Part shown: positions 1-64,000 of the stretch, piece after piece
Numbering within the stretch: position 1 is the stretch's first letter
Layout: each line of letters begins with the position of its first letter
NCBI GenBank assembly: GCA_019114445.1
Contig: DXFL01000023.1
Coordinates: 124,001 to 188,000 of the forward strand
DNA: 64,000 nt
Source of the DNA: Candidatus Barnesiella excrementigallinarum
GTDB lineage: Bacteria; Bacteroidota; Bacteroidia; Bacteroidales; Barnesiellaceae
Direction: 5' to 3'
Notes under the pieces: generated by a model
What the model saw: the letters and a program-made list of their open reading frames with translations, nothing else
Database searches by the model: none
Told to the model about the DNA's origin: nothing
Made by a program: the position numbers and the translations under genes

Positions 1-2714
1 TCGGGATTGGGGTCACCGATAATCACGCGGTCGTCGGTATTGATTATATCATCTCCATTTTGGTCGATGATTTTAATATCACCGGCTTGCGGCGCACCAC
101 CCGTACTCAAATCTTGTTTCACATTATAAGAACCTCCGTTTGCAGGCAAATCTTCTTCTTGGACGATTCCATCGGTTTGGTAACCAATAAACAGACCGGG
201 AGCATGATCTACCCAGAACAAGTTGGCATTACCGAAGTGGTTACCCAGTGTATTACCTTCATAAGCCACGATGTCCTCGTAAATACCGAAGTTTCCTCTC
301 GCAACACCCAAATTTTTAATCTTCGGATCGTTTTTACCGATGTTACCACCGAATGTCCACGTAAAGTCTTTCGTTTGGATAATATCGGCTTCGAGGCTGA
401 ATTCTACACCTCGGTTCAACATATTACCCGAGTTATAATAGATGGTGGGGAATCCGACGGAAGGCGGTAATATTCTGGAAATCAACAGGTCTTTGGTCTC
501 TTTGTTATAAAAGTCCAACGAACCTCTGAACCGGTTTTTCACCACGCCAAAGTCGAGACCTACGTTCCACGACTCGGTCGTTTCCCAAGTCAAACCTTCG
601 TTCTGCAATTTATTTACAGCCATTGCCAATTCTCTGTCGCCGGTAGCAGTTGCATAGTCGATAATTTGACTATAATTGGAGAAGCTGCTATACGGATCGA
701 TGGCCGAGTTACCGGTTTGTCCGTAACCTACTCTCAGTTTCAACTGGTCGAGCCATTGTACATTATCTTTGATAAAGTTTTCTTGTTCCATACGCCAAGC
801 CAACGAGAACGAGGGGAAGTAAGCCCAACGATGACCGCGGGCAAAGCGGCTCGAACCATCGGCACGGAACGAAGCCGTAGCCAGATAACGGCCTTCGAGG
901 AACGAGAGGTTCACACGACCCAAATAAGACATCAATTGATAGTCTCGTTGTACCGGTTCAGAAATCACCTGATTACTAGCTAAATGCATACCATCAATAC
1001 CAAAGCTCAAATTGGAGAAATCACGACCGGTCATGATGTTATTCAAATAATTATAATCATCATACGTTACCGCACCGGTTACGTCCAAATCGAGGATATG
1101 TCCAAAGGTTTGGTGGTAGTTCAACATATTTTCTACCGTGATATTATATTGTCTCAAATCGGTTACACCCAAATAACCATTGTCGTTGTTTCCGCGGAAA
1201 GTCTCCAAGCCGAACCAACGGGAACGATTTTCGTCCCTTAAATTACCTCCGGTACGCAAGCTATAAGTAAGACCTTTCCATATTTTCCATTTCAAATCCA
1301 TCGAAGCACGGAAGGCATTTTCACTCGTTTGGTCGTCATAATCGTTCAACCAACTGAATACCGTAATTCTCTTTTCAAAAGCATCGGTTCCACTGCTCAA
1401 CGAGGGGTCGTCTGCCGGATATTCAAACGGTTGCGAAGTAATAGCCGTTACCGAAACCGAACCTTGTGCACCACCCGTGGTAGTACTACCCGACATCATG
1501 TCGTTTTGTTTCAACGAACCGCTCAACGACAAATCTACCGATACTTTGCTCGACAAATCCATCGACAAGTTGGCACGCAAGTCACCTTGTTTCAAACCGG
1601 TTTGTTTTACAATACCATTGATATCCTTGAACGAAGCCGATACAAAGTAGCGTACCTTATCGCCACCACCGTTCACCGATACCGAGTAACTTTGCGAGAA
1701 TGCCGAGCGATAAATTTCACGTTGCCAATCGCGTTCCAACAATACACGATAAGACAACGGATCGGTGGCATCGTATTTTCCACCCGAGAAGATATAACGT
1801 ACCTCGTTGCCTTCTTTGAAGAACTGGCGATCATCGGGACCGGCTTGTGCATTGCGATAATCGGCATAATCGCTCAAATTCAACATATCGTACAACCGGG
1901 TAGCATTGGCCACCGTAAAGTTGGCATTTACATTTACACGAGCTTTACCACTCTTACCTTTCTTGGTGGTAATTAAGATAACACCGTTGGCACCACGCGA
2001 ACCGTAAATGGCCGTGGCCGAAGCATCTTTCAAGACCTCGATACTCTCGATATCCGAAGGGTTCAAACTGCTCAACGGGTCGGAAGCTGTTTGGAAGTCC
2101 CCATCACCGAAAGCCGACGCTGCAAACTCACCGGTCGAAGCTTGGGGAATATTATCGATTACATACAACGGCTGGTTATCGCCACGCAACGAACTGGCAC
2201 CACGAATGGTGATAGAACTTGCGGCACCCGGCGTCGTATTGGTAACACCCACTACCAAACCGGCCACCTTACCTTGCAACAGGTTATCGACAGACAAACT
2301 CTTTACAGCATCGAGTTCATCGGGACGGATCGAAGCGATAGCACCTGTTACGTCGCTCTTCTTCACACTACCGTAACCTACGACAACCACTTCGTCCAAC
2401 AACTGGGCATTGTCGCTCATCTTCACGTTAATAACGGTTTTGTTACCAACCTTTACACTCTGTTTTTCGTATCCTATGTACGAAAAGACCAAAACCGAAT
2501 TCGGACCCGAAACCGTAATCGTATAGTTACCGTCTAAGTCGGTTGCCGTCGCTTTCGACGTACCTTGTTCCTGCACCGTAACACCCATCAAAGGTTCATT
2601 ACTATCACTGACAGTACCCTTTACGGTTATACTTTGTGCATACATAACCTGTACTCCTAATAGAAATACAGTCAAAACAGACAAAGTCTGTTTAAAAACA
2701 TTGTTTATTCCCAT
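1..2714 (-). CDS. SusC-like TonB-dependent outer-membrane receptor (C-terminus cut off by window edge)
   Basis: About 904 residues are visible; the gene runs off the left end. The start is the ATG at 2714, followed by a signal peptide ending near VMYAQ. Next comes a carboxypeptidase-regulatory-like beta-sandwich (ITVKGTVSD, then VLVFSYIGYE), the plug domain beginning with a VVVGYG motif and containing TIRGASSL, and then barrel sequence. This order is diagnostic of SusC receptors, which import oligosaccharides across the outer membrane with a SusD lipoprotein, using TonB energy. SusD is normally the next gene and would lie outside the window. The gene starts 11 bp after the GH18 gene ends, so it is almost certainly co-transcribed with it. 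Having the enzyme gene upstream of SusC is less usual than SusC-SusD-enzyme. The substrate is unknown; the GH18 neighbour suggests a GlcNAc-containing glycan. Confidence 0.95.
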   Translation of the reverse strand, partial: MGINNVFKQTLSVLTVFLLGVQVMYAQSITVKGTVSDSNEPLMGVTVQEQGTSKATATDLDGNYTITVSGPNSVLVFSYIGYEKQSVKVGNKTVINVKMSDNAQLLDEVVVVGYGSVKKSDVTGAIASIRPDELDAVKSLSVDNLLQGKVAGLVVGVTNTTPGAASSITIRGASSLRGDNQPLYVIDNIPQASTGEFAASAFGDGDFQTASDPLSSLNPSDIESIEVLKDASATAIYGSRGANGVILITTKKGKSGKARVNVNANFTVANATRLYDMLNLSDYADYRNAQAGPDDRQFFKEGNEVRYIFSGGKYDATDPLSYRVLLERDWQREIYRSAFSQSYSVSVNGGGDKVRYFVSASFKDINGIVKQTGLKQGDLRANLSMDLSSKVSVDLSLSGSLKQNDMMSGSTTTGGAQGSVSVTAITSQPFEYPADDPSLSSGTDAFEKRITVFSWLNDYDDQTSENAFRASMDLKWKIWKGLTYSLRTGGNLRDENRSRWFGLETFRGNNDNGYLGVTDLRQYNITVENMLNYHQTFGHILDLDVTGAVTYDDYNYLNNIMTGRDFSNLSFGIDGMHLASNQVISEPVQRDYQLMSYLGRVNLSFLEGRYLATASFRADGSSRFARGHRWAYFPSFSLAWRMEQENFIKDNVQWLDQLKLRVGYGQTGNSAIDPYSSFSNYSQIIDYATATGDRELAMAVNKLQNEGLTWETTESWNVGLDFGVVKNRFRGSLDFYNKETKDLLISRILPPSVGFPTIYYNSGNMLNRGVEFSLEADIIQTKDFTWTFGGNIGKNDPKIKNLGVARGNFGIYEDIVAYEGNTLGNHFGNANLFWVDHAPGLFIGYQTDGIVQEEDLPANGGSYNVKQDLSTGGAPQAGDIKIIDQNGDDIINTDDRVIIGDPNP

Positions 2715-2725
2715 TATATATAGAT

Positions 2726-5281
2726 TTAACGTTTAACTCGAAATTTAAAAACATCTACCCCTTCGGTCGATTTTACGCAAGCGACATATACTCCCGGAAC
2801 AAAAACCGAGGTGTGAATCGAATATTGCCGTCCCGAAACGTTTTCGTCGCGAAGGAGCATTCCCGAAACCGAATAAAACGAAACTTGCAACAACTCGGCA
2901 TCGGAGATCGACTCTACTATTATTTGGTTCGATTGGTCGCTACAAATAAGGTTAGTTTTTTTTTCGCTCTCTTTGGGCAGAACCGGCAATGCCGAAATTT
3001 CGGTAGTAGTAATAAGTGTATCTACATTGGCCGAAATTACAAGGTTGGCTGCACGAATCAGGCTCAACGGATCGGATACGGCTACATCGTTACCCATATC
3101 GAAGTACATCACCGTTCCGCTATTCTGTTCGAGAATAAAGTTCATCTTCTCTTTCACGCAATCCACCCCATTGAAGTGATAGGTTACCCCCGACATCGTT
3201 GCCGAGTTCATATCTGTAGTCAAATCGGGATTGGCTGCCACAACATTCTTATACCCCGAAACATTCGAACCGGTCGAAGCCGTAGTGGGGAACGACATAC
3301 CTATCTTCTCTTTCGGATATCCCCAAGAGATAAAGTTATTATACGCACCTACATAATTATTATAGGCAAACCAAGTGGTTTGCGGTCCATAGATTTGGAA
3401 CGTGTAATAATCGGGCAAGTCGATATACTTGGTCGGCAAATAATAGGCTACCGGATGAAGCGATACACTGAATACCTTATCTGCGGGGATAACGGCACGC
3501 AAAGCCTCTACCATAGGGCCATAACCGGTATTCCAACGTTGGTCTCCGCGGTACAACCACTCAAAGTCCACATCTACGCCATCGCAATAGGGCAACAATT
3601 CGGCTACGTCCGAGGCCAATTGTTCACGCCATTCGGCTTTCGAGATATTCGACAACCAAATTTTATTTCCATTGGCATCTTTATCCGACGAAATCAAGCC
3701 GATACGGATTTTATAACCCCGATGCCCCTTGTACATCTCCCGAGCATTGTTCAACAACTCTTTCCAACTGCGGGTATCTTTTCCGGGATTTTCTTTATCA
3801 TCGAATTTCCAATACGACAACAGATAAATAGCTCCGTCGCCTCCACCCGGGAAGGTAAGGTCGCGCGAAGTACCGGCCGCATCTTGTTTTGCATGGGACA
3901 GCGTGCGGCTATTACCCCATACCATCACTTCGTCGATATAGCCCTTGAAGTTCTCACCTATCACGGCATTGGCCGTGGTACTATGAATTGTAAAATCGTC
4001 GTCGGGATCGACGGTCGATATGGTAGAAGCCGTAGATTCTTTTGCCCCGGCACCGGTATATAATTTAATACGGGAGACAGCACGACCCGAAGTAGAAACG
4101 ATGGCAACCCCGATGTGCTCCCAGCCCGAAGCGGTTAAAGCATTTTCAAAATTATAGGTATAGCCGTTTACAACGACCAACAGTTCTTTCTTCGCCTCGT
4201 CGCCCAGTTTAATCGCCAACTGGTTGTTGTCGTCGCTCTTGTTAAAGATGGCTGCACCTGTATTCCACGATTCGATATTGATCCACGCTTCGATAGCCGC
4301 ATAATTCAAGGTAGGCAATCCCAAATTGGCATTCAACACCTTGTCGCCCACACTCATACCGGCACCCTCGCCATTGAAGTGAGCCACACCGCTACGGCCT
4401 TCATATTCGGCTACGTACGAAGCATTCGTGAGGGTTCCTTGATTATCGGGATAGGTCATTGTAATCTCTCCCGTGTAACCCGACACTTGACCGTCGAGGA
4501 AAATCAAGTCGTTGGTAAGCAAGTGCATATCGCGGTCTATTTGCAACCGGTCGCAATGGCGTACAAACGACGAATACCCCGAAACGACCCGATATTTGAA
4601 ATATTCGTTATCGGTTACCGCCTCGCGGGTTACATTCACAGGAGTGCCATGATGTGCCAATTTGTAATCGACAATATCCTCGCACTGGTCTTGATCGAAT
4701 TTATAATAGAAAAGTAAATTGTCATATTTAGGGTGAAACTTATTCACCGTATTGCGGAACATCAGATTTTCGGGCTCCGCTCCGGGCATTTCGGTGTTCC
4801 AAAAACGAAACTCGTCGATACGCCCCTTAAAACTCTCGCCAATTACAAAAGGCGAATCCGATTCCGGGATTACAGCCCCCGATGCATTAGCCTTCCATGC
4901 TTTCACACCGTTGGTCCATACATCAATTCCATTGTCAAAAGCCGAAATCGTAAGTTGGGTCCACGCATTTACCGGGAGGTCGGTCGACACGGTAATCTCT
5001 TGTGCAGCCGTTTTATAAATCAACTGCCCCGTAGACCCCAATCGCAAAGAGAACTCTTCGGTTCCATTGCCCCGTTTAAATACATAGGAATTTTCTACCC
5101 ATTCCGAAGGGTTTACCAAAAATTGTACCGAATACAAACTTAACTGGTTCAATTCCGAGATAGTCCCGCAATCGACCTTACCATCGCCATTCAAGCGCAA
5201 TGCAAAGTTTGTAGTCTGTGAAAATGCCGAACCTGCGCATAACAAGCCGACAAAAGCAAGGAAAAGAAATTTTGTTCTCAT
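2726..5281 (-). CDS. secreted GH18-family glycosidase with two LamG-like domains and T9SS sorting domain
   Basis: 851 residues. A signal peptide (about 1-22) is followed by a LamG/concanavalin-like domain (about 24-170) and a second one (about 310-470). A GH18 barrel follows, holding the signature DGVDVDFEW with the catalytic Glu near residue 574. The C-terminal about 75 residues have the Por/T9SS sorting-domain pattern ending in a basic FKFRVKR. GH18 enzymes cleave beta-1,4 linkages between GlcNAc residues: chitinases, or endo-beta-N-acetylglucosaminidases acting on N-glycan cores. In Bacteroidales the second role is common, but activity cannot be decided from sequence alone. The gene sits 75 bp downstream of another T9SS-type gene and 11 bp upstream of SusC. 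The T9SS tail implies surface display or release, rather than the lipoprotein anchoring typical of PUL enzymes. Confidence 0.88.
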   Translation of the reverse strand: MRTKFLFLAFVGLLCAGSAFSQTTNFALRLNGDGKVDCGTISELNQLSLYSVQFLVNPSEWVENSYVFKRGNGTEEFSLRLGSTGQLIYKTAAQEITVSTDLPVNAWTQLTISAFDNGIDVWTNGVKAWKANASGAVIPESDSPFVIGESFKGRIDEFRFWNTEMPGAEPENLMFRNTVNKFHPKYDNLLFYYKFDQDQCEDIVDYKLAHHGTPVNVTREAVTDNEYFKYRVVSGYSSFVRHCDRLQIDRDMHLLTNDLIFLDGQVSGYTGEITMTYPDNQGTLTNASYVAEYEGRSGVAHFNGEGAGMSVGDKVLNANLGLPTLNYAAIEAWINIESWNTGAAIFNKSDDNNQLAIKLGDEAKKELLVVVNGYTYNFENALTASGWEHIGVAIVSTSGRAVSRIKLYTGAGAKESTASTISTVDPDDDFTIHSTTANAVIGENFKGYIDEVMVWGNSRTLSHAKQDAAGTSRDLTFPGGGDGAIYLLSYWKFDDKENPGKDTRSWKELLNNAREMYKGHRGYKIRIGLISSDKDANGNKIWLSNISKAEWREQLASDVAELLPYCDGVDVDFEWLYRGDQRWNTGYGPMVEALRAVIPADKVFSVSLHPVAYYLPTKYIDLPDYYTFQIYGPQTTWFAYNNYVGAYNNFISWGYPKEKIGMSFPTTASTGSNVSGYKNVVAANPDLTTDMNSATMSGVTYHFNGVDCVKEKMNFILEQNSGTVMYFDMGNDVAVSDPLSLIRAANLVISANVDTLITTTEISALPVLPKESEKKTNLICSDQSNQIIVESISDAELLQVSFYSVSGMLLRDENVSGRQYSIHTSVFVPGVYVACVKSTEGVDVFKFRVKR

Positions 5282-5356
5282 GGATATTATTTTTAAGAGA
5301 AAAAAGGAATAAAGCCGGGGATAACCCGTATCCCCGGTTTTATATTATTCACCAAA

Positions 5357-6364
5357 TTAAAGTATAACTTTCGTTGCTTTGTTGCCGTATTTTACGACAT
5401 AAGCGCCTTGCGACATGGGAACCTCTACAAAAGAGTCGAGTACCGTAACAGTTTTTACCAACGATCCGTTCAACGAATAGATGTATACTTGTGTACCCAT
5501 TTCCATTTCATTGAGGTAGATGTTTTGGTTATCCCAAGCAACGAAACCTTTTTGGGTTTCAACAGCATTGATTACCGTAGAGGTATTGTCGCCGGTAGGA
5601 GTATCCCAACCATCGAACATTACCGGGTCAAACTCGGGACATTCTGTGCTGGGGTTAGCTGTGAATTTAATCGAGGCGATGTAGATTGCACGATTCGAAA
5701 GGTTGTCATATCCCGGGAAGAAATATTTAATTCGCAAAGGAATATTTTCTTCTCCCACAATGGCGGTAGTATTCAAATCTTTAATCACAGGCCACCATTT
5801 AGTAACGTCGGGATAATATGAAGGAGTTTCAGGAACAGGAACATTCGTTGTTGCTCCACCAAAATTCCAAACAGAAACCGTGTGGTTAGAAGCAGTTGCA
5901 GGACCTACAATCTTAGAAACAAACTGGAAACGTACCGGAGTTGATACCGGGAAGTCGGTTCTAGTGTACATATTAACTGCTGCAAAACCAACCAATTGAC
6001 CGGCAGCTTCCAATTCGGGTTGTTCTTCACTGCCATAAGCCTTTATCAACAACATATTTCCATATTCCGTAGATACGATATGGCAACCTTTGTTAAACGG
6101 AGCTACACTGCTGTTGTCGCTCTTTACATTATTACCGGTCAAAATAGCCATTCCACCTGCTTCCATTTTGTCTTTGGTCCAGGTATTGATATCAGGGTTA
6201 GCGCCCTGTCCAGAATAACTAACAAGGTTGTATTGACCAACCTCTTTCTCAGAGAATTTCAAATAATCGGGAGTAATATCTTCATCTACTCCAACGGCTT
6301 GTACAAACCCAGCCGAAGCTAAACACAACGCTGAAAAAAGTAATGCTTTTGTTTTCATACGCAA
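5357..6364 (-). CDS. secreted protein of unknown function with T9SS C-terminal sorting domain
   Basis: 335 residues. There is a signal peptide (cleavage near VQA, about residue 23), a middle region of mixed beta-sheet character that I do not recognise, and a C-terminal block of about 70 residues. That block (IYLNEMEMGTQVYIYSLNG to the end) fits a type A T9SS sorting domain. It is the first gene of the unit that continues into GH18 and SusC, directly downstream of the hybrid regulator. Position suggests a surface glycan-binding or accessory protein, but no binding motif is visible. Either Met1 or Met3 could be the start; both precede the same signal peptide. Confidence 0.75.
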   Translation of the reverse strand: MRMKTKALLFSALCLASAGFVQAVGVDEDITPDYLKFSEKEVGQYNLVSYSGQGANPDINTWTKDKMEAGGMAILTGNNVKSDNSSVAPFNKGCHIVSTEYGNMLLIKAYGSEEQPELEAAGQLVGFAAVNMYTRTDFPVSTPVRFQFVSKIVGPATASNHTVSVWNFGGATTNVPVPETPSYYPDVTKWWPVIKDLNTTAIVGEENIPLRIKYFFPGYDNLSNRAIYIASIKFTANPSTECPEFDPVMFDGWDTPTGDNTSTVINAVETQKGFVAWDNQNIYLNEMEMGTQVYIYSLNGSLVKTVTVLDSFVEVPMSQGAYVVKYGNKATKVIL

Positions 6365-6407
6365 GAATTAAGAATTTAATAAATGAATAAATAAAATAAC
6401 TAAAATT

Positions 6408-6443
6408 GTTTACGTTTTCGTTTTCGTTCACGTTTACGTTTGC
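6408..6443. repeat. six-copy GTTTnC hexanucleotide repeat in the operon 5' leader
   Basis: Six in-register hexamers on the plus strand read GTTTAC, GTTTTC, GTTTTC, GTTCAC, GTTTAC and GTTTGC. They abut the -7 box and lie where transcription of the GH18/SusC operon should begin. They could be a tandem regulator-binding site or a length-variable tract; neither can be decided from one sequence. Confidence 0.8.
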
Positions 6444-6450
6444 AAATATA
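6443..6450 (-). promoter_or_regulatory. putative -7 box for the GH18/SusC operon
   Basis: The minus strand reads TATATTTG here, matching the Bacteroidetes -7 consensus TAnnTTTG, about 80 bp upstream of the first gene of the unit. No good -33 TTTG lies at the usual 19-21 bp spacing. A regulator-dependent promoter could tolerate this. The predicted start of transcription falls inside the adjacent hexamer repeat. Confidence 0.5.
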
Positions 6451-6545
6451 AATAGACGCCAAAAAAGCGAGGTTCAAAATCGTCTAAACAATGTTCGAAA
6501 TTATCTATTTCGTTTATTTACCGGCTATTTAGAGGGAATAACCGG

Positions 6546-9500
6546 TTATGCCGGAACTCCTGTTTTTCGTTGTTCTCGATATTCGCGAGGAGTGGTGGAG
6601 GTTACTTGTTTGAAACAGGTACTGAAATATCGGGAGTTGGAGAAGCCTGTACGCTCGGCTACCTCCGATATAGGCAAATCGGTGTCGACAAGAAGTTTCA
6701 TGGCCTGTTCTATTCTTATACGGTTGATTAAATCGTTTACGCCCAAACCGGTCAACGCTTTCACCTTATTATATAACGAAGCACGGCTCATACCCATTTC
6801 CACGGTAAGATATTTTACATCTAATTCGGAGCTATCCAAATTGTCGAGAATCACCTTATTGAGTTTCAGCAAGAACTGTTCATCGGCATTGCTGAACGCC
6901 TGCTCCTTAGGCACGATGGAAACCGGTGCGGCATTTCGGTAATAATTCTTTATTTGCTCCCTGTTCCACAGCAGGTTGCGTATAATGGACAAGAGCATAT
7001 CATCTTCAAAAGGTTTGGGCAAATAGAAATCGGCACCCAGTTTATATCCTGCCGAAAGGCTGTCGGGATTATCCCGAGCCGTCAACAAGATTACGGGTAT
7101 ATGGCTTACTTGGAGGTCGCTCTTCAACAACCGGCAAAATTCAAAACCGTCCATACGCGGCATCATGATATCGCTTATGACCAAATCGGGGGTATACTGG
7201 TGTACGATATGGAGCCCCTCTATCCCGTCTTCGGCGGTATAGATATGTTTGAACACCTCGCGGAAGGAATCTTTAATAAACGAGCGTATCTCTTGGTCGT
7301 CATCGACAATCAAGATCGTATAGTCGTGCAACGGGAAATCTTTCTCCGAAACCGCGCTTTCGGAAATTCCATCGTCGAGATACTCTACCATATTCAAGTA
7401 CATACCCGGAGCACACATTACCTCCTTGCCACTATCGACGAGAGGTAACTCAAACCAGAACGTGGCTCCTTTCTCGTCGTTGTTACAGGCTCCTATCTCT
7501 CCTCCATGCAATTCGAGCAAAGTTTTGGAATAAGAAAGTCCTATGCCGTTACCGCTCAACCGATGGTCGCCTTGATAGAAGCGGGTAAAGATGTGTTTCA
7601 GATCGTTATCGTTCAACCCTATACCTTCGTCCTTTACCGATATGCGCACATTATTTTCACGAAGTTCGGTCGAAACCCGCACCGTCGTTCCCTCCCCGCT
7701 GAATTTAAGCGCATTCATCAAGAGATTCGACAGCACAATTTCACACTTATCCTTATCGAACGATATTTCGCCGATAGCCTCATCGGGAGTAAACTGCAAC
7801 CCTATCTTTTTCGACTGGTACTCTTCGACAAAATCTTCGACAACCGAACGCACCCATTCATTCAACAAATGCGGCTGCAAATGCAAGGCCTCGTACCCGA
7901 CCTCCATACGGCGCATATCGAGAACCATGTTGATGATGTTGCGCATACGGCGAGCCTGCTTAAACATTTGTGTAAGGTGCGATTTAAGATTATCGTCGGA
8001 CAACGGATACCTCAACAATCGCTTCAACGGCGAATAGATGAGGGTAAGCGGCGTTCGCAACTCGTGGCTGACATTGATAAGGAACCGTACCTTATCTTCG
8101 TACACCTTGCGTTCCTGCTCTTTCATCTCCAACTTCAACCGATTGTCTTTCTTCCTAATGATATAGTAGATAGACAAAAGACAGATGGCGACAGCTACAA
8201 ACACGACGATAAAAATAAACCACGAACTCTTCCACCACGGCGGCACAACCTCGATTTGCAAAATGGCGACGGGAGGGCTCCAACTTCCATCTTCGGTACT
8301 ACACGAAGCCAGTATGCGATAGCTCCCCACCGGCAAAGAATAGAGGGAAAGAGTGTAATCGTAAGTCTCAATATCCGAATGGCTTAACCCTTCGATATGG
8401 AAGCGGAACATTTTTTTGCGGAATATATCTTTCTCCCGCACCATTGTCTTCAACGTCAACGACGTATAATTCCACGAAAGCCGCAATGTCCGCCCCGACT
8501 CCTCGGCCTCGGCCATTACCGATCGTCCGTCGAGCAGCACATCCGAAAGTTCTACCGACAGGGGCGATGGGGGCAACTCGGCTTTATTCATACTCTCGTC
8601 TATCCGTAGCAGGCCGGTAACGCCTCCCATATAAATATCCCGTCCATTGCGCGAAACCAATGCCGACTTGTGCAAATATTCATTCGATATGGCTCCGTCC
8701 GACTCCCCGTATATGAAAAACTTCCCGTCGGCAATGGCATAACGGAACAGCATACCATCGGCACCAAGCCATATATTGTTATCGGAATAAGACACTGCGG
8801 TAACCTCGCCAAACATATTGGTCTGTATTTCATTCAGTTCGTGTGTCTTCACATTGTAGTACAACAGTCCCTTGTTTGTTCCTATCCAGAAATTACCTTT
8901 GTCGTCGCAACAAGCCGCATTAACCATATACTGGTATCCCAACGGAAGAATACAAAATGCTTCATCACGCTTGTTATCGAGACGCAAAATATAATTGTGC
9001 CCAAACAGATAGGAAATATTTTTATCGGAATAAAACCGTTGTACAGCTCCGTAATAGCGCGAGGTATCGGCCACCTGTACCACCGAAAAAGAAGCATTTC
9101 TCTTGTTGTAAGTGTATATTTTGTCGGCAAAAAGGTGTATTTTGTCGGTATCGAAACAATCGACATTCACCGTAATACCCGAACGAATAATCTGCTCGTT
9201 GCGACGTTCGTCAAGAAATACAAAAGGTCGTAACTGCCCCGTCGACTTATCGAACAGGAAAAGACCTTTGGTGAATAAGTATATCAACAACTCCCGATCA
9301 CTGTACCGGGTTATCGATGCCACTTTACCGCCATAGGTCGCAGGATAATGTGTAAATTGGTTAGTCGACGGATTCAGCCGGTTTAAACCGCCGCCATCGG
9401 TTCCTATCCACACGATGCCATCTATATCTTCGTAAAGACACAATACGGTTTTGTCGCTCATTCCATACCTATTCCCGGGCGACACATCGCGATAGGTACG

Positions 9501-10508
9501 CATATATACCTCTTTGATACCGAAAAGTCCTCCTCGTATGGTCCCGGCCCACATATTGTCGTAATTATCCTTGTACAGACAGAAGACCGAACTGAACGGG
9601 AACGAATAGAGATCGCCGGGCACGTAACGGATATTGGAAAACGTATTGTCATCCATGTTCAAAATACTGATTCCCCCTCCATCAGTTGCAAGCCACAAAT
9701 AGCCGTCGCGCTCCTCCATATCGAGTATGACATCATTCGTCAACTCCGAATTCGACACATTATAATATTTTCGTTGGCGCCCATCTTGGGCATAGCGATA
9801 CAGACCTTTCCCGTAAGGCGACACCCACAAGTCGCCACGGCTGTCCACTTCGATCGACATAATTTCTTTCTCCCGACAAAAATCGGGACGCACGAGTTTC
9901 CCGCTTTGCCTATCGAGCAACCACAAACCGTTCCAGCGAGACGAAAGCACCCAATACTTCTCGCCCCACGGAACCATGTGATTAAAGAATGCCCGCGATC
10001 GCTCTGTGTCCCAGTGTACCGGCATTGTATCCATTACCGCCTGTGTATAATTCCATCGGTATATCATTCCCCTGCCGCCCAACAACAAGGCATCGTCGGT
10101 AAGACAATACGACATGGACTGCAAAATTTTTTCATCGAAATAGACACGCTCAAAATCATCGCTCTCCCGGCGATACCTGCACACACCCTTATTGGTCGAC
10201 ACCCATATATTGTGTTGTGCATCTTCGACAATAAAATAGACGAGGTTGCCCGGTAACGAATTAGGTGAATTGCTCATCGACGAATAATTCTTAAATTCGT
10301 AATTGTCGAATCGGCTCACGCCCGACTTTGTCCCTATCCAAAAAAAGCCGTTATGGTCGAGCATAATCGTGCGCACAAAATTTTGAGGGAGGCCGTCTTG
10401 CTGGGAAAGTTGTTTAAAATAGAAATTAGGCTCGGCTCCGGCAAACGCCGAAATCGAAACCAAACAGCTCCACAGCAAACTCATAATATATAAGAAACGT
10501 TTACTCAT
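6546..10508 (-). CDS. hybrid two-component system sensor/regulator (HTCS) of the PUL
   Basis: 1320 residues, the usual size of a Bacteroidetes HTCS. Order of domains: signal peptide (about 1-24); a periplasmic double propeller of Reg_prop repeats (WIGT, WVST, WAGT and similar motifs) to about 680; a Y_Y_Y domain (about 690-755); one membrane segment (about 762-783); HisKA with SHELRTP, phospho-His near 814; HATPase_c (NLLMNALKFSGEG); a receiver domain with VISDIMMPRMDG, phospho-Asp near 1111; and a C-terminal AraC-type HTH. HTCS proteins bind an oligosaccharide in the periplasm and activate the adjacent PUL. Here that is the unit starting 180 bp downstream on the same strand. All catalytic motifs look intact. 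Confidence 0.96.
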   Translation of the reverse strand: MSKRFLYIMSLLWSCLVSISAFAGAEPNFYFKQLSQQDGLPQNFVRTIMLDHNGFFWIGTKSGVSRFDNYEFKNYSSMSNSPNSLPGNLVYFIVEDAQHNIWVSTNKGVCRYRRESDDFERVYFDEKILQSMSYCLTDDALLLGGRGMIYRWNYTQAVMDTMPVHWDTERSRAFFNHMVPWGEKYWVLSSRWNGLWLLDRQSGKLVRPDFCREKEIMSIEVDSRGDLWVSPYGKGLYRYAQDGRQRKYYNVSNSELTNDVILDMEERDGYLWLATDGGGISILNMDDNTFSNIRYVPGDLYSFPFSSVFCLYKDNYDNMWAGTIRGGLFGIKEVYMRTYRDVSPGNRYGMSDKTVLCLYEDIDGIVWIGTDGGGLNRLNPSTNQFTHYPATYGGKVASITRYSDRELLIYLFTKGLFLFDKSTGQLRPFVFLDERRNEQIIRSGITVNVDCFDTDKIHLFADKIYTYNKRNASFSVVQVADTSRYYGAVQRFYSDKNISYLFGHNYILRLDNKRDEAFCILPLGYQYMVNAACCDDKGNFWIGTNKGLLYYNVKTHELNEIQTNMFGEVTAVSYSDNNIWLGADGMLFRYAIADGKFFIYGESDGAISNEYLHKSALVSRNGRDIYMGGVTGLLRIDESMNKAELPPSPLSVELSDVLLDGRSVMAEAEESGRTLRLSWNYTSLTLKTMVREKDIFRKKMFRFHIEGLSHSDIETYDYTLSLYSLPVGSYRILASCSTEDGSWSPPVAILQIEVVPPWWKSSWFIFIVVFVAVAICLLSIYYIIRKKDNRLKLEMKEQERKVYEDKVRFLINVSHELRTPLTLIYSPLKRLLRYPLSDDNLKSHLTQMFKQARRMRNIINMVLDMRRMEVGYEALHLQPHLLNEWVRSVVEDFVEEYQSKKIGLQFTPDEAIGEISFDKDKCEIVLSNLLMNALKFSGEGTTVRVSTELRENNVRISVKDEGIGLNDNDLKHIFTRFYQGDHRLSGNGIGLSYSKTLLELHGGEIGACNNDEKGATFWFELPLVDSGKEVMCAPGMYLNMVEYLDDGISESAVSEKDFPLHDYTILIVDDDQEIRSFIKDSFREVFKHIYTAEDGIEGLHIVHQYTPDLVISDIMMPRMDGFEFCRLLKSDLQVSHIPVILLTARDNPDSLSAGYKLGADFYLPKPFEDDMLLSIIRNLLWNREQIKNYYRNAAPVSIVPKEQAFSNADEQFLLKLNKVILDNLDSSELDVKYLTVEMGMSRASLYNKVKALTGLGVNDLINRIRIEQAMKLLVDTDLPISEVAERTGFSNSRYFSTCFKQVTSTTPREYREQRKTGVPA

Positions 10509-10969
10509 ATATAAAAGCAGATTCGGTATAAAGGAGCCCCCGCACGTTCGTACTGCAACGGTATACCGTAAACAACAAATTCCCCCAATATAAGGATAAG
10601 CAACTCTCTTTCAAATGTTTTTTCATGGTACTTCTTGCCTATTAATCAAACAACCGATCAGATCGTACCTATCTATGAGGTTGTCAATAAACAAAGTTAC
10701 AACTATTTCTCAATTTTTCGATAAGTTTCCGCCATTTTTATGCCTTTTATTAAAAAAAACTAAAACGAACGAAGAAATCCCCCTCTGACACCCCCTCCCC
10801 AAACGAGAAAAGGCGAATCTGCCGATATAAATGAAAATCGGAATCCACCGATCTCCCAAAGAGCAATTCTTTTGCAGAACCCCTATCGGCCGTTTATTCG
10901 ATTACTCCTGCCGATAATTCGCAAATTCTTCCTACCTTTGTATAAAACAAATCTGTAAAAACAATTTTT
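10509..10969. other. 461-bp intergenic region between divergent HTCS and DUF4286-ruvC genes
   Basis: A-T rich divergent control region with no convincing gene. A possible HTCS -7 box (TAACTTTG on the minus strand, 10692-10699) would give a leader of roughly 180 nt. The plus-strand promoter is listed separately. A C-rich patch at 10780-10800 has no clear role. No hairpin of terminator quality was found. Confidence 0.5.
10933..10940 (+). promoter_or_regulatory. putative -7 box of the DUF4286-ruvC unit
   Basis: TACCTTTG matches the Bacteroidetes TAnnTTTG consensus and lies 30 bp upstream of the DUF4286 ATG. That would give a short 5' leader of about 20-25 nt. No matching -33 TTTG is seen. Confidence 0.6.
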
Positions 10970-11278
10970 ATGATCGTATTCAATACCACATATCATGCCG
11001 ACAACGCCCGCAAGGAGGAGTTTATCGAATGGCTGAAAGCCGTCTATATCCCGGCCGTATTGGAACACGGTGCTTTGCAGGCCCCCCGGCTCACCCGCAT
11101 ATTTGCCGAAGACGAAAGCGAAGGGACAAGTCTGTCGCTCCAATTCAATTCGCCCGACACCGATACGTTGCAACGCTGGCACAGGGAGTGTGGCGAATCG
11201 CTTTTGGACGATATGCGGGAACGGTTCGGCAACCAAGTTTTAGGATTCAGTACGTTATTGGAAGTTATCGATCTGTAA
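10970..11278 (+). CDS. DUF4286 family small protein
   Basis: 102 residues, full length. The sequence (IVFNTTYHAD, EEFIEWLKAVYIPAV, SLSLQFNSPD, RFGNQVLGFSTLLEVI) matches the DUF4286 family, small proteins of unknown function in Bacteroidetes that resemble a ferredoxin-like alpha/beta fold. The stop codon is followed with no gap by the ruvC ATG, so the two are probably translationally coupled. The recurrent ruvC neighbourhood, recalled from other Bacteroidales, hints at a housekeeping role. Nothing in the sequence shows the reaction. Confidence 0.85.
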   Translation: MIVFNTTYHADNARKEEFIEWLKAVYIPAVLEHGALQAPRLTRIFAEDESEGTSLSLQFNSPDTDTLQRWHRECGESLLDDMRERFGNQVLGFSTLLEVIDL

Positions 11279-11866
11279 ATGGAGACCGAATACGATAGAA
11301 TCATTATCGGGATCGACCCCGGGACAAACGTCATGGGATACGGCGTGTTGCGCATTGTAAAAAACAAACCCGAGGTGTTGGCTTTGGGGGTGATCCAGTT
11401 GAACAAATTCGAGAGCCACTATTTGCGGCTGAGGCGTATTTTCGAACGGGTAACGGCCCTTATCGAACAATACCTGCCCGACGAGATGGCTATCGAGGCT
11501 CCTTTCTTCGGGAAAAATGTTCAATCTATGCTCAAACTCGGCCGGGCACAAGGTGTGGCTATGGCGGCGGCTTTGGCGCACGACATTCCCATTACCGAAT
11601 ATGCCCCGCTCAAAATAAAAATGGCCATTACCGGCAACGGCGGTGCTTCGAAAGAACAGGTTGCCGCCATGTTGCAGCGCATTCTGCATATCCCCGACGA
11701 AAATATGCTACCCCAGCTCGACGCTACCGACGGCCTCGCCGCCGCCCTTTGCCACTTCTACCAAACCAATCGGCCACAACTCGAAAAGAGTTACAACAGT
11801 TGGAAAGATTTTATCAATAAACACCCCGACAAGGTATCGACCGGAAAGCGTCCCACCAAGAAATAA
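11279..11866 (+). CDS. ruvC: crossover junction endodeoxyribonuclease RuvC
   Basis: 195 residues. RuvC resolves Holliday junctions together with RuvAB by nicking two opposed strands. The RNase H-like acidic tetrad is visible: D13 in GIDPGT, E73 in AIEAPFFG, and D148/D151 in [10 protein letters not shown], with the expected three-residue spacing of the last pair. The C-terminal extension (about 170-195) is basic, ending KRPTKK. The ATG at 11279 directly follows the TAA of the DUF4286 gene. No ruvA or ruvB lies nearby. Confidence 0.97.
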
Positions 11867-12008
11867 AAGCTCCCCGCTCCCGTATTCTATCCACGTATCG
11901 GAGAAAATACAATCGTTTTCTCTGCCATTTTTCGTATAAAATAGAATATTTCACTGTTTTATCGCTACTAAACAATATATATTTCGAGAGGCAAAATAAC
12001 TATTATAG

Positions 12009-12176
12009 CTATATTTGTAGAATATAGGATGCGCCTCTGCAAAAAGCTCAAACAAGTTTGGCTTTATGCTTTCGACTTTCACTATATTTGTAAAATATAG
12101 GATGCGGTTCGGCATAGTAAAATCTGAAAATTGTGTTTTCAATTTTTCTCTGCTCTCACCTTTCGCTATATTTGTA
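12009..12176 (+). repeat. tandem promoter-bearing repeats upstream of metH
   Basis: The 11-mer CTATATTTGTA occurs at 12009, 12082 and 12166 (spacings 73 and 84 bp). After each of the first two comes a shared block (AATATAGGATGCG then TC-GCA), a copy-specific inverted repeat, and a second shared block (TGCTyTC..CTTTC) leading into the next copy. Copy 1 has arms AAAGC-CAAAC/GTTTG-GCTTT around 12042-12065. Copy 2 has AAAAT-TGAAAA/TTTTCA-ATTTT around 12118-12148. The arms differ in sequence but both pair. Each TATATTTG is a good -7 box, so this is a ladder of potential promoters or a mobile promoter-like repeat. Confidence 0.8.
12167..12174 (+). promoter_or_regulatory. metH-proximal -7 box
   Basis: TATATTTG, the third copy of the repeat, lies 28 bp before the metH ATG. 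If used, the 5' leader is only about 20 nt, leaving no room for a cobalamin or SAM riboswitch downstream of it. Confidence 0.65.
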
Positions 12177-12201
12177 CCATACATAGACAAGATATTCAAC
12201 T

Positions 12202-15200
12202 ATGCAGACATTGAAACAGATACTTGCCCGACGTATTCTCATTCTCGATGGAGCTATGGGAACCATGATACAACGCCACGGATTGAGCGAACAGGATTTC
12301 AGAGGTTCGCAATTTGCCAAATGGGCTGTTGAATTAAAAGGGAACAACGATCTCCTCTGCCTCACCGCTCCGCACATCATCGACGAAATACACCGTGCCT
12401 ACCTCGATGCCGGAGCCGACATCATCGAGACCAACAGTTTCAATGCCAACGCCATATCGATGGCCGACTATCAACTCGAAAACTACGTGAGGGAGATAAA
12501 CCTCGCCGCCGCCCGCATTGCACGCCGGGCGGCCGACGACTACTCGACCCCCGAAAAACCGCGTTTCGTGGCCGGATCGGTAGGCCCCACAAACAAGAGT
12601 TGCTCCATGTCGCCCGACGTGGAAAATCCCGCTTTACGCAGCCTCCACTTCGACACACTCGCCGCCGCCTATCGGGAACAAATGGCTGCCCTGATCGAAG
12701 GCGGAGTGGATATTTTGTTGGTCGAGACCATCTTCGACACGCTCAACGCCAAAGCGGCTCTCTTTGCCGCCCAACAAGTAGAGGAAGAGTATCGACGGGA
12801 GATCCCCGTCATGCTTTCGGTAACGGTTACCGAGAGCGGACGCACCCTTTCGGGGCAGACACTCGAAGCGTTCCTCACCGCAGTTTCGCACACGCCACTC
12901 CTCTCCGTAGGGCTAAATTGCTCGTTCGGTGCCCGCGACATGAAACCCTGGCTGCAACAACTGGCAACCATAGCCCCTTGCTACGTGAGTGCATATCCCA
13001 ATGCCGGACTGCCCAACCAATTGGGCGAGTACGACGAAACACCCCGCTCGATGGCCGTTCAAATCAAAGAGTTTATCGACGAAGGTTTGGTCAACATCGT
13101 AGGCGGTTGCTGCGGCACCACCCCCGAACACATCGCCTGTTACCCGGCTCTTGTTGCCGACGTTCCACCCCGGAAACCGGCCGACAAAGACCATAGGCTG
13201 CACATTTGCGGGCTCGACGACCTTGTGGTATCTCGCGAGAACAACTTCGTCAACATAGGCGAGCGTTGCAACGTGGCCGGCTCGCGCAAATTCCTGCGGC
13301 TCATTCACGAAAAGAACTACGCCGAGGCCCTCGATATTGCCCGCCGGCAAGTCGAAGCCGGAGCACAAGTAATCGACATCAATATGGACGATGCCATGCT
13401 CGACGCCCGCGACGAGATGGTCAACTTCCTGAATCTCATTGTCTCCGACCCCGACATCTACCGGGTACCCGTGATGATCGATTCCTCCAAATGGGAGGTT
13501 ATCTCGGCCGGGCTCAGATGTCTGCAAGGGAAAGCCATTGTCAACTCCATCAGTCTCAAAGAGGGCGAAACGACATTCCTCGACCATGCCCGCGAAATCA
13601 AACGCATGGGAGCCGCCGTGGTCGTCATGGCCTTCGACGAAAAGGGACAAGCCGACACCTACGAACGCAAAATCGAAGTCTGCGCCCGTGCCTATCGTCT
13701 GCTTACCGAGGTGGCCGGGATAGCCCCCGGCGACATCATCTTCGACCCCAACGTACTGGCCATTGCCACCGGTATCGACAGCCACGACAACTACGCGGTC
13801 GATTTTATCCGCGCTACGGCATGGATTCACGAAAACTTGCCGGGAGCCAAAGTGAGCGGCGGAGTAAGCAACCTCTCCTTCTCGTTCCGGGGCAACAACT
13901 ACATACGCGAGGCCATGCACGCCGTCTTCCTCTACCACGCCATTCGCAACGGGCTCGACATGGCCATTGTCAACCCGGCCACGGCTGTCACCTACGACGA
14001 GTTGCCTACCGAGGCGCTTACTCTCATCGAAGATGTGGTACTGAACCGACGTCCCGACGCCACCGAACGCCTCATCGACTTTGCCGCCCGACACCGGAAA
14101 GAGGCCGGGAACAAAGAGGCCGGCTCCGAAAACGACAGGCTCAACCTGCCGGTAGCCGACCGCCTGCGGCAAGCCCTTGTCAAAGGCATAGCCACTCACC
14201 TCGATAACGACCTTGCCGAAGCTGTCGCACAATACGGATCGGCCGTCGCAGTTATCGAACAGCCCCTCATGGAGGGCATGAACCGGGTGGGACAACTTTT
14301 CGGCGAAGGGAAAATGTTCCTTCCCCAAGTGGTCAAGAGCGCACGCACCATGAAACAGGCCGTAGCCATTTTGCAACCGCTTATCGAACAGGAAAATGCC
14401 CGTTCGGGCGAGACCTCCCGACGGGGGAAATTTATCGTCGCCACCGTCAAAGGCGATGTACACGACATCGGGAAAAATATCGTTTCGGTCATTCTCGCCT
14501 GCAACAATTTCGAAGTCATCGACCTCGGCGTAATGGTTCCCGCCGAACAAATCGTCGAGCGGGCTATCGCCGAGCAAGCCGATTTCGTAGGACTGAGCGG
14601 ACTCATCACCCCTTCGCTCGAAGAGATGTGTCATGTCGTAACCGAAATGGAGAAAGCCGGGCTGCACATTCCCGTCATCATCGGGGGAGCTACCACCTCG
14701 CGGCTTCACACGGCCGTAAAAATTGCACCGTGTTACAGCGGGCCGGTCATCCACGCCGGCGATGCCTCGCAAAACCCCATTATCGCCGCCCAACTGCTCA
14801 ACCCCCAAACACGCGACAATTTCATCGGCAGCATACAGGCCGAGCAAGAGGCTCTGCGCAACTCGCTGAAACCAACCGACTTCATTCCCCTTGCCGAAGC
14901 CGAACAACGCGCCCCGGCCATCGACTGGGCTTCCTACACTTCGCCCCGGCCCCGACAATTGGGACGGCACACCGTTACACCCACGATTCGGGAGATTCGA
15001 CCCTTCATCAACTGGCGGGCATTTTTCGCGCTATGGAAAATCGGTGCCAAATACGCCGCCATAACCGAGGTACAAGGATGCGACCACTGCAAGGCATCGT
15101 GGCTGGCCGCATTTCCTACGGCCGAACGAGGCAAAGCGGCCGAAGCCATGCAACTCTACAAAGAGGCCAACAGGCTACTCGATACCCTCGAACGCGAAAA

Positions 15201-15885
15201 CAACGATTCGCCGCAAGCCGTATATCTGCTCGCCGAAGCGGTTGCCTGCAACAACATCATACGTCTGCGGCTTCCCGACGGCAACTTCGACATTCCTTGC
15301 TTGCGGCAGCAAGTGCGCAAACCCGAAGCCGACGCCCGTTATTGCGCCCTGAGCGACTTTATCCGGCCCGAACACGACGGAAAGCCCGACTATGCCGGGC
15401 TGTTCGCCACCTCAGTCGGGAGCGAGATACAACGACGTATCGAAGGGCTGAAACTCGAAGGCGACGACTACAACGCCCTCCTGCTGCAATCGTTGGCCGA
15501 CCGCCTCGCCGAAGCGGCTGCCGAATGGCTGCACCTGAAAATCCGTCGCGAATTCTGGGGTTATGCCCCCGACGAACACGAAAACGACATACCGGCCATC
15601 TTATCGGGACAATACCGGGGCATACGCCCGGCAGTAGGCTACCCATCACTACCCGACCACTCGCTCTTTTTCGACTGGGACAAAGTGCTGAATTTTGCCC
15701 AAATAGAAATCGGCCTCACCGAAAACGGGGCCATGACACCCAATGCCTCTGTCGCCGGATTGTACATTGCGCACCCCGATGCCCGTTATTTCCACATCGG
15801 CCACATTGCCCCCGACCAACGGGAGCGATATGCCAGCCAACGGGGAATCGCCCCCGCCGAAACGGCAAAATGGCTCTCGGTATAG
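12202..15885 (+). CDS. metH: cobalamin-dependent methionine synthase
   Basis: 1227 residues, the full four-module enzyme that methylates homocysteine using 5-methyltetrahydrofolate and B12. The homocysteine/zinc module is about 1-325: the first zinc Cys lies in LNCSFGARD and the Cys pair in [11 protein letters not shown]. The pterin-binding module spans about 345-610 ([24 protein letters not shown]). The B12 module spans about 650-880, with the cobalt-ligand motif DVHDIGK at H754. The C-terminal AdoMet-activation module runs about 890-1220. No module is missing, so no separate reactivation protein is needed. The ATG at 12202 fits the -7 box at 12167-12174. It is a single-gene unit; the next gene begins 140 bp later. 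Confidence 0.98.
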
Positions 15886-16025
15886 GTATCTCTTCGGGAG
15901 AGAACTTTCGTCCTGCAAAGGGCGGCACGGCAAAACGGCAACACAGTAAAACAAAAAGGCGAGTGAACAAAAACACCGATCGATTGTTCTGATAGCATAG
16001 ACTAACACAGACAATCGATTCAACC

Positions 16026-17219
16026 ATGTCACTACGCATCACACTCCTGCTGTCGCTTTTTTTTGTCGTTTTCGGCCGACTATCGGCACAACCCGACATC
16101 CACCAACTAATCGACCGGCTTGCCTCGGCTCAAAATTACCGGGCCTCCTTTTCCTATACGGTGACACTACCGCTTACCGACTCGGAAGTGGAATATCGAG
16201 CCGAGTTGTCCTATGCCCGAAATTCCACAGACACCCTCGGAGGATACAGCTACCGTATCGACTATAAAGCCGAGAACGACACCTGCCCGTATCGCAACTT
16301 CGTGGACTACGACCACGGAAATTATTTCCGTTTCGACCGCTCTCGGCTGCGGGAATACCATTATAGCGACAATCCCGACACCTTTGTCCCGCAGGGGAAC
16401 AATCCCGGCGTGCATCGATCGGGGCTTTTCGTGGAACTGCTTCCCGCCGAAATCGCCCGACAGCTACAAACATTCGGGACGAAAACCGACTGCCTCGTGC
16501 AGTTCTTCCCCGACACGCTCGTACAAGAGCGAACGTGCCACGCAGTATTTATAGCCGACTCGCTCAAAGGCGAAGCTATACGCACCATTCTATACACATT
16601 CGACCCCGAAAACGGAATGCCCCTCTATCGCGAAACCGAAAACAATCCGGGTCATTTGGGAGCGCAAACCGTCGTCGTAAGATACGAAACGAGCGAGCCC
16701 GGAAATCCGTTTCCTCAGGGGTACTTTGGCGAACAACAACTGTTGCGCGACTACGGCGAAATCTTTTTCCTCTTTCGTGAGGGCACTTACGCCGCCACCG
16801 ACCGCACCGGGCAGAAAAATCCGCCATTCTCCTTAAAATGGGGCGAGAGCCGTTTCTCCTCGGAACAACTGGACGGGCAAAATGCCCTGCTCCTCTTCCT
16901 CGACGATCAAGGCGAATTTTGTAACCGGGTTCGGCAAATAGCCGACTCCATAGCCCTGCAAGAAAATATTACTCCGGTGCTCCTCTACGTCGGGCAGAAA
17001 ACCGAAGAGAGTAATACCCGTTCGGGAGCTATCGTCCTCGAAAATGCCCGGAAAACAGCCGGGGAGTATGGCGTAACCGGATACCCTACCCTCTTCCTGC
17101 TCGACCCGCAAGGAGTTATCCGCTTGGTAAAAATAGGGTATTCGCCCTACCTATCGGACGAAATTCTGCTCTCCCTCCGAAAAATCGAAGACGAAAGAGA
17201 ATTACAATCGCAATACTAA
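16026..17219 (+). CDS. secreted protein with LolA-like N-terminal region and degenerate thioredoxin-like C-terminal domain
   Basis: 397 residues. A signal peptide (about 1-21, ending RLSAQ) is followed by about 230 residues resembling the lipoprotein-carrier (LolA/LolB-like) fold: long beta-strands, DYDHGNYFRFDRSRL, and a GYFGEQQLLRDYGEIF stretch. The last about 130 residues look thioredoxin-like, with a GVTGYPTLFLLDPQG segment carrying the cis-Pro near residue 354. Where TlpA/ResA proteins carry CxxC there is only one cysteine, C299 in EFCNRV. The fold assignment is by pattern and moderate. It is 21 bp upstream of tpx, so a link to thiol stress is possible. A classic disulfide reductase activity is unlikely. 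Confidence 0.65.
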   Translation: MSLRITLLLSLFFVVFGRLSAQPDIHQLIDRLASAQNYRASFSYTVTLPLTDSEVEYRAELSYARNSTDTLGGYSYRIDYKAENDTCPYRNFVDYDHGNYFRFDRSRLREYHYSDNPDTFVPQGNNPGVHRSGLFVELLPAEIARQLQTFGTKTDCLVQFFPDTLVQERTCHAVFIADSLKGEAIRTILYTFDPENGMPLYRETENNPGHLGAQTVVVRYETSEPGNPFPQGYFGEQQLLRDYGEIFFLFREGTYAATDRTGQKNPPFSLKWGESRFSSEQLDGQNALLLFLDDQGEFCNRVRQIADSIALQENITPVLLYVGQKTEESNTRSGAIVLENARKTAGEYGVTGYPTLFLLDPQGVIRLVKIGYSPYLSDEILLSLRKIEDERELQSQY

Positions 17220-17240
17220 TTCACTAAAAAAATAATTCAA

Positions 17241-17741
17241 ATGGAAACAACAGCTTTCAAAGGAATGCCCGTACACACCTACGGGAAATTACCCCAAGCA
17301 GGGAGTAAAGCCCCTTGCTTCACCCTCACACGGTCGGACTTGACCGAACTTTATTGCCACGACCTGAAAGGGAAACGGATGGTGATGAATATCTTCCCCA
17401 GCCACGACACGGCGGTTTGCGCCACCTCGGTTCGCAAATTCAACGAATTGGCCGCCTCGCTCGACAACACGGTAGTCCTCGCCATCTCCGAAGACCTGCC
17501 CTTTGCCCAATCGCGCTTCTGCACCACCGAGGGAATCAAAAACCTCATTGCCGCCTCGGCTTTCCGTTCGCCGCAATTCGGCAAAGACTATGGCGTGGAG
17601 ATAATCGACGGACCATTGGCCGGACTATTGGCCCGTGCGGTCGTGGTCATCGACGAAAACCAAAAGGTAATTTACGCCGAACTCGTACCCGAAATTACCC
17701 ACGAACCCGATTACAAAGCAGCCTTAGAGGCTCTGAAATAA
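17241..17741 (+). CDS. tpx: thiol peroxidase (atypical 2-Cys peroxiredoxin)
   Basis: 166 residues, the standard Tpx length. It reduces hydrogen and organic peroxides using thioredoxin. The peroxidatic Cys is C60 in [12 protein letters not shown], and the resolving Cys is C94 in SRFC, the 34-residue spacing typical of Tpx. It probably shares a transcript with the thioredoxin-like gene 21 bp upstream. A strong terminator follows. Confidence 0.97.
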
Positions 17742-18053
17742 CAGCCTCCTCCCCCTCCGAATCAATCGTCCCTTTGCCCAACCGCAAAGGGGCGATTTTC
17801 ATATCACATAAACACTTGTAAAAAAAAAGACTTATAGGTACAAATTCGATATAGACCCATTTAAACGCACCCCCCAACCAGAACATAAATTTTGTAACAA
17901 AAAAAATATTACCCAAAAAAAGAACAAAAATTTGAAAATTGGCCGATAAAAAAATTTTTTTCTTCATATTCTCTATGAATATAGCATATTTTTATACATC
18001 GATTATCATAATTATGCAATTCATCTATTTACTTAACGTATAACTACTTAATT
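17742..18053. other. 312-bp intergenic region before the giant T9SS protein
   Basis: After the tpx terminator the sequence is strongly A-T rich with many A-runs (17820-17960). No convincing -7/-33 pair or coding sequence is visible, although a promoter for the gene at 18054 must lie here. Confidence 0.4.
17765..17800 (+). terminator. intrinsic terminator after tpx
   Basis: A 13-bp stem (17765-17777 with 17784-17796, one G-T wobble) has a six-base loop, followed by a short T-run. It closes the tpx unit. Confidence 0.85.
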
Positions 18054-21000
18054 ATGACTAAAAATTTTAAAATTTTAGGAGTGCTAGCTACAATATTGTG
18101 CTTATCACTTTCAGTATCAGCTATCACATCGCGCAATGTAGTTGTGAAGCAAAATGCCCAAACGCTCAAAAGTCGAAGCGAGGCAAAGGGCTATTTCAAA
18201 CACCGAGGTGTTACCACATTCCGGGGTAACGATGCGACAAAACAAAACAAAATCGCCCCCATTGCACCATCGCCCAACAGGGCTCCTGCCGCAACAACTG
18301 GGAAGCTGCCCAACCTCATCGGGTCGGTCGTTCAAAGCGAAGCGGGACTCGCAGTGGGCATATATTCCATAAATGAGAACGGGCTGACGGCCATCAAAAC
18401 CAATTACACCATGAATGCGAGCAACGGAGGTGCCGCCCTTAACGACAAATACATCTGCTGCTTCATGGATCAATTCATGGGACAAGTATATGGCGCATAT
18501 TACCGCGTGTTCGACATGAGCGACTGGACGCTGATCGAACAGAACTATCAGGCCGATAACAACCTGATGGCGGAGTGCATGACCTCTGATGGCTCCGACA
18601 TATACGGCTGTTTCTATAAAAACGACCTGAGCGGATACGAACTTGGCACAATGAGTTTGGATCCCGTGAAGCGAACCGGTACCATTTGCTCCCTCGAAAA
18701 GCCATATATCGCACTTGCCTGCGACAACAAGGCGCTATACGGAATCTATGGAGACGGACGACTTGTGGAGATAAACAAGAGTACCGGCGACGAAACTATG
18801 CTTACCCATACAGGCATCGTATCGTATTACCTTACGTCGGCTGCTTATGACAGCAAAAGCGGTATCCTGTACTACGCCTCTTGTTCCGACGAGGAAACTG
18901 CACTTTACGCAATCGACTTCAACAATGAATACGCAGTGTCTAAAATCTGCGACCTGCAAGGCGAAGTATGCGGTATGCACATCATTGCACCGCTCGCCGA
19001 AGACGACGCTCCTGCTGCCGTTACCGACTTGAATGTCTCATTCGACGGAGGCTCGCTGAACGGCAACATTGCATTCACCATGCCCAACGAAACATTTGCC
19101 GGTGGCGAACTTACCGGCGACCTCCAATACAGTGTTATGTCAAACGGCAATGAAGTGGCTCATGGCAATGCGGCTCCCGGCACTTCAATCAACGTGCCCA
19201 TTCAAGTAGATAAAGCCGATATGTATAACTTCACCGTTGTCGTAAGCAATAGCGTTGGCGATTCACCTTCGAGCAATAAAGTGAATATGTGGGTCGGCCC
19301 CGATAAGCCATACGCTCCGGGAAACGTTACCATCACTTACAATGCCGGCAAATTCAATATAGTTTGGGATGCTGTAACGGCATCAGAGAACAACGGGTAC
19401 TTCGATGCAAGCCAAGTGACCTATACGGTAACCCGCTACAACAACGGAGTTGAAGAAAGCGTCGTAGCCAATGGTATTGCGGAGACACAATGCGAGGACG
19501 CAGTGGCCCAGCCCGAGCAACTGTCAATATACACCTATAAGGTAGTGGCCTCATTCGAAGGCACAACATCGAATGAGACGAAATCGAACGCTGTGGTGAT
19601 GGGAAGCATTATACCTCCATACACCAATAATTTCGCCACAAACGACGACTTCCTCCCATTCACCGTCATAGACACCAACAACGACAATAACAGCTGGCTT
19701 TGGTACGAATCGGGATGCGCATTCATCGGTTATAGCTGGCAAAACGACATGAACGACTGGCTCATGTCGGCTCCGGTGAAACTCGAAGCGGGCAAGGCTT
19801 ATCGCTTGGCTTTCGACGCACGAGGAGAGTCGGAGTACTACACAGACCATTTTGAAGTGAAAATGGGCAACCAATGCAACGTGAACGCGATGGTTACCAC
19901 ACTCATCGACACCACCGAACTTACCGATGCCACCTACCGCACATACTATGCACTTATCACCCCCGAAACGACAGGAACCTATTACATTGGTATCCACTGC
20001 TTGTCGAAGATAAACATGGGGGCAATCTATATCGATAATTTCACCCTCGAAGCGCCCATTCCCGATTCTGCCCCGGCTATCGTCGAGAACGTGAAGTTCA
20101 CGGCCCAACCAGATGGCTCGGCAGCCATTGATGTCAGCTTCAATGCCCCCAGTAAGAACATAGCCGGCAACGACCTCACATCGGTTACTTATGTGAAAGT
20201 GAGCCGAGACGGCGAAGAGGTAAAGAGATTTACCGACGTGTCGCCCAGCGAATCACTCACCTTCAAAGATGTAGTAGGCGAAGAAACCAACGTCCACTAC
20301 ACGATTGTGGCTTCAAACGAATTTGGAGAAGGTACACCTTACGACAACGATGCTTATGCAGGCTTGAAACTACCGGCAACGCCTACCGACTGCAAAATTA
20401 TTGAGAGTAAAACCATTCCCGGACAGGTAACAGTCACATGGAACCCGCTTGCCCAAAATGTGGACGGCGATTCCATCAACAGCGATTTGATTACATATAC
20501 GATAGTTGACATTAACGAACAGATTGTAGAGACCGGGCTCACCGCAGAAGATGCAAAAAATGGCTGGACCACAGATATCCAACTCCCTGATAACGGGGAA
20601 CAGGCTTTGGCTATATTCTACATTTTCGCCGAAAACCGTGTAGGGCGCAATCCCATCAATGGCTCCACGCAGATGATCCCAGTGGGCACCGCTTATACCG
20701 TTCCATTCAAGGAGTCTTGCCCCAATGCACTGCTTCAACACGTATGGATGAACGAAGGCGCATACTGGAGCACAACTCAATCATGCTACCAACCCGTGTG
20801 TATGCCTCAGGACGACGATCAAGGTATGTTCTACCTCGAACCCTTCCTTGCGAAAGAAAACAACCTGTTGCTCTCCGCTAAAATCTTGATTCCAAAAAGC
20901 GACAAGATAGGTCTCTCATTCTACTACTGCGGTACAACCGAAGACCTCTTTGATCTTGCTCCCACAGTGCGTATTCCCGGAGGTGAAACCTACTACCTGA

Positions 21001-22514
21001 CCGACCCCATTCATACCAATTCGGTAGGTACAGGTTGGCAACGTGTATTCGTTTCACTTGCCCAATTCAAAGGGAAAGAGGTTCAAGTGGGCGTAAACGT
21101 AAACGCGCGCTCACAGCAAGATTACTTCCTGCTCGATAACATCGAAGTACGAGAATTTGCAGGCAATGATATTGCCGTTGATGCGTTCACCGCTCCTGAA
21201 ACCATGACCGTGGGTGTTGACAACAAGGTGACAACCACAATTACCAATATGGGCACATACGAGGCAAACAACGTCACCGTACAGCTTCTTGCCAATAACG
21301 AGATGGTTGAAACGACAAATATCGAACATATCGGGGTAGCAGAAAAGCAAACCATCGAAATCACAGTGCGTCCGGCCGTTACTCAAACCGAGGCGATAAC
21401 TTATAAAATAAATGTCGTGTACGATTCGGACGAAGATTTGTCGAATAACGAAAGTGAGGCCAAAACCGTAGAATTTACTGCTTCTGAACTTCCGACGGTC
21501 ACCATTAACGGAACCGTAAATGGCAATCAGGTAACGCTCTCTTGGGAAGCGCCCGACACCGAAAGCAAAACCCAACAAGTGACCGATGACCTCGAAGCCT
21601 ACGAGTCATTCGCAATCGGGAAGGCCGGGGAATATACATTCTACGACATCGACGGAGACAATACATTTACACTCGAAGATGGTATCATATTTACCAATCA
21701 GGGGCAGCCAATGTCTTATATCGTATTTGATACCGAAGGCATTGACGAGGCCGACCAGCCCAAAGTAGAAACCTATGCCCACTCTGGTTCCAAAAGCCTC
21801 GCCGCATTCTCTTCAACGACTAAGGCCAACGACGACTGGCTCATTTCGCCCGAACTTCCCGGCATTGCACAAGAGATCAGTTTCTGGCATCGCTCGGTAA
21901 ATGTCAACTATGGCTTCGACCAGTTCGAAGTTCTATACTCAACTACGGGCAACACTCCTGCCGATTTCGTTAAGTTAGGCGATACATATTCATCAAATTT
22001 GGGGTGGTCACAAACTAAGGTCGAACTACCCGAAGGAGCCAAATACTTTGCCATTCGCTGCATTTCTTACCAAACATTGGCTTGGCTGATCGACGACATC
22101 AGCTATACTCGCGGCACACCCAGTTACACGGTGATTGGATACAATATCTACCGCGACGGTGTCAAGATCAACGATGCAATTGTAACAGAAAACACGTATG
22201 TCGACAACCTGTCGGAAGCCGCCGAGGTAAACAAATATGGCTATAACGTGACTGCTATTTATGCCGAAGGCGAATCTGGACTGTCAAATACATACAAGGG
22301 CATAGCATCAGGCATTGATGATATACAAGCCGATGGCATATCGATCAAAACCGGAAAAGGCATTATCATGGTCGATGGCGCAAGTAACGTGACGGTGTAT
22401 GGCATAGACGGGAAGATTCACGGCACCGGGCATGAAAATGCTTTGATCTCAGTCGAGCCGGGCTTCTATGTGGTAAAAGCCGATAGCAAAGTGGCCACAG
22501 TGAGTGTTCGCTAA
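18054..22514 (+). CDS. giant secreted adhesin-like protein: fibronectin III, cleaved-adhesin and CARDB-like domains, T9SS tail
   Basis: 1486 residues. Signal peptide about 1-23. Residues about 40-310 form an unassigned, probably beta-propeller-like region (repeated statements of the type ACDNKALYGIYGDGRLVEI). Fibronectin type III-like modules follow (about 325-515). A cleaved-adhesin/choice-of-anchor J domain (about 520-670, WLMSAPVKL) precedes further FnIII modules. A second jelly-roll lies about 880-1030, a CARDB-like domain about 1038-1140, and a third jelly-roll about 1240-1365 (DDWLISPELPG). The last about 65 residues are a T9SS sorting domain. Such proteins are surface-exposed adhesins or gingipain-like hemagglutinin modules without a protease; no peptidase motif was found. 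It stands alone between two terminators. Confidence 0.85.
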   Translation: MTKNFKILGVLATILCLSLSVSAITSRNVVVKQNAQTLKSRSEAKGYFKHRGVTTFRGNDATKQNKIAPIAPSPNRAPAATTGKLPNLIGSVVQSEAGLAVGIYSINENGLTAIKTNYTMNASNGGAALNDKYICCFMDQFMGQVYGAYYRVFDMSDWTLIEQNYQADNNLMAECMTSDGSDIYGCFYKNDLSGYELGTMSLDPVKRTGTICSLEKPYIALACDNKALYGIYGDGRLVEINKSTGDETMLTHTGIVSYYLTSAAYDSKSGILYYASCSDEETALYAIDFNNEYAVSKICDLQGEVCGMHIIAPLAEDDAPAAVTDLNVSFDGGSLNGNIAFTMPNETFAGGELTGDLQYSVMSNGNEVAHGNAAPGTSINVPIQVDKADMYNFTVVVSNSVGDSPSSNKVNMWVGPDKPYAPGNVTITYNAGKFNIVWDAVTASENNGYFDASQVTYTVTRYNNGVEESVVANGIAETQCEDAVAQPEQLSIYTYKVVASFEGTTSNETKSNAVVMGSIIPPYTNNFATNDDFLPFTVIDTNNDNNSWLWYESGCAFIGYSWQNDMNDWLMSAPVKLEAGKAYRLAFDARGESEYYTDHFEVKMGNQCNVNAMVTTLIDTTELTDATYRTYYALITPETTGTYYIGIHCLSKINMGAIYIDNFTLEAPIPDSAPAIVENVKFTAQPDGSAAIDVSFNAPSKNIAGNDLTSVTYVKVSRDGEEVKRFTDVSPSESLTFKDVVGEETNVHYTIVASNEFGEGTPYDNDAYAGLKLPATPTDCKIIESKTIPGQVTVTWNPLAQNVDGDSINSDLITYTIVDINEQIVETGLTAEDAKNGWTTDIQLPDNGEQALAIFYIFAENRVGRNPINGSTQMIPVGTAYTVPFKESCPNALLQHVWMNEGAYWSTTQSCYQPVCMPQDDDQGMFYLEPFLAKENNLLLSAKILIPKSDKIGLSFYYCGTTEDLFDLAPTVRIPGGETYYLTDPIHTNSVGTGWQRVFVSLAQFKGKEVQVGVNVNARSQQDYFLLDNIEVREFAGNDIAVDAFTAPETMTVGVDNKVTTTITNMGTYEANNVTVQLLANNEMVETTNIEHIGVAEKQTIEITVRPAVTQTEAITYKINVVYDSDEDLSNNESEAKTVEFTASELPTVTINGTVNGNQVTLSWEAPDTESKTQQVTDDLEAYESFAIGKAGEYTFYDIDGDNTFTLEDGIIFTNQGQPMSYIVFDTEGIDEADQPKVETYAHSGSKSLAAFSSTTKANDDWLISPELPGIAQEISFWHRSVNVNYGFDQFEVLYSTTGNTPADFVKLGDTYSSNLGWSQTKVELPEGAKYFAIRCISYQTLAWLIDDISYTRGTPSYTVIGYNIYRDGVKINDAIVTENTYVDNLSEAAEVNKYGYNVTAIYAEGESGLSNTYKGIASGIDDIQADGISIKTGKGIIMVDGASNVTVYGIDGKIHGTGHENALISVEPGFYVVKADSKVATVSVR

Positions 22515-22538
22515 CACATCGGGACAAATGATTCTCAT

Positions 22539-22580
22539 AAAGGGGCTGCGCCTGTTGAAAAGCGCGGCCTCTTTACATTT
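22539..22580 (+). terminator. intrinsic terminator after the adhesin-like gene
   Basis: A 13-bp stem (22539-22551 with 22562-22574, two G-T wobbles) with a ten-base loop is followed by ACATTTTT. It lies between convergent genes and serves mainly the plus-strand gene. Confidence 0.75.
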
Positions 22581-22626
22581 TTCCTCCCCCCTCGCCGGGA
22601 TTGGCTCGAAGAGAATACTTTTCCCG

Positions 22627-23748
22627 TCACGCAAACCGGTTGACCACCGAAGCGATTTCGTGGACATCGTCTTCGGTAAGATAGGACGACATAGGCAGGC
22701 TCAACACCTCGTGAGCCAGTTGCTCGGCCAACGGCAAGTACAACGCATTGTATTCGCGATAACACTGCTGCTTGTGCGGCGGTATGGGATAGTGAATGAG
22801 GGTACCTACTCCCTCGGCCTCCAAATAGCGCATCAGCCGGTCCCGTTCGGCACAACGCACCACATACTGGTGCCAAATGTGTTCGCCGGACTCTCCTGCC
22901 TGCGGGAGGAGAATCCGCTCGTTGCATATCGATTCGGTATAGGCACGTGCCACAACCGCCCGCCGGCGATTCTCCTCATCGATATATTTCAATTTTATCA
23001 AGAGGAAAGCCGCCTGTAAATCGTCCATGCGGCTGTTCACTCCTTTATATTCGTTGACATAACGTACAGCCGAACCATAATTTCCCAACGCCCGCACCAC
23101 ATCGGCCAAAGCCTTGTCGTCGGTCGTCACCGCACCGGCATCGCCCAACGCACCCAAATTCTTGGTCGGGTAAAAACTCAATCCCGCCACATCGCCCAAC
23201 GCACCGGTATGGAACGCCCCCTGCAAACCGGGCACCGACGAAACGGCACCGAAGGCCTGAGCATTATCTTCCACGATCTTCAACCCGTGGCGGTCGGCCA
23301 CCTCTTTCAACCGGCTGTCCCAGCAAGCGCGCCCATACAGGTGGACCACCATGATGGCTCGCGTACGCGGTGTCACGGCTTGCTCGACCAACGAGGTATC
23401 GAGGTTATACGTGTCGGCCGACGGTTCTACGAAAACAGGAACCAGCCCATTATCGGTCACCGCAAGCACCGAGGCCACATAGGTATTCGACGGGACTATC
23501 ACCTCGTCGCCGGGACGCATGACACCCAACTCGATATAAGCCCGCAACATCAACCGTAAGGCATCCAAACCATTGCCCGTGGCCACGGCATACCGGCAAC
23601 CCAAATATTGGCACAACTGCTCTTCCAGCCGCGCCACATACTTGCCCCGGATATACCAGCCTCCTTCGATCACTTCGGCGGCTACCGCCTTCATCTCGGC
23701 CATATAAGGCTCGTTGGCCTTTTGCAAAGATAGATGGGGATATTTCAT
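22627..23748 (-). CDS. DegT/DnrJ/EryC1/StrS-family sugar aminotransferase
   Basis: 373 residues, full length. A PLP-dependent enzyme that transfers an amino group to a keto-sugar nucleotide. The PLP lysine lies in SFYPTKNLGALGDAG. Other family marks are GNGLDALRLML and VIVPSNTYVAS. With the ketoisomerases, rfbA and rfbB upstream it most likely makes dTDP-3-amino-3,6-dideoxy-D-galactose or -glucose (FdtB/QdtB type). Which stereoisomer depends on the ketoisomerase. Its ATG overlaps the preceding gene by 4 bp. No N-acetyl- or N-formyltransferase follows in this cassette. Confidence 0.92.
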   Translation of the reverse strand: MKYPHLSLQKANEPYMAEMKAVAAEVIEGGWYIRGKYVARLEEQLCQYLGCRYAVATGNGLDALRLMLRAYIELGVMRPGDEVIVPSNTYVASVLAVTDNGLVPVFVEPSADTYNLDTSLVEQAVTPRTRAIMVVHLYGRACWDSRLKEVADRHGLKIVEDNAQAFGAVSSVPGLQGAFHTGALGDVAGLSFYPTKNLGALGDAGAVTTDDKALADVVRALGNYGSAVRYVNEYKGVNSRMDDLQAAFLLIKLKYIDEENRRRAVVARAYTESICNERILLPQAGESGEHIWHQYVVRCAERDRLMRYLEAEGVGTLIHYPIPPHKQQCYREYNALYLPLAEQLAHEVLSLPMSSYLTEDDVHEIASVVNRFA

Positions 23749-24167
23749 CGATCGACAGTATTCTTAAAATCGTTATACTCACGCACATAATCCGCCTCGT
23801 CGTAATAATCGGAGGTCAAGACCAAACAAACCGAACCCGACGAGAAGTTGTTAAGCACACGCCAAATACCCGGCGTAATGAGCAGGCCATAAGAGGGACG
23901 GTTCAACGTAACCGTGCGGGTAGAGACCCCGTCGTCGAGCAACACGTCGAACGAACCACCCGCCGCCACCAAAAATTCGTACAACTGCTTGTGCGAATGG
24001 CCTCCGCGCTCCTCTCCGCCCGGCACATCGTAAAGATAATAGACCCGTTTTACGTCAAAGGGCAATTCGCGGTTGTTCTCCACCACCGTGATGTTCCCGC
24101 TATCCTGTATATCTTTGGGCAACTGTATGATACGACAATCGTCCACCGAAGCTCGTTTATTCATCAC
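23745..24167 (-). CDS. dTDP-4-keto-6-deoxyhexose 3,4-ketoisomerase (FdtA/QdtA, WxcM C-terminal cupin), copy 2
   Basis: 140 residues, a small cupin of the FdtA/QdtA family. These convert dTDP-4-keto-6-deoxyglucose to the 3-keto isomer, the substrate of the aminotransferase encoded next. The active-site pair is present: H57 and H59 in RGGHSHK, matching the two histidines known to matter in FdtA. It overlaps the previous gene by 11 bp and the next by 4 bp. The neighbouring paralogue has the same length, so this is a tandem duplication. I judge this copy the likelier active enzyme. Confidence 0.85.
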   Translation of the reverse strand: MMNKRASVDDCRIIQLPKDIQDSGNITVVENNRELPFDVKRVYYLYDVPGGEERGGHSHKQLYEFLVAAGGSFDVLLDDGVSTRTVTLNRPSYGLLITPGIWRVLNNFSSGSVCLVLTSDYYDEADYVREYNDFKNTVDR

Positions 24168-24576
24168 CGCCTCCTTTCAACAGTTTGCGATACTCTTCGA
24201 AATCCACTATATAATCGGCCGCATCGTAAGGGGTCGACGACAATACCAACGCCAACGAATTGGTCGAGAAATTATCCAACTCACGCCACATCATACGGGG
24301 CACATACAACCCGTAATAGGAACGGGCCATGTGATAACGGCGGGTTTCGGACCCATCGTTCAGCACCACATCGAAACTCCCCGACAAGGCCACGATAAAC
24401 TCCTCCTGCTCTCTAAACGCATGACCGTTGCGACGCTCATCGCCCGGCACATCGTAGAGCCAATAGGTACGCGCTATCTCGAACGGGATATGCCGCGCAC
24501 TCTCGATGAACGACAAATTGCCCCGTTTATCGGTCACTTTGGGCAAGTCGATCAGTTTTACTCGGTCAAAGCTCAT
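24157..24576 (-). CDS. FdtA/QdtA-like cupin, copy 1, with altered active-site motif
   Basis: 139 residues, alignable end to end with the neighbouring ketoisomerase ([20 protein letters not shown] against YDVPGGEERGGHSHKQLYEF). The first active-site histidine is kept (H52), but the second position is phenylalanine (F54). It could be an isomerase with different stereochemistry, a partner subunit, or a non-catalytic paralogue. Paired WxcM-like genes are, from memory, common in Bacteroidales surface-polysaccharide loci. It overlaps rfbA by 11 bp, indicating tight coupling. Confidence 0.8.
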
Positions 24577-25444
24577 TATTCGCCAGTTTTATTAAATATT
24601 GTCCGTATTGGTTCTTTTTCATCGGCTCGGCCAATTCGAGCAGACGGTTCCGGTCGATCCACCCCATGCGATAGGCCACCTCCTCCAACGAGGCCACTTT
24701 AAGCCCCTGCCGGTGTTCGATGGTCTCGATAAAATTCGAAGCCTCGTAGAGCGACTCGTGAGTACCGGTATCGAGCCATGCAAAGCCGCGGCCCATCAAC
24801 TGTACTCCAAGACTTTGGGTTTCAAGAAAGGCTTGGTTGACCGAGGTTATCTCCAACTCGCCGCGAGCCGAAGGTTTCACCTGCTTGGCTACCTCGACTA
24901 CCCGATTGGGATAGAAATAGAGCCCCACCACCGCATAGTTCGAACGTGGCTTTTCGGGTTTCTCCTCGATACTTACCGCCCGTCCCTCTTTGTCGAACTC
25001 GACTACACCGTAACGTTCGGGGTCGCTCACCCGGTAGCCAAACACCGTGGCCATGCCCTTCCCGGCATTGGCAACCGCCTGCCTCAACATTCGGGTAAAA
25101 CTCTGCCCATAAAAGATATTGTCGCCCAACACCAAACAAACCGTGTCGTCGCCCACAAACTCCTCGCCGATGATGAATGCTTGGGCCAAACCGTCGGGCG
25201 AAGGCTGCTCGGCATACTCGAACCGCACGCCAAACTGGCTGCCGTCGCCCAACAACCGTTTGAATCCGGGCAAATCGACCGGCGTACTGATGATGAGAAT
25301 CTCGCGAATCCCCGCCAACATCAACACCGATATGGGATAATAGATCATGGGTTTGTCGTACACGGGCAACATCTGTTTGGAAACGCCCCGCGTAATCGGA
25401 TATAATCGAGTGCCGGAGCCACCGGCCAATACGATACCTTTCAT
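24566..25444 (-). CDS. rfbA: glucose-1-phosphate thymidylyltransferase
   Basis: 292 residues, typical RmlA length. It makes dTDP-glucose from dTTP and glucose-1-phosphate, the entry step of dTDP-sugar synthesis. The nucleotide-binding start [15 protein letters not shown], the [11 protein letters not shown] motif and VLGDNIFYG are all intact. The gene follows rfbB after 37 bp and overlaps the first ketoisomerase gene by 11 bp. Confidence 0.97.
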
Positions 25445-25481
25445 TCCTTACTTACTTGCTATGTAATAAATTGCCGGGCAA

Positions 25482-26684
25482 TCAACGATTGCCGTACATC
25501 TGTTCGTAATACTTTTGATAATCGCCGCTCACCACTTCGTTTACCCACTCTTGGTTTTCGAGATACCAACGCACCGTCTTTTCGATACCCACGGTAAAGG
25601 GGGTTTCGGGGTACCACCCCAACTCCCGGGCTATTTTCGACGGGTCGATGGCATAACGCATATCGTGTCCCGGACGATCGCCCACAAAAGTAATCAAACT
25701 GTCGTTGATATTCTCCACCTCGGTTTTCAACACCCGGCGATATTCGGGCTCCTCGCGCATGATTCGGGCAATGATACCGATAATGAGCTTCACGATGTTG
25801 ATGTTTTGCTCCTCGTTGAAGCCACCCACATTATACACTTCACCTATGCGGCCTCGCTCCAAAACCACGTCGATGGCTTTGGCATGGTCCTCCACATAAA
25901 GCCAGTCGCGCACATTATCGCCTTTCCCATAAACCGGGAGTTTTTGGCCGGCCAAAATATTTTTGATCATGAGCGGAATCAATTTTTCGGGGAAATGATA
26001 CGGCCCGTAATTGTTGGAGCAGCGGGTAATGTTCACCGGCATACCGTAAGTTTCGTGATAGGCCCGCACAAACATATCGGCGCTCGTCTTCGAAGCCGAA
26101 TAGGGCGAACGGGGATCGAGCGGCGTCGTCTCTGTGAAAAACCGTTTGCCATAGGTATGCAAATCGGTACGGCCACTCACCACCTTTCGCACATCGGGAT
26201 CGGTAATCTCCAACGGGTGAGGCGTGTCATAATCCTTTGTCAAGGAACCATACACCTCGTCGGTCGACACCTGCAAAAACTTCTTTCCCGCCGCATAGAG
26301 GGGTTTCCCGTCGGCACCCTTCCCCCGGTACCAAGCCTTGCGGGCACAGTCGAGCATATTCTGCGTACCCAATATATTGGTCTCCAAAAAGAGTTGCGGA
26401 TTGGTTATGCTGCGGTCGACGTGCGACTCGGCGGCAAAGTTGACCACATAATCGATGTCGGTCTCGGCAAAGATATTCGCCACCAGCTCGGCGTTGCGGA
26501 TATCGCCTTTCACAAAACGCACCCGATGATCGGCAACCTCCTCCCGAATCGTTCCCAAATTGCCGGCGTATGTAAGTTTATCCAATACAACCACATAAAT
26601 TTCCTCGCCATACTTTTTCAACAAGTATTTCAAAAAATTCGCTCCGATAAAGCCGGCCGCACCGGTAATCAAATATCTTTTCAT
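25482..26684 (-). CDS. rfbB: dTDP-glucose 4,6-dehydratase
   Basis: 400 residues. Converts dTDP-glucose to dTDP-4-keto-6-deoxyglucose. The NAD-binding GAAGFIGANF and catalytic YSASK of the extended SDR family are present, with the TDEVYGSL segment. It is about 40-50 residues longer than many RmlB proteins because of an insertion after YGSL (about residues 150-185). It is first in the cassette. No rfbC or rfbD follows, so the cassette is aimed at an amino-sugar rather than rhamnose. A terminator separates it from mdh. Confidence 0.95.
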   Translation of the reverse strand: MKRYLITGAAGFIGANFLKYLLKKYGEEIYVVVLDKLTYAGNLGTIREEVADHRVRFVKGDIRNAELVANIFAETDIDYVVNFAAESHVDRSITNPQLFLETNILGTQNMLDCARKAWYRGKGADGKPLYAAGKKFLQVSTDEVYGSLTKDYDTPHPLEITDPDVRKVVSGRTDLHTYGKRFFTETTPLDPRSPYSASKTSADMFVRAYHETYGMPVNITRCSNNYGPYHFPEKLIPLMIKNILAGQKLPVYGKGDNVRDWLYVEDHAKAIDVVLERGRIGEVYNVGGFNEEQNINIVKLIIGIIARIMREEPEYRRVLKTEVENINDSLITFVGDRPGHDMRYAIDPSKIARELGWYPETPFTVGIEKTVRWYLENQEWVNEVVSGDYQKYYEQMYGNR

Positions 26685-26735
26685 ACAACGAAGTTAAATT
26701 CGTCGCAATTTACAACTTTTTTAATAAATAACCCA

Positions 26736-26770
26736 ACAAAAAAAGCGATCTCCCCAAAGACCGCTTTTTT
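26736..26770 (-). terminator. bidirectional intrinsic terminator after mdh
   Basis: A symmetric hairpin: AAAAAGCG-A-TCT pairs with AGA-C-CGCTTTTT, with one A-C mismatch. The A-run on one side and T-run on the other let it work on the minus-strand mdh transcript, 35 bp past the mdh stop. Confidence 0.8.
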
Positions 26771-26804
26771 ATCAAAAGGCTCAGACAAAACGTCCGAACC
26801 GAAT

Positions 26805-27812
26805 TCAATCGATATTCGCATTCAGGTTGTGCCACTCGGCAACAGGAGGTATAATACCCATCTCAATCACCTCGTCGCGCAATGCGCACAAGTGCTTATA
26901 GCTGTTCTCCAACTCCTTATCCTCTTCGGGAGTACCGTAAACGGGGTTGTAATGCACTCCGGCACGGTCGATTATTGTCTCCATAGCCATGAGTATGTGG
27001 TTAAACTTGCCCGACGACAGGTAAACTCCGGCAGGCCAAGTGAAGGGATTCCCACCCATAGCGGCGGCAATCATCTCGATCGAGAGGTAAGCCGGACTTT
27101 GGAAAGAAGAGCGTCCCCGCAGGTCGATAATGTTCTTACCCCCTTGTACCACACGTTGACGAATCTTTTCCCAATCCTCGGCCGGTAATTTTTCGGTACC
27201 GATCATTTGGGAAAGCGGAGTACCTTTTACCTTAGTGGTCGAAGCAAATACCGCCATCTGCTCACCGTGGCCGCCATAGGTGCGGCAATTCTCTATCTCA
27301 TCGGCAATCACGCGGAAATACTTAGACAGTTCGCTTTGCAACCGAGTGCTGTCGAGAGCCGCCAACGTAGAAACTTGCGAAGGTTTCAAACCCGAATAAA
27401 GCAACACGATAAGACCGGTTATATCGGCCGGATTAAAAATCACCACTACGTGTTTCACTTCGGGACAATAGCTGCGAATGTCTTTCCCGAATTGGGCGGC
27501 AATCTCGGCATTACCTTTCAGCAAATCTTCTCTTGTCATTCCGGCTTTGCGAGCCGCACCACCCGACGAAACGATATACGAAGCACCCCTAAGCGCCTCC
27601 TCGATACTGCTCGTATAAGTAAGATTCACACCTTTAAATGCACAATGCCGCAACTCCTCGGCTACACCTTCCAGTGCCGGAGCATACGGGTCGTACAAAC
27701 ATACGTTAGGAGTAAGGTGCATCATCAACGCCGTTTGTGCCATGTTCGAGCCAATCATTCCAGCGGCTCCAACAATCGTCAGTTTTTCATTTGTCAAAAA
27801 TTCCATATTCAA
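26805..27812 (-). CDS. mdh: malate dehydrogenase (LDH/MDH family)
   Basis: 335 residues. Interconverts malate and oxaloacetate with NAD(H). The Rossmann start TIVGAAGMIGSN, the GGAARKAGMTREDLLKGN segment with the substrate arginine, and the catalytic His in YGGHGEQM identify the family. It resembles the Bacteroidales MDH group, which is slightly longer than the proteobacterial enzyme. It stands alone, with its own -7 box upstream and a terminator downstream. Met3 (MEFLTNEK) is an alternative start. Confidence 0.93.
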   Translation of the reverse strand: MNMEFLTNEKLTIVGAAGMIGSNMAQTALMMHLTPNVCLYDPYAPALEGVAEELRHCAFKGVNLTYTSSIEEALRGASYIVSSGGAARKAGMTREDLLKGNAEIAAQFGKDIRSYCPEVKHVVVIFNPADITGLIVLLYSGLKPSQVSTLAALDSTRLQSELSKYFRVIADEIENCRTYGGHGEQMAVFASTTKVKGTPLSQMIGTEKLPAEDWEKIRQRVVQGGKNIIDLRGRSSFQSPAYLSIEMIAAAMGGNPFTWPAGVYLSSGKFNHILMAMETIIDRAGVHYNPVYGTPEEDKELENSYKHLCALRDEVIEMGIIPPVAEWHNLNANID

Positions 27813-27844
27813 TCTATTTTTATTAGTGCCTTTCTTTTTTACTA

Positions 27845-27852
27845 CAAATATA
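27845..27852 (-). promoter_or_regulatory. mdh -7 box
   Basis: The minus strand reads TATATTTG, 33 bp upstream of the mdh start, matching TAnnTTTG. It gives a short leader of about 25 nt. Confidence 0.6.
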
Positions 27853-28140
27853 ACAAGCCAAGTACAATTTTGATTATCATACTTTTTTAATTCTTATAAC
27901 AAAAGGTTATCGAATGAGAATATACCAAGCCCCTCATAAACATAATTATATACAAAGAGAAGTAAAATTATAATACAAAGAGAAGCAAAAAGAGCTTCCA
28001 TCTGCGAAAAATATTCGAAGACCGATAGTACGATTTCAGAAAAACCGACATACGACGACAACTTGAAATAAAAATTTCAAATCTTTTACACATGCTCGTA
28101 AATTCATACTTTTTTTTTATTCAGTTTTCCAAATAATCTG

Positions 28141-28148
28141 TACTTTTG
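28141..28148 (+). promoter_or_regulatory. -7 box for the phosphatidyltransferase-gtrA unit
   Basis: TACTTTTG, a match to TAnnTTTG, lies 16 bp before the ATG at 28164. The leader would be only about 10 nt. Confidence 0.55.
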
Positions 28149-28163
28149 TACAAAACTTAGGAA

Positions 28164-28859
28164 ATGGGTAAAGAAACATCAGAAAGAATACAGACCTCTC
28201 TCCTCAATGCAGCAGAGAAAAAGGTTCTTGTTTGGCTGGCACAACGACAACCCGCATGGGTTACGTCCGATTTTCTTACATATACTGGCCTTGTGGGCGC
28301 TATTATCTGCGCCGTAGGATTTGCATTAGGGCACATCGACAAGAACTACTTGTGGATTTCGTCGCTCGGCTTGTTTATCAACTGGTATGGCGATAGCCTC
28401 GATGGAACTCTCGCAAGAGTAAGAAATACCCAAAGACCCGTTTACGGATTTTTCATCGACCACTCGCTCGACGCTATTACCATCTGTATCATGTGTATCG
28501 GCGCAGGGCTTTCGCCCATGTTCCGGCTCGATGTAGCCATGTTGGTATTGGCAGGTTATTTGGTTCTCTCGATTTATACCTATATCTCGACTATCCTGAA
28601 AGGAAAATTCCTGCTTACCTATGGTAAACTGGGACCTACGGAACTGCGACTGGTTATTATTATCATCAACACGATATTTATGTACACCTCCTTCGAAGAG
28701 ATTAAATGGACTATCGAAGGGCAAACCCTAAACATTTATGATGTAGCCGGGCTCTTCATCGCCTGCTTCCTCTTTATTGCTTGGTTGGTACAATTTATCA
28801 CCGATCGCCGTATCCTCTCGGAACAAGATCCACCGAAACCTTATTCTTCCCCAAAATAA
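28164..28859 (+). CDS. CDP-alcohol phosphatidyltransferase family membrane protein
   Basis: 231 residues with several membrane segments (clear ones about 43-60, 105-150 and 190-215). The family signature is present in the segment GDSLDGTLARVR followed by GFFIDHSLD (DG..AR...G...D...D), which binds the metal and the CDP-linked donor. It transfers a phosphatidyl or similar phospho-alcohol group from a CDP-lipid or CDP-alcohol to a hydroxyl acceptor. The acceptor cannot be told from sequence. It is 15 bp upstream of a GtrA-family gene, which hints at membrane lipid or glycolipid work. Confidence 0.9.
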   Translation: MGKETSERIQTSLLNAAEKKVLVWLAQRQPAWVTSDFLTYTGLVGAIICAVGFALGHIDKNYLWISSLGLFINWYGDSLDGTLARVRNTQRPVYGFFIDHSLDAITICIMCIGAGLSPMFRLDVAMLVLAGYLVLSIYTYISTILKGKFLLTYGKLGPTELRLVIIIINTIFMYTSFEEIKWTIEGQTLNIYDVAGLFIACFLFIAWLVQFITDRRILSEQDPPKPYSSPK

Positions 28860-28874
28860 GAAAGGATAGACGCC

Positions 28875-29324
28875 GTGTTGAAACTGCGCATTTATCTACA
28901 ATTTGTCGTCAGCCGGCTATTGGGCACAGGAGTCGATACGTTGGTATTATGGATATGCTCAAACTTTTTGTTTAGTGGCTATTGGGCCGAGTATATCCTC
29001 TCGCCTATCATCAGTTTCGAATTTGCCGTACTCAGCAATTTCTTGTGTTCCTATTTTTGGATATGGAAAAGCCGCATTGGACGGAGGTCCACCTCCGATT
29101 TCTTTGTTCGCTTTTTCGTGTTCAACCTCTCGTCGGGCGCAGGCTTCTTGATGAAAATGGTATTCCTGCTCATTTTCCAAAAGATATTCGAGTGGGACGT
29201 GGTCTATTGCAACTTGGCCGCACTGATTTTCTCGGGCCTGTTCAACTATTTTGTAGCCGACCTGTTGGTATTCCGATCGCGTAAACAGGTAAAAGTAGGC
29301 GACTTGGGTGGAAACGAAGGATAA
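28875..29324 (+). CDS. GtrA-family membrane protein
   Basis: 149 residues with four predicted membrane segments and the GtrA pattern (FVVSRLLGTGVDTLVLW at the start, FNYFVADLLVFR at the end). GtrA proteins are thought to flip polyprenyl-phosphate sugars or assist glycan transfer. The start is a GTG at 28875 (or TTG at 28878), behind an AAAGGA ribosome-binding-like sequence at 28861-28866. No ATG sits in a better place. It is probably co-transcribed with the gene 15 bp upstream. Confidence 0.88.
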   Translation: MLKLRIYLQFVVSRLLGTGVDTLVLWICSNFLFSGYWAEYILSPIISFEFAVLSNFLCSYFWIWKSRIGRRSTSDFFVRFFVFNLSSGAGFLMKMVFLLIFQKIFEWDVVYCNLAALIFSGLFNYFVADLLVFRSRKQVKVGDLGGNEG

Positions 29325-29358
29325 ACCCCATACATTAAGGAAACAAATACAACCGAAT

Positions 29359-29394
29359 AAGCCGACCCGAAAAAAATAGGGGTTGGCTTTTTTA
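29359..29394 (+). terminator. intrinsic terminator after the gtrA-like gene
   Basis: A 10-bp stem (29359-29368 with 29380-29389, one G-T wobble) is followed by a T-run at 29388-29393. Confidence 0.8.
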
Positions 29395-29451
29395 TGATCA
29401 AACCAATCGACAATACGCCCCGCCTCTTGCCCCAAAATTCAATTGGGGAAA

Positions 29452-29481
29452 ACAAAAAAGGAGCAAACCGAAGTTTACTCC
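29452..29481 (-). terminator. tRNA-Arg terminator with UUCG tetraloop
   Basis: On the minus strand, GGAGTAAAC and GTTTGCTCC form a 9-bp stem (one wobble) closed by a TTCG tetraloop and followed by six T's. It begins 10 bp after the tRNA 3' end. A second inverted repeat (CCCCAA/TTGGGG, 29431-29449) lies just beyond. Confidence 0.85.
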
Positions 29482-29490
29482 TTTCGGGGG

Positions 29491-29564
29491 TGATTGAGTT
29501 GGGATTCGAACCCAAGACCCACAGCTTAGAAGGCTGTTGCTCTATCCAGCTGAGCTACTCAACC
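29491..29564 (-). tRNA. tRNA-Arg (anticodon TCT)
   Basis: 74 nt on the minus strand. It folds into a full cloverleaf: acceptor GGTTGAG/CTCAATC with a G-U pair, D-arm GCTC/GAGC, anticodon stem ACAGC/GCTGT with loop CTTCTAA giving anticodon TCT, and T-arm TTGGG/CCCAA with loop TTCGAAT. CCA is not encoded. It reads AGA codons. Confidence 0.97.
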
Positions 29565-29662
29565 GACCTTTCATAAAAAAGTGCTGCAAAGTTAGGGATA
29601 TTTCGGGATATTCCAAATATATAAATCCCATTTTTCACGAAACAGAGATAAAAAAAAACTCG

Positions 29663-31969
29663 TCAGAAAGGATACCCCACTGTAAAGTGGAAAGCCGAAT
29701 CGCGTCGGAAATTTTGAGAGGCAATAGCCCAATGGTCCTGCCCGGAAGCCGGATTGTAGGCCTTCATACCTAAATCGAAACGAAGGAGGAAATAACTGAA
29801 ATCGAGACGTATACCCAAACCATAAGCCAATGCTATCTCCTTATAAAAAGAATCGAGCCGGAACTGTCCGCCGGGTTGAGCCTCGTAATTGCGTATGGTC
29901 CATATATTACCGGCATCGATAAAGGCACCCAACTCGACTTTCCAAAAGAGTTTTGCCCGGTATTCGAGATTCATGTCGAACCGTATATCGCCACACTGGT
30001 TGATAAACTCCGATACCGAGTTATTGCCATTGTAGCTTCCCGGCCCAAGCGTCCTCACCGACCAACCTCTCACACTGTTGGCTCCACCGGAGTAATAACG
30101 CTTTTCGAAAGGCAATATATCGGAATTCCCATAGGGGATTCCTACCCCTCCGCCCACATGGAAAGCAATAGAATTTCGCTCGTCGATAAAATGGGTAAAA
30201 CTGTAATCGAAATCAAATTTGGCATATTGCGAATACCGTATGCCGAATATTTTATACCCCTCGTCCGACGGGTTCGAGAAAAGTTTCGAAAAGGCATTCA
30301 ACAAATTGCCCGCCACTTCGCCGGCGGCCCTGAGGGTATACAGATTGGTACGCCGCAACATCGGGTTCGACGGATTGAGGTTGGAACAATAAAAAGTATA
30401 CCCCATGCGCATGATAAAGTGGTCCTCGTAGCTGTATCGCAACAACGGATTATCGGGGGCGATAGTTTCAAGGAAATCGTCGGTTTTATGGGGCAAATAC
30501 ACATAGTTGATATCCAGCAAATCGTAATTATGACGATAAAATCCCCTATTGGTGGTCCACTTGTACTTCCACGCAGCACCCCAAATCACACGAGTATATT
30601 CGGGCCGCTGCTGAAAATTTATATTGACATTGTATTCGGTGCTGGCTTTCATGCGCCGACGGAAATCGGTACGCAAAAAGGGGAACAGGAATTGAGGATA
30701 AGTAACACCTACCTCACCCCCCAACTCGGTATAACGGTCGTTTATCAAACCGCTCAAATCGCCCGACAAACTTTCATACGCACCTCTCACTTTGGTCGAG
30801 AAAGTTTCGGAGCCTTTGAAAATATTGCGATGCTGGTAAGTCGCCCCTACGGCAAACCCCAAATCACCCTCGGAGTTGGTACCTTCCAGTTCGAGCGAGA
30901 CAGATTGAGCCTTGTCTTCGTTAAGCAAGATGAAACAATCCAGTTGATTTTCGCCCTTTTCGTTCTGTCCGGCCGCTTCAAAACGGATATTCACATACTT
31001 GACAATACGCAACCGCCCGAAAGCCGTATAAGTATCGTCCACGTCGCGGCTGCTGAACAAAAGTCCGGGACGGATAAAACAATTTTCGACCAACGTTTCG
31101 CGACGGATATAAGGGTGCTCGCCCTCTATGAAATAGTAACCCTTATACGACCCTGCATTCGATAAATCTATCCGCTCCGTTGCCGAAGGATCATACGCCA
31201 GCACAAAATAAATATTCCGCATATAATACCGCTCATAAGGGCGATAGCCCGAAGCATTGGCGATGGAATCGGGAAGCAGGCTCATGGTCAAATCTACCGC
31301 TTTGGAATAATCGGCCGTATCGGCCACATAAGTAATCAGCTCCTTATTAAAAGCAAAAAAGCCGTCGCGTCGTAAAATATCAGATATCCGTTGCCGCTCT
31401 TCGTCCAACACGTTGCGATCGAAATTTTCACCTTTTTTCAACAGAGAATGTCGAATATAACGCCGTCCCACCAATCGGGCAATGGAGTCATTGGCAATAT
31501 GATAATCCATATTGGCAATATAGTGCGGTTTATTAGCCGACACACGATAGTAGACGTTCATTCGTTTCCCTTTCGAAAGAGTATCGGCCTCGACTTTTGC
31601 CGCCATATAGCCTTTGTTATTCATCGCCTTCTCCATTTGCATACGAGAATTTTCCACCAGCGTAGGATCGTAGATGACAGGCGGCGTACCGGCATTTCTT
31701 ACCCACCGGTTATACCACTTGGTCGAATCTTTCCCCGAAAGGTTATACAATCCGAGCGTAAACCGGAACAAACCAAACATACGGTGATTGGGCTCTTGGC
31801 GGAGATACGATTTCAAATCGGAAGTTTTCACCGACTTATCATCGGTCTCTATCTTCACATGGTCGAGCAGATAACTACCTTCGGGGACATGACGCGTAGG
31901 ACTGCAAGCAAACAGCATAATGCTTGCCATCACTACCAAACTTGCCCATATAACTCGACGGTCTTTCAA
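29663..31969 (-). CDS. tamL: TamL-type lipid-anchored BamA/TamA-family outer-membrane protein
   Basis: 768 residues. It begins with a lipoprotein signal and lipobox (IMLFAC, lipid Cys about residue 22). POTRA-like segments follow (about 30-350, with VPEGSYLLDHVKIETDD at the start). The C-terminal half is an Omp85 surface-antigen barrel with GGANSVRGWSVRTLGPG and a terminal barrel strand ending HFTVGYPF. Omp85 proteins insert or assist other outer-membrane proteins. The lipidated form lacking a long POTRA series is the Bacteroidetes TamL, which works with TamB. No tamB gene is adjacent here. Confidence 0.88.
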   Translation of the reverse strand: MKDRRVIWASLVVMASIMLFACSPTRHVPEGSYLLDHVKIETDDKSVKTSDLKSYLRQEPNHRMFGLFRFTLGLYNLSGKDSTKWYNRWVRNAGTPPVIYDPTLVENSRMQMEKAMNNKGYMAAKVEADTLSKGKRMNVYYRVSANKPHYIANMDYHIANDSIARLVGRRYIRHSLLKKGENFDRNVLDEERQRISDILRRDGFFAFNKELITYVADTADYSKAVDLTMSLLPDSIANASGYRPYERYYMRNIYFVLAYDPSATERIDLSNAGSYKGYYFIEGEHPYIRRETLVENCFIRPGLLFSSRDVDDTYTAFGRLRIVKYVNIRFEAAGQNEKGENQLDCFILLNEDKAQSVSLELEGTNSEGDLGFAVGATYQHRNIFKGSETFSTKVRGAYESLSGDLSGLINDRYTELGGEVGVTYPQFLFPFLRTDFRRRMKASTEYNVNINFQQRPEYTRVIWGAAWKYKWTTNRGFYRHNYDLLDINYVYLPHKTDDFLETIAPDNPLLRYSYEDHFIMRMGYTFYCSNLNPSNPMLRRTNLYTLRAAGEVAGNLLNAFSKLFSNPSDEGYKIFGIRYSQYAKFDFDYSFTHFIDERNSIAFHVGGGVGIPYGNSDILPFEKRYYSGGANSVRGWSVRTLGPGSYNGNNSVSEFINQCGDIRFDMNLEYRAKLFWKVELGAFIDAGNIWTIRNYEAQPGGQFRLDSFYKEIALAYGLGIRLDFSYFLLRFDLGMKAYNPASGQDHWAIASQNFRRDSAFHFTVGYPF

Positions 31970-32013
31970 AACGGCCCCTGTAATTTGAGTTTTTATCTGT
32001 CATTAAAACCTTG

Positions 32014-32021
32014 CAAATATA
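32014..32021 (-). promoter_or_regulatory. tamL -7 box
   Basis: The minus strand reads TATATTTG, 45 bp upstream of the tamL ATG. It matches TAnnTTTG. Confidence 0.55.
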
Positions 32022-32191
32022 CATTTTATTTTCTCAATCCCAGCTATACTTTCGGGATGCTACAAGGTATCGCACAACTTAATCAAGTTGCAATCATACA
32101 GTTATAACGAGGGTTGACTTTCATTTATTATTGAAAACCGGGGGTTGAAAAAGCAAATTAAAACAATCTGCTTATTTTTTCTTTCAAATCA
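32022..32191. other. divergent intergenic region between tamL and the ilv operon
   Basis: About 170 bp with no gene. One small inverted repeat (CAACTT-AATC-AAGTTG, 32075-32090) lies between the two promoters and might be an operator; there is no further evidence. Confidence 0.35.
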
Positions 32192-32223
32192 TTTGTTTAT
32201 ATCACAAAATAGTTATACATTTG
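32192..32223 (+). promoter_or_regulatory. ilv operon promoter (-33 TTTG, -7 TACATTTG)
   Basis: TTTG at 32192-32195, a 20-bp spacer and TACATTTG at 32216-32223 together match the Bacteroidetes -33/-7 promoter with ideal spacing. Transcription should begin near 32230, about 17 nt before the leader peptide ATG. Confidence 0.8.
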
Positions 32224-32246
32224 CAACAACATAAAAAAGCAAGTAT

Positions 32247-32315
32247 ATGAACACTATGTTGCTACACGTGATTTCTCTATCGGTCATTAGCGAGCTTATT
32301 GTCGTGAGTCGATAA
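32247..32315 (+). CDS. ilv leader peptide (attenuator control peptide)
   Basis: 22 codons, reading MNTMLLHVISLSVISELIVV then SR and TAA. Eleven of 22 residues are branched-chain (four Leu, three Ile, four Val), including consecutive pairs L5-L6, V8-I9, V13-I14 and the run L17-I18-V19-V20. It starts about 17 nt after the predicted transcription start and stops one base before the antiterminator arm. This is the arrangement expected of a control peptide whose translation senses charged tRNA-Leu, -Ile and -Val. It is too short for routine gene finders. It acts in cis; the peptide itself probably has no function. Confidence 0.85.
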   Translation: MNTMLLHVISLSVISELIVVSR

Positions 32316-32316
32316 G

Positions 32317-32404
32317 GCGGAAAGGCGTATGTAGTTACTTCTCATGGAATATAAATTAGAGTAATTGAAAAACCTTTCCGCAAAAACGGAAAGGTTTTTC
32401 TTTT
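32317..32404 (+). promoter_or_regulatory. ilv attenuator: mutually exclusive antiterminator and terminator
   Basis: The terminator is a perfect 14-bp stem (32367-32380 with 32387-32400) with a six-base loop and a following TTTT. The nine bases GCGGAAAGG at 32317-32325, two bases after the leader stop codon, can pair with CCTTTCCGC at 32373-32381. That would remove the terminator's 5' arm. A ribosome that finishes the leader peptide covers 32317-32325 and lets the terminator form. A ribosome stalled at Leu/Ile/Val codons leaves it free to antiterminate. The mechanism is inferred from geometry. Confidence 0.82.
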
Positions 32405-32426
32405 GAAAGATAGCGTAAAAAGAATT

Positions 32427-34253
32427 ATGGAACATCAATTACGAAGCGAGACGAGTACACAAGGCCGAAGAATGGCAGGGGCAAGAGCCCTTTGGCGCGC
32501 CAACGGCATGAAACCCGAGCAAATAGGCCGCCCCATCATCGCCATTGTCAATTCATTCACTCAATTTGTACCCGGTCACGTACATCTGCACGAAATAGGA
32601 CAAACCGTAAAAAGAGAAATCGAGAAACTGGGGTGTTTCGCCGCCGAATTCAACACGATCGCCATCGACGACGGCATAGCTATGGGGCACGACGGAATGC
32701 TCTATTCGCTTCCCTCGCGCGACCTCATCGCCGACAGCGTGGAATATATGGTCAATGCCCACAAGGCCGACGCTATGGTATGTATAAGCAACTGCGACAA
32801 AATTACGCCGGGAATGCTCATGGCTGCCATGCGGCTGAATATCCCTACGATTTTCGTATCGGGCGGTCCTATGGAAGCCGGTCATCTGAATGGCCGAGGG
32901 CTCGACTTGATCGACGCCATGGTCGAATCGGCCGACGATAGTATCGACGACGAACAGGTTCGACAAGTAGAATATGCAGCGTGCCCCACGTGCGGCTCCT
33001 GTTCGGGAATGTTTACGGCCAACTCGATGAACTGCCTCAACGAAGCTATCGGGCTGGCTCTGCCCGGCAACGGTACCATCGTGGCGACCCATCGCAACCG
33101 CGAACAACTCTTTATCGACGCTGCCCGCCAAATCGTAGAAAACAGCTATGCCTACTATCGCGACGGCGACGAAAGCGTTTTGCCCCGCAGCATAGCCACC
33201 CGGGCAGCCTTCCTCAACGCCATGACACTCGACATCGCTATGGGAGGATCGACCAACACGGTGCTTCACCTGCTTGCCATAGCCCAAGAAGCCGGCGTCG
33301 ACTTCACCATACGCGACATCGATATGCTCTCGCGCAAATCGCCGGTGCTTTGCAAAGTCGCCCCCAACTCACATTTCCACATACAAGAGGTAAATCGGGC
33401 GGGAGGCATACTCTCCATCTTAGCCATATTGGCCAAAGAGGGACTGCTCGACACCTCGGTTCACCGGGTCGATCGCCGCTCCCTTGCCGAGGCCATCGAA
33501 CAATACGCCATTAATAATGGCGTTTGCCCCGCCCAAGCCGAACGGCTGTGGAAAAGCGCTCCGGGCAACCGCTTCAACCTTGTTATGGGTTCGCAAGAGA
33601 ATTATTACGACGCCCTCGACACCGACCGCAGCGAAGGGTGCATTCGCGACTTCGACCACGCCTACGTAAAAGATGGCGGGCTGGCGGTACTCTTCGGGAA
33701 CATTGCCCAAGACGGTTGTATTGTCAAAACCGCCGGAGTGGACGAAAAGATTTTCCGATTCAAAGGGCGAGCCAAAGTATTCGAGTCGCAAGAAGAGGCT
33801 TGCGAAGGCATACTCGGCGGGAAAGTAGAGAGCGGCGACGTGGTCGTTATCATCTACGAAGGTCCTAAGGGAGGCCCCGGTATGCAAGAGATGCTCTACC
33901 CCACCTCCTACATCAAATCGAAACATCTCGGCAAAGCGTGCGCCCTCATCACCGACGGCCGATTCTCAGGAGGGACATCGGGACTTTCCATCGGACACAT
34001 CTCGCCCGAAGCCGCTGCCGGAGGCAACATAGGATTGGTACGCGATGGCGACCTCATCGAAATAGATATTCCCAACCGTCGTATCGAACTGCTTATCGAC
34101 GAACAGGAGATGAACAACCGTCGAGCCGAAGAGGAGAGCCGGGGCAACAAAGCCTTCACTCCCAAACAGAGGGACCGAAACATATCGAAAGCACTCCAAG
34201 CCTATGCGGCGATGGTAAGTTCGGCCGACAAAGGAGCAGTGCGCATCATCTAA
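32427..34253 (+). CDS. ilvD: dihydroxy-acid dehydratase
   Basis: 608 residues. Fe-S enzyme that dehydrates 2,3-dihydroxy-isovalerate and -methylvalerate to the keto acids of valine and isoleucine. Cluster-binding cysteines are in SNCDKITPG and [11 protein letters not shown]. The start is set at the ATG at 32427 ([20 protein letters not shown]), which matches the family N-terminus. An in-frame TTG at 32403 would start inside the terminator's T-run and is rejected. First structural gene after the attenuator, 16 bp before ilvB. Confidence 0.96.
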
Positions 34254-34269
34254 ATTCTACGGAACAACT

Positions 34270-35979
34270 ATGGCAACAGAAAAGATAAAAGGAGCCGAAG
34301 CGCTCATCAGATCGCTTATCGCAGAAAATACAGAGTATATCTTCGGATACCCGGGCGGAGCCATCATGCCCGTATTCGACGTACTTTACGACTATCGCGA
34401 CAAACTGAAACACATTCTCGTACGGCACGAACAGGGAGCCACACACGCCGCTCAGGGATATGCCCGGGTATCGGGCAAAACGGGCGTAGTCATGGTCACC
34501 TCGGGACCGGCGGCAACCAATATCATCACCGGACTTTCCGACGCCATGATGGACAGTACCCCGCTTATCGTCATCACCGGGCAGGTATCCTCCCCGTTAC
34601 TGGGCTCCGACGCTTTTCAGGAGACCGACGTCGTAGGCATTACCCAACCGGTAACGAAATGGAGCTACCAAATACGGCACAGCGACGAAATCGCTTGGGC
34701 GGTGGCTCGCGCTTTCTACATCGCCGGAAACGGGCGCCCGGGTCCTGTGGTTCTCGACATCGCCAAAGACGCCCAAACGGGATTCACCGATTTTGAATAC
34801 AATCCCTGCCAATTCATACGCAGCTACAATCCCTATCCCGATGTAAAACCGGCCGAAATCGACGCAGCCGCCCGCCTCATTAACCAAGCGAAAAAGCCCT
34901 TTATTCTTGCCGGGCAGGGTGTAGTTATTTCGAATGCCGAAAGAGAGTTGGCCGAACTGGCCGAGAAAGCCGACATTCCGGTAGGATGCACTTTGCTGGG
35001 ATTATCGGCCATGCCCACCGACCACCCGCTCTACAAAGGAATGCTGGGGATGCACGGCAGCATAGCCTCCAACATCAAAACCAACGAATGCGACCTGCTT
35101 ATCGCCATTGGTATGCGATTCGACGACCGGGTAACCGGTGATGTCGAACAATATGCCCGCCAAGCCCAAATCATTCACATCGACATTGACCCCTCGGAGT
35201 TTAACAAAAACGTGAAATGCGACGTCTCGGTATTGGGCGATGCTCGTACCGTATTGCAAGCGTTGAACAAAGAAATTGCCCCGGCCAAGCACGAAGCGTG
35301 GATAGCCTCGTTTGCCGAATGCGAAAAGGTGGAGCAGGAAAAGGTAATCGAGCCCGAATTACACCCGCAAAAAACGCTCATGAATATGGGCGAAGTGGTC
35401 CGTAAAATATCCGACGCCACCGACAACGACAGCATTTTGGTAACCGACGTGGGACAAAACCAAATGCTCTCGGCACGATACTACCGGTTCAAACAGTCGC
35501 GCAGCATTGTCACCTCAGGAGGGTTGGGAACTATGGGATTCGGACTCCCCGCGGCCATCGGCGCCAAGATAGGCCGTCCCGACCGCACCGTATGTTTCTT
35601 CACCGGGGACGGCGGCATACAGATGACCATACAGGAGTTGGGCACTATCATGCAATATGGTATCGACGTAAAAATTATTGTTCTCAACAACAATTTCTTG
35701 GGAATGGTACGGCAATGGCAGGCGCTGTTTTTCGACCATCGGTATTCCGAGACTCCTATGCTCAACCCCGATTTTACCGGTATCGCCGCAGCCTACGGCA
35801 TAGCCGGCGAACGGGTAGCTACCCGCGAAGAGTTCGACGCCGCCATACAACGAATGCTCCACCATCGGGGAGCCTACCTGCTCGACGTACAGATAGACCC
35901 CGAGTGCATGGTATTCCCCATGACCCCTGCCGGAGCCTGTGTTACAAACATCATGCTCAATGCCACCGAAAAATATTAA
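34270..35979 (+). CDS. ilvB: acetolactate synthase large (catalytic) subunit
   Basis: 569 residues, full length. ThDP enzyme joining two pyruvates, or pyruvate and 2-oxobutyrate. The catalytic Glu lies in VRHEQGATHAAQGYAR. The central FAD-binding domain is present, and the ThDP motif runs from GDGGIQMTIQE to LNNNFLGM. It lies 6 bp before the small-subunit gene, with which it forms the holoenzyme. Confidence 0.97.
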   Translation: MATEKIKGAEALIRSLIAENTEYIFGYPGGAIMPVFDVLYDYRDKLKHILVRHEQGATHAAQGYARVSGKTGVVMVTSGPAATNIITGLSDAMMDSTPLIVITGQVSSPLLGSDAFQETDVVGITQPVTKWSYQIRHSDEIAWAVARAFYIAGNGRPGPVVLDIAKDAQTGFTDFEYNPCQFIRSYNPYPDVKPAEIDAAARLINQAKKPFILAGQGVVISNAERELAELAEKADIPVGCTLLGLSAMPTDHPLYKGMLGMHGSIASNIKTNECDLLIAIGMRFDDRVTGDVEQYARQAQIIHIDIDPSEFNKNVKCDVSVLGDARTVLQALNKEIAPAKHEAWIASFAECEKVEQEKVIEPELHPQKTLMNMGEVVRKISDATDNDSILVTDVGQNQMLSARYYRFKQSRSIVTSGGLGTMGFGLPAAIGAKIGRPDRTVCFFTGDGGIQMTIQELGTIMQYGIDVKIIVLNNNFLGMVRQWQALFFDHRYSETPMLNPDFTGIAAAYGIAGERVATREEFDAAIQRMLHHRGAYLLDVQIDPECMVFPMTPAGACVTNIMLNATEKY

Positions 35980-35985
35980 ACCGAT

Positions 35986-36531
35986 ATGACTGACAAGACA
36001 TTATATACCGTAACCGTTTATTCCGAGAATCAGGTTGGTTTGCTCAACCAAATCTCGATTATCTTTACCCGTCGGCAGCTCAACATCGAGAGCCTGTCGG
36101 TATCGGCCTCGGCCATCGAAGGTGTACACAAATTTACCATCACCACTTACAGCGACCGGGAGACGATGGAGAAACTGGTAAAACAGATCGAAAAACGAAT
36201 CGACGTGCTGCGTGCATTTTTCTATACCGACGACGAAATCGTATTCCAAGAGGTTGCCCTCTACAAAGTCCCTACCGACAAACTTTTGGACGACAGGCAT
36301 ATCGAAGATCTGGTACGAAAATACAACGCCCGCATATTGGAAGTAAACCGCACTTATACGGTTATCGAAAAATCGGGTCACACCGACGAAACACAAGCTC
36401 TATTCGAGGAATTGAGCCGGTACGACGTCATGCAGTTCGTACGGTCGGGGCGAGTGGCCATTACCAAATCGACCGTAGAGCACGTGAGTATCTTTTTGGA
36501 AGAACAGCAATACCGTCAAAACCAGCTATGA
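35986..36531 (+). CDS. ilvN: acetolactate synthase small (regulatory) subunit
   Basis: 181 residues. An N-terminal ACT domain (about 4-75: LYTVTVYSENQVGLLNQISI, RRQLNIESLSV) normally binds valine for feedback inhibition. A C-terminal ALS-SS domain follows. The length matches the long (IlvH-like) form. Its stop overlaps the thioesterase ATG by 4 bp. Confidence 0.95.
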   Translation: MTDKTLYTVTVYSENQVGLLNQISIIFTRRQLNIESLSVSASAIEGVHKFTITTYSDRETMEKLVKQIEKRIDVLRAFFYTDDEIVFQEVALYKVPTDKLLDDRHIEDLVRKYNARILEVNRTYTVIEKSGHTDETQALFEELSRYDVMQFVRSGRVAITKSTVEHVSIFLEEQQYRQNQL

Positions 36532-37292
36532 GAGGAGACGAAGAATATCCGGGACAATCGACCGTGGCAATCTACGCCAAAAGCTACACCGTAGAACCTG
36601 CCGAGGGTAACGGCCAACAAGAACTGCCGCTGCCTTTACTCGCCAAAAGGATTCTCGAAGTAGCAACCCTCCACGCCGAATCGTGGGGCGTAGGATACCG
36701 CACGCTCATCAAAAGCGGGCAGGTATGGGTACTCTCCCGATTGGCTGTCGAAATGAACCGGTATCCCCGTATCAACGAACACTATACCTTAGAAACTTGG
36801 ATAGAGGGATATAACAAACACTTCTCCTCCCGTAATTTCGCCATATCGGGCGAAGACGGTACACCCTGCGGATATGCCCGCACCATTTGGTCGGTCATCG
36901 ATTTGAATACCCGTTCGTCGGTCGATATAAGTCAGTTTGAATACATCGCCCGCAACATATCGGACAAGCCTTGTCCCATCGAGAAACAATCGCGGGTACG
37001 CGACGTCCACGACGAAAGTCCGGCAGTTTACCACGTTGCCTACAACGACATCGACCTGAACCGCCACGTCAATAGCGTGAAGTATATCGAACATCTGCTC
37101 GATCTTTTCCCCTTCGAACAATACGACCGCCAACGGGTGCGCCGGTTCGAAATAGGATATGCCCACGAAGCTCGTTACGACGCTATCCTGCAACTGCTCA
37201 AAGAGGAGGAGTCGCCCGATAACTTCGCATTGGAAATACGCGACAACGAAAAAATCTATTGCAAAGGACGAATTATTTTTGAAAACAGATAA
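36528..37292 (+). CDS. acyl-ACP thioesterase family protein inside the ilv operon
   Basis: 254 residues. It looks like a double hot-dog acyl-ACP thioesterase related to plant FatA/FatB. The motif DIDLNRHVNSVKYIEHLLD has the Asn/His typical of the second hot-dog, and the first hot-dog contains RINEHYTLETWI. These enzymes release fatty acids from acyl carrier protein. The gene overlaps ilvN by 4 bp and precedes ilvC by 32 bp, so it should be attenuated along with the ilv genes. A link to branched-chain fatty-acid or lipid supply is inference. The exact chain-length specificity cannot be read. Confidence 0.88.
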   Translation: MRGDEEYPGQSTVAIYAKSYTVEPAEGNGQQELPLPLLAKRILEVATLHAESWGVGYRTLIKSGQVWVLSRLAVEMNRYPRINEHYTLETWIEGYNKHFSSRNFAISGEDGTPCGYARTIWSVIDLNTRSSVDISQFEYIARNISDKPCPIEKQSRVRDVHDESPAVYHVAYNDIDLNRHVNSVKYIEHLLDLFPFEQYDRQRVRRFEIGYAHEARYDAILQLLKEEESPDNFALEIRDNEKIYCKGRIIFENR

Positions 37293-37324
37293 AACTAATT
37301 TTATAAACTCTAAACAACAAAAAA

Positions 37325-38371
37325 ATGGCTATCATGAATTTTGGCGGAGTTGACGAAAACGTAGTCACCCGAGAAGAATTTCCTTTGGAAAAAGCAAGAG
37401 AAATACTCAAAAACGAAACCATCGCCGTTATCGGTTATGGCGTACAAGGTCCCGGACAAAGCATGAACCTGCGCGACAACGGTTTCAACGTAATCGTAGG
37501 CCAACGCAAAAACTCCAAAACTTGGGACAAAGCGGTAGCCGACGGTTGGGTACCCGGCGAAACACTCTTCGAAATCGAAGAGGCTTGCCAACGGGGTACA
37601 ATCATCGAATACCTGCTTTCCGACGCCGCACAAATAGAGGTATGGCCCACAGTGAAAAAACACCTCACCGCAGGCAAAACGCTCTATTTCTCGCACGGTT
37701 TCGCCATCACTTATAAAGAGCGCACAGGCATTGTTCCTCCCGCCGACGTCGATGTAGTATTGGTTGCCCCCAAAGGTTCGGGAACCAGCTTGCGCCGTAT
37801 GTTCCTGCAAGGACGCGGGCTTAATTCGAGCTATGCAGTCTTCCAAGATGCGACCGGGCACGCCACAGAAAAAGTTTTGGCATTGGGTATCGGCGTAGGT
37901 TCGGGATACCTCTTCGAAACTACCTTCAAACGCGAAGTTTACTCCGACCTTACCGGCGAACGCGGTACTTTGATGGGAGCCATTCAAGGTATCTTTGCCG
38001 CCCAATACGACACCTTGCGTGCACACGGCCACAGCCCCTCGGAAGCCTTTAACGAAACCATCGAAGAGCTTACCCAATCGCTCATGCCGCTCGTAGCCGA
38101 AAACGGTATGGACTGGATGTATGCCAACTGCTCGACCACCGCTCAACGGGGTGCCCTCGACTGGTGGAAGAAATTCCGCGACGCTACCAAACCGGTATTC
38201 GAAGAACTGTACGACGAAGTTGCCAAAGGCAACGAAGCTCAACGCTCTATCGACACCAACAGCAAAGAGGGTTATCGCGATGGCTTGAACCAAGAGCTGA
38301 AAGAGATGCGCGAGAGCGAAATGTGGCAAGCCGGTGTTACGGTGCGCAAACTACGCCCCGAAAACAATTAA
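37325..38371 (+). CDS. ilvC: ketol-acid reductoisomerase, resembling the fungal Ilv5 type
   Basis: 348 residues. NADPH-dependent isomeroreductase acting on acetolactate and acetohydroxybutyrate. The Rossmann start is AVIGYGVQGPGQSMNLRDNG, with the cofactor loop GQRKNSKTW. Catalytic segments include SHGF and GERGTLMGAIQG. Blocks such as GHSPSEAFNET, CSTTAQRGALDW and the ending VRKLRPEN match, from memory, yeast mitochondrial Ilv5 more closely than the short bacterial class I enzymes. It is the last gene of the operon, followed by a strong terminator. Confidence 0.95.
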   Translation: MAIMNFGGVDENVVTREEFPLEKAREILKNETIAVIGYGVQGPGQSMNLRDNGFNVIVGQRKNSKTWDKAVADGWVPGETLFEIEEACQRGTIIEYLLSDAAQIEVWPTVKKHLTAGKTLYFSHGFAITYKERTGIVPPADVDVVLVAPKGSGTSLRRMFLQGRGLNSSYAVFQDATGHATEKVLALGIGVGSGYLFETTFKREVYSDLTGERGTLMGAIQGIFAAQYDTLRAHGHSPSEAFNETIEELTQSLMPLVAENGMDWMYANCSTTAQRGALDWWKKFRDATKPVFEELYDEVAKGNEAQRSIDTNSKEGYRDGLNQELKEMRESEMWQAGVTVRKLRPENN

Positions 38372-38391
38372 TCGTCACTTAATCCAAACAC

Positions 38392-38430
38392 AAATACAGG
38401 CTTCCCGATAAATGGGGAGCCTGTATTTTT
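38392..38430 (+). terminator. intrinsic terminator of the ilv operon
   Basis: A 15-bp stem (38392-38406 with 38414-38428, one wobble) with a seven-base loop and T-run. It ends the operon 20 bp past ilvC. Confidence 0.9.
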
Positions 38431-38531
38431 ATAGCCCCGCCCCATCGGCAACCCCCATCTACCCAATATTCCGATTTTAAAAGAGATGATAAAATAGCCG
38501 TATGTTTTGATGTTCTATATAAATATTTTGT

Positions 38532-38539
38532 TATTTTTG
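38532..38539 (+). promoter_or_regulatory. -7 box of the glycerophosphodiesterase fusion gene
   Basis: TATTTTTG matches TAnnTTTG, with TTTG at 38506-38509 as a possible -33 (22-bp spacer). It is 24 bp before the ATG at 38563. Confidence 0.55.
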
Positions 38540-38562
38540 CTTTTACATAAAACCTTTACGCC

Positions 38563-40473
38563 ATGAAAAAAAATCTACTTGCCCTACTGTGTCTGATTCA
38601 GGTCACGGTGATAAGTCTTGCTCAACCTTTGATGATAGGACACCGAGGCAGCTATTGGGGTGTGGAAAACACCGCCGAAGCCTTTATCAACGGCGCACAA
38701 GCCGGTTACAACGGATTGGAATGCGATATAAAGGTAACCGCCGATGGAGTTTATGTAATCTCGCACGACGATAATTTGTCCCGACTGGGGCACTCGGTTT
38801 CGATCGAATCCTCTACCCTCGCCGCTCTCAAAGAGCTCGAACTGAGCCAAACACGGGGCGGCGTAACCTACACCGGCCACATCTGCACCGTAGCCGAATA
38901 TTTGGACATCTGCAACCAATACGACTGTTTCCCGGTTATCGAATTGAAATGGAGCGCAGGCATACACTCCAACGACGCCGGCAACAACGATTTCTCGAAA
39001 ATTCCGGGGCTCATCGAGCTTGTCCGGGAAAAGGGTCTTGCCGAAAAGGCCGTCATATTGTCGTCGATGAAAGGTTGTTTGGAATACATTCGAACCAACT
39101 ATCCCGAAATACAAATCCAATTCCTCACCGGCCAATATTGGGCCAACCATTTCGACTGGTGCGTGCAACAAGGATTCGACGTAGATATAGAGATAGGCTA
39201 TTTCGACGAATCGACGGTAAAGAAATTCCACGATGCCGGATTGAAAGTGAATGTATGGACCATCAACTCGGAGAGCAATTTCCTCACCTACTACGACTAC
39301 GGGTGCGATATGATTACAACCGACTACTTCAAATTGTCGGACATCACGGCCGACATATCGGTGGGAATCTCTACCCTTTGGTCGAAACGGAAGAGCGAAC
39401 TCTCGTTTCTCGCCACCGAGGGACAAAGCGCCATGGGGGTTTACAACGGCAAACTCTATATCCCCAACTACGAAACACAACGGATCACCGTCGTCAATGG
39501 CGAAGATGGTTCGTTTGTCGAAGAGTTAAGCACCGACCTGCCGAGCGGTAAAATAACCGGCATATCCATTACCGAAGATGGTGTCTTGCTCTTGGGCGGC
39601 ACCAATGGCGGAAGCGATATGTTCTACATTGCCCGCTGCGACCTCACAACGGGCGAAACCTTGCAAAGTTTCGCCATTCCCGTTCCGGGACTGGGCGAAG
39701 CCAACTACATGGCTACCATCGGCTCTTTTCTGTCGAGCGAAGGCGGTTATTTAGCCACTGCCAGCAATTCGGGGAAAGCAGCCATCATTCCGTTTGCCAA
39801 CGGCGCATTCGGCGAGGCAAAAGTCATTCCGGGACACGGGGTTACAGCATTGGCCTCGCAAGCCGTCATCAAAGACCGAAATTCTTTCTTCATTACCGGA
39901 CAATCGGTATCACGCAAGTTATACAACCTCGAAGGCGAAGTGATTGCCCAATTCGGCGAAAACAAACCCTCGACAATGGCATCAAGTGCAATCTGTTTCA
40001 CTTTGGGCGGAAAAGAGATATTCATTTCGGCCGAAAACAAAGTTGGCATACTCAAAACCTTCAACATCACCAACGGGGTAGAACAGGCTACGGTCGTGGG
40101 AAATACCACCTCGGCAATGGGACGGGGGGCCAATGACAACCTCACCACCCCGCTGTGCGTAGAGTATGTAGACGACTACGCTATCGTCTATTTGCTGGCA
40201 CCCAACAACGGAATGGCCGCCTACAAAATCTATACCCGGGGAAATTCGGAATTGTCGGTCCCGACGGGGGAATCGCTACAAATCTTCGCCTACAACGGCA
40301 ACATATACATACGGGGTGTCGAAGTGGGCGAACCCATAACAATATTCGACCTCACTGGACGAATCTTGATAAGTACGACGGCACAACGAGAGAGTATCAT
40401 GCTGAACCTGTCGTTCCCCCAACAAACCGTAATTGTAACAACGCGCAAAAAGGCGGTAAAAGTGAGATTGTAA
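38563..40473 (+). CDS. secreted glycerophosphodiester phosphodiesterase fused to a propeller-like domain and T9SS tail
   Basis: 636 residues. A signal peptide ends near SLAQ. Residues about 23-265 are a GDPD-type TIM barrel: the start IGHRGSYWGVENTAEAF carries H27-R28 and E35, followed by ECDIKVTADGVYVISHDD with the second catalytic His. Residues about 275-555 form repeated beta-blades of a propeller-like domain (VYNGKLYIPNYETQRITVV, TGISITEDGVLLLGG). The last about 80 residues fit a T9SS sorting domain. GDPD enzymes split glycerophosphodiesters to glycerol-3-phosphate. Export by T9SS suggests it works on host or shed phospholipid headgroups at the surface. Confidence 0.85.
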   Translation: MKKNLLALLCLIQVTVISLAQPLMIGHRGSYWGVENTAEAFINGAQAGYNGLECDIKVTADGVYVISHDDNLSRLGHSVSIESSTLAALKELELSQTRGGVTYTGHICTVAEYLDICNQYDCFPVIELKWSAGIHSNDAGNNDFSKIPGLIELVREKGLAEKAVILSSMKGCLEYIRTNYPEIQIQFLTGQYWANHFDWCVQQGFDVDIEIGYFDESTVKKFHDAGLKVNVWTINSESNFLTYYDYGCDMITTDYFKLSDITADISVGISTLWSKRKSELSFLATEGQSAMGVYNGKLYIPNYETQRITVVNGEDGSFVEELSTDLPSGKITGISITEDGVLLLGGTNGGSDMFYIARCDLTTGETLQSFAIPVPGLGEANYMATIGSFLSSEGGYLATASNSGKAAIIPFANGAFGEAKVIPGHGVTALASQAVIKDRNSFFITGQSVSRKLYNLEGEVIAQFGENKPSTMASSAICFTLGGKEIFISAENKVGILKTFNITNGVEQATVVGNTTSAMGRGANDNLTTPLCVEYVDDYAIVYLLAPNNGMAAYKIYTRGNSELSVPTGESLQIFAYNGNIYIRGVEVGEPITIFDLTGRILISTTAQRESIMLNLSFPQQTVIVTTRKKAVKVRL

Positions 40474-40486
40474 CTTCCCGAAAAGT

Positions 40487-41038
40487 CTAAAAGAGATAAC
40501 CTATACGAACGTCGAAGGCGGGACCTGCCGATACGCTTTTGAAATCTGCGAAAGAGATATTTATGCCTCCGCCCAATTCAAACAGGAAATGTTCGTACCA
40601 CACCCGGCGGAATCCCCAAAAAGGAGTAACCAGCAAACCACCTTCGCCATCGATATGGTGCCGGTAATAGGGCGGGAAGAAATACTGTATATTGAGGGAT
40701 AGAAATCCCCCGCTGTTCCCGAAAGTATTCTTCCCCGCCACATAGCGTTTCGACAGATTGTAATAGTACCGTGGTTCCACCGAAAGCACCGTATACAACC
40801 CGACACTCCAACGGCGCTCACTCCCGCCCCAGATACTATACGACGAGCTGTATTCTATCCCGGCTTGTGTCCCGGCTCGGGCAATGAGCGAAAACTTATC
40901 GCCCAACGGCAACTCATATCCATACATCAAACCGGCTATATCGACCGACACCGAATGGGTCGAGACCACGTTTTGGGCGGCAAGCGGCGACAGGCCCAAA
41001 ACCAAGATAACACCATAGACAAGGGTTCTTAATCGCAT
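40487..41038 (-). CDS. outer-membrane beta-barrel-like protein of unknown function
   Basis: 183 residues with a signal peptide (about 1-21, ending SPLAAQ) and alternating beta-strand sequence rich in Gly, Tyr and Phe. It ends in a terminal strand with Phe (DVRIGYLF), as in small outer-membrane barrels. I do not recognise a named family. It is a single gene; only 13 bp separate its stop from that of the convergent plus-strand gene. Confidence 0.65.
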   Translation of the reverse strand: MRLRTLVYGVILVLGLSPLAAQNVVSTHSVSVDIAGLMYGYELPLGDKFSLIARAGTQAGIEYSSSYSIWGGSERRWSVGLYTVLSVEPRYYYNLSKRYVAGKNTFGNSGGFLSLNIQYFFPPYYRHHIDGEGGLLVTPFWGFRRVWYEHFLFELGGGINISFADFKSVSAGPAFDVRIGYLF

Positions 41039-41063
41039 AACTATTCTATTTTATAGATAGAAA

Positions 41064-41106
41064 GAAAAAAACAGAGGCGCTCCCCTACCCGGAGAGTGCC
41101 TCTTTA
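41064..41106 (-). terminator. terminator after yidC
   Basis: On the minus strand AGAGGC and GCCTCT pair, extended by CTC/GAG after a mismatch, followed by a run of seven T's. It closes the pyrG-yidC unit. Confidence 0.7.
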
Positions 41107-41122
41107 ATATTTTTTATATTCC

Positions 41123-43021
41123 TTATCGGCGACGCTGTTGTTTCGCGCGTTGTTTTTGTTGCTCGCGCAAAGCAGCCTGTTGCTGGCGTTGAGCCTCTTC
41201 GAGACGGGCCATGAAACCGCTCTTCTTACGAGGTTTCTTTTGATTCTCTTTCAATTCGGCCAATACCTTCTCTTCGTTGATACACTTGCGGAAAGCGTAG
41301 GTTTGGATAATGGTAATCAACAACGAGAGGAAATAGTAGTAGCTCAACCCGGCCGAATAGTTGTTGAAGAACACCAAGAACATGATGGGCATGAGGTACA
41401 TCATAAATTTCATACCGGGCATTTGCTGCTGACCCGCCGTGTTCTGCATATTGATTTTGGTATAGATCAAGTTGGTGATGGTCATCAACAAACAGAAGAG
41501 GCTGATGTGGTTACCAAAGTAAGGAGTAACCAGCGGTATGTAGGTGTCCCAACTTACAATGGCATCGTAGGTCGAGAGGTCTTTGGCCCACAGGAACGAT
41601 TCGCCCCGCAACTCGATCGACGAGGGGAAGAAGGTGAACATGGCAATAAGGATAGGCATCTGCAACAGCAGCGGCAGACAGCCTCCCATAGGGTTCACCC
41701 CGGCTTTGCTATACAAATCCATCGTGAGGCGCTGGCGTTCCAAAGCCTTGTCCTGCCCCGGATACTTGTCGTTGATCTCTTTGATTTGCGGAGCCAACAC
41801 CCGCATACGAGCCTGCGACTTGTACGATTTATAGGTGAAGGGGAACAACACAAGTTTAATGAAAATCGTCAACAACAGTATGATAATACCGTAGTTGGAG
41901 AAGAACTTGCCGAGGAAAGTAAACACCGGTATGACGATGAGCGTATTGATCCAGCGGAAGAACTTATAGCCCAGTGGCACGAGTTTATCCAAATCGAGAG
42001 TTTGGTCGCCCGAAAGATCATCGTCGTACGACGACAACAACGGATATGAGTTGGGACCGAGGAAAATATCGAATCCTGCCACTTGCGGCTCTTTCGAATC
42101 GTAGTCGATAGTGCTTTCGGCATGGAACAGTTTCAAATATTTATCGTCGTCGAGAGCTTGCGAAGTAAACGCTCCGTCGTTGAACTTGCTGTCGGCAATA
42201 AAGGCGGTGGAGAAGAACTGGTTTTTAAAGCCAATCCATTTGAGGCTGGTGGTCGCTTTTTCGTCGTCGCTCCCCGACTCGCTCAAATGCTCTACATCGT
42301 CGCCTACGAATTTATAATACAATGCGCTGTTACGTTCCTCGAACATACGGCCCTGCTCCTGACGACGCATTTTCTGATCCCAAATAAAATCCCAGTAAAC
42401 GACACTGGCGGGAATCACCTTGTCCATATCCTTCTGCCAAATGTCCATCTTCAACATATAGCTGTCCTCGGGCAACGTATAGCGTATGCCCAAAAGACTT
42501 CCATTGGCAAGTTTAAGGGTCATATTTACAGAACTGTCGTTAACCTCGGGGGCAAAATAGAGGTCGCGGGTATCGATAACCCGGGCATTGGTACGAATGA
42601 TGAAACCATAATCGTTATCGTCGCCCGAAAAGAGAGTCACTTGGGTCGAATCGTAAGCCATATAGTCGTTCAAAACCGCTTCGTACAAACGGCCACCCTT
42701 ATTGGAAAATTTAAGGGTTACTTTATTGTTCGACAAGGTTGTAAACTCTTCGGAGCCTTCGGCACAAGGAGCAAAATAACCATATTGAGCCACCAAACCG
42801 GCCTGTTTCAAAGAGTCGGAAAGTTCTGCCGGAACCGTATCGGCAAAAGCAGGAGCATCGGTCAAGGCAGCCGCGGCCATACGTTCGGCTTCCACGGCGG
42901 CAATCGAGTCGTTATATCGGCGTTGCGCCTCTAATTGTTCGGGCGAAGGCTGTACCCACCAAGAGAATACCAGCACTACGGCCACCATAAATACAAGGCC
43001 TAAAATCGTGTTTTTATCCAT
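41123..43021 (-). CDS. yidC: membrane protein insertase YidC (long, periplasmic-domain form)
   Basis: 632 residues. Inserts and folds inner-membrane proteins alone or with SecYEG. TM1 is at about 5-22, followed by a large periplasmic domain (to about 355). Five C-terminal membrane segments (about 360-580) include YGIIILLLTIFIKLVLFPF and the PMGGCLPLLLQMPI loop. The tail is very basic and glutamine-rich (about 600-632), as seen in Bacteroidetes. It follows pyrG by 21 bp and is co-transcribed. Confidence 0.97.
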   Translation of the reverse strand: MDKNTILGLVFMVAVVLVFSWWVQPSPEQLEAQRRYNDSIAAVEAERMAAAALTDAPAFADTVPAELSDSLKQAGLVAQYGYFAPCAEGSEEFTTLSNNKVTLKFSNKGGRLYEAVLNDYMAYDSTQVTLFSGDDNDYGFIIRTNARVIDTRDLYFAPEVNDSSVNMTLKLANGSLLGIRYTLPEDSYMLKMDIWQKDMDKVIPASVVYWDFIWDQKMRRQEQGRMFEERNSALYYKFVGDDVEHLSESGSDDEKATTSLKWIGFKNQFFSTAFIADSKFNDGAFTSQALDDDKYLKLFHAESTIDYDSKEPQVAGFDIFLGPNSYPLLSSYDDDLSGDQTLDLDKLVPLGYKFFRWINTLIVIPVFTFLGKFFSNYGIIILLLTIFIKLVLFPFTYKSYKSQARMRVLAPQIKEINDKYPGQDKALERQRLTMDLYSKAGVNPMGGCLPLLLQMPILIAMFTFFPSSIELRGESFLWAKDLSTYDAIVSWDTYIPLVTPYFGNHISLFCLLMTITNLIYTKINMQNTAGQQQMPGMKFMMYLMPIMFLVFFNNYSAGLSYYYFLSLLITIIQTYAFRKCINEEKVLAELKENQKKPRKKSGFMARLEEAQRQQQAALREQQKQRAKQQRRR

Positions 43022-43042
43022 TCTTCAATGTTGAGGTTTAAT

Positions 43043-44728
<1,686 letters not shown>

Positions 44729-44963
44729 TTATTTCTTTTTGGGAAAGCTCCTCCAACGAAACGAATTGCAACCGAAATGCAAGTTGGTTCACCGCCCTCG
44801 AATCTGCCCGAAAAGTGTGAGCATTTCACATTTATCCCCCATCAGAAACCATTCACAACCTTGCGCTTATTCCCTCTACGGGAAATCGCAATTGTCAGCA
44901 GCAACCGATCAAACGGAAAGTTGTTATCCGGGAACAAATAAGAACAGTATTAAGTTTTTTTCT

Positions 44964-44971
44964 TACATTTG
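44964..44971 (+). promoter_or_regulatory. -7 box of the DUF3078 gene
   Basis: TACATTTG matches TAnnTTTG and lies 26 bp before the start codon at 44998. Confidence 0.6.
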
Positions 44972-44997
44972 TCACAAATTATACAAACTTTGTAATT

Positions 44998-46449
44998 ATG
45001 TGCTCACGAATCACAGCCATTTTTATAACTATCTTTTTGACAATCGTTTCTCTTCCTGCAACTGCCTCCATGCAAACCGACAGCATTGCAACCGGGGTTG
45101 TATTGGAGAATAACAATATAGCCACAAAAAATCTACTCGACAGCACCTTAGCAAAAAGTTCTGCCGACACAGCAGTTTTACAACAAGAGGCCGACAAAAA
45201 TTTGCTTCTGCTCATGGAGACCGATACCACCGAACAGATTCTGCCCATTATCAAACTGCTGCGAATGCTCGAATATGCCGACAGTATAAAAGCGGCACAA
45301 GGCTCTACCGAAATGCCGGTCAACCCGCTGTTCCTACCTATTGTATTCGAGGCTCAAATGTCCACGCCACTACAACATTTGCCAGCACTCGACAACAACC
45401 CCTTCAAACAACGGTCGCTCACGGTTGCCGACGAATGGTTACAAAAAGAGATAAGAGCCGAGAAATACCGGAACATGGCTCATAACTACGTGATTGTAAA
45501 TTACCCCGACCTCATTCGGTACAATTTGGACAACCTGCCCGAAGTACCCAAACAATACATCATCGAGAACGACCCCGTAAAACAGGTCCTCTCCATCAAA
45601 GAAAAGCCGCTGGTTATTAAAAGCGATGTGGGAAAAGAAAAAATAAAAATCAAACGATGGGTGGTCAATTTCCAATCGTCGATACAATTCTCGCAAGTAT
45701 ATATCTCGGAAAACTGGTATCAAGGCGGGACCAGCAACGTAAACCTGTTGAGCGACCAACAATTCTCGGTAAAATACAACGACCCCAAAGAGCAGCGTAT
45801 CTTGTTCGAAAACCTGATTCAATGGAGATTAAACACCAACAGTGCTCCCGAAGACACCCTGCGCAACATAAGAATCAGCGAGGACTTATTCCAAATAAAC
45901 TCGAAATTCGGCTTGAAAGCGGTTAACAGTTGGTACTATACGGCAACCTTGAATTTCAAGACCCAGTTCTTTTCAAGCTATGCAGCCAACACCAACAACA
46001 AAACAGCAGCATTCCTGTCGCCGGCCGAGTTGAACGTAGGTTTAGGTATGTCTTACCAATACAAAAACGACAAACGGCACTTCGAAACATCGGTTTCACT
46101 TTCGCCCCTCTCCTATAATCTGCAATTTATCATCGACAAGGATATGAATCCCGAAAGTTTCGGTATTAAATCGGGCAAAAGCAACAGCCAATACGGTTCG
46201 TCGTTCGAGGGACGTATCAAATGGGAATTTTATCACAACATGGTGTGGAATTGCCGCCTATTCTACTTTACCAATTACGAACACGTACAAGGCGATATGG
46301 AAAATACATTCGATTTTATCCTCAACCGCTTTTTCTCTACCCGCCTGTTTGTACACTTGCGCTACGACGACGCTCTCGCCCTGAATAAGGACTTAGGGCA
46401 CTTCCAGCTAAAAGAGTTATTGAGTTTTGGATTTAATTATAAATTCTAA
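44998..46449 (+). CDS. DUF3078 outer-membrane beta-barrel protein
   Basis: 483 residues. A signal peptide (about 1-25) is followed by a helical or linker region (to about 200) and a beta-barrel with the DUF3078 pattern (VNFQSSIQFSQVYISENWYQ, GGTSNVNLLSDQQ). It ends in a Phe-terminated strand (SFGFNYKF). The family is common in Bacteroidetes outer membranes; its function is not established. The stop overlaps the next ATG by one base (TAATG), so the two genes are coupled. Confidence 0.85.
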   Translation: MCSRITAIFITIFLTIVSLPATASMQTDSIATGVVLENNNIATKNLLDSTLAKSSADTAVLQQEADKNLLLLMETDTTEQILPIIKLLRMLEYADSIKAAQGSTEMPVNPLFLPIVFEAQMSTPLQHLPALDNNPFKQRSLTVADEWLQKEIRAEKYRNMAHNYVIVNYPDLIRYNLDNLPEVPKQYIIENDPVKQVLSIKEKPLVIKSDVGKEKIKIKRWVVNFQSSIQFSQVYISENWYQGGTSNVNLLSDQQFSVKYNDPKEQRILFENLIQWRLNTNSAPEDTLRNIRISEDLFQINSKFGLKAVNSWYYTATLNFKTQFFSSYAANTNNKTAAFLSPAELNVGLGMSYQYKNDKRHFETSVSLSPLSYNLQFIIDKDMNPESFGIKSGKSNSQYGSSFEGRIKWEFYHNMVWNCRLFYFTNYEHVQGDMENTFDFILNRFFSTRLFVHLRYDDALALNKDLGHFQLKELLSFGFNYKF

Positions 46450-47018
46450 TGCGTTTCAAGATTCTAATGCTGCTATCCGCAGGGATTCTCTGCTGCTCTT
46501 CGTCGTTTACCGACGAGGAAAATCGGTACGACGACAAACCGCCTTATCGCAGCTTTATTCTTGAAAATTATACCGAAGAGAGCGCCCGAAACTACTTCGA
46601 CCAAGCAGCAATAGACAACTGGGAAGGCATTTGGTTGATGACCGAAAACGGCGAACGGGTAGCCATCGAACGATTTAAAGACGTCCGTTTCTCCGAGATC
46701 TTCACCCATCGCATAGTCAAATTGGAGTCGTCGGTCCGTAGCGAAATTCCGGTAGGCACTGTTTTGGGCTACCTAAGCCTCGGAGTCAACTCAAATACTT
46801 GTTTCATTTGGCTTTACAAACATAAACTAACCGGAGCCATACTCTACAAGCCCCAACGTTTTTCGGCAAGGCTTACGCCCGACTTGAACGGGATTTTATT
46901 CTCAGGGAACAAATCGAAAAGTTTGGAAGACTTGTTCGATCCCCGCTCTGGATTCGTCAAACTATATCCGAAAACCTTTTCGGAAGATTCGGAGAATCGC
47001 GAAATCCTCTATTTGTAG
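46449..47018 (+). CDS. putative lipoprotein of unknown function
   Basis: 189 residues with a lipoprotein-like signal (LSAGILCC, lipid Cys about residue 16-17) and a soluble beta-rich remainder I do not recognise (EGIWLMTENGERVAIERF, VGTVLGYLSLG). It is translationally coupled to the DUF3078 barrel gene, suggesting a periplasmic or surface partner. It is convergent with the following minus-strand genes, with only 10 bp between stops. Confidence 0.7.
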   Translation: MRFKILMLLSAGILCCSSSFTDEENRYDDKPPYRSFILENYTEESARNYFDQAAIDNWEGIWLMTENGERVAIERFKDVRFSEIFTHRIVKLESSVRSEIPVGTVLGYLSLGVNSNTCFIWLYKHKLTGAILYKPQRFSARLTPDLNGILFSGNKSKSLEDLFDPRSGFVKLYPKTFSEDSENREILYL

Positions 47019-47028
47019 CCGCCCCGTC

Positions 47029-47472
47029 TCAGAACTTACGGAAAACGAAACGCTCGTTCTCGCCCCGCGTAAGAATCATTTTCGAAGAGTTGAGTTTCTC
47101 GACACGAAAGACATTTATATTCTCCTCGCCCATCGGCTTCAATTTGAGGACCGACGGCAACGAAGTAATATACCAAGAGGGTTCAACCACAGAAAATTTC
47201 AACGTATCATTTTCATGGACATAACTCCCCGTATACTGGTCGGTTGCATTGCTTATACCTTGACGGTGAACTACCTGCAACATAATGAGGCTCGTTTGGA
47301 AATTGTAATAAATGCTGTCGTGCGGAGTCATCACTCCATCTTCCCACATTTCGGTTAATTGCCACTTCCCAAAAATAGGTCCTATAAAGCCATCGTGCTG
47401 AGTACACGAGGTAACGATTACACCCAAGCATAGAGCGAATAGAATACGACGTATTATCATTTTTCCTTTCAT
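47029..47472 (-). CDS. lipocalin-like lipoprotein
   Basis: 147 residues. A lipobox (VIVTSC, Cys about residue 23) precedes a compact beta-domain with the GKWQLTEMWEDG start typical of small lipocalin-like proteins (DUF4488-type) of Bacteroidetes. These may bind a small ligand; none is known here. It overlaps the Wzi gene by 4 bp and is second in that operon. Confidence 0.7.
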   Translation of the reverse strand: MKGKMIIRRILFALCLGVIVTSCTQHDGFIGPIFGKWQLTEMWEDGVMTPHDSIYYNFQTSLIMLQVVHRQGISNATDQYTGSYVHENDTLKFSVVEPSWYITSLPSVLKLKPMGEENINVFRVEKLNSSKMILTRGENERFVFRKF

Positions 47473-49025
47473 TTTCCAATCTTTAAAATTCCACTCTTTT
47501 TAATTCCAATAGCTACTCCCCATTGATCGCCATACAAGTCGCCCAAATCTCCGGCCAAAGAGAGTGAGAACGACCAGCCCCGGAGTTTTGCCGGAGTATA
47601 ACGACATTCTATTAATCCCGACCAATCGTGCTGGGTATCGGCCAACGGAAGTTGCAAACTTCCCCACGAGATTCGATATGAGGCTAAAAGCTTATATCTC
47701 CACTCCGGCGAAATATAACCCAAAGCCCCCAAATGGAATGCCCGTATCCGGTTATGCTTGTATCTCAAATAGCCATCGGTATTGTACAACAACGACTTGG
47801 TCATAGCCGTACCATTGGAAAGGCCATGATGGGCCCAACCATTATAAAAATAATTATTATAATAATTGTCGAATCCATTTGCATAAACGTCCAACTTAGG
47901 ATTTTCGAAATCGGACGGGCAAAAATTTACCGGCCCGCCTTGATTGGTAAAATCCAAATACTCTACAACGAGATTCGACAACCAGTTTTCCCGGCCGCTT
48001 TTATATTCGATTCCCCACAAGCCGTCCCAACCGTTGAGTTTACCCATACCCGAAGCATCCTCGAAAAACCATTCGAAATAACCTCGCACCGACGAACCGT
48101 TCTTAAATTTATAGTCGGCCGATAAATTCCACTGCCCCACGTGATTCCCATAATAGTAGGCCTGATCGCTCTTATAAGTTTGACCATCGCCCGACGACGG
48201 GAACAAAATTTGTAAAAAATCTTTTACTCGGGTAGGACTTTTGGTTGTCAAAGAATCGATTAAAACGCCTTTATTGTAATAACGCTGCGTTCCCCCGAAC
48301 TGGGCGGCCAACTCGCCACCTATCGTCACAACAAAAGGCTTATTGGGATTGGTGCGGAAAGCAATCGCTTTATAATGATAAAGCGCCCCCGTCGTAATGA
48401 ATCCATTATAATAATTATAGTGCTCTTTCAGGAAATCACTATCGGTAAATATACCGTAGGCCAAACTTCCTTTTATCTGTACATTACCTTTTGTATAAGG
48501 AATATCCACAAAATCGATAAATCCGGCTTTTACTTGTGGAATGGGGCGCGCATTCCCCGACCAAACAAGACCGCCCGAACTCAACTCAAAATTCACTACT
48601 TCGTCGACAATTTCGCGGGAACCGGCCCACAAAAAAAGCGACCGATACTTTACCCCGGCATAAAGTTGCTGTATGCGGAAAGATGATACTCCCGGGTAAT
48701 GAGTCTCTACCGCGCCGTTATCACAATTATAAAAGGAGAGTGGCGAGGTCGACGACAACAGGCCTACAAAATCGGCACCAAACTCATGAGAGAAGCGTTT
48801 ATCCTTCTCGATCTCCCGGGAAACGGCAGCTCGCAGATAACCACTTTTGCTATGTGTGATAAGACCATGTTTATTGGCTGAAAAATAATATGGTGCAAAA
48901 GTGCCATTCCCCACATTACCGGCCATAGAAAAGGCATAATCCATCGCGTATTGTGCAAAAGAAGAGGTGACGCTCCCGATCAAAAATACCAAAATGGCAA
49001 ACAATCCTCCCTTGAATCTATACAT
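47469..49025 (-). CDS. Wzi-like capsule assembly outer-membrane protein
   Basis: 518 residues. After the signal peptide (about 1-24) comes a barrel with the capsule-assembly Wzi family pattern (YAFSMAGNVGNGTFAPYYFS near the start, GYISPEWRYKLLASYRISWG near the end). Wzi-type proteins help attach capsular polysaccharide to the outer surface. The gene lies about 1.7 kb from the exopolysaccharide operon, a plausible functional link. It is coupled to the lipocalin-like gene by a 4-bp overlap. Confidence 0.85.
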   Translation of the reverse strand: MYRFKGGLFAILVFLIGSVTSSFAQYAMDYAFSMAGNVGNGTFAPYYFSANKHGLITHSKSGYLRAAVSREIEKDKRFSHEFGADFVGLLSSTSPLSFYNCDNGAVETHYPGVSSFRIQQLYAGVKYRSLFLWAGSREIVDEVVNFELSSGGLVWSGNARPIPQVKAGFIDFVDIPYTKGNVQIKGSLAYGIFTDSDFLKEHYNYYNGFITTGALYHYKAIAFRTNPNKPFVVTIGGELAAQFGGTQRYYNKGVLIDSLTTKSPTRVKDFLQILFPSSGDGQTYKSDQAYYYGNHVGQWNLSADYKFKNGSSVRGYFEWFFEDASGMGKLNGWDGLWGIEYKSGRENWLSNLVVEYLDFTNQGGPVNFCPSDFENPKLDVYANGFDNYYNNYFYNGWAHHGLSNGTAMTKSLLYNTDGYLRYKHNRIRAFHLGALGYISPEWRYKLLASYRISWGSLQLPLADTQHDWSGLIECRYTPAKLRGWSFSLSLAGDLGDLYGDQWGVAIGIKKSGILKIGK

Positions 49026-49131
49026 AACGTATGAATTTACAAAACAAATAAATAAACCAACAATTTACAAAACAAATGCGAGGCTAACGGTCTTGGGTCT
49101 CATCTAATGCGCCGGAGCCTCCGACAAGGCG

Positions 49132-49139
49132 CAAAAATA
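49132..49139 (-). promoter_or_regulatory. possible -7 box of the Wzi unit
   Basis: The minus strand reads TATTTTTG (TAnnTTTG), about 107 bp upstream of the Wzi start. A GCGCC/GGCGC inverted repeat (49109-49132) adjoins it in the 5' leader. Confidence 0.4.
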
Positions 49140-49185
49140 ACATTTAATATGCTACGGCACAACCCCTACCTTGCAATTTAACTAA

Positions 49186-49225
49186 ACAAAAAAAAGAAGC
49201 CGTATCGTAAATACGATACAGCCTC
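49186..49225 (-). terminator. terminator after the barrel gene at 49251-49880
   Basis: On the minus strand, GAGGC-T-GTATCGT pairs with ACGATAC-G-GCTTC (loop ATTT), followed by a run of T's. Confidence 0.75.
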
Positions 49226-49250
49226 TTGACTAAAAACGGCAGAAATTCTC

Positions 49251-49880
49251 TTAGAAGGATACTCCTAAACGGAACCCGACGTTATTACGGCCATCTATGT
49301 CATAGGTAAGCACCTTGCTTTTGTTGGTCGTATAATTGTAATACAAAGCCATGTGCAATCCATACCGAAGATTCGGATTCGGGTAGATGGTCATACCAAT
49401 CTCGGGAGAGACGGCAAAGCCCCATGAATCGTCATACAATTCCCATGCCTGCAAATAGGAGGACATACGGCTGTAATTAGCGCCCAATTTCAAAGTGGTG
49501 TAAGGCTCGAACATACCACCGGTAGTGAAGCGATATTTTGCCAAAAATCCAAAAGGCAACTGAAACAGAGAATGTTGTTGATCGGTCGTAAGAGCCGAGT
49601 TGCTGCTTAATGCAAGCGTTTGCCGGTCGATATACTTATTGTTGGTATGATAGGCCACAAATGCACCGATAGCCATCTTAGGCATAATATAATAGCCACC
49701 TTCAAAATTCATACCCCAGCCACTGGCTTTATCGGCAAAGCTATTGCCCATAGGAGAGTTGAACTGCCAATCGACATTGAAGTAGGAGGTAGAAACGTTT
49801 TGTGCGTTTCCCCGGGTTGACAGCGAAGCCATCAAAACAGCCGCAACCACCCATAACGATATGTGTTTAATAGTTTTCAT
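49251..49880 (-). CDS. outer-membrane beta-barrel protein (OmpA/OmpW-like size)
   Basis: 209 residues from the ATG at 49880 (KTIKHISLWVVAAVLMASL), which gives a clear signal peptide ending near GNAQ. A longer in-frame start at 50042 would sit inside the neighbouring lipoprotein gene and is rejected. The sequence is an eight-strand-like barrel with aromatic turns, ending NVGFRLGVSF. Function is unknown. It lies 47 bp downstream of the DUF4136 gene on the same strand and is probably co-transcribed. Confidence 0.75.
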   Translation of the reverse strand: MKTIKHISLWVVAAVLMASLSTRGNAQNVSTSYFNVDWQFNSPMGNSFADKASGWGMNFEGGYYIMPKMAIGAFVAYHTNNKYIDRQTLALSSNSALTTDQQHSLFQLPFGFLAKYRFTTGGMFEPYTTLKLGANYSRMSSYLQAWELYDDSWGFAVSPEIGMTIYPNPNLRYGLHMALYYNYTTNKSKVLTYDIDGRNNVGFRLGVSF

Positions 49881-49927
49881 AATTCGTTTTCTTTTTATTA
49901 ATTGTATAAATAAAGGGTTATAGTTCG

Positions 49928-50563
49928 TTATTCGTTCGTCAAATAAGGCGACTGAACAAACGACTGCTCTATGGCTTGAATTACCAAATTGCGATTTAAT
50001 TTGGGGGAGCCGCTCTTCAATCCGGCCATATAAGTATCCCAAACGATACTTAATTTGCGATTTGCACCGGTTTTATCGGTCAAATCGACCAACTCGGCCA
50101 AGAAAGAGTTTACACTGTAACTATATACAACCGGATAAGGATAGTACCAACTGTTCCAATAAGGTCCCCAGTATCCGGGGCCCCAATATCCGGGATAACC
50201 CCACCACCAGTTCGTATTGGGATAGTCTACAAAATAACGTACATTTTCGATATAGCTTACCTGCAAACCCAAATCGGCTTCGTCTTTCGAATCTACTTGA
50301 ACAAAGCCTCGGGCTGCCATATTTTCGGCAAACGTTTCGAGAATGTAATTGGCATCGTCGTTTGTCCAATAGGTTGCTTTATCACTATTGGTAATAAGCA
50401 GTACGCTATCGGGCAGATAATAGGTGAGATAATCACCGAAGTTAGCCGATTTATCATAATCGGTAAACACCACATAATCATCATCCAGCTCGGAGAGGCT
50501 GGGCTCCTTTTGGCAGGCAGTCATTACCGCTACGACAAAAAGAATCGGGATCAGTTTTTTCAT
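49928..50563 (-). CDS. DUF4136 lipoprotein with Trp/Gly/Tyr-rich tract
   Basis: 211 residues. The lipobox VAVMTAC puts the lipid Cys at about residue 17. The DUF4136 pattern follows (YVVFTDYDKSANFGDYLTY, then MAARGFVQVDSKDEADLGLQ). Between about residues 120 and 150 lies a tract made almost only of Trp, Gly, Tyr and Pro (WWWGYPGYWGPGYWGPYW). DUF4136 proteins are outer-membrane lipoproteins of unknown role. It is first in a two-gene unit with the barrel gene downstream. Confidence 0.85.
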   Translation of the reverse strand: MKKLIPILFVVAVMTACQKEPSLSELDDDYVVFTDYDKSANFGDYLTYYLPDSVLLITNSDKATYWTNDDANYILETFAENMAARGFVQVDSKDEADLGLQVSYIENVRYFVDYPNTNWWWGYPGYWGPGYWGPYWNSWYYPYPVVYSYSVNSFLAELVDLTDKTGANRKLSIVWDTYMAGLKSGSPKLNRNLVIQAIEQSFVQSPYLTNE

Positions 50564-50676
50564 ATCAGTTCTGTTTTGTTTGTTTTATATATAACAAAAT
50601 TGTTATACTCAAAAAACAAAACCGAACAGAGATAGTTCGAAAATGTGGATTTTTTTTTGAGAGGAAAGTATTTTTT

Positions 50677-51777
50677 TTAACGCTCAACTTTTTTTACGGC
50701 AGCATACACCTCATCGACCTGCCGGGCGATATGGTCCCAATCGTAAGGCGACAGATCGTAGCTGCAACAGGTCTCACCGTCGGATAACTTTCGGGAAAGG
50801 TTTTCTTGCAAAGATTGAATATTACCTGTCTTAAAGAAATGGTCGGGCGACAGGCACGAAAGGCTGTTGGCCGGAATATCGCTCACCAATACCGGCAACC
50901 GGTAGCTCAACGCTTCGAGCAGGACAATGGGCAATCCTTCGTGGAAGGAAGGCAATACAAAAAGGCGCGCATGGGTAAAAAGTTCGTTCAATTTAGCGCC
51001 CCGGATAAAACCGGTGAGCACTACTCCGTTTTCCCGAGCCAGTTGTTTCAAAGCGAGCGAGTAGTGGTCTTCGTGATCGGCATCCCCGGCAATTACCAAC
51101 TTGCAATCGGGTCGCGCCATTTGGGAAAAGGCTTTTACCAGAAGATCGAATCCTTTCTCTTCGACAAAACGCCCCACCGCCAAAACGTATTTCCGGGGTT
51201 CCAATCCCAAAGAGCGAATATATTCGGTTGTAGTCGCCGGCGCAGGTGTATTCACGCCATTATAGATAAGACGGGCGTTCATTCGCCCATATTTTGTTCT
51301 CAGGATATTGTCGATGACGGTAGAAATTACAATCACCTCGTTGGCAAATTTAGCGCCCATACGCTCTCCCAACTTCAAAACCGACTTGGCTGTTTTGTTC
51401 CACTTTTGCCGGTCATAATCGGGGCCATGGTGCGTCATTACCACCCGCAAACCCAACAATCGGGCAAAGGGGGTAAGTATGGAAGGTCCAATGGCATGGA
51501 TATGCAACACATCGGCGCCTACCTTGCGGGCATAGAGGACCGCCAAAAAGGTGTGGACAATAGCCTCGATACTCTTCTTGCGAGGGGCATAAATATCTTT
51601 GAGGCGAACGCCTTTATAGGCTTTGATTCGATTTTGGGGAGTAACATAGCACGACCGCCTTACCACCGTAACGTCGTGCCCCATTGCGGCCAAACGGGGA
51701 TACAACTCCTCGCAATGAGTCTCTACACCACCCTGTATATCGGGGATTCCACGAGTACCGGCAACAACTATCTTCAT
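50677..51777 (-). CDS. GT4-family glycosyltransferase (last gene of exopolysaccharide operon)
   Basis: 366 residues. The N-terminal GTRGIPDIQGGVETHCEEL is typical of GT4 enzymes with a DUF1972-like start (rhamnosyl- or related transferases). The C-terminal donor-binding motif FHEGLPIVLLEALS has the EX7E arrangement. It probably adds one sugar to the lipid-linked repeat unit at the inner face of the membrane. Donor and acceptor are unknown. It lies 30 bp after the radical SAM gene. Confidence 0.9.
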   Translation of the reverse strand: MKIVVAGTRGIPDIQGGVETHCEELYPRLAAMGHDVTVVRRSCYVTPQNRIKAYKGVRLKDIYAPRKKSIEAIVHTFLAVLYARKVGADVLHIHAIGPSILTPFARLLGLRVVMTHHGPDYDRQKWNKTAKSVLKLGERMGAKFANEVIVISTVIDNILRTKYGRMNARLIYNGVNTPAPATTTEYIRSLGLEPRKYVLAVGRFVEEKGFDLLVKAFSQMARPDCKLVIAGDADHEDHYSLALKQLARENGVVLTGFIRGAKLNELFTHARLFVLPSFHEGLPIVLLEALSYRLPVLVSDIPANSLSCLSPDHFFKTGNIQSLQENLSRKLSDGETCCSYDLSPYDWDHIARQVDEVYAAVKKVER

Positions 51778-51807
51778 CGCAACCTCCCGATTTTTACGTT
51801 GATCTAT

Positions 51808-52872
51808 TTAAAGCCTATTGAGATTTCCTTGCCGGGGATCTTGCCCTACATCGTACCACTTCTTGTCCAAACAAATGGGACGGCCAAGCAGCGAACGGAT
51901 TTTATTTTTGATAACCCAACCCATAGGGTGGCGTATATACGATACCTTTTTCATTACCGGCGATACCGTACCTACCATCCAGCAGTTTTTAGGGCATTTG
52001 CGTACGAGTTCGCGCACTCGCTGAGCCTGTTCGCTATTCCAAATCTCCGAAAAAGATTTTACCTGACGGATATTGCCCATACTCTCTTTCCAGTATTTGG
52101 CTTCCAACCCATTACAGGGATAGACCTCGCCGTAGGGATCGATAAAGCAGTTCATCAGCCCGGCCTCACAGGGCAACATACGGCGATTCCCCTCGATATA
52201 ATTGATTAGCCCCATATTGAAGAAGGCTCTCGCCCACGATTTAGGGTGCTTCTCCTTCATCTGCATATCGATGAGTTTGGCAAAATTGGCACAAACGGCA
52301 TCGCGATTGGTAATTACGTTGTCGTCCTTGTGGAAATAATACGAGTTATGAAAGGCTGCCGTGGCAAACTCCATATCCAATGCTTTGGATAACCGATACA
52401 AAGCAAGCATATCCTCGGAGTTGTTATTCGAAACAGTAATACCGAACCCAATATCTTTTATACCCATCTCTTTAAGGGTAAGCAAGGTTCTCAACCCTTT
52501 GTCAAAACCACCGGCACGGCCTCGAAGCTCGTCGTTTTTCTGCGACAACCCTTCTATGCTGATTCGGATTCCTATCTTGGGGAATTTTTTCGCCAATGCT
52601 ACTACTCTATCTTCAAACCAACCCGAAGTGGAAATAACCACCCGCGGAGCCTTGCGGAAGGCAACCTCGATGATCTTGTCCAAATCTTCCCGAACAAAAG
52701 GCTCGCCTCCGGTTATATTAATAAACTTTACACGTGGCAGAATCTCCAATTCCTCGGCCGTAATTTCTTGCTGAGGATCTGTGGGATTCTTCCAAATATT
52801 ACACATCTTACAACGCATTGGGCAGCGGTAAGTGGTAATAATACTTATATCGGTAGGTGCGAAAATCTTCAT
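51808..52872 (-). CDS. radical SAM protein with SPASM-like C-terminal cysteines
   Basis: 354 residues. The radical SAM cluster motif CPMRCKMC is at about residues 18-25, followed by ITGGEPFVREDLDKI (SAM-binding GGEP). The C-terminal third carries more cysteines (CEAGLMNCFIDPYGEVYPCNG, then CPKNC) arranged like a SPASM auxiliary Fe-S domain. No peptide substrate gene lies nearby. The position between two glycosyltransferases in an exopolysaccharide operon argues for a sugar- or lipid-modifying radical reaction, but this is inference. Confidence 0.88.
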   Translation of the reverse strand: MKIFAPTDISIITTYRCPMRCKMCNIWKNPTDPQQEITAEELEILPRVKFINITGGEPFVREDLDKIIEVAFRKAPRVVISTSGWFEDRVVALAKKFPKIGIRISIEGLSQKNDELRGRAGGFDKGLRTLLTLKEMGIKDIGFGITVSNNNSEDMLALYRLSKALDMEFATAAFHNSYYFHKDDNVITNRDAVCANFAKLIDMQMKEKHPKSWARAFFNMGLINYIEGNRRMLPCEAGLMNCFIDPYGEVYPCNGLEAKYWKESMGNIRQVKSFSEIWNSEQAQRVRELVRKCPKNCWMVGTVSPVMKKVSYIRHPMGWVIKNKIRSLLGRPICLDKKWYDVGQDPRQGNLNRL

Positions 52873-52936
52873 TTCTCGTAAATGTCGTGCAAAGATAGTT
52901 TATTTTATCGGGTCTATCAAATTTTTATATCCACAC

Positions 52937-54148
52937 TTATAAGCCATATATCTTTTTCAGTTCGTTCCAATAGCGATTTTCCGAAAAACGCTCTTGTGCC
53001 CGTATCGAAACAGCTTGTTTATCAATACTTTTTGCAGTCATCAACGAAGTAATGGCCGCAGCCAGTTCTTCTTTGTCGCCCATTCGGAACAAGCGGCCAT
53101 CACCTTCGCGTACCAGTTCGGGGATACCTCCTACTTCGGAACCGATAACCGGTGTACCCATGCACAGCGACTCGATCACGCTCAACGGATTATTCTCATA
53201 CCAAATGGACGGAATAGCCATTGTCTTAGCCTGTTTGACCAGTTTTACAACCTCATCGGAGGCAAGATGCCCCAAAAAGAATATGTTCCCCGATTGGCTA
53301 TATCGTTCTCGTAACTCCTCGGCAAGAGGTCCTGTCCCGGCTACATAAAGGAGATATGGCAGTGTTTCGGCCACTTCGAGCAACATTTTTACACCCTTTT
53401 CTTCCGAAAGGCGCCCCACATAACAGTAATATGGAGTTTGCGGCTCTCCGTCGTCTTTGAAAGTTTGCAGGAAATCCAATTTGTTCTGCTCGATAAAATT
53501 GCAAATTACCGTCAATTTGGTATAGTCATACCCGCAGGCTCTCATCTTCTGCGCCATAAACGAACTGGGACACACAAAAGTATCGACCCATTGTTGCAAT
53601 CGCTTTTGGTTCCACCACAACGCCTCGCCATACGCCAACACGCTGGCCGAGAAACTACCCTTCATACATTTTCGTCGAACCACCTGCGTGCGATCGGTAA
53701 AACAAGCCTCACAAATCTTCCCTTCACACAAACAACTATATGAAGGGCACAAAAGTTTATAATCGTGCAACGTCCACACCGTACGACAGCCATACTCTTT
53801 GGCCAACTTGACGATAACCGGCGAAAGATACGAGTGAATATTGTGGAAATGAACTATATCGGGACGAAAGGTATCCAACATTTTTTGGAACGAAGCCTTT
53901 ATATCGCCCATTCCAAAAAGACGTCGCGCAGCCTTTACCTGATTTTTAAGTCCGCCCGAAAAAGAAATTTCGGGAGCAAAATAACCCGACATCTCGCTAT
54001 GCAAGTTTTGGGAATAAGTCATGGCATAGACCGCGACCTCGAACCCTAAACGGCGCAACAAGGCTTCGAGATTGATCATACAAATACAATCTCCACCTCT
54101 CGGATAATAAAATTTATTAACCAATAGAACACGTGGCGTCCGCTTCAT
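52937..54148 (-). CDS. GT4-family glycosyltransferase
   Basis: 403 residues. N-terminal VNKFYYPRGGDCICM and C-terminal YENNPLSVIESLCMGTPVIG (the EX7E site) identify the GT4 fold. A cysteine cluster (CLCEGKICEACFTDRTQVV, then KC) at about residues 137-158 may bind a metal, a feature shared by a subset of this family. It is separated from the acyltransferase by 14 bp and from the radical SAM gene by 64 bp. Confidence 0.92.
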   Translation of the reverse strand: MKRTPRVLLVNKFYYPRGGDCICMINLEALLRRLGFEVAVYAMTYSQNLHSEMSGYFAPEISFSGGLKNQVKAARRLFGMGDIKASFQKMLDTFRPDIVHFHNIHSYLSPVIVKLAKEYGCRTVWTLHDYKLLCPSYSCLCEGKICEACFTDRTQVVRRKCMKGSFSASVLAYGEALWWNQKRLQQWVDTFVCPSSFMAQKMRACGYDYTKLTVICNFIEQNKLDFLQTFKDDGEPQTPYYCYVGRLSEEKGVKMLLEVAETLPYLLYVAGTGPLAEELRERYSQSGNIFFLGHLASDEVVKLVKQAKTMAIPSIWYENNPLSVIESLCMGTPVIGSEVGGIPELVREGDGRLFRMGDKEELAAAITSLMTAKSIDKQAVSIRAQERFSENRYWNELKKIYGL

Positions 54149-54162
54149 GGTTTTTGTTCAGG

Positions 54163-55137
54163 TTATTTAAATATTTGAGCCGTAAACTGGTTTTTCGCCC
54201 ACACCCATTTATACAACAAAATGGGCCCGACGATTCCCGCTCCTATTATAAATAACGAAGAAAGTATAAATTCTATTATATCCCCACCTAAATTTATATA
54301 TGTTAAAATTGCCTTGCCGCCTCCCATAAACAAAGTATGGAAAAGATAGATCGTCATGGAAAGGCGTCCTATATACGATAAACCCTTTGTCTTCGATGGA
54401 ATTGAACGACATATCACATACGAAGTGCTTATAACCATAAACGAGCCGGAAATACCGGATACAATCGTTGGGAAAGCGGGCAAAGTCCCCCCGGGTTGAG
54501 GAGGGTAAAGAAAGAAAAACAAGACGGTAATCGCAGCCCAAAGCAAAGGGTATTTATACATAGCACTCTCCAATTGCTTTACCCGAGACACCCACATACC
54601 AAAGACAAAAAATATGAAGTAATGACAGAATTGCCGAATACAGAAAATATCGGGTCCCGACAACCAAAACGAAAGGCCCAATGCTAAAACCGTCAAAAGA
54701 ATTAACCTATTCCCCGCCTTAAATATAGGAGCAATGCAGAATATGAGAAAAAGTACATATACGAACCACAGATAATAACCGGCTTCGGGAAGATAAAATG
54801 CCCGATACAAAGCGGCAACCGTAACCGGGTGATCGACTTGTAAAAAACCGGCAAAAAGAATTTTTATGCCTATAACCGCCCAAGAGAGAATAAAATAGGG
54901 AACCATCAGTCGTTTGAACTTCGACCACACCAACGCCCCATAGCTTACCTGCTTAACCGAACGGTCAAAAAAGAATCCGGCAATGATAAAGAAAAGAGGC
55001 ATATGAAACCGATAAACGAAACGCATACAGTCGATATACCATACCGGGGCACACTCAGGGATATAATGGCCGATAACAACCAAAACAATACCTATGCCCT
55101 TAGCGACATCGAATGTTATGTTTCTGTTCTTTTCCAT
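54163..55137 (-). CDS. acyltransferase-3 family membrane protein
   Basis: 324 residues with about ten membrane segments. The family start is visible: NITFDVAKGIGIVLVVIGH then FVYRFHMPLFFIIAGFFF. These proteins O-acetylate (or succinylate) exported polysaccharides. The start overlaps the preceding gene's stop by one base (TAATG), so translation is coupled. It probably decorates the polymer made by this operon. Confidence 0.9.
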   Translation of the reverse strand: MEKNRNITFDVAKGIGIVLVVIGHYIPECAPVWYIDCMRFVYRFHMPLFFIIAGFFFDRSVKQVSYGALVWSKFKRLMVPYFILSWAVIGIKILFAGFLQVDHPVTVAALYRAFYLPEAGYYLWFVYVLFLIFCIAPIFKAGNRLILLTVLALGLSFWLSGPDIFCIRQFCHYFIFFVFGMWVSRVKQLESAMYKYPLLWAAITVLFFFLYPPQPGGTLPAFPTIVSGISGSFMVISTSYVICRSIPSKTKGLSYIGRLSMTIYLFHTLFMGGGKAILTYINLGGDIIEFILSSLFIIGAGIVGPILLYKWVWAKNQFTAQIFK

Positions 55138-56252
55138 TAACGGTTTCGGGTTGAGGCATTTTCAAACGAATCGATAATTCTTTGTGCTACGGCATCGGTC
55201 GTAACCAATGGGGCATACTGCTTGCAATTATTCACATAGAACTCATTCTTCTCCAAAATTTCAGCCAAATCTTTCGCACCCCAATGATCCCGAGCTATTC
55301 CCAACCGCTTTTTCTCGACCACTTCACTGTCAAACGGCACCCGGTTAGTAACTACCGGAGTTCCCATAACTACCGATTCCATGAGAGCCAACATATTGAG
55401 CTCTCTCAAAGAGTCGAATAACGAAGCTTTCGATTTTTGTATGTAACTGAAAAGTTCCTCGTGAGGTAATTTCCCCAATAAAATAATTTGGGCTGCTCGA
55501 TTCAACGATTTTACCAATTGGTCCAATTCTCCTCTTAATTCCCCATCACCGGCAATATACAATTTGTAATGAGCATATTGAGGATACTCCGACAGGAAAG
55601 AATCGAACTTGCGGATAATAGACTCTATATTCTTACGGGGTATCAACTGCCCCACGGTAATAAAACAAGGGCTTTTCTCTACTGTCATATCGACCGACGG
55701 GATTACCTTTACGCCATGACCAACAGGCTCTCCCACATGAGGCATATACTCACGGATAAAACGCTGCGAGACATACGATCGAGGGATAACCCACACCTTA
55801 CGCATGAAACAGCGGGCTATCACATTGTACCAAATACGGGAAGGTAACTCCTTCATCTTACGGTTATGTGACCCTAATTCCTGCCAAACAACCGTTTGGT
55901 GCGGAAGTATGATCGAGGCGATCAAGGACGAGAACGAGAAAGTTTCACTTGCGAGAACCATATCGACTTGTCCCCGACGATTCTTCAAAAAACGCCATAC
56001 ACCGGGCATAAACGGGAGTAGAGCCGGTTGAAACACTCTATGCCACACCGACTTCAAGAAAACCACTTCAAAATCGTAGGCTTCCGGTTCAACCGGTGCA
56101 TAATCGGCCGCAGCAACCAACGTAACCGAATGACCCGCACGGTGAAAAGCCATACACAAGTCATACATCATCGTCTCTTTTATCGTCCTCACACGAGGAA
56201 TTACCCCTTTTTCGGGAGTAAACAGTATGGGATTGACTACTATAATTCTCAT
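55137..56252 (-). CDS. GT4-family glycosyltransferase
   Basis: 371 residues from the ATG at 56252 (RIIVVNPILFTPEKGVIP); an ATG six codons upstream is possible but gives a poorer N-terminus. The C-terminal half has ITVGQLIPRKNIESIIRKF and the LRELNMLALMESVVMGTPVV segment, with GT4 donor-site spacing. It is the first glycosyltransferase after the flippase gene and lies 72 bp from it. Confidence 0.88.
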   Translation of the reverse strand: MRIIVVNPILFTPEKGVIPRVRTIKETMMYDLCMAFHRAGHSVTLVAAADYAPVEPEAYDFEVVFLKSVWHRVFQPALLPFMPGVWRFLKNRRGQVDMVLASETFSFSSLIASIILPHQTVVWQELGSHNRKMKELPSRIWYNVIARCFMRKVWVIPRSYVSQRFIREYMPHVGEPVGHGVKVIPSVDMTVEKSPCFITVGQLIPRKNIESIIRKFDSFLSEYPQYAHYKLYIAGDGELRGELDQLVKSLNRAAQIILLGKLPHEELFSYIQKSKASLFDSLRELNMLALMESVVMGTPVVTNRVPFDSEVVEKKRLGIARDHWGAKDLAEILEKNEFYVNNCKQYAPLVTTDAVAQRIIDSFENASTRNR

Positions 56253-56324
56253 AAAAATATCTCTTATCACAAAGATAAGAATTGTACTTCGAAATACAAA
56301 GACCGAGAGCCCCTCTTTATTATA

Positions 56325-57746
56325 TCACCGTCCCTGTAACTTATTTTGGAATGCCTTTAATTTCATTTGCAATTCCACCTTGACCTCTTTGGGCTGAACA
56401 TAATAGGCAATAATTATAATAGCCAAAACATATCCAATCTGCCATATAGCCGAATCAACCTCATAAAAAACAATGCCCCCTATTATTAAAGCCAATATAG
56501 GATAAAGGATTTCCATCGACACCTTTACCGGGAAAAACTTCCAAGTATCGATAATACGGAATGCCAACAAGAACAAATACGAAAGAATCGACGATAACAC
56601 GATACCCCAAATACCCCAAATGCGTATAAAGAAGTAGTTCATAACTAAATTCAGTACCGTTGTGATAATTATTCCCGGCAGATTTCTAACGGTTCGTTTT
56701 GAACATTGATACCCCAAATCGTAAAATGCGGCCAAAGCAAAACAAACCACCGAAATAAATAACGGATACAGGTACTGCAAACTATCGGCATATCGATCAT
56801 CGACCAACCACGAATAATTAAGTTTCAGCACAAAAGAGAAGACAAGCGCCAAAACGGTTAAAATATAACTGTATGTATTGAATATCCGAGAGAAGAATTT
56901 CCCACGGTCGGGGGCCTCATATTGCTTAATCGCAGTCTCCTGCCAAGCCTGATACACTATAACCGAAAAGGTCTCCAATATGGTCGAAAATTTCATGGCG
57001 ACGGCAAAAATGCCATTGGCCTCCAAACCCAAAAAATGCTCGATATACAAGCGGCTGGAACTACCCAAAAGCCACCAGCAAACAGCATTGGGGAGTAACG
57101 GCAACGAATATTTCAGTAAAGCTTTATTCAATGCCTTATCCTTAAATCCCATAAAGAAATAGCGCTTAAATATCCGGGTGCGTATCTCGACAATAACCAT
57201 TGTCACCACACGAGCCAATATATTGGAACAAAAAATTCCTCCGATACCCATGCGCAACCAAGCTACAAAAACCAAGCTGTACAACGCTATTTGAAATGCC
57301 GTAAGGATACCGGCCAAAACAAATTGTTTATTTTGGCCCAACCCTCGCGCAATTTGAATCTCGACTTCATACAAAGAGAGTGTAATCACAAATGCGATAA
57401 TCCACCCCCAATCCCTTATTTCATAAAAAAATGAGAATACAATCCCGGCCAGCAGGACTACTAAGGACGACTGAGTTAACAATTTATACGAAAACGAAAC
57501 TACACTTTTTCGTATATGCTCCTCTTCGTTATCGAGAAGAAAGCGGAACGTACCGTCCCTCAACTGGAAGGTAATAAACCCCATGGCGAGGAAGGTAAGA
57601 TTCAACACAATGTCGTAATACCCAAAATCTTCGGGCGAGATAAAATAGGTGTACAAAGGCACCAACAGGAATGTAATGAGTTTGGAGCCCAAATTTCCTA
57701 TGGCATAAATAAATATATCGTTTATAAACTTTGTACCTCTATTCAT
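56325..57746 (-). CDS. Wzx-type polysaccharide flippase
   Basis: 473 residues with about 12-14 membrane segments, a MATE/MOP-family protein (DIFIYAIGNLGSKLITFLLV, VPLYTYFISPEDFGYYDIVL). It moves the lipid-linked repeat unit across the inner membrane for polymerisation by Wzy, the gene 2 bp upstream. Confidence 0.9.
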   Translation of the reverse strand: MNRGTKFINDIFIYAIGNLGSKLITFLLVPLYTYFISPEDFGYYDIVLNLTFLAMGFITFQLRDGTFRFLLDNEEEHIRKSVVSFSYKLLTQSSLVVLLAGIVFSFFYEIRDWGWIIAFVITLSLYEVEIQIARGLGQNKQFVLAGILTAFQIALYSLVFVAWLRMGIGGIFCSNILARVVTMVIVEIRTRIFKRYFFMGFKDKALNKALLKYSLPLLPNAVCWWLLGSSSRLYIEHFLGLEANGIFAVAMKFSTILETFSVIVYQAWQETAIKQYEAPDRGKFFSRIFNTYSYILTVLALVFSFVLKLNYSWLVDDRYADSLQYLYPLFISVVCFALAAFYDLGYQCSKRTVRNLPGIIITTVLNLVMNYFFIRIWGIWGIVLSSILSYLFLLAFRIIDTWKFFPVKVSMEILYPILALIIGGIVFYEVDSAIWQIGYVLAIIIIAYYVQPKEVKVELQMKLKAFQNKLQGR

Positions 57747-57748
57747 AT

Positions 57749-58978
57749 TTACAATTTCCTTTCAGCTACTTGTGCCTGTTGATTTATCGTAGACATATCT
57801 CTAATTACAAAACCTAAAATCATCATAACCATACTCCCCGATGCTTGCAGGAACATACTTCCCGCAATCGACTCAATAAAGACAAATGCCAGAATCAATA
57901 GTCCTAATTTATAGAGTTGTATGGCATGAGGGGTAACCGTCCTGATTTTTATCTTTTTATACACCCATATCCAAAAATAAAAATACAAACCTATGCCTAC
58001 TATGCCAAATTGAGCCAACTCGGGGAAGAAGGTATCGGAAACAAAGGGGCAATCGCCCTCCAACAAGCCCCAAATAATATCTATATTGTAAATCCCGTAT
58101 ATCAACGAGTATCCCACTTGACCCGACGAGTATGTTGCATAAGATGCCAGCCCCGACCCAAAGAGCAAATGGTCGCTCAAAACTTGCGGGGCTGTAAAAT
58201 ACAGGATTGCACGGGCAAAAGAATAGTCCATTTCATCGGAACCCGAAAAAAGGCCCGAAGAAATAAAATAATAGTTTATTTTCCCCCATGCGACATACAA
58301 TACAAGGCAAAACACCACGGCCATCATAATCCATTGTTTCAACTTCACCTTGGCAAGCATTCCCGGCTTATACACGAAAAGGAGGTACAAAGCCACCACA
58401 AAAAAGCCGTAAAATTTGGAACGTGTACTGAAAAATCCCACCGCCAAAATTAATAGCATGATGATTTTGTCCTTTTGTGTCTGATTCCGATAGGAACAAT
58501 AATAATAAATCAAGAACAAAACTATGCTATAAATGCCATAATAAGCCACATGGAAAAAGACCTCCTTGCCAAACCCCGAAACAATAATCACCAACATCAT
58601 GGCACTGAGAAAGGCCGTCAATTTCTTCAAAAACAGCCTTTGCGAAGCATTGAATCTCACCCCCATGGAATAGGCCACATAAAACGCAATAAAGGGTTTA
58701 AGCTGGATAAAAAAATCGGAAAAAACCGCTTTGGGCGTATTGTAATGAACCACAAACAGGGAATACAACAGATAGAAAGTCATCACCCCAATAATAAAGA
58801 ACAAGCCTTTATATCGTTGATGGTTCCGATTCCCCAAAATATCTACGATGCATAGAAGAGCCAGCAATAGCGTAATAATCTCGTCGGAGCTTTGGAACCA
58901 CATCATTTGATAGGTATAAACTCCCACGATGAGCATTAATATGAACAGCCCATAGAATATTTTATTCAAGGATATCAT
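57749..58978 (-). CDS. Wzy-type polysaccharide polymerase (O-antigen ligase-like membrane protein)
   Basis: 409 residues with at least ten membrane segments and a large periplasmic loop (about 230-300: YFISSGLFSGSDEMDYSFAR). This is the pattern of Wzy polymerases, which are poorly conserved; the assignment rests on topology and on its place between Wzc and Wzx. The gene is 3 bp from wzc and 2 bp from the flippase. Confidence 0.75.
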   Translation of the reverse strand: MISLNKIFYGLFILMLIVGVYTYQMMWFQSSDEIITLLLALLCIVDILGNRNHQRYKGLFFIIGVMTFYLLYSLFVVHYNTPKAVFSDFFIQLKPFIAFYVAYSMGVRFNASQRLFLKKLTAFLSAMMLVIIVSGFGKEVFFHVAYYGIYSIVLFLIYYYCSYRNQTQKDKIIMLLILAVGFFSTRSKFYGFFVVALYLLFVYKPGMLAKVKLKQWIMMAVVFCLVLYVAWGKINYYFISSGLFSGSDEMDYSFARAILYFTAPQVLSDHLLFGSGLASYATYSSGQVGYSLIYGIYNIDIIWGLLEGDCPFVSDTFFPELAQFGIVGIGLYFYFWIWVYKKIKIRTVTPHAIQLYKLGLLILAFVFIESIAGSMFLQASGSMVMMILGFVIRDMSTINQQAQVAERKL

Positions 58979-58981
58979 TGC

Positions 58982-61327
58982 TTATCCTCTCGCCTGTTTC
59001 TCCGAATATCCGTACGTGTTTTTCTCCTCCGTATCGTTCAATACAAGTATCACATTTTTCAAAGAGCCTTCCGCTACAAAATCGTCCACATTGAATACAC
59101 AACTCTTTTGCGTATAATTGGCACGGCAAACGTAAAGCGTTGCATCGGCCAAGCGAGTCAGCGAGAAGGTATCGGACACTCTCTCGACAGGAGCGGTGTC
59201 GACAATTATATAGTCGTATTGTTTGCGCAAACTGGCCATCAAACGATCCAATTTCTCGGAGAGCAACAACTCCGAAGGATTTGGCGGTACGGGACCGGCG
59301 ACAACCGTATCGAGCATTTCAAATTGTGTCGAGCGTTGTATCAATCGGGATTCGTCTATGTCATTATTACCGGCCAAATAAGAAGTGATACCGTTTACTT
59401 TCGAAAGGCCCAAGTAATCGGCTATTTTCGGGTTCCGTAAATCCAAATCCATTAAAAGAGTACGCTTGCCGGTCATGGCTATCGCACTGGCCAAATTGAG
59501 GCTCACAAATGTCTTACCCTCTCCCGAATTGGCCGAAGTTACCAGCAATACACCTTTCCCGCTATCGGGAAGTAAAAAGTGCAAATTGGAACGCAACAAC
59601 CTGAACATTTCCGAAACCGAGGCAAACCCGGCCGCCTTCAACACCAGATGTTCCGATAAAGAGTGGTGACATATTTCGCCGGCAATAGGCAATCCGGTCA
59701 ATCGGCGCAAATCGTTACGGGAAGCAAATTTAGACGTAAAGATAGTTTTACCATACAAGTAGACCACAGGAATGATCAATCCCACGCCAAACGCCAAAGC
59801 CAAAAGGAGCAACTTTTTAGGTGAATCCGGTTTATTCTTGCTATATGCCGCATTAATAATCCGGCATTTAGGCGAAGTCGAAGCCAATGTCATCGCATTC
59901 TCTTCCCGCCGCTTCATCAAGAATGTATATACCTCATTTTTAATAAGTTGAGTCCTCCTAATATCCAAATAAACCCGTTCTTGTTCGGGCAATCCACGTA
60001 ACCTCGACCGGAACTCTTGTTCTTGTTTTTTAAGATCGTTCCGTGCAATATCCGAACTCTCTTTGGCTTTCGATACCGTATTCAATATATTGTCGCGCAT
60101 GGCATCGATTTGCGAAGTGAGTGTACGCAAAGCCAAGTTCGAGTCTTTTGCCGTACGAAGCAATCGCATTCGTTCCAACAAAAGTTTATTATATTCGTTG
60201 ATCGCCTCCGCAGCGCCTCTGTCGGGCAATCCGGTAGTTATAGGAACCAAAGAATATTTATTTTCAGGTTTGTTCAAAAAGCTATCTACCATCGAAATAA
60301 TGGAATACTGTGTCTCCGCTTCGAGTAGTTGTTTACGATACTGGCTCGACGATTCGAGAATAATTTGTGCCTCGGTACTAACGTCCGACAAATCATTTTC
60401 CCGCTTATATTGTTCTATAATCCGCTCTGCTTCATGAAGTTCTCCCTCTACGGAGATTAACCGCTCGTCGATAAACGAAAGCATATTTTGGGCTTTCAGA
60501 TTTTTATTATATACGGCATCTTTGTTATAGCATTCAATCAATGTATTGAGGATATCTTTCCCTCGTTCTTTATCGGTCTCTTTGATCGCCAAAGAGATTC
60601 CGTTTGCCTTTTTATCCGAAAGGCCTATTTCGAGTTTTTTCTCCAACGATTCGGTTTTGGCATCGTAGCCCGAAATATGAGCCGTAAATTTCAAAGCTTT
60701 ACCCGGCCGAAAAAAGGCGGTCGTATCGATAACCAAGCCTTCCCCATAATCGATATGTATCGGGAACATGGTAGCTTCCTGCTCCAAAAGAGTTTCAAAG
60801 AAACCTCTTTTCAGTTCAACGTGGATTTTATTATTCGACTTGTTTACCTGTACTTTAACGACAAATCCCGAAACCAATGTATCGAGCATCGACTCCGGAA
60901 TATCAACAACAAGAGGAGAATTTTGATAATATTCTTTTTTATTGAAGAAGTTTTTTTTGCTTGTATATACCTTGTTCAAATCAAGCCGCTGTACCACTTC
61001 GCGAACAAGAGTGTGAGAGGAGATGACCAACATCTCGTCGTTGACCGATCCCCCGCCAATCATACCGCTCAAAGAGAACCCTCCTCCCGAAGAGCCCATT
61101 AAAGAGGCTAACCCTCCGCCTCCGCTATCCTTTTCTTCATTGACAAGGATATCCGCCAATACCTCATATTGGGGTTTGGCTATCTGCAAATATAAAATTA
61201 CCAATACAACACACGCAAATACCGAGATGGCAAAGAAATACCACTTCTTGCATAATCTGCGCCACAAAGCTGTTATATCGACATTATCGCTTCTTCTTTC
61301 CGAAGTATAATTTTCTTCCATAAACAA
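58982..61327 (-). CDS. Wzc-type polysaccharide co-polymerase / BY-kinase
   Basis: 781 residues. A Wzz domain lies between two membrane segments (about 33-52 and 505-525), with a coiled-coil-rich periplasmic part (about 250-450). The cytoplasmic BY-kinase has Walker A in SANSGEGKTF, Walker A' in LLMDLDLRNP and Walker B in YIIVDTAP. The C-terminal tail has only two tyrosines (TYGYSEK), fewer than in enterobacterial Wzc. It controls chain length and links to Wza. No low-molecular-weight tyrosine phosphatase gene lies in the operon. Confidence 0.92.
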   Translation of the reverse strand: MFMEENYTSERRSDNVDITALWRRLCKKWYFFAISVFACVVLVILYLQIAKPQYEVLADILVNEEKDSGGGGLASLMGSSGGGFSLSGMIGGGSVNDEMLVISSHTLVREVVQRLDLNKVYTSKKNFFNKKEYYQNSPLVVDIPESMLDTLVSGFVVKVQVNKSNNKIHVELKRGFFETLLEQEATMFPIHIDYGEGLVIDTTAFFRPGKALKFTAHISGYDAKTESLEKKLEIGLSDKKANGISLAIKETDKERGKDILNTLIECYNKDAVYNKNLKAQNMLSFIDERLISVEGELHEAERIIEQYKRENDLSDVSTEAQIILESSSQYRKQLLEAETQYSIISMVDSFLNKPENKYSLVPITTGLPDRGAAEAINEYNKLLLERMRLLRTAKDSNLALRTLTSQIDAMRDNILNTVSKAKESSDIARNDLKKQEQEFRSRLRGLPEQERVYLDIRRTQLIKNEVYTFLMKRREENAMTLASTSPKCRIINAAYSKNKPDSPKKLLLLALAFGVGLIIPVVYLYGKTIFTSKFASRNDLRRLTGLPIAGEICHHSLSEHLVLKAAGFASVSEMFRLLRSNLHFLLPDSGKGVLLVTSANSGEGKTFVSLNLASAIAMTGKRTLLMDLDLRNPKIADYLGLSKVNGITSYLAGNNDIDESRLIQRSTQFEMLDTVVAGPVPPNPSELLLSEKLDRLMASLRKQYDYIIVDTAPVERVSDTFSLTRLADATLYVCRANYTQKSCVFNVDDFVAEGSLKNVILVLNDTEEKNTYGYSEKQARG

Positions 61328-61337
61328 ACCTTTCCTC

Positions 61338-62135
61338 TTATCTGATGAATAAAGCTATTGCCAACGATGTCAATACCGAAACCGCACTCACCACCGTGCT
61401 CACAATTGATATGCGATATTGCGAAAATTGGTTGTAATTCGAATTTTTTTGTTGGGCTTTATTGGGCATTACATAAACGACATCGTTCTGTCGCAAATAA
61501 AAATAAGGAGACTCGAATATCGACACGTCGGACAAATTGAATCGATGGTAAATACGCTTGCCATTCTCTTCCCGTATCAACAATACATTTTCCCGCTCGC
61601 CGTAAACAGTCAAGTCGCCGGCAGCACCTATCGCATCAAGAATCGATACCCGCTCGGTCTGCACCGGTATCTGACCCGGATTTTTCACTTCACCCAAAAC
61701 AACGACTTTAAAATTCATGAATTGTACCAGCACAAAGGGGTCTTCCAACTCGGGACGAATCTTGTCTTCAATATATTTCGCCAACTCGTTGCGAGTCATT
61801 CCTTCGACATGAATACGCCCGACAGTAGGAAAATAGATATCGCCATCGCGACTTACCGTATAGACTTGCAAATTGGGGACAATGGTGAGCTCCGACTTTC
61901 CGGGTTCCGAATAAGAGACGGCCGGCAAATTGTAAGGGGCAGCCGCATCGGGAACTACCGACGACACCGTAATCGACAACATATCGTCGGGGGCTATGCG
62001 CAATTCATAATCACCCACATCGATCTTCCCGCTCATTTGCTCTACATCTAAATTGGCAAAATAGGTTGTCTTATTGGTACAAGCAGACGTTACAAATAAC
62101 AAAAAAAGAATGCCTAATACATTTATTCTCATCAC
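61338..62135 (-). CDS. Wza-type polysaccharide export lipoprotein
   Basis: 265 residues. Lipobox LLFVTSAC (Cys about residue 19), a Poly_export domain (YELRIAPDDMLSITVSSVVP) and a SLBB domain (VVVLGEVKNPGQIPV). The C-terminal TM segment (about 243-264) is typical of Bacteroidetes members, unlike E. coli Wza with an amphipathic helix. It forms the outer-membrane export channel for the polymer. First gene of the operon; wzc follows after 10 bp. Confidence 0.92.
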   Translation of the reverse strand: MMRINVLGILFLLFVTSACTNKTTYFANLDVEQMSGKIDVGDYELRIAPDDMLSITVSSVVPDAAAPYNLPAVSYSEPGKSELTIVPNLQVYTVSRDGDIYFPTVGRIHVEGMTRNELAKYIEDKIRPELEDPFVLVQFMNFKVVVLGEVKNPGQIPVQTERVSILDAIGAAGDLTVYGERENVLLIREENGKRIYHRFNLSDVSIFESPYFYLRQNDVVYVMPNKAQQKNSNYNQFSQYRISIVSTVVSAVSVLTSLAIALFIR

Positions 62136-62374
62136 ACTACTCTTTTCTTCCCGGATTAGTCCGGTATAATTCTAATATATAACGAGGGTTCATATCTTTT
62201 TATTATACACAAATCATCTTCTTTTTTACAATTTCCCGACATCTTTTCCTCCTCCTAATCGTCCTGTTTAAGAAAAGTTCTTACATACAATTATTTAAAC
62301 CAAACCTCTCTGCCCACCCCTCAAAAAAAGAATAATTAAATTCGATTCTACCGTCGTGTTTGAAAAAGTTTATG

Positions 62375-62382
62375 TACGTTTG
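62375..62382 (+). promoter_or_regulatory. -7 box of the GT2 gene
   Basis: TACGTTTG (TAnnTTTG), 23 bp before the ATG at 62405. It lies downstream of an in-frame TTG at 62360 and so argues against that start. No good promoter for the opposite exopolysaccharide operon could be identified in 62136-62359. Confidence 0.6.
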
Positions 62383-62404
62383 TAACTATTTTTTACAACG
62401 CGCT

Positions 62405-63586
62405 ATGGATTTAAACTTTTCTTGGGTATTTTCAAACTCAGAGGTATATGTTTTGGGCTTATTGGTATTGATTTGGATTCTCGAAATCGTCTACCAGTTT
62501 TACTTTTTTGCACGGCCCGCCCGGTTTTACAAAAAATGCGAAAAAGGGAAAACGGTTTATTCCAATCAATATCCTCCTATTTCGGTAATCGTTTATGCTC
62601 AAAACGATGCCGAAAACCTCATTAAATTCCTTCCCGAAATTTTAAAGCAGGATTATCCCCAATTCGAAGTAATCGTGGTCAACGACGACTCGACCGACGA
62701 TTCGAAAGATATACTTTCGGTGTTGGAGACACAATACAGCAACCTCTATCACACCTACATACCCGAAGGGTCTCGCAACCTAAGCCACAAGAAACTGGCA
62801 CTCACCCTCGGTGTAAAGGCTGCTCAATACGACATCGTTGCCTTTACAAACGCCAACTGCCGACCTGCCGGCAACCAATGGTTAGCCTCTCTCGCCCGTA
62901 ATTTCGTACCCGGAACCGACATTGTATTGGGCTATACGGCTACCCAACGAAAGGAGAAAGAGCCCCTCTCCTTTTGGTATTGCTCCTACGACAAATTGTT
63001 GTTTACGCTGCGGTATCTCTCGTTCGCACTTATCCGACGCCCCTATATGGGCGAAAGTTCCAATATGGCTTATCGTAAAGAATTGTTTTTCAAAAACAAA
63101 GGTTTTTCAAAATCGCTACACTTGCACTACGGCGACGACGACTTGTTCATCAACGAAATAGCCAACCGAAAAAATACCCGTGTAGAGATTTCCCAAGCAG
63201 CCCAAATGACAGCTACCTACCCCGATAACAACGAGGCATGGAAAGAGCTGAAACTGCAATACGACTTTACATCGAAATATCTGCACACTGCGGCCAGAAA
63301 AATATTCGGCATAGGCAAGTTTTTCGACTACGCTTTCGATATTCTCTTTGTGGTTTCGACAATTTGGGGAATCCTGCACAACTGCACCATCTTGATTTTG
63401 GCGTGGTGCTTGGCCATTGCACTTTTCTCAATAAAAGTTTCGGTTTATCGGACAGCTGCCCAAATATTCCACTCCCCCAAACTCTTTTTTGCCCTGCCTC
63501 TCTTTTCGCTTATCCAACCGGGGGTAAACATCTATTTCAAAATCATAGGCTTGGCCAGTCGCAAAAAGAACTTTACTTGGCAATAA
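62405..63586 (+). CDS. GT2-family membrane glycosyltransferase
   Basis: 393 residues from the ATG at 62405. A membrane segment (about 13-35) precedes the GT2 domain (SVIVYAQNDAENLIKFLPEI, then VIVVNDDSTDDSKDIL with the donor-binding Asp residues, and a YGDDDLFINEIA segment). Two or three C-terminal membrane segments follow (about 305-375). Single-subunit GT2 enzymes of this shape are processive or act on lipid acceptors. It is divergent from wza and not in the operon, but close enough to take part in the same pathway. Confidence 0.88.
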   Translation: MDLNFSWVFSNSEVYVLGLLVLIWILEIVYQFYFFARPARFYKKCEKGKTVYSNQYPPISVIVYAQNDAENLIKFLPEILKQDYPQFEVIVVNDDSTDDSKDILSVLETQYSNLYHTYIPEGSRNLSHKKLALTLGVKAAQYDIVAFTNANCRPAGNQWLASLARNFVPGTDIVLGYTATQRKEKEPLSFWYCSYDKLLFTLRYLSFALIRRPYMGESSNMAYRKELFFKNKGFSKSLHLHYGDDDLFINEIANRKNTRVEISQAAQMTATYPDNNEAWKELKLQYDFTSKYLHTAARKIFGIGKFFDYAFDILFVVSTIWGILHNCTILILAWCLAIALFSIKVSVYRTAAQIFHSPKLFFALPLFSLIQPGVNIYFKIIGLASRKKNFTWQ

Positions 63587-63598
63587 AACCCAAACAGC

Positions 63599-63638
63599 GG
63601 GGAGAGGACTGCACCGACTGCAATCCCCTCCCCTTTAT
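63599..63638 (+). terminator. terminator after the GT2 gene
   Basis: GGGGAGAGG (63599-63607) pairs with CCCCTCCCC (63625-63633) apart from one mismatch, with an inner TGCA/TGCA pairing, followed by TTTAT. It lies between convergent genes. Confidence 0.6.
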
Positions 63639-63661
63639 AAACCGCTTAGAAAACAGGATTT

Positions 63662-64000
63662 TTATTTAACTGCGATTTTCTTCTTTTCCGAAACGGCGGG
63701 AGCCTGTTTCTTAGGAATCATCACGGTCAACACTCCGTTGCATTGTTTAGCCTCAATGGCGTCGGTATCGACATTATCGGGTAAAATAAGCGTTTGCTGG
63801 AACTGCGAATAAGAAAATTCGCGGCGAAGGAAACGGCCTTTTTTATCCTTTTCGTCGTCCTCTTTTTTCTGTTCAACCGTAATGACCAAATGGTTTTCTT
63901 TGTCGATCGTAATTTCAAAATCGTCTTTGGTGATACCCGGTGCGGCGATTTGCACTTCATACTCTTTTTCGGTCTCCACGATATTTATCGCCGGGGCCGC
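63662..64000 (-). CDS. Hsp20-family small heat-shock protein (N-terminus cut off by window edge)
   Basis: About 112 residues are visible; the reading continues past the right edge (AAPAINIVETEKEYEVQIAA). An internal GTG at 63979 should not be taken as the start, because family members have about 30-40 residues before this point. The alpha-crystallin domain is clear: VQIAAPGITKDDFEITIDKE, then RFLRREFSYSQFQQTLILPD and GVLTVMIPKK. Hsp20 proteins hold unfolded proteins for refolding by ATP-dependent chaperones. Confidence 0.93.
   Translation of the reverse strand, partial: AAPAINIVETEKEYEVQIAAPGITKDDFEITIDKENHLVITVEQKKEDDEKDKKGRFLRREFSYSQFQQTLILPDNVDTDAIEAKQCNGVLTVMIPKKQAPAVSEKKKIAVK

Follow-up and report, generated by a model that had tools for sequence, protein, structure and literature searches.

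The window analyzed here, a 64,000-nucleotide stretch of the genome of Candidatus Barnesiella excrementigallinarum (Bacteroidales), holds a presumed ilv operon preceded by a short open reading frame (ORF) rich in Leu, Ile and Val codons and by a predicted terminator. This arrangement raises the question of whether translation of the ORF decides if the operon is transcribed. Textbooks describe attenuation of this kind for the ilv operons of enterobacteria. The mechanism is not new, and examples from Bacteroidota have been published; yet in Bacteroidales the switch, common as it is, has hardly been described. A comparative survey of attenuation made in 2010 by Lopatovskaya and colleagues may include ilv cases from Bacteroidetes.

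The first gene past the terminator is ilvD (32427-34253), which matches NF009103 and TIGR00110 above cut-off. The remainder of the presumed operon (34270-38371) comprises ilvB, ilvN, an acyl-ACP thioesterase gene (TE) and ilvC, the thioesterase gene lying at 36528-37292, between ilvN and ilvC. These features, and all others of the window described below, are on the + strand.

Organization of the ilvD Leader Region

The region opens with a -33 promoter element, TTTG (32192-32195), separated by a 20-nt spacer from a -7 element, TACATTTG (32216-32223), of the form TAnnTTTG. Both fit the Bacteroidetes-type promoter consensus. Among relatives, the 80 nt ahead of the leader start contain TAnnTTTG in 67/78 loci, against 68/1560 mononucleotide shuffles, and TTTG stands 19-21 nt ahead of the -7 element in 28/78 loci. 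The leader peptide ORF follows at 32247-32315 (ATG at 32247, TAA at 32313-32315) and encodes MNTMLLHVISLSVISELIVVSR; half of its 22 codons specify branched-chain residues (4 Leu, 3 Ile and 4 Val).

Just past the stop codon lies a nine-base segment, arm A (GCGGAAAGG, 32317-32325), and between the leader ORF and ilvD the sequence predicts an intrinsic terminator (32367-32400) in which TTTT comes after a perfect 14-bp stem. The segment 32373-32381 is shared, forming part of the terminator 5' side and the 3' side of a putative antiterminator with arm A. An inner imperfect helix (32332-32367), in which 32332-32345 pairs with 32355-32367, would prolong the nine base pairs of the antiterminator. Both structures are more stable than shuffled sequences: -20.7 kcal/mol (z -7.0) for the terminator segment and -21.5 kcal/mol (z -4.7) for the antiterminator segment 32316-32386, with 0/200 shuffles equally stable in either case. 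Judged by the 9-bp complementarity, the alternative folds and the covariation reported below, the two are mutually exclusive. Only four T follow the full terminator stem, the U-run being partly contained in the A-U base of the stem (CGGAAAGG-TTTTTC-TTTTG), and a generic terminator scan did not list the 32367-32400 terminator. A sequence-only reading of this DNA had placed the promoter, the 22-codon ORF with its 11 control codons, the nine-base arm and the 14-bp terminator, and had claimed that the arm is complementary to the terminator 5' side; every position proved correct to the base, and the complementarity to 32373-32381 extends over 9/9 bases.

A known RNA family was also sought in 32150-32450. 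The 17 Rfam hits at E <=10 include none at gathering score, the top sub-threshold hit being rnk_leader (27.7 bits, against 50).

Distribution of the Module

We assembled 207 ilvD loci: the window's own, 80 from named contigs, 8 from congeners, and 26 plus 92 from an order sample of 294 genomes, 131 of which have an ilvD match (the sample gave 26 loci, then 92 further upstream stretches). From the order sample each genome contributed a single locus, whose match had to be strong and to cover the N-terminus; second copies, paralogues and other partial matches were excluded. Of the total, 200 were placed by tblastn (7 dropped) and 197 have at least 180 nt upstream (3 dropped). A module was scored when an ORF with at least 6 and at least 36% Leu/Ile/Val codons was followed 20-130 nt on by a terminator, with a stop-proximal segment complementary to the terminator 5' arm.

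With imperfect stems allowed, leader, terminator and arm occur together in 108/197 ilvD upstream regions, a few of which look doubtful (L065, L190), against 1/394 dinucleotide shuffles and 0/197 reverse strands. A stricter detector that accepts perfect stems finds the module in 65/197 regions, against 0/591 shuffles and 0/197 reverse strands. It is present in 75/120 loci from the own genome, the congeners and the order sample, and in 33/77 named-contig loci, other phyla among them; by manually transferred family labels, 32/45 families have at least one module. All 9 genomes of the window's genus carry it. Loss of the leader ORF or of the arm complementarity in close relatives, which the sequence-only reading had named as refuting its interpretation, was not seen, both being kept in 8/8 congeners. 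ORF content scored without structure gives 121/197 regions at a score of at least 5, with 4/197 reverse strands and 34/591 mononucleotide shuffles, and is weaker evidence than the full module.

The remaining 89/197 regions fail the detector, and inspection of three families (f26, f39 and f104; 8 loci) revealed no convincing leader ORF; thus, the element is not universal in Bacteroidales. Elsewhere among the failing families an ORF can be seen, and the other parts of the module may have escaped the detector. Outside the order, 22 loci from other orders of the class, with distant IlvD proteins (33-39% identity), yielded 2/22 modules by the same criterion, their last control codons lying 13 and 14 nt from the arm. 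Two complete modules stand in series ahead of ilvD in 3/193 loci (L167, L178 and L180). In L180 both leader peptides are almost identical, which suggests that this double module arose by duplication.

Covariation of the Arms

Since the module detector itself selects for pairing, we made a separate test in which the ORF and the terminator were picked blind to pairing, over 81 non-redundant loci. The stop-proximal segment scores a mean of 11.38 with the terminator arm of its own locus and 7.99 with swapped arms, and 0/2000 permutations reach the own value. A control segment within the ORF displays no effect (own 5.77, swapped 5.76).

The sequences of the arms vary widely (GCGGAAAGG, GAAGAAAGG, GTGAGAAAGG, TGAGAATGGT, CCGGGAAGTT, GGAGGGCTG and others), and those of the terminator arms change along with them. 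A compensated change is found even within the genus, where the window has GCGGAAAGG:CCTTTCCGC and its congeners GTGGAAAGG:CCTTTCCAC; the second arm position is a C-G pair in the former and U-A in the latter.

Spacing between Control Codons and Arm

For profiles of the leaders, the 108 sequences were reduced to 80 non-redundant ones (<60% identical), in which Leu, Ile and Val make up 56% of the residues. Counted back from the arm, the Leu/Ile/Val fraction is 0.88, 0.79, 0.84, 0.91, 0.94 and 0.79 at codons -10 to -5, and then falls to 0.39, 0.16 and 0.09 at codons -4, -3 and -2. Measured from the arm, the edge keeps its place at -5/-4 in leaders that have the arm after (21 leaders), at (44) or before (15) the stop codon. 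Relative to the stop it shifts, from -3/-2 where the arm comes after and -5/-4 where the arm is at the stop to a gradual fall over -11 to -6 where the arm comes before. In these profiles, then, the edge of the control codons tracks the arm and not the stop codon. Because the arm is itself purine-rich, its composition could contribute to the low fractions where it begins and further on; it does not account for the drop at codons -4 to -2.

Measured from its first base, the last Leu/Ile/Val codon stands a median of 13 nt ahead of the arm, and in the window this codon, GTG at 32304, lies exactly 13 nt before it. The edge is a statistical one, with distances of 12-18 nt in 53/80 leaders and shorter ones in 27/80. 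In E. coli toeprints the stretch covered by the ribosome, counted from the start of the A-site codon, measures ~12-13 nt. With such a footprint and a 13-nt spacing, a ribosome waiting in the control-codon block would just free the arm, and a ribosome at the stop would cover it; the agreement here is one of geometry. Such spacing would not be expected of a peptide with its own function or of an RNA that binds a ligand, and for this reason we regard it as the strongest evidence for the mechanism.

A Predicted Protector Helix

In the minimum free energy fold of the nascent RNA up to 32345, leader codons (32262-32293) form the 5' side of a predicted protector helix whose 3' side (32299-32334) includes the arm. 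Over 80 leaders the mean pairing of the arm with the leader is 0.752, against 0.566 when codons are permuted and 0.61 upon synonymous replacement, and the native leader falls in the better half of its controls in 70/80 (permuted) and 66/80 (synonymous) cases. The effect was smaller (0.647 against 0.556) in an initial test confined to a shorter stretch. In the window alone the predicted helix buries the arm, but the excess over its own shuffles is not significant (ranks 0.36 and 0.66). The sequence-only reading had described the layout as simpler than that of E. coli. Because the arm pairs with leader codons above the shuffled controls, this description is probably wrong for the group, whose attenuators would have a layout no simpler than the E. 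coli one.

Leaders Upstream of Other Amino Acid Operons

Similar leaders precede hisG and leuA, with weaker evidence for the arms. In the window's own genome, hisG is preceded by a leader with a run of His residues, MTTLFLHHHHVHSFFPKGR (G000:C25, ~39504-39563; L237), and then a terminator. ORFs with at least 3 His stand ahead of hisG in 9/9 genomes of the genus, 6/9 of which pass the module detector. In the order sample, where 42 genomes have a hisG match, 30 of these supplied a locus and 26/30 loci could be counted (4 being too short), such ORFs are found in 22/26 loci, against 2/26 on the reverse strand. The hisG antiterminator is less clear, given that just 7 of the 18 order loci with an ORF and a terminator reach the arm score and that own arms (8.5, against 6.95 for swapped arms) exceed the swapped mean in just 12/18.

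A leuA match was obtained in 8/9 genomes of the genus, the own genome having none. Upstream of it, a leader such as MTISLLNNLIIIIDLLSNSPDEK can be read by eye in all 8 congeners; the scripted ORF scan listed 1/8, and 4/8 pass the module detector. Spacing differs between operons, the last His being 10-21 nt before the arm in his leaders and the corresponding distance 23 nt in leu leaders.

In the window's own genome and some relatives, a Thr-rich ORF that ends in TTP before the stop, or in TTPWGV, lies ahead of thrA (G000:C4 ~326491-326559, L270, L279; also L280, L282, L293 and L305). Around the stop of these leaders, CCACCCC could pair with GGGGG to give a hairpin, and the sequence beyond it is T-rich. 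Their geometry is unlike that of ilv, since this hairpin extends over the stop and the final Thr codons. A test of Thr counts is passed by 5/29 order loci, and by 1 on the reverse strand.

For tryptophan, the Bacteroid-trp motif RF01692, which we take to be a Trp-codon leader attenuator, is named for trp and not for branched-chain operons, and has no match in the tested loci, none of which is a trp locus. The N-terminal domain of anthranilate synthase (PF04715; trpE) was found in none of the 9 genomes of the window's genus, which suggests that this genus may lack the usual pathway of tryptophan synthesis.

Taken together with ilv, these leaders lead us to favor slightly the reading that attenuation is a general control of amino acid biosynthesis (ilv, leu, his and perhaps thr) in Bacteroidales and probably in other Bacteroidota, sometimes with two modules in series. 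That just 7/18 his loci pass the arm test lowers the probability of this reading.

Proposed Mechanism and Alternatives

We conclude that the ilvD-ilvB-ilvN-TE-ilvC operon is very probably controlled by an amino-acid-specific, ribosome-mediated transcription attenuator. RNA polymerase would start near 32230, followed by a ribosome that translates the leader ORF. With an ample supply of charged Val, Leu and Ile tRNAs, the ribosome would reach the stop codon and cover arm A, leaving 32373-32381 free for the terminator, so that the transcript would end after about 175 nt. Uncharged tRNA would instead stall the ribosome with a Leu, Ile or Val codon in the A site, at least 13 nt before the arm; the exposed arm could then pair with 32373-32381, the terminator would be blocked and the operon would be transcribed. 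If the leader is not translated, it would probably sequester the arm and favor termination. The sequence-only reading had proposed antitermination upon stalling at Leu/Ile/Val codons and termination at the stop, and had pointed to related Bacteroidales as the place to look. Sequence comparison bears this out, as the module recurs upstream of ilvD with covarying arms and a block of control codons at a footprint-sized distance from the arm.

The same RNA geometry would be expected if the ribosome were arrested by a specific nascent peptide or a bound ligand and not by starvation for charged tRNA. The 80 peptides, however, are <60% identical and yet have composition and spacing in common, and the enriched amino acid differs by operon, which makes arrest of this kind highly improbable. 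That the ORF instead encodes a small hydrophobic membrane peptide with a function of its own, the terminator and complementarity being incidental, is scarcely credible: Leu/Ile/Val-rich peptides are able to span a membrane and the ORF is conserved in the genus, but the control codons are positioned by their distance to the arm and not to the stop, the terminator arms covary with the stop-proximal segment, the peptides diverge, and the ORFs ahead of hisG are rich in His. Control of the terminator by a riboswitch, T-box or protein-binding leader, with the ORF secondary, would share the anatomy of an alternative helix and a terminator, but has next to no plausibility, as no Rfam family matches at gathering score at the region or at 20 loci including the window's own, and codon-to-arm spacing is meaningless without ribosomes.

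The attenuator proposed here would explain how branched-chain amino acid synthesis is adjusted to supply.

Relation to Known Attenuators and Significance

The ilvGMEDA and ilvBN attenuators of E. coli likewise have a leader rich in Leu, Ile and Val, an antiterminator opposed to a terminator, termination with the ribosome at the stop and a probable protector helix. The Bacteroidales element differs in having no Rfam match, another operon order and a shorter peptide, in that its arm often overlaps the stop codon, and in the occasional presence of serial modules. The ilvBNC attenuator of Corynebacterium glutamicum (PMC11857589, PMC10272879) also combines a leader ORF ahead of a branched-chain operon with attenuation, but belongs to another phylum and has another operon order. 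Closer in phylogeny, "strong clues" for leader-peptide attenuation ahead of amino acid operons are described for Flavobacterium psychrophilum (PMC9723704); these candidates belong to the same phylum but to another order, and the relevant passage contains no ilv case or anatomy. Further sources mention short ORFs of Bacteroides thetaiotaomicron that are "reminiscent of leader peptides" (PMC7366714), the Bacteroidetes cis-regulatory motif Bacteroid-trp, RF01692, named for trp (Weinberg 2010, PMC2864571), and the comparative survey of attenuation in bacteria by Lopatovskaya et al. 2010 (cited in PMC4833913). Passages of PMC6429828 and PMC8305728 do not mention ilv leaders of Bacteroidales. The literature searched, partly in excerpts and with most subscription papers outside it, yielded no account of an ilv attenuator from this order. 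The mechanism being old, what deserves attention is its breadth, the spacing rule and the coupling that it implies in Bacteroidales.

Leader-peptide attenuation needs a ribosome close behind RNA polymerase. To our knowledge, transcription-translation coupling has been little studied in Bacteroidales, and Bacteroidota start translation largely without Shine-Dalgarno pairing. Since attenuation works only with a ribosome near the polymerase, the retention of such a switch in many families of Bacteroidales, a dominant gut order, argues indirectly that transcription and translation are coupled there. If attenuation is indeed a general control of amino acid biosynthesis, close coupling of polymerase and ribosome would be required in a phylum largely without Shine-Dalgarno starts, and the leaders would record the leading edge of the ribosome as a spacing rule. 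The spacing amounts to a quantitative prediction, namely that stalls at least 13 nt before the arm give read-through, and nearer stalls less.

Codon Choice in the Leaders

Codon choice in the leaders differs from that in the ilvD genes themselves (34 loci), with fractions of 0.45 against 0.17 for Val GTC, 0.21 against 0.03 for Leu CTA and 0.72 against 0.38 for Ile ATT. Pairing of the RNA or sensitivity to tRNA charging may account for this bias. Branched-chain leaders repeatedly show a Leu codon followed by one for His (CTA CAY), among them those of the window (32262-32267) and several relatives. The basal pairs of the predicted protector helix include those between the CTAC of the window and GTAG (32331-32334), and the His of the leader may thus be a by-product of RNA structure.
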